Shown here piece by piece: positions 1 through 24,961 of a stretch of 24,961 nucleotides of DNA. The DNA lies in IMG/VR virus record IMGVR_UViG_3300032309_001721, positions 1 to 24,961 of that record; one strand, written 5' to 3'. Source of the DNA: a virus. The position numbers were made by a program, and so were the translations under genes. Within the stretch, counting starts at the first letter, position 1, and each line of letters starts with the position of its first letter. The notes below the pieces were generated by a model. The model was given only the letters and a program-made list of their open reading frames with translations. It had not been told where the DNA came from and did no database searches.

Positions 1-1
1 C

Positions 2-985
2 TCTACCCAAGAATTAAGTGCAAAATATTTAGGGTCAAGTAGTAAAGTATTTAGAGGCTCTGATTTAAGATCTTTTGGAGACATATTAGAAGATTTTAGT
101 AAAGAACTTGAAGGTTTTGAGTACAGAATAGATTGTGATTTTGAAAATGATGCTTTTACTAGAACATTTACTTTTGTTCCCTTTATTGATCCACCTGTAA
201 GAATACCTGTAACATTCAAACAGTTAACATCTAATATTGCAACAATAACTACAAGCACTGCCCATGGGTTAGTTGCAGGGGATGAAACTGTTATTACAGA
301 GGTTGGCTCATCATTTGATGGAACAGTCACTGTTGTTAGTGCTCCTACTGCAACTACCTTTACTTTTTACTCTTATAACAACGATGTTCCTTCTACTGCA
401 TCTACAGGATATATAGGAGTAGTTCATCCGTTAAGTGTTTTAGGCGCTGATCAATATGTTTTTGAGTATCCAGGCAATATTTTTCAATTTACTTTAAATG
501 AAAATGCAGAAGACTCTGCTACTAGAATGTGGGTAGGTGGATCCGCTGATGGATTAGATGGCACCGCTAGTCAGCCTTACGCTGCTGCTGCTTCAAAAGA
601 TTTATTGAATCAAGGTTGGCCACTATTAGATGAGATCGAAGAAAAAAATGATGTAGATACTGTTGCTGCTGGTAAAGAGGCTTTGTATAACTATGCTTTA
701 GACTTTTTAGGAGAATCTAGACCTCCAGAGGCAACTTTTAACATAGAGGTTAATGGATCTTTAGATCCTGTTGTTGGCTCTTACTACCCAGGAGATTGGT
801 GCTCAATAATTCTTGACGATGAGTTTGTTAGAATGCGTTTAGCAACTGATTTAGAGCCTAGAGGTGATGTAATTGTTCGTAAAATTATTGCGTACACAGT
901 TAGTGTTCCAGAAACTCCATCTTTTCCAGAAAAAGTAACATTAACTCTTCAAACTGAATGGAAGGAGGATAGAAAAAATGTCTAG
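2..985 (+). CDS. Minor tail / tail-tip protein, 5'-truncated
   Basis: The reading frame is open from base 2 to the TAG at 983-985, giving 327 visible residues, so the gene begins upstream of the window and the ATG at 527 is internal (residue 176). The first 65 residues and the last 150 have the mixed alpha/beta look of actinophage tail-tip or baseplate-hub proteins of the Gp37-like type; this is recognition by eye. Residues about 76-125 carry an 'AHGL...GD' segment with Thr/Val-rich strands, a small beta module often inserted in phage virion proteins. The stop overlaps the next gene's start by 8 nt, so the two are co-translated. Role inferred: part of the tail tip that contacts the host. An exact structural role cannot be assigned without the N-terminus. 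Confidence 0.75.
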   Translation, partial: STQELSAKYLGSSSKVFRGSDLRSFGDILEDFSKELEGFEYRIDCDFENDAFTRTFTFVPFIDPPVRIPVTFKQLTSNIATITTSTAHGLVAGDETVITEVGSSFDGTVTVVSAPTATTFTFYSYNNDVPSTASTGYIGVVHPLSVLGADQYVFEYPGNIFQFTLNENAEDSATRMWVGGSADGLDGTASQPYAAAASKDLLNQGWPLLDEIEEKNDVDTVAAGKEALYNYALDFLGESRPPEATFNIEVNGSLDPVVGSYYPGDWCSIILDDEFVRMRLATDLEPRGDVIVRKIIAYTVSVPETPSFPEKVTLTLQTEWKEDRKNV

Positions 986-2312
986 TAGAAGACGTAACAG
1001 TAAAAAAAATCTAGGAACTAATCTATCTGACATACAAAGACGTCTGCGACGTATGGAGCGAAAGCCTATAAGAACTAGGCTTCAAAATAGAGTTATTAAA
1101 GGTGCTGCTATAGCCCCTAGCAGTATTACAGCGGATGAAGTCGATTTTGGTACTACTGTAATAACTAATGAAAATCCTTCAGATGTAATTATTAATCCAA
1201 AAGAAGGACAGGGAGTTATAAACCCAGATAATGGTGAATATTTACTTTTTTCTAGTGATGAAAATGATTATATTGCTGTAGCAGACGCTAATGCTCAGGC
1301 AACTGCTGATGGAAAAAACACCATTTACTCGCAAACAACAGCACCTTCCTCTGCTTCTTTAAAAACAAATGATATTTGGTACGACACAGATGATGGAAAC
1401 AAACTTTACGTATGGAACGGTACTGCTTGGGTAAATATTCAAGATACGGCAATTGCTGCTGCAGCTGCAGCTGCAACCGCTGCACAAAATACCGCGGATG
1501 GAAAAAATAAGGTATACCGTCAAGATGCTCAGCCTAGCGGTGGAACCTACGTGTCTGGTGATATTTGGTTTGATACAGATGATAACAACAAGATATATCG
1601 ATATAGCGGTACTGCATGGGTTGCGGTCCAACTTGGTGGAAATGCACTTGCAAATATAAGTGCAAACTCTATAACAACAGGAACAATTGATGCAAGTGTT
1701 ATAACAGTATCATCTATTAATGCAAGTAACATATCCACAGGCACACTTGCGGCTGAACGTATTGCTGCAAATAGTCTTGATGTAAGTGTTTTGCAGGCTG
1801 GAACACTTAGAGCAGGAACAATCTACACGGGAGACATTGTTGCATCGCAGATAACATCTGGAACAATAACTGGAAGAACAATTAGAACAGCAACTTCTGG
1901 AAGAAGAGTAGAGGTAGATGCAACGAATAACGCCTTGTCATTCTACAATGCAGCAGGTGATGCATTAGGTCATATAAGACCTGCAGACGATTATTCTGGG
2001 GTAATTATAAGTTCAGGTGGATCTGCCACCACTTCTTTTGTTGGATCATCTCATCCTAAAATGCTTATGTATCCATCTGGAACTGACGGTCAATTTAGTT
2101 TAATTTTAAATAGTGGAACAGCTGGTTTCTTTATTTCAAGTGCAGGTGGGGTACAAACAGCAACATTAGGTCCAACTAATACAACTACTCTTGCTGTTCC
2201 TTTTGGTTTAAGAGAGATTGGTTTTGCACAAGCTTCTGTTTTTCCAGATTTATCTTCAATAAATTCAATTTCTGGACCTGTAGAAGGTCAGATTGTATTA
2301 ACGTACACTTAA
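978..2312 (+). CDS. Minor tail / tail-fibre protein with duplicated WxDTDD motif
   Basis: 444 aa. An AAGGAGG Shine-Dalgarno at 962-968 sets the ATG at 978. The N-terminus is very basic (residues 4-36). Residues about 107-157 and 166-217 are two copies of a block reading IYxQ...P....GDIW(Y/F)DTDD.NK.Y.W.GTAWV, a module common in actinophage minor tail proteins, separated by an Ala-rich stretch (159-170). Residues about 222-305 are short repeats of the type 'I-x-x-G-T-I-x-A-x-x-I', as in trimeric beta-helical fibre shafts. A beta-rich C-terminal domain follows. Its position after a tail-tip gene and before an adhesin-like gene supports a tail fibre or spike. Fine function is inferred. Confidence 0.8.
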   Translation: MSSRRRNSKKNLGTNLSDIQRRLRRMERKPIRTRLQNRVIKGAAIAPSSITADEVDFGTTVITNENPSDVIINPKEGQGVINPDNGEYLLFSSDENDYIAVADANAQATADGKNTIYSQTTAPSSASLKTNDIWYDTDDGNKLYVWNGTAWVNIQDTAIAAAAAAATAAQNTADGKNKVYRQDAQPSGGTYVSGDIWFDTDDNNKIYRYSGTAWVAVQLGGNALANISANSITTGTIDASVITVSSINASNISTGTLAAERIAANSLDVSVLQAGTLRAGTIYTGDIVASQITSGTITGRTIRTATSGRRVEVDATNNALSFYNAAGDALGHIRPADDYSGVIISSGGSATTSFVGSSHPKMLMYPSGTDGQFSLILNSGTAGFFISSAGGVQTATLGPTNTTTLAVPFGLREIGFAQASVFPDLSSINSISGPVEGQIVLTYT

Positions 2313-2316
2313 AAAT

Positions 2317-3894
2317 ATGGCAGGATACATAAGAGCAAACTCCGCATGGAGAACACTTCAAAAAGGATTCATATACGCTAATGGCGCATGGAGAACAGTT
2401 CAAAACGGATTTTTGTACGCTAATGGGGCTTGGCGTACTTTTTTTTCAAGTGCGCAAACTACATATACTTTTAATTTTGGCAATACTATTCACATTGGTA
2501 CAAACGGTTATATTTCACTTGATAGTGGGCAGAGTACGTACACTATATCTAGCACCGTTGGTCGCGTACTAGGTATTCTTCCTGCAGATCTACAACTAAA
2601 CTCTATAAGATACGCTGCAGATAGTTCTAAGTTCTATATGTTCTACCGTGGAAAAAGACTTTCTGGAGGAACAGACTTTGAAATTGAGTATGAGGTTCAT
2701 TTTACAGACGGGCAAGACTACGCACTTATAAAATTAGTTGCGTTTCCAACAAGCACTTACTCTTTTACAGGCTACTACGTAAATGGATCAAGTGCTGGGT
2801 ATAGCCGTATCACTGCGACAAGAACTGTAGGTGCAGAATACAGAGTTTACTTTAGCACCGCCTCTGCGTTTGCTACTTCGTTTACCGAATATGGCACCTC
2901 AACACATGCTGTTTGGCTTGCGCAGAGCACATTGACATCAGGTAGCGCTGACGATGGGTACATCACCGTAGTTGCAAATCAAGGCGCATCTGCTCAGGCT
3001 CCGACCTCTGTTACAGCATCAAGTATTACTAACACCACCGCAACAGTTTCATGGACGGCTCCTACAAATGCAAACAGCGGAATGTCAGCAATTCAAAGTT
3101 ATGACTATTCAACTAACTCGGGGGCTAACTGGACATCAACTGGTACAAGTACATCAGCTAGTTTAACAGGTCTTACTGCAAATACTTCATATACGGTCTT
3201 AGTCAGAGCAAATAACTACTTTTTTACTGGAACAAACTACGGAAGTGTTACCTTCTCTACCACTAACCTTACAGTGCCTGGCGCTGTTAGAAATCTTAGT
3301 TCTAGTCCAATTAGTGGTGGAGCAAGGATATCTTGGGATGCCCCGTTAAGTGATGGCGGATCAGCAATTACTAGATATGAAGTAAGTAGAGACGGATTTC
3401 CTTATTTTAGCGTTGGTCTCAGTACTACTTATGATTATACACTTTCCCCTGGTACTTACACTATTTATGCAAGAGCAGTTAATGCTATCGGAAATGGCGC
3501 AGAATCTTCAATATCAGTCACAGTAGCAGCTCCTCCAGCCTCAGTCTCACAGATATATGGAGATACTGGAGGACGAATTGCAAATAACAACTGGAGAAAT
3601 CCAAAAGCTACTATGTACTACTACTTCTCTAACGTTACCTCTGCAACTGCAAGAATACAAAGGTCTCCAGATAATTCAACATGGACAAGTGGAGCTACAG
3701 AATCATTAAGCGTATCTGGAGGTTTTGCAACTCAATCAACTAATCAACCAGTTGGAACAACAAACGCATCTGGTAATTTTTGGTATAGGGCGCAAGTAAT
3801 AAGTTTGAACGGAACAACACTACCAACTCCAGTAACAAGTGGATCTGTTCAAAATACTGCAACTGCAAAAAGTTTTGTTCCGTTATATCCATAA
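2317..3894 (+). CDS. Large tail/adhesin protein with N-terminal repeats and fibronectin-III-like domains
   Basis: 525 aa. The ATG follows the previous TAA by 4 nt with no clear Shine-Dalgarno, which suggests re-initiation. Residues 4-42 contain three 15-residue repeats with the core 'ANGAWRT', a motif used in phage tail proteins. Residues about 50-205 form a beta-rich domain with a GTNGYIS segment that vaguely recalls nidogen-like folds (weak). Residues about 228-317 and 320-404 are fibronectin type III-like domains with the expected VSW/ISW and NTSYTVLVRA/GTYTIYARA strands. A further Ser/Thr-rich beta domain runs to the end. No catalytic motif is seen. A distal tail protein binding the host surface is the likely role. 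Confidence 0.78.
   Translation: MAGYIRANSAWRTLQKGFIYANGAWRTVQNGFLYANGAWRTFFSSAQTTYTFNFGNTIHIGTNGYISLDSGQSTYTISSTVGRVLGILPADLQLNSIRYAADSSKFYMFYRGKRLSGGTDFEIEYEVHFTDGQDYALIKLVAFPTSTYSFTGYYVNGSSAGYSRITATRTVGAEYRVYFSTASAFATSFTEYGTSTHAVWLAQSTLTSGSADDGYITVVANQGASAQAPTSVTASSITNTTATVSWTAPTNANSGMSAIQSYDYSTNSGANWTSTGTSTSASLTGLTANTSYTVLVRANNYFFTGTNYGSVTFSTTNLTVPGAVRNLSSSPISGGARISWDAPLSDGGSAITRYEVSRDGFPYFSVGLSTTYDYTLSPGTYTIYARAVNAIGNGAESSISVTVAAPPASVSQIYGDTGGRIANNNWRNPKATMYYYFSNVTSATARIQRSPDNSTWTSGATESLSVSGGFATQSTNQPVGTTNASGNFWYRAQVISLNGTTLPTPVTSGSVQNTATAKSFVPLYP
2326..2442 (+). repeat. Three 45-bp coding repeats at the 5' end of the adhesin gene
   Basis: The repeat encodes three imperfect 15-residue units (residues 4-42) with the core AN(S/G)AWRT and a preceding GF/GY-I/L-Y. 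Units two and three are closest to each other. Such repeats may form a small trimeric attachment domain and can change copy number. Confidence 0.8.
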
Positions 3895-3902
3895 GGAGAA
3901 AA

Positions 3903-4130
3903 ATGACACTTACAATAGAAGAAAAAATTAAGATAGTTGAAGAAAGAGTTCTTGAAGTAGAGAGGACAATAAGATATGCCCAAGATCCTTCTCAAGAGGA
4001 AATCGATGCTCAAATATTGACTGGAACACGAGAACATATAATCAATCAAGTTGCACGTCAAAAACAAGTAATTGCAGTATTTAATGGTATTCTAGACAAT
4101 TTAAGAAATGGTATTGACCAAATAGGTTAG
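3903..4130 (+). CDS. Small helical protein, unknown function
   Basis: 75 aa, preceded by a good Shine-Dalgarno (AAGGAG, 3893-3898). The sequence is charged and predicted helical, with heptad-like spacing in residues 5-30 (IEEKIKIVEERVLEVE) and again in 45-70. It sits 8 nt after the adhesin gene. Its start (T-x-E-E-K, then hydrophobics and an Arg) resembles that of the next gene at 4163, so the two may be distant paralogues. Small helical proteins after fibre genes are often assembly chaperones or virion accessory proteins; that role here is a guess from position. Confidence 0.7.
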   Translation: MTLTIEEKIKIVEERVLEVERTIRYAQDPSQEEIDAQILTGTREHIINQVARQKQVIAVFNGILDNLRNGIDQIG

Positions 4131-4162
4131 TACTTACATAAGATAAAAGAAAAGGAAAAATA

Positions 4163-4387
4163 ATGTCAAATACAGATATCACAAAGGAAGAGAAACTCAA
4201 CCTAATTGCGTCACGTATACGCGGTATAAAAATCAGTAAATACAGCGCCGAACTTAACATAGTTGAGCAAAACGCAACTGATGCTCCTGAAGCCAGTATT
4301 GTTGCGTCATCAAACAAGACGATAGACACAGCCGAGGCGCAAATTGCCGCACTTCAGGCTCAGTACGACGCAGTAAATGTAGAGTAA
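4163..4387 (+). CDS. Small helical protein, unknown function
   Basis: 74 aa, with an AAAGGA Shine-Dalgarno just upstream (4152-4157). It begins with a T-K-E-E-K-L-x-L-I-A-x-R-I pattern like the 3903 gene and ends in an Ala/Gln-rich helix (residues 54-70). No catalytic motif or membrane segment is seen. It lies between two other tiny helical genes at the end of the tail module, suggesting a shared accessory role such as fibre assembly. I do not recognise the family. Confidence 0.68.
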   Translation: MSNTDITKEEKLNLIASRIRGIKISKYSAELNIVEQNATDAPEASIVASSNKTIDTAEAQIAALQAQYDAVNVE

Positions 4388-4396
4388 TATAAAACT

Positions 4397-4561
4397 ATGG
4401 AGACACCAAAGACAAAAAACGAACTAATGATTATTGCCTTACAACAACGCATTGGCGAAATTACTGCAAATTATGAAGGGCAGATTGCTTCCCTTCGTGC
4501 TGACCTAACTCAACTTATGGAGATAGCAAGAATTACTGAAAATGAAACTAAAGAAACATAA
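4397..4561 (+). CDS. 54-aa coiled-coil micro-protein
   Basis: A 54-residue frame starts at ATG 4397-4399 and stops at TAA 4559-4561. It is helical, with hydrophobics spaced as in a coiled coil (residues 10-45) and a charged, Thr/Glu-rich tail. The stop overlaps the next gene's ATG as TAATG, a strong sign that it is translated and coupled to that gene. No Shine-Dalgarno is visible. A TAATAT hexamer lies 6 nt before the ATG, a spacing that would fit leaderless transcription. Function unknown. Confidence 0.62.
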   Translation: METPKTKNELMIIALQQRIGEITANYEGQIASLRADLTQLMEIARITENETKET

Positions 4562-5031
4562 TGTTTGAGGTAAAAGACAGTTCTAGAACTCTACAGTTTA
4601 ATGGAACACTACTGAGTAAATCTTCCTCGTGGCGTAAGGGCTCTGTCCGCTGGATTGAGTTTGCTCTTTATAAAACTGAAAACGGTTCTTATGTACTGTC
4701 TCGTATTGGAGTTTCTCTAATTTATCACGGAGCAACTTGTGAAAAAGTAGATCGATATAACTTAGTTGACGAGTTTACCGACAATCTTGAAGATGACGCT
4801 ATCCCTTGTGAAGAGTGTTCTCCGAATAGATCTTTGCCTATTATTTTCCCAGAAAAGTACCGCTACTGGGCTCAGGTAAGTGATAACCCTCAGCCAGTAT
4901 TAGACGCACTTTACAAATATAACGAGAATGGGGCAAGATACCTCACCTACGTTGCTCAGAAACTTTTAGACATTGCCGCTAAGAATGATGAGAATATAGA
5001 TCTTATCTATAGAGTAGAGACAATTCCATAA
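4561..5031 (+). CDS. Hypothetical protein, conserved-looking, just before DNA polymerase
   Basis: 156 aa. The ATG at 4561 shares a base with the stop of the 54-aa gene (TAATG). Residues about 25-60 are rich in aromatic and beta-forming residues (W..GSVRWIEFALYKTENGSY). Cys60, Cys83 and Cys86 (CEEC) could bind a metal, but no complete zinc-finger spacing is present. The C-terminal part (105-150) looks helical. It has the feel of a conserved actinophage hypothetical protein found near replication genes, but I cannot name a family or a function. Confidence 0.7.
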   Translation: MFEVKDSSRTLQFNGTLLSKSSSWRKGSVRWIEFALYKTENGSYVLSRIGVSLIYHGATCEKVDRYNLVDEFTDNLEDDAIPCEECSPNRSLPIIFPEKYRYWAQVSDNPQPVLDALYKYNENGARYLTYVAQKLLDIAAKNDENIDLIYRVETIP

Positions 5032-5068
5032 AAAAGAACTAAACTAAACCAAAACGACAGAAGGATAA

Positions 5069-6889
5069 ATGACAAACGGACTAGATGGAATTCAAGTAAG
5101 CCTTGTTGACTCTGTAGAAAAGGCAAACGAATTTATTTCTTGGTTAAGCCAACGCCGTCCTCATGATGCAATTGCTATTGATACCGAGACTGGAGAAAAA
5201 TTAGGTTCACCTAGAGACCATGCTTTATCTCCTTGGCATGGTGATCTTCGTTTGGTTCAAGTTGGTGATGGTATGCATGGCTGGTCTATTCCTTGGGCAG
5301 AATGGTCTGGAGTTTTTTATGAAGCAATGAATAAATTTGATGGACCTATTGTGTGCCACAATATTGCATTTGAAGCAAGATGGTTTGCAATTAAATCTAA
5401 TTGGGAAATACCTTGGCATCGAGCACATGACACAATGATTATGGCTCACCTAATTGATCCTCTAGGCCCTGGTGGATTAAAACCTTTATCAGCAAGACTT
5501 GTAGATGGTCATGCTGCCCACCTTCAAGATAAGTTAGATGTTGACCTAGCAAAAAATGGTTGGACTTGGGGAACTGTTCCTACAAACTTTGAGCCTTACT
5601 GGTCTTATGGCGCACTAGATACTATTTTAACAATGCGTCTGTGGGAAAAGTTTTACGAGAAGTGTGGTCCTAATCAGCCTTATCACAAAGCTTATGAAAT
5701 TGAGATGGCTGCTAGAAAGATAGTTACTCGTATGGAGATAAATGGAGCAAGAGTTGATTTAGATTATTCAAAACGTAAGTACGAAGAACTCATTGACTAC
5801 ACGGAGTCAGTAAAAGATTGGGCTGCTAAAACCTATGCTGGAACTAGCATCACTAGCAATATTCAATTAGTTAGGTTATTTGAAAAACTTGGCGCAGAGA
5901 TAACTGAAACTACTCCTTCTGGTCAAAAGTCTGCAAGTAAAGATCAACTTCACCTACTAACAATTCAAGGAAATGATGAGGTTAAAAATCTTGCCGAGAC
6001 AATTCTAAAACAGCGTAAAGCAGATAAACTAGCAAATACTTACTTCCTTAACTTCTTAAATAAATCAATTGATGGAATTGTTCACCCTTCTGTAAAGACT
6101 TTAGGTGCTCGTACATCTCGCATGTCTATCACCGACCCAGCGCTGCAAACCCTGCCAAAGGGAGATGACACTGTTCGCAGAGCATTTATACCTAAAGATA
6201 AAGATCACGTAATTATTACCTCAGACCTTGACCAAGTTGAGTTTCGTATGTTTGCTTCTTTATCTAAAGATCCTAATTTAATTAATCTTTTCAATCGCGC
6301 TGACGCAACTGGCTCAGATCCCTTTACCGAAATTGGTCGCGAGGTTTATCAAGAACCAGATATGACTCGTGCAGATAAAAGACGTAACTTAATTAAGGGA
6401 ATGGTCTATGGTCGTCTCTATGGCGCTGGAGTTGCTAAACAAGCACTCACCGCTGGAGTTCTAGAGTCTCAAATGAAATCTGTATCAGATGCTTTTGACA
6501 AGCGTTACCCAGGAATGATTAAGTTTCAAAGAGATATTGAAAATCTTGGTGCTCGTAGAGAAAGGGATGAAGGTCAGGGTTACATTTACACTTGGACTGG
6601 TCGTAAGATTCCTTGCGATGAAGGACGTGTCTACACGCTGATTAATTACTTAATCCAAGGTGGGGCAGCAGAAATATTTAAAAGTAATCTAATAAAACTT
6701 GATCAAGCAGACTTGACCGAGTACCTTATCGTTCCTGTACATGATGAAATTGTTTTACAAGCACCAAGGGATGAAGCAGAAGAAGTTAAGAAAGTAGTTC
6801 AGGAATGTATGACAACCACTGAAGGTTGGGATGTTCCACTAACTGCTGGAATAGATGGTCCGTTAGAGAACTGGGGAGAGAAGTACTAA
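5069..6889 (+). CDS. polA: DNA polymerase I-like (family A) with 3'-5' exonuclease domain
   Basis: 606 aa replicative phage polymerase lacking the 5'-3' exonuclease domain. A GAAGGA Shine-Dalgarno precedes ATG 5069. Proofreading motifs are present: Exo I DTETG (Asp38, Glu40), Exo II HNIAFE (Asn98, Glu102 where E. coli Pol I has Asp) and Exo III YGALD (Tyr180, Asp184). Polymerase motif A is DLDQVEFR (Asp386, Glu391). Motif B is R439..K443...Y447G..Y451G and motif C is HDE (His558, Asp559, Glu560), so all catalytic acids are in place. Tyr447 matches E. coli Phe762 and T7 Tyr526. It is translationally coupled (TAATG) to the resolvase gene. Role: synthesis of the phage genome with proofreading. 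Confidence 0.96.
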   Translation: MTNGLDGIQVSLVDSVEKANEFISWLSQRRPHDAIAIDTETGEKLGSPRDHALSPWHGDLRLVQVGDGMHGWSIPWAEWSGVFYEAMNKFDGPIVCHNIAFEARWFAIKSNWEIPWHRAHDTMIMAHLIDPLGPGGLKPLSARLVDGHAAHLQDKLDVDLAKNGWTWGTVPTNFEPYWSYGALDTILTMRLWEKFYEKCGPNQPYHKAYEIEMAARKIVTRMEINGARVDLDYSKRKYEELIDYTESVKDWAAKTYAGTSITSNIQLVRLFEKLGAEITETTPSGQKSASKDQLHLLTIQGNDEVKNLAETILKQRKADKLANTYFLNFLNKSIDGIVHPSVKTLGARTSRMSITDPALQTLPKGDDTVRRAFIPKDKDHVIITSDLDQVEFRMFASLSKDPNLINLFNRADATGSDPFTEIGREVYQEPDMTRADKRRNLIKGMVYGRLYGAGVAKQALTAGVLESQMKSVSDAFDKRYPGMIKFQRDIENLGARRERDEGQGYIYTWTGRKIPCDEGRVYTLINYLIQGGAAEIFKSNLIKLDQADLTEYLIVPVHDEIVLQAPRDEAEEVKKVVQECMTTTEGWDVPLTAGIDGPLENWGEKY

Positions 6890-7368
6890 TGAAATACATA
6901 GTCTCTGTAGATCCTGGTAAGGCAACAGGTGTTTGTTTAGTTGAGTGGTCTGGTTTGCCAGAAGAGGCTCCAGTAGTAAAGATGTCAGCAGAGGTTGATC
7001 CAGAAACATTTGCTTCTTGGATAGACACGGCTATGTCTATTGCTTTTTCTTCGGCGCAGTCCTACGATAATGTTTTGGTGGTTTGTGAGCGATTTGTTAT
7101 TACTGCTCAGACAGTGAGAAACTCACAAGCACCATTTAGTCTTGAACAGATAGGGGTTTTAAAGCATATGTGTCGAGTCAAAGAATATGACCCTGAAAAA
7201 ATTATTTTTCAATCCCCTGTAGATGCTAAGACAATGTTTCCTAATGATGCTTTAAAGAAGTTAGGCACTTGGCATAAAGGCGGAGAAGGCCATGCAAATG
7301 ACGCCATACGACACGCCCTTTTAAAGTTGGTTAAGATCGGTTGGAAGCCATTAGTTCTGCTAAAATAG
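6889..7368 (+). CDS. RuvC-like Holliday junction resolvase
   Basis: 159 aa. I choose ATG 6889, overlapping the polymerase stop as TAATG; the longer frame from 6826 would only add polymerase-overlapping, Cys/Trp-rich residues. The RNase H-like fold is indicated by a first strand YIVSVDPGKATG (Asp8), a central strand with VCERF (Glu67) and a C-terminal GHANDAIRHAL (His135, Asp138), the arrangement of catalytic acids in RuvC-type nucleases. The length fits bacterial RuvC and phage relatives. It should cut branched recombination or replication intermediates before packaging. Its place between polymerase and helicase agrees. Confidence 0.87.
   Translation: MKYIVSVDPGKATGVCLVEWSGLPEEAPVVKMSAEVDPETFASWIDTAMSIAFSSAQSYDNVLVVCERFVITAQTVRNSQAPFSLEQIGVLKHMCRVKEYDPEKIIFQSPVDAKTMFPNDALKKLGTWHKGGEGHANDAIRHALLKLVKIGWKPLVLLK
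7358..7366 (+). promoter_or_regulatory. Candidate extended -10 promoter before the helicase gene
   Basis: TGC-TAAAAT forms an extended -10 element overlapping the end of the resolvase gene. No convincing -35 hexamer lies 16-18 nt upstream. The predicted start site (about 7373) would give a leader of roughly 57 nt before the GTG at 7430. That leader begins with the arm of an inverted repeat, TATGGAC (7370-7376) with GTCCATA (7405-7411). Supported by sequence match only. Confidence 0.35.
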
Positions 7369-7429
7369 GTATGGACAGCAAAAAATAATCTAAAAACTAT
7401 TTCAGTCCATATATAGGTAAGGGGTCAAA

Positions 7430-9229
7430 GTGGCAGTATCTGTAGATATAGATGCCCAAGGCGAACATATCCTTATAAGTGCTGACTGGCGCTACAAAGA
7501 ACTCTGTAAAAGCCTCCCAGGAGCCTCCTGGAGCGCTTCTGAGCAGGTTTGGAGAGTCCCCCTAAGTTGGACAACCTGTTTAGCCTTACGCTCCACTTTC
7601 CGCAGTGATTTAGAGATAAAACCTACTTTAGGCGCTTGGGCAGCCAATCAATTAGAGACAAGAATTACTCCAGCCAATAATTTAAGAGAGTTAGAGACTT
7701 ATGAAGGCGATGAGGTGCTATTTCCTCATCAAAGAGCAGGAGTTGCCTTCCTAGCAACCGCTAAAAGAGCCCTTCTAGCCGATGAACCTGGCTTAGGCAA
7801 GACTGCTCAGGCTATTAGAGCCCTAAAAGAGTTAAACGATAGAGGAGAAGAGGTTTTTCCTATCCTTATTGTTTGCCCTAACACTTTAAAGAATAACTGG
7901 GCAAGAGAGTTTGCTAGATGGTGGCCAGATATAGCTACCCAAGTTATTAAAGGATCTGCTGTTCAACGTAAAAAGCAATTTGAACAACCAGCACAGGTAT
8001 TTATTATTAATTGGGAGTCACTCCGTTCTCACTCAAGACTTTCTCCTTATGGATCTATTTCTTTAACAAGATGCCGTGCCTGCGGTGGTCAAGATGAAAA
8101 GATTAGTGAGAATCGCTGTGAAGTACATTTAAGAGAGTTAAACAACTTTAAATTTAAAGCAGTAGTTGCGGACGAGATTCATAGAAGTAAAGACCCTAAG
8201 TCAAAACAATCTCGTGCTCTTTGGTCTGCCTCTGGCAACGCTGAGATTCGCTTTGCACTAACTGGAACACCTATTGCTAATAATGTTGTAGATCTTTGGT
8301 CAATACTTCACTGGATCTCTCCAAAAGACTGGCCTAGCAAAACAAAATGGATTGATCGCATGGTTGATGTAATGCTTAACGCCTTCGGTGGAATGATGGT
8401 TCTAGGAGTTAAGCCTCAGATGCAGGATGAGTTTTATAAGAGCGTAAATCCATACATGAGACGTATGCTTAAAAAAGTTGTACTACCAAACCTGCCTCCA
8501 GTTCTAAAAGAGCGCAGAGATGTAGAGATGTCTACTAAGCAGAAGAAAGCCTACGAGCAGATGAGAGACTTAATGATCTCTGAACTTGAGTCTGGGGATA
8601 CTCTTGCAGCACCTAGCGTTCTAACTCAAACAATTAGACTTCTTCAGTTTGCTAGTTCTTACGCAACTATTGCTGTAAATGAGACAACTGGCGAACCTAG
8701 AGCAGTGCTAGATGCTCCTTCATGCAAAATTGATGCTTTGATGGATGATATTGAAAACGGAGACTTTGGAGATGACTCTGTAGCGGTAAGCGCCGTCTCT
8801 AAACAACTTATTAATCTACTGAGCGCGGAGTTAACAAAGAAAAAGATTTCTCATGGATTAATTACAGGAGATCAAGATGAAGACGAACGTCAGAAGGCTA
8901 TTGACGATTTTCAGTCTGGAGCAATAAAATGGATTCTGTTTACAGCCCAAGCGGGAGGAGTTGGAATTACACTAACTTCTGCTCGTCGTCTAATAATGCT
9001 TCAAAGACCTTGGTCTTTAGTTGATTACAAGCAAGTATTAGATCGCGTACACAGAATTGGAAGTGAGGTACATGACTCTATAGTAATTACCGACTATGTT
9101 ACAGAGGGAACTATAGAAGAGAGAGTTATCCAAGTTTTAGAAACTAAAGCCGATAACTTTGAACAAATTGTTAAAGATAAAGATCAACTTCTAAAACTAC
9201 TACAAGATGATAAGACAGGAAACCTATGA
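7430..9229 (+). CDS. SNF2/SWI2-type DEAD-like helicase with zinc-knuckle insertion
   Basis: 599 aa, GTG start at 7430 with AAGGGG upstream. The N-terminal 95 residues look like a small HARP-like or accessory module. Helicase motifs follow in order: Walker A DEPGLGKT (Lys124), C215-x2-C218...C230-x2-H233 (a putative zinc knuckle), DEIH (248-251), ALTGTP, and in the second RecA domain a GGVGITLT segment and QVLDRVHRIGS (Arg539, Arg542). This is the SNF2 branch of superfamily 2, widespread in actinophages and other phages. Likely an ATP-dependent helicase or translocase in replication, or in replication-coupled repair. It overlaps the next gene by ATGA. Confidence 0.93.
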   Translation: MAVSVDIDAQGEHILISADWRYKELCKSLPGASWSASEQVWRVPLSWTTCLALRSTFRSDLEIKPTLGAWAANQLETRITPANNLRELETYEGDEVLFPHQRAGVAFLATAKRALLADEPGLGKTAQAIRALKELNDRGEEVFPILIVCPNTLKNNWAREFARWWPDIATQVIKGSAVQRKKQFEQPAQVFIINWESLRSHSRLSPYGSISLTRCRACGGQDEKISENRCEVHLRELNNFKFKAVVADEIHRSKDPKSKQSRALWSASGNAEIRFALTGTPIANNVVDLWSILHWISPKDWPSKTKWIDRMVDVMLNAFGGMMVLGVKPQMQDEFYKSVNPYMRRMLKKVVLPNLPPVLKERRDVEMSTKQKKAYEQMRDLMISELESGDTLAAPSVLTQTIRLLQFASSYATIAVNETTGEPRAVLDAPSCKIDALMDDIENGDFGDDSVAVSAVSKQLINLLSAELTKKKISHGLITGDQDEDERQKAIDDFQSGAIKWILFTAQAGGVGITLTSARRLIMLQRPWSLVDYKQVLDRVHRIGSEVHDSIVITDYVTEGTIEERVIQVLETKADNFEQIVKDKDQLLKLLQDDKTGNL

Positions 9230-10152
9230 GTGGAGTCATAAGACTATCTAACTCGGAAATACAGACATTTAAAGATTGTCGTCGCAGATGGTGGCTAACT
9301 TACTACCGTGCATTGAAACCTAAGCATCAAGATATGACTGGTCCACTTGCTATGGGAAGTAGAATCCACGCCGCTCTAGATGCTCACTATGCGAAGGGTG
9401 TTCCTCTACTAACTGCGCACTCTGAATTAATTGAACAAGATAAACAACTTTTACTACAAGATTTTAGAGATGTATCTAACCTTGAAACAGAAGGAGAGTT
9501 AGGTCGCATCATGCTTGAAGGCTATGAGCAATGGGTAGAAGAAAATGGTATTGATGCAGAACTTGAGATGATTTCAACTGAAGAAACAATTATTGCTCCA
9601 CTGTTTAACGGTGAAGTAGAACTTCAAGGAAAACTTGATATGCGTGTTCGTCGTAAAGGCGATGGTGTAAGAATGTTTAGAGATTTTAAAACTGTAGGAG
9701 GTTCTTTATCTGAGTTTGCAAATATGGCTCACATGAATGAACAGGTTATGACATACATGCTTTTAGAGTCTACTAAAACAGATGAAAAAGAAAGAAGTGA
9801 GGGCGGAATATTTACACTTCTTAAAAAAGTTCGTAGAACTGCGGCTGCCAAACCTCCGTTTTATGATCAAGTAGAGATTCGCCATAACATATTTACTTTA
9901 CGTTCCTTCTGGAATAGAATTCACGGAACGATTACAGATTTAATGAGAGTAAGACAGGCGTTAGATGCTGGTGAGAGCCATGCGTTTAATGCTTATCCAA
10001 AACCAAGTCGTGACTGTAAATGGAAATGCCAATTTTTTACTATCTGCCCAATGTTTGACGACGGAAGCGCCGCTGAACAAGCACTTAGTGAAATGTATGA
10101 GGAGACTGATCCTTATGCATATTACGAAACAGAGAAAAAAGGAGGCGAGTGA
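9226..10152 (+). CDS. Cas4/RecB-like PD-(D/E)XK exonuclease with predicted Fe-S cluster
   Basis: 308 aa. Nuclease residues are His48, Asp138 (GKLD), Asp153-x-Lys155 (DFK) and the Gln173-x3-Tyr177 motif (EQVMTY), the order typical of RecB-family nucleases. Cys18 near the N-terminus plus Cys264, Cys268 and Cys274 near the C-terminus match the four-cysteine pattern that holds a 4Fe-4S cluster in Cas4 and AddB-type proteins. It is ATGA-coupled to the helicase and followed closely by a Sak4-like ATPase and an SSB-like protein, so end resection for recombination is the likely job. No cas genes are nearby, so this is not CRISPR-related. Confidence 0.9.
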   Translation: MSGVIRLSNSEIQTFKDCRRRWWLTYYRALKPKHQDMTGPLAMGSRIHAALDAHYAKGVPLLTAHSELIEQDKQLLLQDFRDVSNLETEGELGRIMLEGYEQWVEENGIDAELEMISTEETIIAPLFNGEVELQGKLDMRVRRKGDGVRMFRDFKTVGGSLSEFANMAHMNEQVMTYMLLESTKTDEKERSEGGIFTLLKKVRRTAAAKPPFYDQVEIRHNIFTLRSFWNRIHGTITDLMRVRQALDAGESHAFNAYPKPSRDCKWKCQFFTICPMFDDGSAAEQALSEMYEETDPYAYYETEKKGGE

Positions 10153-10155
10153 CGT

Positions 10156-10935
10156 ATGAGTGAGATCCAACGCTCTCTTACGGTTATGGTGTACGGAGAA
10201 AGCAAGGTAGGTAAATCTACTTTTGCTGTAACTGCTCCATACCCACGACTCATGCTTGACGTCGAGGGTGGGCACCGATTCCTACCTATCGTTGTTAAGT
10301 ATTGGGATCCTCTTCGCGAGGAACCACCAATCGCTGATGGAACTTGGGACACTGTTGTAGTTACAGTTCGTGACTATGACACTGTTATTAAGGTTTATCA
10401 GTGGTTACAACTTGGAAAGCATCAGTTCAAGAGTTTAATTATTGACTCAATATCTGAACTGCAAGTTAAATGTATGGATAGCATCGCAGGTACAGAACAA
10501 ATGAAGATGCAACAGTGGGGCGAACTTCTTCGTCACATGGGTGGGCTTCTTCGTGATCTTCGCGATCTAACTATGCATGCTACAAATCCTCTTGAAGCAG
10601 TTGTACTAACTGCTATGTCAAGAACAAGCCAGGATGGAAGACACCGTCCGTATCTACAAGGTCAACTAGCAATTCAAGCACCATATTTTTACGACATTCT
10701 TGGTGCGTTGACAGTAGAGCAAATGGCAAATCCAGATCCACTACAGCCTCCTTATAAAGTAAGGCGTATGTATGTGGAAAGAACAAACGATTATGAGGCT
10801 GGCGAGCGAGTACAAGGTCGTCTAGGTTCTATAGTTGAGCAAGATAAGTTATCAATTGAAGTAATGCTTAATACCATTTTTGGAACTAAGCAAACTACTC
10901 AAGACAAAACCACTAAAGAAAAGAAAGAGGTATAA
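10156..10935 (+). CDS. RecA-fold AAA ATPase, Sak4-like recombinase
   Basis: 259 aa. Walker A is GESKVGKST (Gly14-Thr22, Lys20) right at the N-terminus and Walker B is SLIIDSIS (Asp97), followed by a polar segment as in the phage AAA_24/Sak4 group. The C-terminal tail is Lys/Thr-rich (about 243-259) and probably flexible. The ATG lies 3 nt after the nuclease stop, with GGAG upstream. Sak4 proteins are single-strand annealing or RecA-like recombinases that work with an SSB encoded next to them, and an SSB-like gene follows immediately. Family assignment is by motif and context. Confidence 0.85.
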   Translation: MSEIQRSLTVMVYGESKVGKSTFAVTAPYPRLMLDVEGGHRFLPIVVKYWDPLREEPPIADGTWDTVVVTVRDYDTVIKVYQWLQLGKHQFKSLIIDSISELQVKCMDSIAGTEQMKMQQWGELLRHMGGLLRDLRDLTMHATNPLEAVVLTAMSRTSQDGRHRPYLQGQLAIQAPYFYDILGALTVEQMANPDPLQPPYKVRRMYVERTNDYEAGERVQGRLGSIVEQDKLSIEVMLNTIFGTKQTTQDKTTKEKKEV

Positions 10936-10938
10936 CAA

Positions 10939-11454
10939 ATGAGTACTCTAAATTGGGGTGACCTCATCAAAGAAGCAGGCGAATCAGGTAACTATGATCC
11001 GCTTCCAGATGGTGATTATGATGTTGTAGTCGTAGAGGCTACACATAAAATGACACAGAGTGGCAAAACAATGTTCTCTGTAAAAGCGCAGGTTGAAGGT
11101 GGCGCTCATAACAAGCGTCTTCTTTGGGATAACTTAGTTGTTTCTCCAGATAGTCCTGCTGCTCTTGGTATCTTTTTCAAAAAGATGCATGCTCTTGGTG
11201 TACCTCGTGATTACTTCTTACAGCAACCAGCGCCAACCAATGCTCAAATTGAGCAAATAATTTCTGGTAAGCGTTTCCGTGCTCAAGTTGGAACACGTAC
11301 ATGGAATGGTTCTAAGAAGAATGAAATCAAGAACTACTATCCAAACGCTGCGCAAACTTCTGCAGCACCTGCTCCAGTTGCTGCTGCACCAGCGCCAGCA
11401 CCTGCTCCTGCACCAGCGCCAGCTCCTGCTGCTGCTCCTGCTGCTCCGTTCTAA
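10939..11454 (+). CDS. ssDNA-binding-like protein (DUF669-type) with Pro/Ala tail
   Basis: 171 aa, with AGAGGT before ATG 10939. Residues about 1-136 have an OB-like beta-rich core (DGDYDVVVVEA.....GKTMFSVKAQVEGG, then a helical AALGIFFKKMHALG segment), resembling the DUF669 proteins that accompany Sak4-like ATPases. Residues about 141-170 are almost only Pro and Ala, and the chain ends in Phe, reminiscent of flexible SSB tails that end in an aromatic residue; unlike typical SSB tails it has no acidic tip. It follows the Sak4-like gene by 3 nt. Role inferred: coating ssDNA during replication and recombination. Confidence 0.75.
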   Translation: MSTLNWGDLIKEAGESGNYDPLPDGDYDVVVVEATHKMTQSGKTMFSVKAQVEGGAHNKRLLWDNLVVSPDSPAALGIFFKKMHALGVPRDYFLQQPAPTNAQIEQIISGKRFRAQVGTRTWNGSKKNEIKNYYPNAAQTSAAPAPVAAAPAPAPAPAPAPAPAAAPAAPF

Positions 11455-11467
11455 ATAAAAATAGAGT

Positions 11468-11516
11468 TTACTAGATGTTGTTGTTGTTCAGGGGAATTAA
11501 CAACAACATCTAGTAA
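11468..11516. repeat. Perfect 18-bp inverted repeat (large hairpin)
   Basis: Arms TTACTAGATGTTGTTGTT (11468-11485) and its exact reverse complement (11499-11516) flank a 13-nt spacer, in which TTC/GAA can pair again to leave an AGGG tetraloop. It lies between the SSB-like gene and the 11541 gene. No T-run follows on either side, so it is not a standard intrinsic terminator. It could be an RNA-processing or mRNA-stabilising hairpin, or a protein-binding site. The structure is certain and the role unknown. Confidence 0.9.
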
Positions 11517-11540
11517 CCATCTTAGATATAAGAGGTTTAT

Positions 11541-12551
11541 ATGAAGGTATTAATTACAGGATGCACAGCCTCTCATGCATCCAAAAATACAAACGAAAAA
11601 GTTCCTTCATTTGCTGGAAATATTAATAATGCTTTAACTGAATTAGGTTTTGATGTTACTTGGGAAGATCCTTCAGTAACTATGACTAAAGATTATTTAT
11701 CTCAATATGACGCCATTTTGGTGGGTATCGCTAAGCCAACAGGTATTGCGTCCCACAGGGCATACGGCGCTTTATCTGTAATAAATCACGCTAGTGATCT
11801 AGGAACTCTTTCTCTCTTTATAGACACGATAGACCCTCACAAACTGTACTTTAGTTTAGGAGACATATACAGAAAACCAGAATCTTTCTTTGGCAGTTTC
11901 TACTCTAAAAAGCGAGAGTACAAATTAGCCTTAGAGCCTAAAAACTATGAAAACGTAATAGAGGGTGCTAGAAAACTTTATGGCGGTGCTTGGCCTAAAA
12001 CAATTATTCCGTCCTACCCTTGGTCTACTGAAGAGGTAGTTACTAAATACATACCTAATATAAATAAAACAAAATTATTCTTAGTTAACCCAGACGCTTA
12101 CCTTCTAGAGATTAATAACCCAATACACAACTATGCTGACGGAAGTTATTGGTGCATAGATAATCCTAAGACCGATTGGTATCGTAAAGTGTCTCTTTCT
12201 CTATCTAACCCACAGGTTAACTACAGAGCAACTAAGTGGGAAGGCAATAAAGACATATTGACTAGAATATCTAGTTCAATGGGAGTTTTAGTTTCAGTTT
12301 ATAAATCTGGAAATCCTTGGTGGTTTCCAACTTTATCTCAAGCGCTTTATATAGGAGTACCTGCAATTACTGATTGGAGGTTAACTACGTATATGGGTCC
12401 AGAATGGTCAATGCTTCCAAACGCTATAGAGGAGATGAGCCCTATTGAAAGAGTGGAAGTATCTAAGAAACAGAAAGAGTCTTATATTCAAAATATACCC
12501 TCATGGGAGAGTGTAAAAGAAAGTATAGGAAACATACTGTTACAAAAGTAA
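11541..12551 (+). CDS. Putative GT-B-type glycosyltransferase
   Basis: 336 aa, with AGAGG 6 nt before ATG 11541. The N-terminus (KVLITGCTASHAS...FAGNINNALTELGFDVTW, then YDAILVGIA) looks like the first Rossmann half of a GT-B enzyme. Residues about 248-280 (GVLVSVYKSGNPWWFPTLSQALYIGVPAI, shown in part) resemble the nucleotide-sugar-binding half, where a Pro-rich turn precedes an Ala-rich helix and 'G-x-P'. No motif proves a given sugar donor. With the other sugar genes further on, it probably acts on an envelope or virion glycan; DNA glucosylation is possible but there is no evidence for it. The family call is moderate. Confidence 0.55.
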   Translation: MKVLITGCTASHASKNTNEKVPSFAGNINNALTELGFDVTWEDPSVTMTKDYLSQYDAILVGIAKPTGIASHRAYGALSVINHASDLGTLSLFIDTIDPHKLYFSLGDIYRKPESFFGSFYSKKREYKLALEPKNYENVIEGARKLYGGAWPKTIIPSYPWSTEEVVTKYIPNINKTKLFLVNPDAYLLEINNPIHNYADGSYWCIDNPKTDWYRKVSLSLSNPQVNYRATKWEGNKDILTRISSSMGVLVSVYKSGNPWWFPTLSQALYIGVPAITDWRLTTYMGPEWSMLPNAIEEMSPIERVEVSKKQKESYIQNIPSWESVKESIGNILLQK

Positions 12552-12582
12552 TAAACAAACTAACTAGGAAAGGAACAAAAAA

Positions 12583-13014
12583 ATGGCTGATGTAGATATC
12601 GCCTGGGTAAAAGAGCAACTGACAAAAAACAAGACCAGAAGAATTGTTGGTGACTCTGTTCTAACTCTTCTCAAGTCTTGGGAAGATGTAAAAGAAAAGA
12701 ATAAAGATCAAAAAGTTGACTACTCTAAAGATATTATTTCTATCTTTGCTAAGTTGTCACTAGGTCACGCTCTTGTAAAAGAAGAAAAGGGCGAGACTTG
12801 GATTCAAGTAACTCCTGGCTCAATTGTTTTGGCAGATTACGTGCGAATAAAGTCTGATGCTTTTGATAATAAGAGCGGTAAAGACTTTAATGGAAGAAGA
12901 GGTCGGGTTGTAGGCATTCGCTATGGAGATATTATTATTAAAAGCGATGATAATAAAACTCCTCTTTTAGAAGGAGTTCACTTAAGACCAGATCAATTAG
13001 AAAAACGCTTGTAA
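12583..13014 (+). CDS. Hypothetical protein with KOW/SH3-like C-terminus
   Basis: 143 aa, with an AAAGGA Shine-Dalgarno before ATG 12583. Residues 1-75 are Lys/Glu-rich and helical. Residues about 84-142 read DYVRI...FNGRRGRVVGIRYGDIIIK..., a strand-turn-strand layout with G-x-x-G-x-V-V like KOW/SH3-like barrels that bind nucleic acid or ribosomes. I cannot name the family. It starts a run of short accessory genes between the SSB-like and WhiB genes. Confidence 0.7.
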   Translation: MADVDIAWVKEQLTKNKTRRIVGDSVLTLLKSWEDVKEKNKDQKVDYSKDIISIFAKLSLGHALVKEEKGETWIQVTPGSIVLADYVRIKSDAFDNKSGKDFNGRRGRVVGIRYGDIIIKSDDNKTPLLEGVHLRPDQLEKRL

Positions 13015-13015
13015 C

Positions 13016-13234
13016 TTGAAAACAGTTACATATAAGTTCTCTGTAGTTGGGAATAATCATCAAGAAATTATTGACAATATCAAAGAAGAAATATCTTTGT
13101 ATCTTGCCATAAGCACTGATGACCCACTAAAATATGTTAATTACGAGGTGACTATTGATGGCACCTCTGATAAAAATCTTCCCAAAAAATACAATGCTCA
13201 AGTGATAGCGAGGATAAAAGATGACATCAGGTAA
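13016..13234 (+). CDS. Small hypothetical protein, TTG start
   Basis: 72 aa. The frame opens with a TTG at 13016-13018, just after the TAA of the previous gene (13012-13014), with no close Shine-Dalgarno, so translation probably relies on coupling. The product alternates beta strands (VTYKFSVVG, VNYEVTIDG, AQVIARIKDD) with a helix (residues 15-30). It overlaps the next gene by 14 nt. No function recognised. The start codon is the least certain part. Confidence 0.58.
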   Translation: MKTVTYKFSVVGNNHQEIIDNIKEEISLYLAISTDDPLKYVNYEVTIDGTSDKNLPKKYNAQVIARIKDDIR

Positions 13235-13547
13235 CGAAGAAACACCAACAACTAATGAACCTACTACCTTACGAGTTGAAGCGCTACGGGAAGCCGCCAG
13301 AATTATTTCTGGGGAGCGCAACAAACAGTACGGAAATCCTGAAGACAATTTTGAACGAACAGCAAAAATTTGGTCTGTAATTCTAGGTATTGAAATTACC
13401 AATGAAGATGTTGCAATGATGATGGTTGGTCTTAAAGTGGCTAGGTATGCTTCTAAGTCTGGATTTCAACCTGACACTTGGGTTGATATTGCTGGTTATG
13501 CTGCATGTGGTTATGAGGTCGGGAACTTGGAGAATAAACAAAAGTAA
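13221..13547 (+). CDS. DUF6378/DUF1599-like phage protein, candidate nucleotide-metabolism factor
   Basis: 108 aa, with GAGG before ATG 13221. All-helical, with the conserved set GERNKQYGNPEDNFERTAKIW (YG at 37-38, Asn43, Trp51; quoted in part), then NEDVAMMMVGLKVAR (Asp63, Lys72, Arg75) and DTWVDIAGYA (Asp85, Asp89, Tyr93). This layout is shared by small phage domains of the DUF6378 and DUF1599 types, which resemble all-alpha MazG-like NTP pyrophosphatases. Enzyme activity is inference: the acidic residues are suggestive, but the full MazG ExxE pair is not clear. Confidence 0.72.
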   Translation: MTSGNEETPTTNEPTTLRVEALREAARIISGERNKQYGNPEDNFERTAKIWSVILGIEITNEDVAMMMVGLKVARYASKSGFQPDTWVDIAGYAACGYEVGNLENKQK

Positions 13548-13593
13548 TTTGTAAGTAAATAACCCGATAACCAAACTTTAAAAGGAGAGCCAA

Positions 13594-13872
13594 GTGTCTC
13601 GTGGACCATGGGAATTTGAAGAACCGTTATGCGCAGAAGTTGGTGTAGAGATATTTTATACTGATGATAAAGATGAAAAGAAAATTGATTCAATGAGTAC
13701 ATATGCTATGGCAAGCTCCATATGCAAACAATGTCCTCATAAAGCCGAGTGCGCTGACTGGGCTATTAGAAATGAACTGTTTGGTTTTTGGGGAGGACTA
13801 AGCCCTAAAGAAAGAACTAATATAAGAAAGCATAAAAGAATTTCTGTAAATATAGATCTAAAACAAATCTAG
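13594..13872 (+). CDS. whiB: WhiB-family transcriptional regulator (Fe-S)
   Basis: 92 aa, GTG start at 13594 after AAAGGAG. The four invariant WhiB cysteines are Cys13, Cys44, Cys47 and Cys53 (C...C-x2-C-x5-C), which bind a 4Fe-4S cluster. They are followed by the G-F-W-G-G turn (64-68) and a basic tail (PKERTNIRKHKR). The length is normal. WhiB proteins bind the host primary sigma factor; phage copies such as that of mycobacteriophage TM4 can interfere with host WhiB action and superinfection. It marks the host as actinobacterial. A second, larger WhiB lies at 14630. Confidence 0.93.
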   Translation: MSRGPWEFEEPLCAEVGVEIFYTDDKDEKKIDSMSTYAMASSICKQCPHKAECADWAIRNELFGFWGGLSPKERTNIRKHKRISVNIDLKQI

Positions 13873-13873
13873 A

Positions 13874-14221
13874 ATGGGAAATACAACTAGAATTGTCCTA
13901 CTAGATACGCCTCAAGAAAGGCTATGTATGGAAGACAGTTCAATGGTTAGCCCTATGGCTCTTTGCGAGTTGTGCTGGATGGAAGAGCATTCCAAGTGGG
14001 AGCCTCAGAGCGTAAACGAGGATGGCAACATCCTTGTAAAACTTGTTGGTGTAGATATGCCAACAATAATAAACACTGGCTCTGTAGACGTCTGCTGTAT
14101 GTGTGGATCAGTAACTATTGCTGGAATATATGAGTTAAAGAAGCAAGAAGAAATATACTTTACCAATGATGAGTTTTCAAAGGATTTCGAGTTTAATTTT
14201 TACTCTACAGAAGACGAATAG
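13874..14221 (+). CDS. Small putative zinc-ribbon protein
   Basis: 115 aa. The ATG at 13874 lies 1 nt after the WhiB stop, with no Shine-Dalgarno, so coupling is likely. Two CxxC knuckles, Cys31-x2-Cys34 (CELC) and Cys74-x2-Cys77 (CMCG), with about 40 residues between, fit a zinc ribbon. Cys75 is extra. The C-terminus is acidic and aromatic. A separate small Cys-rich gene right after a WhiB gene suggests a regulatory or metal-binding role, but no family is recognised. Confidence 0.7.
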   Translation: MGNTTRIVLLDTPQERLCMEDSSMVSPMALCELCWMEEHSKWEPQSVNEDGNILVKLVGVDMPTIINTGSVDVCCMCGSVTIAGIYELKKQEEIYFTNDEFSKDFEFNFYSTEDE

Positions 14222-14235
14222 GCTTTAAAAAATTA

Positions 14236-14574
14236 ATGAAAAAAGACACAAGACCTGGGGAAGAACTTTGGTGTGAGTGGAGTGGCTCTGGCTATAGTAA
14301 AAACAATCCTGACTCAACCGTTTATTACACTTTAGATCATGTAGATATGGATAACGATCTTGTTTCTAGAGCACTAGCCTCTGCTATTCAAAGAGATGGA
14401 GTTGCTGATTCTTTAGGAGATAGTTTTAAATTAATTGAAAATTGTCAAATAATTAGGGGCTGGTGTGGCATTCTAGAGGAAGAGTTTGAGTACGTAGTGT
14501 GCGACGAAAACTCTGAGACCGAGTATGGTGATATAGTCGAAAATATTGAATTAACTACATGGATAGAAATATAG
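14236..14574 (+). CDS. Hypothetical acidic protein
   Basis: 112 aa, ATG at 14236, 14 nt after the previous stop, without a clear Shine-Dalgarno; an AT-rich TAAAAA box sits just before the ATG. Strongly acidic overall, with an N-terminal aromatic stretch (LWCEWSGSGY) and an acidic, beta-like C-terminal half. No motif, signal peptide or membrane segment. The frame is intact between two WhiB-region genes and shares their codon use, so it is probably real. Function unknown. Confidence 0.65.
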   Translation: MKKDTRPGEELWCEWSGSGYSKNNPDSTVYYTLDHVDMDNDLVSRALASAIQRDGVADSLGDSFKLIENCQIIRGWCGILEEEFEYVVCDENSETEYGDIVENIELTTWIEI

Positions 14575-14616
14575 TAAATATAGTGTTTTAGTCAGTAGAT
14601 TTATAGTGCTTTAGTT

Positions 14617-14622
14617 TAAAAT
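14617..14622 (+). promoter_or_regulatory. Candidate leaderless promoter (-10 box) for the second WhiB gene
   Basis: TAAAAT ends 7 nt before ATG 14630 and there is no Shine-Dalgarno, so transcription would begin at or next to the A of the ATG, as in actinobacterial leaderless mRNAs. No clear -35. The same arrangement recurs before 16440 and, on minus, before 20017. Confidence 0.5.
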
Positions 14623-14629
14623 AGAGTGT

Positions 14630-15154
14630 ATGTGGAAACCAGCAGAAAGCCTCAGATGGCAGAGTGAAGCCTTATGCGCCAAACCATCAAATAAAAAATA
14701 TTTAGACTGGTTTTTCTCTAAAGATTTTTCTGAAAAGTATGATGCTAAAAATTTATGTTTCTCATGTCCCGTAAGAAAAGATTGTTTACAGTGGGCTCTA
14801 GAGCACAGACAAATTTGGGGAATATGGGGAGGCAAAGATGAAATTGAAATTCGCAGGACTCTTTCAGTTTCATATCTTGGAGAAGAGACTCGACGCCGTA
14901 GATATCCCAACTGTCCATTTTGTACCGCAAGACCTGGCAAACTAGAAACATCTATAGAGAAACTATCAACAACTGGAAGATGGACTACAGCAAAGATTGT
15001 TACTTGTACCGAGTGTGGTTTTGCTTGGAGAAGTAGAACTAGCGCCAACGCAGTAGAGGCATACAAGGCTGAAAAAATCGATAAAGCAGCCAAGTTAGAG
15101 AAGAAAAAAGAGAAACTGAAGAAGAAAAACAAGCGTAAAAAAGCAGTTTCATAG
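14630..15154 (+). CDS. whiB: WhiB-family protein fused to a C-terminal zinc ribbon and basic tail
   Basis: 174 aa, about twice the usual WhiB length. WhiB cysteines are Cys16, Cys43, Cys46 and Cys52, followed by WGIWGG (63-68) and basic residues (88-91). A second domain has Cys95-x2-Cys98 (CPFC) and Cys126-x2-Cys129 (CTEC), a typical zinc ribbon. Residues about 146-171 are a Lys-rich, possibly coiled, strongly positive tail able to contact nucleic acid. No Shine-Dalgarno is present, and a -10 box lies 7 nt upstream. Likely a regulator of host or phage transcription; the extra domains suggest DNA or RNA contact beyond sigma-factor binding. Opposite-strand frames here are shadows. Confidence 0.88.
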   Translation: MWKPAESLRWQSEALCAKPSNKKYLDWFFSKDFSEKYDAKNLCFSCPVRKDCLQWALEHRQIWGIWGGKDEIEIRRTLSVSYLGEETRRRRYPNCPFCTARPGKLETSIEKLSTTGRWTTAKIVTCTECGFAWRSRTSANAVEAYKAEKIDKAAKLEKKKEKLKKKNKRKKAVS

Positions 15155-15159
15155 CCTAC

Positions 15160-15188
15160 TTGCTATTTGCCAGCCTACCTACTAGTAT
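15160..15188 (+). promoter_or_regulatory. Candidate sigma70-type promoter for the secreted protein gene
   Basis: TTGCTA (15160-15165) and TAGTAT (15183-15188) are separated by exactly 17 nt, each matching 4 of 6 consensus bases. The start site would be near 15195, giving a leader of about 27 nt with AGGAGA before ATG 15223. Confidence 0.45.
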
Positions 15189-15222
15189 TGCCTCTCAAGA
15201 GACAAAATGACTAGGAGAAAAC

Positions 15223-16365
15223 ATGTTAAAGAATAAAGTACGTATATTAGGTTTAGCCGCAGCGCTAACACTTATTGCAAGCCCAGCTTTTGCTGGATGG
15301 ACAACTGATACAGATGCGCAAAGCACGGTATCTCGAATGAAAGCCGAAGATTTACTTCAAACTAGAGCAGATGGTTACTTTGCAATCACGTTAGAAGCAA
15401 TTACATCAACACCTCAGATGTCAGGTCAGACATCAGCCCCGACTGCTAAAGCAAAGTATGCAGTTATTGTGGACGGTGTTGTTGATAAAATTGTTACTTG
15501 GGATGGTTACTCACCAAACCGTGTAATAGATTCATATGGAATTATTGTAAAACTTCCTGCCAATGCTGGAGTTAAGTATGTTGATTCAAATGGTGTAACT
15601 AGGCTTAAGCCAATAACTCAAGGCTCAATTGTTTCAGTCTATGTAGCACCTGATGTAAAGGTAACTCCTACATATGAAATAACTCAACTCTCTCCAGTCA
15701 CACTCCCAACAGAGCCAACTGATCCTGCTGTGGCACAAGCAAACTCACCTGTAGTTACAACTCAGGTACTTAATGCGGATAACTCAGTATCCATGACTGT
15801 TGATGTTGCTGGTATTCAAGACCTGCCATCTACCTCAGTTGTTTCTGTTTACACAGTTACAGATGGTCGCTCAACTACCTCAGTCGGACTTGCACAAGGC
15901 TCAAACACAGTGACTATTAACAATCTTCCACAGGATCAAAACGTCACAGTGAAAACAGTTATTCGCGACACTTTGACAAATACTGAAACTGTAATATCAA
16001 ACCCTGTAGTTGCAACTGTTGCTTCAACTGCGCCAGCACCAACTCCATCCAGAAGTGACACCACAGATAGAGCAACTATCACTGCTCCATCTATCGCTTC
16101 TCGAGTTGTAGATGCCTCAGGTGCCCTGTCTGTGGCTATTGCAATGCCTGCAGTTCCAAACTTTGACTCAAGTAAATCTTGGGCAACTCTTATTGTCCGT
16201 GATAATAAATCTGGCTCAACTACAGCAATTGGAACAGATGGAACAGCCCAGACTCTAAATGTTGGCTCCCTTGGCGCAGGACGTGATTACACCGTGTCAG
16301 TTGTAGTTCGTGATCTTGCTACAGGACAAGAAACAGTAATTAAAGGTGAGGGTATATCTAAGTAA
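15223..16365 (+). CDS. Secreted protein with signal peptide and two beta-sandwich-like repeats
   Basis: 380 aa, with an AGGAGA Shine-Dalgarno before ATG 15223. Residues 1-24 form a classic Sec signal peptide: basic start (KNKVR), hydrophobic core (ILGLAAALTLIAS) and AFA before Gly25. Residues about 77-110 contain YAVIVDGVVDKIVTWDG, a pattern also seen in phage virion proteins. Two related beta domains, about 175-262 and 286-373, each end in a '(V/I)RD.....ETVI' strand and resemble fibronectin-III or Big-type folds. A Pro/Thr linker (268-277) joins them. It is flanked by its own promoter and terminator. A secreted or surface protein made during infection is likely; what it does is unknown. Confidence 0.85.
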   Translation: MLKNKVRILGLAAALTLIASPAFAGWTTDTDAQSTVSRMKAEDLLQTRADGYFAITLEAITSTPQMSGQTSAPTAKAKYAVIVDGVVDKIVTWDGYSPNRVIDSYGIIVKLPANAGVKYVDSNGVTRLKPITQGSIVSVYVAPDVKVTPTYEITQLSPVTLPTEPTDPAVAQANSPVVTTQVLNADNSVSMTVDVAGIQDLPSTSVVSVYTVTDGRSTTSVGLAQGSNTVTINNLPQDQNVTVKTVIRDTLTNTETVISNPVVATVASTAPAPTPSRSDTTDRATITAPSIASRVVDASGALSVAIAMPAVPNFDSSKSWATLIVRDNKSGSTTAIGTDGTAQTLNVGSLGAGRDYTVSVVVRDLATGQETVIKGEGISK

Positions 16366-16375
16366 TACAACATCT

Positions 16376-16414
16376 AAAGTAGGGATCACTTGTAGAGAGT
16401 GATCCCTATTTTTT
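16376..16414 (+). terminator. Rho-independent terminator after the secreted protein gene
   Basis: AGGGATCACT (16381-16390) pairs perfectly with AGTGATCCCT (16398-16407) around a 7-nt loop. The stem can extend outward through T-A, G-T and A-T pairs, and a run of six T follows at 16409-16414. It ends the 15223 transcript and insulates it from the sugar locus. Confidence 0.88.
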
Positions 16415-16424
16415 ATATATTCCG

Positions 16425-16433
16425 TGTTAAAAT
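16425..16433 (+). promoter_or_regulatory. Candidate leaderless extended -10 promoter for the sugar operon
   Basis: TGT-TAAAAT ends 6 nt before ATG 16440. No Shine-Dalgarno is present and the -35 position falls in the upstream terminator, so an extended -10 with a leaderless start is the best reading. The layout closely matches that at 14617-14630. Confidence 0.55.
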
Positions 16434-16439
16434 TAAGTT

Positions 16440-17120
16440 ATGACTCGCTCAGTTATTTTAGTTCCATCTAGAACTCGACCTAAAAGGTTTGTTAGAGCAG
16501 TGGAATCTCTAAGATATCACTCAACTGTTTCAGACATAGTCGCTTGCTTAGATGAAGATGATCACGCTTTATATCCGAGGATGCAAGGTGTTAAGTATGA
16601 GATAGGACCTAAACCAGAGCAGCTGGGTGTTAATGAGAAACTAAATCGCATGGCAAATAAGTATATGGATGAGTATGACTACATTCTTTGGGCAGCCGAT
16701 GATACGACTGTTATGACACCTAAGTGGGATGAAAACCTTATTAATGCAATAAAAAAAGTGCCTATGGGCATCTCATACCCAGATGATTTAGCCCAAAGTG
16801 CTCGTCTGCCTAGCAATGGAACTTGTTTTGATTCAAATATTGTAAAGACGCTTGGATACCTAGCCCCTCCTGAGTTATTACATCTATATATAGATAATTT
16901 TTGGAAACTACTGGGAGATGCTATGCAGACTCTTAGATACTGCCCTGAAGTTATTTTAGAACATCACCACTACGCAGTACGTAAAGCACCTGTTGATGAT
17001 CTTTACTCTGCGATAAACTCTCCTTGGATGTATGAGCGAGATAGGAATGCTTTGGCTAGATATAAGATGAAAAGTTTCCAGAGTGATATTACAAAACTAA
17101 AAAAGGCAATTAATAAATGA
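16440..17120 (+). CDS. GT-A-like glycosyltransferase
   Basis: 226 aa. The N-terminal strand SVILVPSRTRPKRFVRAVESL and the CLDEDD segment (36-41) resemble the nucleotide-sugar part of a GT-A fold. YILWAADDTT (Asp87, Asp88) is the likely metal-binding DxD equivalent. LYIDNFWKLLGDA (Asp152) and EHHHYA (His175-177) match acceptor and catalytic regions of phage and bacterial GT2-like enzymes. The gene has no Shine-Dalgarno and is probably leaderless. Its stop overlaps the epimerase start (ATGA). It probably transfers a sugar in the same pathway as the epimerase; the acceptor is unknown. Confidence 0.75.
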   Translation: MTRSVILVPSRTRPKRFVRAVESLRYHSTVSDIVACLDEDDHALYPRMQGVKYEIGPKPEQLGVNEKLNRMANKYMDEYDYILWAADDTTVMTPKWDENLINAIKKVPMGISYPDDLAQSARLPSNGTCFDSNIVKTLGYLAPPELLHLYIDNFWKLLGDAMQTLRYCPEVILEHHHYAVRKAPVDDLYSAINSPWMYERDRNALARYKMKSFQSDITKLKKAINK

Positions 17121-18121
17121 AAGTATTAATAACTGGAGTAGCAGGTTTTATGGGTAGCCATCTAGCAGATGCTTTTCTTGTTAAAGGCTATGATGTTGTG
17201 GGGATAGATAATTTACTAGGTGGCTATGAAGAAAATGTGCCTTCAGGTGTTGATTTTCATAATATAGATTTAGATAATTTAGAACTAGTCCAACCTCTTT
17301 TTGAAGATGTAGATTTAGTGGTTCATACTGCATGTACTGCCTATGAAGGTCTCTCTGTATTCTCTCCATCCCTAGTTGTTAGAAATACCATGCAAATAAC
17401 TACAAACATAATGAGTGCTTGTGTAAAAGCTAATGTTAAAAAAATTGTTCATCTATCTTCTATGGCAAGGTACGGCACTCAGGATGTAGTTCCCTTTGTT
17501 GAGTCAATGACCCCTAAGCCTCAGGATCCGTATGGAATTGCAAAATACGGGGCTGAACTTATGATTAAAAATATTGCAGATACTCACGGGCTTAACTATG
17601 TAATTTTAGTTCCACACAACATTATTGGTCCTAGACAAAAATTTGATGACCCCTACAGAAACGTAGCCTCAATTATGATAAATAGAATGCTTCAAGGTAA
17701 GCAACCTATTATCTATGGAAACGGCGAGCAAAAAAGATGTTTCTCATTTATGCAAGATGTCACTGACCCACTTATGATTGCATGTGAGACCGATGTTGCT
17801 GATGGGCGAATTGTTAATATTGGCCCAGATGAAGAGTTTGTTACTATAAATGAACTAGCCCAGAAACTATCAATAATTCTTGATTTTAAGTTAGAGCCAA
17901 TTTATATGCCAGGAAGACCTCAGGAAGTTTTTCACGCTAACTGCTCAGCCAATCTTGCAAGAGAACTTTTGAACTATAAAACTACTACCTCATTAGAGTC
18001 TGGATTAGTAGAACTAGTAAACTGGATTAAATCTAAGGGCGCTAGGGAGTTTAACTACCACCTACCTCTAGAGTTTGTTACTGATAAAACTCCAAAAACA
18101 TGGACAGACAGGCTTATGTAA
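17117..18121 (+). CDS. NAD-dependent sugar epimerase/dehydratase (SDR family)
   Basis: 334 aa, ATGA-coupled to the glycosyltransferase. The Rossmann start is TGVAGFMGSH (Gly7, Gly10, Gly13), with Asp31 after the second strand as for NAD. The catalytic set is Ser114/115 and Tyr139-x3-Lys143 (YGIAK). Length and order are those of extended short-chain dehydrogenases such as UDP-glucose 4-epimerase and dTDP-glucose dehydratase. It most likely interconverts a nucleotide-sugar for the neighbouring transferases; the substrate cannot be read from sequence. Its last 8 bases overlap the end of the convergent minus-strand gene. Confidence 0.93.
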   Translation: MKVLITGVAGFMGSHLADAFLVKGYDVVGIDNLLGGYEENVPSGVDFHNIDLDNLELVQPLFEDVDLVVHTACTAYEGLSVFSPSLVVRNTMQITTNIMSACVKANVKKIVHLSSMARYGTQDVVPFVESMTPKPQDPYGIAKYGAELMIKNIADTHGLNYVILVPHNIIGPRQKFDDPYRNVASIMINRMLQGKQPIIYGNGEQKRCFSFMQDVTDPLMIACETDVADGRIVNIGPDEEFVTINELAQKLSIILDFKLEPIYMPGRPQEVFHANCSANLARELLNYKTTTSLESGLVELVNWIKSKGAREFNYHLPLEFVTDKTPKTWTDRLM

Positions 18122-18980
18122 AACTAGTAACAGATTTATATTTTTCTGTTCTATTTTTTTCATTTTTTAAATAATTAAACCACCACCTAGAGGCCCCAAG
18201 ATTCTCACTCAAGGTTAGAACTCCATATATAGTTCTGTTATCTAGGTACTGAGTAATTCCTTTATCTCTAGCCGAGTTAGAAAAAACCATATACTCCCAT
18301 CGGTCTGACTGCTCTAAATAGGTAAGTTCAGATAAATACTCTCTTTTAATTAGATAAGTGCAGTGAACACACATGCATTCAATTAATCCTTTTACCTCTT
18401 GATTTAAAATTTTGTAGTAAATATCTTCTGCAATAATTGACCCGAAGTCATCTACTTTGTCGTGATAGTTTGAATAGTATTTACTCATATGACCTTCTCG
18501 CTTAGCAGCCTCTACAGGAGTATCAGCGTTCTCTCCAAGAGCAACCGCATACCTTAAAAATGGAGCAACTATAGGTAAGTCTAGTTTTACTAACTCTTTA
18601 AGAGTTTCTGGAAACAAAAAGTTGTCGGTATCTACTACAAAATAATATTCGCAATCTGTAAGTAAGGCTTGATTCATACTTTCTTGACGAATTTTTCCTA
18701 GAACCCTAAACCTTTCTCCATTCCAGAAATGAACATCATACTTCTCTACCTTCTCTGGCACATCTTCGCTGTTGTAGATTAATCCTTTATATTTATCCCC
18801 GTACTCTTCTATCCACTCCTCTAAAAGTTCTTTTGTATTATCTGTGTTGTTATTAGTTCTGATGTAAATAAATATGTTTTCTTTAGGGTAATCCCAGTCA
18901 TTTAGACTCTCTAAAAATAGTGGAAGAACGGCTTCTTTTTGTTTTACAAGAAGGGCTAAGAATACGTTTGGCTGTGTCAT
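18114..18980 (-). CDS. GT-A-like glycosyltransferase with DTD motif
   Basis: 288 aa. I take ATG 18980-18978, overlapping the upstream TGA (TGATG); a TTG one codon earlier is possible but less likely. The N-terminal strand (VFLALLVKQKEAVLPLFLESL), RTNNNTDNT (41-49) and YYFVVDTDNFLFPETL (DTD at 117-119, the metal/nucleotide site) fit a GT-A fold like that of Anp1/PLOD-type transferases. The C-terminus is Lys-rich. It forms an operon with the 18980-20017 gene and converges with the epimerase. Sugar and acceptor unknown. Confidence 0.78.
   Translation of the reverse strand: MTQPNVFLALLVKQKEAVLPLFLESLNDWDYPKENIFIYIRTNNNTDNTKELLEEWIEEYGDKYKGLIYNSEDVPEKVEKYDVHFWNGERFRVLGKIRQESMNQALLTDCEYYFVVDTDNFLFPETLKELVKLDLPIVAPFLRYAVALGENADTPVEAAKREGHMSKYYSNYHDKVDDFGSIIAEDIYYKILNQEVKGLIECMCVHCTYLIKREYLSELTYLEQSDRWEYMVFSNSARDKGITQYLDNRTIYGVLTLSENLGASRWWFNYLKNEKNRTEKYKSVTSFT
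18129..18160 (+). terminator. Probable terminator of the plus-strand sugar operon, inside the opposite gene
   Basis: AACAGA (18129-18134) pairs with TCTGTT (18145-18150) around a 10-nt AT loop, then CTATTTTTTT. It lies just after the epimerase stop, within the last codons of the minus-strand glycosyltransferase. The stem is short and AU-rich, so efficiency is uncertain. Confidence 0.5.
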
Positions 18981-20017
18981 CAAATACCTTGACGATAGAA
19001 AACTAGGTTGTTTTTTAATCTAGTTTCATTTGGATTTCCTTTAAGAGCTTTTTCTCCATACTCTACTGCTTTTTCTTTATCTCCTAGATTGTGAGCGGAC
19101 AGGGCTCTCATATCATCTAACATCCAGTTCCATAGCGCTTCAGATGATAAATAATGTTTAGTTGGCTCACATTTAGCAAGCAACTTACAAGTTTCCCAAA
19201 CACCACCCCAGTCAGATTGTTCATAATAACAACGTACTTTTTCATAGTAAGTCTCACCGCATGGGTCAATTGATATTGCTTTATCTGCCCAAGCATGTGC
19301 CTCCTCAATTCTTCCTAAATTTCTACATGCTTCGGATGCAAATCTACAAACTGCTGCACGTTCTACGTACCAGTCCTTACTAAAATCAGTAACCTTTTGA
19401 GCACTACTTATTACTAACTCCCACATTCTGTAGTAGTAATATTCACGGCAAAGGTAAACCCAAATTCTATGATCTTCTCCAAACTCTTTACTTGCTGCCA
19501 CAAGCATTGTCATATATTGACCACGAGACTTTGTATTATCTGGCTTGTGATACATCTTAGTAGGAATAGTGCAACTCATTAGGGGTGTATCAAGGGAAGG
19601 AACAAATACCTCATGAATAGGATACTTCCAATAAATACCATCTCTAGCGTGTAAGCGAGCACCAAGCCAAGTATGACCAGTATCAAAATCACACCAGCCC
19701 TTGTTAGCACCAGGTGCCCAGTGTTCTTTTACTTTTTTAAAAAAGTCTTCATCTACTGTTTCATCTAAATCTAAACTTAAACATACATCTATATCTGCTG
19801 GTAATAGGCTCTGAGCAGTATTTCTTGCAACATCAAATCTCCAAGGCTTTACACTTATTTCATAGACAATAACGCCATTACTTCTTAATATCTCGACAGT
19901 TTTATCTGTAGAACCTGTATCACATACCAATCTAAAATCTGCATCTTTAGTGGTATCTGCCCACCGCTGAGCGTGCTTCTCCTCATTTAGGGCAATAGCG
20001 TAGGCAGCAACTTTCAT
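18980..20017 (-). CDS. Family 2 glycosyltransferase with C-terminal TPR-like repeats
   Basis: 345 aa. The GT2 core has ALNEEKHAQRW (Asn11-Glu12), VCDTGSTDKT (Asp33-Asp38), RFDVARN (Arg65, Asn66) and SLDLDE (83-86, the DxD metal site), with His135 in a late catalytic position. Residues about 185-335 are helix pairs with TPR-like spacing (EEAHAWADKAISIDPC, KAVEYGEKALKGNPN), as in SunS-like and other TPR-bearing GT2 enzymes. The TPRs may bind a protein acceptor. A -10 box 6 nt before the ATG and no Shine-Dalgarno imply leaderless transcription. It is coupled to the downstream glycosyltransferase. Confidence 0.85.
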   Translation of the reverse strand: MKVAAYAIALNEEKHAQRWADTTKDADFRLVCDTGSTDKTVEILRSNGVIVYEISVKPWRFDVARNTAQSLLPADIDVCLSLDLDETVDEDFFKKVKEHWAPGANKGWCDFDTGHTWLGARLHARDGIYWKYPIHEVFVPSLDTPLMSCTIPTKMYHKPDNTKSRGQYMTMLVAASKEFGEDHRIWVYLCREYYYYRMWELVISSAQKVTDFSKDWYVERAAVCRFASEACRNLGRIEEAHAWADKAISIDPCGETYYEKVRCYYEQSDWGGVWETCKLLAKCEPTKHYLSSEALWNWMLDDMRALSAHNLGDKEKAVEYGEKALKGNPNETRLKNNLVFYRQGI

Positions 20018-20023
20018 AATCCA

Positions 20024-20029
20024 ACTATA
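20024..20029 (-). promoter_or_regulatory. Candidate leaderless promoter (-10 box) for the minus-strand sugar genes
   Basis: On minus, TATAGT (5 of 6 consensus) ends 6 nt before ATG 20017, with no Shine-Dalgarno. The arrangement matches those at 14617 and 16425 and implies a leaderless transcript. No convincing -35. Confidence 0.5.
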
Positions 20030-20226
20030 CCATTTCTGGCATATCTATCCTTTAATGGTAAAAGTGTGTCTTATTCTTATTAAATCTTTGGTCTGACCAG
20101 TAAAAGTACGATTTAACTTTATGTTTATACACAGGTTTTCTTGATTTTATATGACGCAAAACGCGAGGTAGTATTTTTCTGCCTACTCTCTTATATGAAG
20201 AGCAGGAAGACTTAGTCTGACGCACC
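20030..20226. other. Non-coding stretch between sugar locus and fibre locus
   Basis: This AT-rich stretch holds no open frame above about 20 codons with a ribosome site and no tRNA-like T-arm. A short CTCTT/AAGAG hairpin around 20187-20201 is the only other structure seen. It separates the end of the fibre operon from the promoter of the minus-strand sugar genes. Confidence 0.5.
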
Positions 20227-20274
20227 TAAAACAAAGGAGGCCGCAGTTACCAGTATTGGCACTACAACCTCCTT
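20227..20274 (-). terminator. Rho-independent terminator of the minus-strand fibre operon
   Basis: Read on minus, AAGGAGG (20274-20268) pairs with CCTCCTT (20240-20234). An inner AGT-GCCA/TGGT-A-ACT hairpin shares the loop, and TGTTTTAGG follows. It lies 13 nt after the stop of the last fibre-locus gene. Confidence 0.7.
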
Positions 20275-20286
20275 ATAATTACTTAA

Positions 20287-20523
20287 TTAAATTACTAGTA
20301 CAGCCGCTTCTGCCTCTGTTAAAGGAGTTCCTGCGATTAACTTTGCTCTAGCAGATGCTTTTAATGCTGCTGTTGCAGCCTCTGCCTCTTCGCGCTCAGC
20401 CTGTGCAATTGCATACGCTGCTGCATCTTGATCACGTTGTGCGATCTCTGCTGCTGTCAACGGAATAATTTGTGTTTCTCCTGTTGAGCAATCTACTACT
20501 ACCTTTGTTGGTGCTTCAGACAT
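20287..20523 (-). CDS. Small Ala/Glu-rich helical protein, putative tail-fibre assembly chaperone
   Basis: 78 aa, with AGAGGT about 10 nt before the ATG. The N-terminus VVVDCSTGETQIIPLT is beta-like. Residues about 25-60 are an Ala/Glu/Gln helix and the end reads ARAKLIAGTPLTEAEAAVL. The same plan (short strand region, Ala-rich helix, K/L...LT/GIT-E-E...LL end) occurs in the genes at 20950 and 21814. Such small proteins next to fibre genes are often assembly chaperones. The role is inferred from plan and position. Confidence 0.7.
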   Translation of the reverse strand: MSEAPTKVVVDCSTGETQIIPLTAAEIAQRDQDAAAYAIAQAEREEAEAATAALKASARAKLIAGTPLTEAEAAVLVI

Positions 20524-20525
20524 GT

Positions 20526-20894
20526 TTATGCTACCTCTATCCAGTTAGTTGTTTCTTCATCCCAACGATACATCTTGTCATCGGTTGGCATTGCAACGGG
20601 AGCTTCCCAATTACATGTTGCTTCATCTAATACCCATGAAGCGTAAGGCTTTGGCGCAATGAACGCGTCTTTTACGGCGTCAAATGTGTAGCCAATTCCT
20701 GCATAATTCTTGCGATATGGTGTTCCACCTAAAGCGTGAACTCCACCTTGTGTGTTGTAGGAGGTCTTCTTCCAAGTTCCACCTAGACCTAGGTCATCGG
20801 CTAGATACTCTTGACCCCGACCCTCTTGAGCATCTGGAACAACAAGTACACGTACTACTGTATTGCTCTCATCTATCTCGGCAAAATGTGCCAT
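20526..20894 (-). CDS. MAHFA-type virion-associated protein, longer copy
   Basis: 122 aa, AAGGAG before ATG 20894. It begins MAHFAEIDESNTVVRVLVV and contains WKKTSYNTQ, YRKNYAGIGYTFD and APKPYASWVLD...NWEAP, a pattern well known from small tailed-phage structural proteins in aquatic phages. The 22744-22998 gene is a shorter paralogue that stops before the PKP..SWVLD end. It has its own strong promoter upstream. Role in the tail not known. Confidence 0.78.
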   Translation of the reverse strand: MAHFAEIDESNTVVRVLVVPDAQEGRGQEYLADDLGLGGTWKKTSYNTQGGVHALGGTPYRKNYAGIGYTFDAVKDAFIAPKPYASWVLDEATCNWEAPVAMPTDDKMYRWDEETTNWIEVA

Positions 20895-20921
20895 ATATTT
20901 TTCTCCTTGTTTATAGTAGTA

Positions 20922-20930
20922 ATTATACCA
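20922..20930 (-). promoter_or_regulatory. Extended -10 promoter within the fibre locus
   Basis: On minus the sequence is TGG-TATAAT, a perfect extended -10 element, in the 55-nt gap between the 20950 and 20526 genes. The start site near 20915 would leave a leader of about 20 nt containing AAGGAG. No good -35, as usual for extended -10 promoters. It would let the last two genes be expressed apart from the fibre operon. Confidence 0.6.
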
Positions 20931-20949
20931 CGCCTGACCTTACTGCTCC

Positions 20950-21159
20950 TTAAGAAAGTAAAAGTCTCGCTTGCTCTTCTGTAATACCCAACTGTGCTAG
21001 CAGGGCTGCTTTAGCTGTTGCCTTTGCTTCGACTTCGGCTTGTGCAGTTGCTCTCGCTGCTTGGTCTGCCTCATACGCTGCAAACTCTTGGTCATTCATT
21101 TGTCTGTCAATAACCTCATTAGTTTCAAGGTCGTGAATTCTTACCATTGGTCTTGTCAT
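20950..21159 (-). CDS. Small MTRPMVRIHDL protein, putative fibre chaperone, copy 2
   Basis: 69 aa. The Shine-Dalgarno GGAGT lies inside the end of the upstream fibre gene. It reads MTRPMVRIHDLETNEVIDRQMND, then an Ala/Glu/Gln helix (25-55) and QLGITEEQARLLL. It is a clear paralogue of the 21814-22029 gene, and the first bases plus leader are almost identical between the two. Each copy follows a fibre gene with a shared N-terminal block. Assembly chaperone is inferred. Confidence 0.75.
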   Translation of the reverse strand: MTRPMVRIHDLETNEVIDRQMNDQEFAAYEADQAARATAQAEVEAKATAKAALLAQLGITEEQARLLLS

Positions 21160-21160
21160 A

Positions 21161-21814
21161 TTAGTTTACTCCATATACGTAGGCTGTACCACCAGTGAAA
21201 GCAACATCTCCTAAAATACTTATTGAAGTTATTGCGGCTGAACAATCATATGTAAAAATAACATATTGTGTTTGTAAATTACCAGTTCCAGGATAAAAAG
21301 AAGTTGAACTAATATTACCAAAAACTGCATCTGTATTTGTATATCTGTAAATATTAATAACGCTTCTTATATCTTTTGTAGGATTACCACTGTTATTTAC
21401 GGTGTGGTCCATTAAACTTACTTTAGTTTGATTCCAAGCATTATTGGGGTTATATCTAGCCAATGCTCCAAAAGAATAATTACTTCCAGAATCTCCATTT
21501 AATCTAATAAATGTATCCTGGTCTGAACTTGTTAAATAAGCATTTTCAATAAGTATTTGCAAATGTTTATATGATTGACTTATACTAGAAATAGTGGTTG
21601 TAGTTCCTGATAAAGCGGTAGTTGATAATAAAGTTAAACTACCAGCAGCAGGAGTAGCCCACTTTAATCCAGTAGTCTCAGCGCTGTCGGCAGTAAGGAC
21701 TGTATTATTAGCACCAACCGCAAGAACACCTGAGTCATTAGTGGCATTACCTACAACTAGGTCTCCCTTGGCTGCTGGTGCAACTGCATTACTTGAGGCC
21801 TTAGTTATAGCCAT
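21161..21814 (-). CDS. Modular tail-fibre protein, copy 2
   Basis: 217 aa, with GGAGG upstream and a TAATG overlap with the previous gene. Residues about 16-90 carry the fibre block AKGDLVVGNA...LAVGANNTVLTADS...TGLKWATP...TLLSTTALSGTTTTI, then a Tyr-Lys-x-Leu-Gln strand, shared with the 22031 gene. The distal half differs, and the chain ends in YVYGVN. A conserved shaft with a variable tip is typical of receptor-binding fibres. It pairs with the small gene at 20950. Confidence 0.8.
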   Translation of the reverse strand: MAITKASSNAVAPAAKGDLVVGNATNDSGVLAVGANNTVLTADSAETTGLKWATPAAGSLTLLSTTALSGTTTTISSISQSYKHLQILIENAYLTSSDQDTFIRLNGDSGSNYSFGALARYNPNNAWNQTKVSLMDHTVNNSGNPTKDIRSVINIYRYTNTDAVFGNISSTSFYPGTGNLQTQYVIFTYDCSAAITSISILGDVAFTGGTAYVYGVN

Positions 21815-22029
21815 TAGTTACCTCCTAGTAGTAGTTGTGCTTCCTCGGCTGTAATGCCAAGTTTAGTTAATAGGGCCTGACGAGCAGATTCTTTTGCTGC
21901 AAGTTCTGCTTGAACAACTTGTCGCGCTGTTTGCTCTGCTTGATAGGCAACATATTCAGTATCATTCATTTCGCGATCAATGACTTCTTCTGTTGCTAAG
22001 TCGTGGATTCTTACCATTGGTTTTGTCAT
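21814..22029 (-). CDS. Small MTKPMVRIHDL protein, putative fibre chaperone, copy 1
   Basis: 71 aa, with GGAGT as Shine-Dalgarno in the end of the upstream fibre gene. It reads MTKPMVRIHDLATEEVIDREMND, then an Ala/Gln helix and KLGITAEEAQLLL. It is a paralogue of the 20950-21159 gene. Its stop overlaps the next fibre gene's ATG (TAATG). Position between two fibre genes and helical build suggest a fibre-specific assembly chaperone; not proven. Confidence 0.75.
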   Translation of the reverse strand: MTKPMVRIHDLATEEVIDREMNDTEYVAYQAEQTARQVVQAELAAKESARQALLTKLGITAEEAQLLLGGN

Positions 22030-22030
22030 A

Positions 22031-22744
22031 TTAGTTTACTCCGTAAATTAGACAAGTTCCTGCTGTCATTGAAACACCAGAATTAATTGTTAATGATGAA
22101 ATTACTGTTCCTGTTGTATAACCACCAATTACAAATCCTCTTTGGTCACCCGAAGCAAATGTTGGCAATAAATATGTTTGTCTAGCAATTTTGTAGCGAC
22201 TAGAAGCATAATCAAAAATTTCTAATATAAACACATTTTTAACGCCATTTATATTACTACCAGCCGTGCAACCAAATGCGTCCGTTGCATTTCCAGAACC
22301 CAAAGTGCTTCCCGTTACTCTTATTGAAGTAAGAGTGTCTGGTGAGATGTTATTTGGTTTAATATCAATTAGAGAATTTGAAGCAGTAGTTATATCAGAA
22401 ATAACAATTTGCAAATTTTTGTAAGTGGATGGAATTCCTGTGATTGTTGTAGTAGTTCCCGATAATGTAGTGGTACTAATTAAAGTCATACCACCGCTTG
22501 AAGGTGTAGCCCATTTAAGTCCTGTGGCTGTAGTTGAGTCTGCAGTAAGAACCGTGTCGTTAGCACCAACGGCTAATCTAGTAACAGTATCAGCAGCAGT
22601 TGCTGCAATTAGATCACCCTTAGCATCTACAATAGTTGTAGCAATCTCATTATGGCTGTGTGTACCAGTACCTATCGGATACCAAACAGCATCTGCTGAG
22701 TCGTAAACATAACCTGGTCTAGGGGTGTTGCTGATCGTGGCCAT
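22031..22744 (-). CDS. Modular tail-fibre protein, copy 1
   Basis: 237 aa, GAAGGA upstream and a TAATG overlap with the 22744-22998 gene. Residues about 12-40 (YVYDSADAVWYPIGTGTHSHNEI) form an extra N-terminal module, absent from copy 2. Residues about 42-117 carry the shared AKGDL...LAVGAN.TVLTADS..TGLKWATP...LSGTTTTI block. The distal half is unlike that of copy 2, and the end CLIYGVN matches it again. Most likely a host-recognition fibre. Confidence 0.8.
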   Translation of the reverse strand: MATISNTPRPGYVYDSADAVWYPIGTGTHSHNEIATTIVDAKGDLIAATAADTVTRLAVGANDTVLTADSTTATGLKWATPSSGGMTLISTTTLSGTTTTITGIPSTYKNLQIVISDITTASNSLIDIKPNNISPDTLTSIRVTGSTLGSGNATDAFGCTAGSNINGVKNVFILEIFDYASSRYKIARQTYLLPTFASGDQRGFVIGGYTTGTVISSLTINSGVSMTAGTCLIYGVN

Positions 22745-22998
22745 TAGCTTCCTTCACCTATGCTAGATGTAAATATATCATTTAATTCATCGTATACCAT
22801 TCCTGAGCCAGCATATGAACCTCTAAAATTTGCATTATATGAAGTCTGTAACCATTCAGTATCAGCGCCATATAATGATTTACAAAATGCAATACCAATT
22901 GCTTCTGATTCTGGGAATGGTTTATTTTCTAGTACCTCGTTATTAATTACAATAACTTCTCTAACAACATTATTTTCTACTCTTGCAAAATGTGCCAT
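22744..22998 (-). CDS. MAHFA-type virion-associated protein, shorter copy
   Basis: 84 aa from ATG 22998; a TTG at 23007 would add three residues overlapping the glycine-rich gene and is less likely. It reads MAHFARVENNVVREVIVI, then GIAFCKSLYG, WLQTSYNANFRGSYAGSGMVYDELNDIF, typical of the aquatic-phage MAHFA family. It is a paralogue of the 20526-20894 gene but ends right after the YD..NDIF part. It starts 1 nt after the glycine-rich gene's stop. Confidence 0.78.
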   Translation of the reverse strand: MAHFARVENNVVREVIVINNEVLENKPFPESEAIGIAFCKSLYGADTEWLQTSYNANFRGSYAGSGMVYDELNDIFTSSIGEGS

Positions 22999-22999
22999 T

Positions 23000-23824
23000 T
23001 TATCCAATCACCACGATCACAATACCTGAACCACCAGAGCCAGAACCGTAAGATTCATCTGCGCCCGCTCCGCCACCGCCAGTGTTAGCAGTACCAGAAG
23101 TTCCAGCGCTTCCAAGATTTGAACCACCACCGCCTCCTAAGCCACCACTAGTAGTGTAACCACCACCTGAACCACCACCGCCTGCATAATAAGTTGATGT
23201 ACCAGTAATTGAATTTGCTAACCCTATTCCACCGCCAGAACCACTACCGCCTGCGGCACCTGCACCGCCACCGCCACCTGCTTGTAAAGATCCATTACCA
23301 CTTCCACCATTATTACCTTGCCCATCAACACTACCTCCTCCGCTTCCTAGTCTGTCACCACCACCACCAGAAGCACCCCTAACACCACCAACAAGTAATT
23401 GGGATGCACCAAATTGTGCACGACCCCCACCAGCGCCGCCGCCAAAAGCAAAAATATTATCAAGTCTTGATGTTGTTCCTAGTGCAGAACCTACAAGTTG
23501 AGAAAAAGCAGCATTAGATGCATAGCCACTACCACCAGCACCAACAGTAACAGTTAATGTTCCAGCAGATAAAAATTGAGTAGCGTTATAGACGTAACCA
23601 CCCGCTCCGCCGCCACCACCACGGTCAAATCCACCCGCGCCGCCACCGCCAACTACTAAAATTTCTGCAGTACCACCGCTACCAATAGTAATAGTTCCTG
23701 AACCAGTAAATGAATAAATAGTTTTACCAGCACGAGTTGCTGAATCAATAGTAGGAGAACCAGTAGTAGCAGTTACTGTTGCCTTACCAATTCCACCTGC
23801 AGATACGGGGCTAAATAATGGCAT
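23000..23824 (-). CDS. Glycine-rich tail adhesin
   Basis: 274 aa, AAGGAGA before ATG 23824. Residues 1-58 form a short beta domain (IYSFTGSGTITIGSGGTAEILVV). Residues about 59-268 are extremely Gly-rich, with runs of 4-5 Gly broken by Ala, Ser and short aromatic or charged loops, ending in IVIVVIG. This build is like phage glycine-rich domain proteins and the polyglycine-II sandwich of T-even-type gp38 adhesins, where the loops at the tips bind the receptor. It is flanked by fibre genes. Adhesin role inferred. Confidence 0.82.
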   Translation of the reverse strand: MPLFSPVSAGGIGKATVTATTGSPTIDSATRAGKTIYSFTGSGTITIGSGGTAEILVVGGGGAGGFDRGGGGGAGGYVYNATQFLSAGTLTVTVGAGGSGYASNAAFSQLVGSALGTTSRLDNIFAFGGGAGGGRAQFGASQLLVGGVRGASGGGGDRLGSGGGSVDGQGNNGGSGNGSLQAGGGGGAGAAGGSGSGGGIGLANSITGTSTYYAGGGGSGGGYTTSGGLGGGGGSNLGSAGTSGTANTGGGGAGADESYGSGSGGSGIVIVVIG

Positions 23825-23833
23825 TGTTTCTCC

Positions 23834-24961
23834 TTATGCGTATTTAATCGGACCAGCACCAAATACGGTGTATGTCGGAGTCGCTGCTGTTTTGATAATT
23901 GTATATGTGTATACATCAATTGAAGATGCGTTACCAGATGCGGGCGCAGTTCCACCTGAATACTTAGGTGTTACAGCAGATCCATCAATATTAAATGCTG
24001 TCTGATAGTAAGCCGTGCTTCCATTTGTTACTAGAAAAGACACAGTGACTGAATCACCAACTGATAATTTAGAAGCAAGTGTTGTTGAACTTGAGCCTCT
24101 AATATTTAATGTCCAGTTGGCTGTAGCGTTAGATGTGTAATAAAGAACTCCTTGAGTGTCAGCATCAAAGTTAACAGTAGTTGCAGCAGCCGTAGCTGAT
24201 ACAGTTGTACGCTCCTCTGGTGAAATAAGAACTGGAGTTGCAATTTTTGTGTCTACCTGAGCCTGAGTATAAACATCTGCTACAGCAAGTACTGCGCTAG
24301 CAAAGACTTCAATAATATCGCCCGTAAGAGTTGCATCAATTAAGGTGATAGATGTGCCATTTGTTGCCGTGTAGTCATTACCACGAGATAATAAGGTACC
24401 GTTTCGATAAACCTGCTCATAACCTACTGTGTAGGATAAAGTTGTTGATCCATCATCGACTCCAGTTAAAGCAGTTGTACCAGCAGTAGGAGCCTTTGAC
24501 CAGCGAACCATTTGTTGACCAACTACTGCTCCATCTGTGTCTACCCAGATAAGTCCGTCTACTGGATCTGCTGGTTCAGTAGTTTGTGCAAATGCCATTC
24601 CTGTTGGGCCAGTAGGTCCAGTTGCACCAGTAGCACCACTCGCTCCTGTTGCTCCTGTTGGACCAGTAGATCCAGTAGCACCTGTGGAACCAGTAGCTCC
24701 TGTTGGTCCAAGTTGTGTATACATAACTTGAGAGGCTGTAAGAATAACGCTAGGAATTGCTGGTCGAGTAGGGCTTGTTCCTGCAACATCTGCAATTAAC
24801 TCTAACCTTGTATCAGATGTACGCCATACCAATTCAATATAATCGTTGGCTGCAATCTCTAACATATAGTTCCAAGCAGCAATTGTTTTGGCTGCTGCTG
24901 CACCACCTGAAACAGTTATAACACCATTGCTATCTGGAACGTCAGTTCCATTCTTACGGAA
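23834..24961 (-). CDS. Tail-fibre protein with collagen-like repeat, 5'-truncated
   Basis: The frame is open to the window's last base, so the gene starts beyond 24961; the ATG at 24865 is internal (fragment residue 33) and the 32 residues before it are in frame. 375 residues are visible. An N-terminal virion beta domain (AANDYIELVWRTSD) is followed by 12 Gly-x-y triplets (fragment residues 85-120; DNA 24602-24709), a phage collagen-like stalk. Next come EPADPVDGLIWVDTDG and a long Thr/Ser-rich beta domain. It is followed by the glycine-rich gene with a 9-nt gap. A trimeric fibre is likely. Confidence 0.85.
   Translation of the reverse strand, partial: FRKNGTDVPDSNGVITVSGGAAAAKTIAAWNYMLEIAANDYIELVWRTSDTRLELIADVAGTSPTRPAIPSVILTASQVMYTQLGPTGATGSTGATGSTGPTGATGASGATGATGPTGPTGMAFAQTTEPADPVDGLIWVDTDGAVVGQQMVRWSKAPTAGTTALTGVDDGSTTLSYTVGYEQVYRNGTLLSRGNDYTATNGTSITLIDATLTGDIIEVFASAVLAVADVYTQAQVDTKIATPVLISPEERTTVSATAAATTVNFDADTQGVLYYTSNATANWTLNIRGSSSTTLASKLSVGDSVTVSFLVTNGSTAYYQTAFNIDGSAVTPKYSGGTAPASGNASSIDVYTYTIIKTAATPTYTVFGAGPIKYA
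24602..24709 (-). repeat. Collagen-like Gly-x-y coding repeat
   Basis: Twelve consecutive triplets of type GPT/GAT/GST/GAS in the fibre gene, encoded by nearly repeating 9-nt units. Phage collagen-like segments form trimeric stalks and vary in length by slippage or recombination. Confidence 0.9.

Follow-up and report, generated by a model that had tools for sequence, protein, structure and literature searches.

The window analyzed here, a virus record of 24,961 bases with a GC content of 39.6%, contains an ORF of 380 aa (positions 15223–16365, + strand) flanked upstream by a WhiB gene (14630–15154; Pfam Whib, E 1.3e-16) and downstream by a glycosyltransferase gene (16440–17120; phrog_14945, E 3.8e-40). 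This confirms the arrangement described in an earlier note on this DNA, which had placed a gene for a secreted protein between WhiB and sugar genes. The ORF is preceded by a ribosome binding site, AGGAG (15213–15217, + strand), assigned by sequence and invariant in 9/9 aligned leaders. Besides the WhiB gene at 14630–15154, the window carries another, separate one (13594–13872), both lying within 1.6 kb, and a reverse-strand fibre region (20052–24865) that is largely swapped between phages mostly 95–99% identical upstream.

The hosts of this phage group appear to be actinobacteria, since WhiB is encoded and the portal protein matches those of DSL-LC01 (78%) and Microbacterium phage Pumpernickel (64%); DSL-LC01 is described as a metagenome assembly whose own host is a prediction (PMC10611076). 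Genome contigs were also scanned for a host with the neighbouring epimerase, and no match was confirmed. The carriers form a lake-water group of large actinobacteriophages, about 130 kb in size, and are probably phages of abundant, mostly uncultured lake actinobacteria.

The predicted exported product and its relatives

Relatives of the encoded protein were identified on 32 IMG/VR contigs (17, 5, 5 and 5 in successive scans); three of the last five (L226, L227 and L228) carry pieces truncated at a contig end. The sequences fall into three groups: A (the window, L002–L013 and L016), with full copies 91–95% identical and the cut copy L016 89%; B (L014, L015 and L017–L023), with an identity of 47–71%; and C (L129–L133 and L224–L227), where identity is about 41–44% for whole sequences and about 50% in the last domain. 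A 28-residue fragment, L228, was left outside these groups.

Searches of 50,697 phage records, made with the window protein and with a group C copy, and of 72,556 plasmids yielded no relative; such searches may not cover the records closest to the window. Pfam, PHROGs and NCBIfam gave no family match above their cut-offs, and a PDB sequence search with the family gave 0 matches. A pattern-based scan of genome contigs for cellular relatives matched 105 stretches, none of which was confirmed; it relied on exact short peptides, which distant cellular relatives could escape. The earlier note had allowed for homologues that were all tail proteins; no PHROG family, tail or other, was matched by the window protein or by the L132 copy, although a tail protein may lack such a match. 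Judged from these comparisons, the predicted exported protein represents a previously unnamed family, and literature searches listed no paper on a comparable secreted phage FN3 protein.

The window protein starts with MLKNKVRILGLAAALTLIASPAFA, followed by GW, and the predicted signal peptide (15223–15294, + strand) would be cleaved between AFA and GW. The same layout, in which K/R precedes a hydrophobic core and the core is followed by a small-x-Ala site and (x)W, was recognized heuristically in 30/30 sequences: that of the window, those of 28 full-length loci and a further one truncated at a contig end. By the same heuristic, the features of a type I signal peptide (positive n-region, hydrophobic core and A-x-A site) are present in all 30. 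The letters of the signal peptide vary between groups while its layout is constant, and it is retained in all 28 full-length copies despite identity down to about 42%. The assignment, which combines the heuristic with this conservation, bears out the A-F-A signal peptide proposed in the earlier note and lends good support to the description of the protein as secreted. On these features, the product is very probably exported.

The mature proteins of the full-length copies have a predicted mass of 35.3–42.7 kDa and a pI of 4.15–4.78, the window product being acidic and of about 37 kDa. Cysteine is absent from them, apart from a single residue in the L013 copy. No LPxTG motif was found among the family sequences examined, and there is no cysteine at the cleavage site that could form a lipobox. 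In the mature proteins, hydrophobicity over 19 residues peaks at no more than 1.53, except in L018 (2.02), so no obvious anchor is apparent. The exported protein gene is under strong purifying selection, with a whole-gene dN/dS of 0.08–0.14 in eight comparisons within group A.

It was stated in the earlier note that phage genomes seldom carry exported proteins. This does not fit the present group, which encodes several other signal-peptide proteins: in the long relatives G006 (C1:2970–3890 and C1:103426–106104) and G009 (C1:28944–30005, 52426–54138 and 72492–73217) and in L132 (390–1523). They include a protease-family protein (phrog_3677), one with a GmrSD_C/HNH nuclease match and another, of 892 aa, that matches fn3 and PT-repeat families weakly; the rest are unassigned. 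In addition, a 69-aa ORF of G006 (C1:124011–124220) has a lipobox-like LLSACG start and may encode a phage lipoprotein.

The mature protein comprises an N-terminal region (15295–15717, + strand), in which alignment revealed conservation peaks at YAVIVDGVVDKIVTWDG and GVKYVD, followed by two predicted FN3/Ig-like beta domains. The first of these (15736–16020, + strand; residues 172–266) was modelled with a pLDDT of 62–83 in 10-residue blocks, and the second (16090–16356, + strand; residues 290–378), which gave FN3 matches, with 81–92. Alignment of residues 171–275 with residues 276–380 gave a score of 107, compared to 35±6.5 for shuffled sequences (0/1000 as high), and an HMM of the first repeat matched the second repeat of the window protein (E 2.4e-09). 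These results bear out the two related beta domains of the earlier note.

A first structure model, built from 6 sequences, had a pLDDT of 58, and a model of the mature protein built from 14 sequences had a pLDDT of 69 and a pTM of 0.41. The confident parts are the two C-terminal beta domains, the pLDDT of the N-terminal region being low in both models. Foldseek and VIA-align grouped the predicted C-terminal domains with FN3 tandems. The first domain alone could be superposed on part of a beta-glucuronidase (6mvh_B) with an rmsd of 2.0 over 89 residues; the high rmsd over both domains is due to inter-domain placement. The best viral structural matches include FN3-bearing phage proteins, several of them named minor tail proteins. 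Such a shared, predicted FN3-like fold does not point to a function, and the likeness is one of fold only, the window protein giving no match to Pfam fn3 (PF00041) above the curated cut-off. Two other candidates were rejected: Pfam PepSY_2 (E 0.1) was under its cut-off, and kinship of the N-terminal region with small YA-type proteins of the tail-fibre region was given no support by HMM.

A leader–gene–terminator unit present or absent as a whole

The gene is followed by an intrinsic terminator (16376–16412, + strand) composed of a 16-pair stem and a T-run. A terminator-consensus scan found 2 such sites, compared to 2.1 expected by chance, and so proves nothing by itself. The strong terminator claimed earlier was instead borne out by comparison with relatives, in which 127/127 cells of the stem are paired and two pairs are changed on both sides; the covariation score was reached by 5/500 shuffles. 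No obvious stem was seen after the stop codon of the group B copy in L017.

The leader contains the promoter-like pair TTGCTA-17-TAGTAT (15160–15188, + strand). Both hexamers are invariant in 9/9 aligned leaders, with an 8-nt variable stretch in the middle of the spacer. Of the elements named in the earlier note, the sigma70-like promoter is the least well supported: two blocks are conserved across a variable spacer, but the match to the consensus is poor (8/12) and lies below the 9/12 listing threshold of the scan. The leader, with its two invariant blocks within the insert, is best described as a promoter-like candidate. In the 133-kb relative G006, the complete TTGCTA-TAGTAT motif is present at a single place; the next best site scored 17/25, compared to 18–19 for the best shuffles, and a general phage promoter class was accordingly rejected. 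No promoter consensus could be settled for group B and C leaders.

In three relatives, L146, L147 and L148, the site is empty: whiB is followed by the glycosyltransferase gene, about 124 bases after the WhiB match. The flanking genes of these relatives are closely similar to those of the window (WhiB 95%, glycosyltransferase 92% and epimerase 97% identical). As shown by blastn, homology with the window breaks at the whiB stop (15153) and resumes inside the terminator T-run (16410), with 22 unrelated bases between. The missing unit (15155–16409, + strand; about 1,255 bp, with boundaries good to a few bases, the right one lying somewhere within the T-run) therefore holds the leader, the gene and nearly all of the terminator. 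Among 80 WhiB loci, the gene lies directly after whiB in 13, while 3 are empty with the glycosyltransferase next; a further 3 have too short a flank, and 61, whose right flank was covered up to 4.5 kb, contain neither the gene nor that glycosyltransferase.

The leader, gene and terminator thus come or go as one unit, which gives good support to the insulated, moron-like layout proposed earlier, and the anatomy is very likely that of a moron-type cassette. Its GC content (42.5%) is only slightly off that of same-size stretches (39.5±2.4%). Elsewhere in the sugar-gene stretch, the group of L008 carries an additional gene (208 aa; L008:12851–13477) between the epimerase gene and a reverse-strand glycosyltransferase gene, and in L148, too, additional DNA lies there, downstream of the epimerase gene, suggesting that this stretch may accept more cargo.

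Genomic setting in the wider phage group

A 133-kb relative from group A (G006) and a 136-kb one from group B (G009) have largely collinear structural and replication genes, but carry the exported protein gene at different places. In groups B and C it is convergent to genes whose products start with MPILG, MPIIG or MTILG, or to their small companions; one of these lies at most two genes downstream in 12/12 B and C loci with gene lists. The long collagen-like genes of this region gave strong matches to tail-fibre PHROGs. The MPILG-like genes matched only phrog_2295 (function unassigned) or, weakly, Pfam fn3, and are taken as fibre genes from their position.

A small serine recombinase gene lies amid the MPILG-like and collagen-like fibre genes, which occur in both orientations, in L014, L017–L021, L023 and L129–L132; the same fibre region of G006 also encodes one (C1:106187–106837), and the L034 copy matches the DNA invertase families phrog_95 and phrog_125. 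This combination suggests an invertible tail-fibre locus.

The exported protein gene is absent from 26/29 related records, four of them 117–135 kb in length, though records may be incomplete; it is therefore dispensable. The 29 records share a related major tail protein and were drawn from 80 kept of 510 relatives, mostly long contigs, so that 3/29 is no unbiased frequency. No tyrosine integrase was found in 5/5 records, which makes a role in lysogenic conversion unlikely.

Proposed function and comparison with known systems

The most economical reading of these results is an accessory exported protein that acts outside the infected cell. There is strong reason to expect that the host Sec pathway would export the product, with cleavage after AFA, and that the mature protein, consisting of the N-terminal region and the two FN3-like domains, would then be released in a soluble or wall-associated form. 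During infection it may attach to the outer face of the cell that makes it, with a surface polymer or the phage receptor as its binding partner. Once bound, it could reduce re-adsorption of the same or related phages, by superinfection exclusion or receptor masking. Superinfection exclusion, surface masking and host-cell aggregation, the possibilities raised in the earlier note, are all compatible with these findings.

This is the likeliest function by analogy, although taken by itself it is rated less probable than not. It is preferred because of the tail-fibre neighbourhood of the gene in groups B and C and its WhiB and glycosyltransferase neighbourhood in group A; WhiB and glycosyltransferases are named as possible means against superinfection in a paper on phages of freshwater actinobacteria (PMC10202952). 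The strong purifying selection and the FN3-like folds, which are frequent in adhesive extracellular proteins, also speak for it. Against it, FN3-like domains such as those modelled here are also common in virion tail proteins, a soluble, anchorless protein would need a ligand to remain on the cell, and the gene is dispensable. The explanation as a whole, a moron-type cassette encoding an exported protein that controls re-adsorption, is the best available and is proposed tentatively, at somewhat less than even confidence. A bolder extension, in which a secreted receptor-masking or exclusion family travels on mobile insulated cassettes, lies in related phages beside switchable tail-fibre arrays, and lets exclusion and receptor choice co-evolve in abundant freshwater actinophages, is unlikely.

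Alternatively, the product might be an exported adhesin or surface coat not aimed at phages, which makes infected cells stick together or to particles, or alters the behaviour of the wall, and so raises the odds of progeny meeting new hosts. The tandem FN3-like architecture agrees with such a role, as do the Thr-Pro-rich insert of the L018 copy (such stretches being typical of extracellular linkers) and the other signal-peptide proteins of the same phages, one of which has the weak fn3 and PT-repeat matches. However, no known adhesin domain was recognized by sequence and the benefit to a phage soon lysing its host is not obvious; this explanation is less probable than not by a wide measure.

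It is improbable that the protein is instead virion-associated, serving as an accessory of the tail or fibre, with an N-terminal hydrophobic segment that is no true signal peptide. The position of the B and C copies among tail-fibre-region genes and the FN3-bearing minor tail proteins among the viral structural matches would suit it, but the signal-peptide layout is kept in 30/30 sequences despite their divergence and the gene, missing in 26/29 relatives, has its own leader and terminator. Moreover, it lies outside the structural block in the window group, and in groups B and C on the strand opposite to the genes just downstream. Least probable is an envelope-located modulator of lysis or the wall, shielding against host or phage wall enzymes or tuning lysis timing: the predicted export, the strong conservation, and the endolysin and signal-peptide protease of the group are compatible with it, but no wall-binding or catalytic domain was found and the gene lies at least 8 kb from the endolysin gene in G006 and G009.

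The cassette and its product can be set beside several known systems. Morons of tailed phages are single genes with their own promoter and terminator and a differing base composition, expressed independently of the lytic programme. The cassette resembles them in being a single gene with a promoter-like leader and a terminator, which close relatives with a collinear site lack; it differs in showing no sign of prophage expression, in its only slightly deviating GC content and in occupying a second site in related phages. With the FN3/Ig-like domains of phage tail proteins its product shares a predicted fold, but its own domains come after a signal peptide and are not matched in sequence by Pfam fn3.

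Two further systems can be likened by their descriptions only. CwpV of C. difficile is described as an exported cell-surface protein that can protect against phage (PMC4737114), but it is bacterial and phase-variable. Phage T5 is described as a lytic phage that uses an exported protein, Llp, for receptor-level superinfection exclusion; Llp itself is a small lipoprotein of the outer membrane that targets FhuA from the periplasmic side (PMC9586334). The cassette product would likewise be a phage-encoded exported protein, possibly acting in receptor-level superinfection exclusion, but it is a 37-kDa non-lipoprotein of phages with presumed monoderm hosts. If it does exclude competitors, it would represent secreted, non-lipoprotein exclusion in phages of such hosts, and the clean present/absent pair for one exported gene allows its effect to be framed as one testable difference. 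As a kind, then, the cassette is an ordinary one of the moron type, while the protein that it encodes belongs to a new family, missing from all the family libraries searched.
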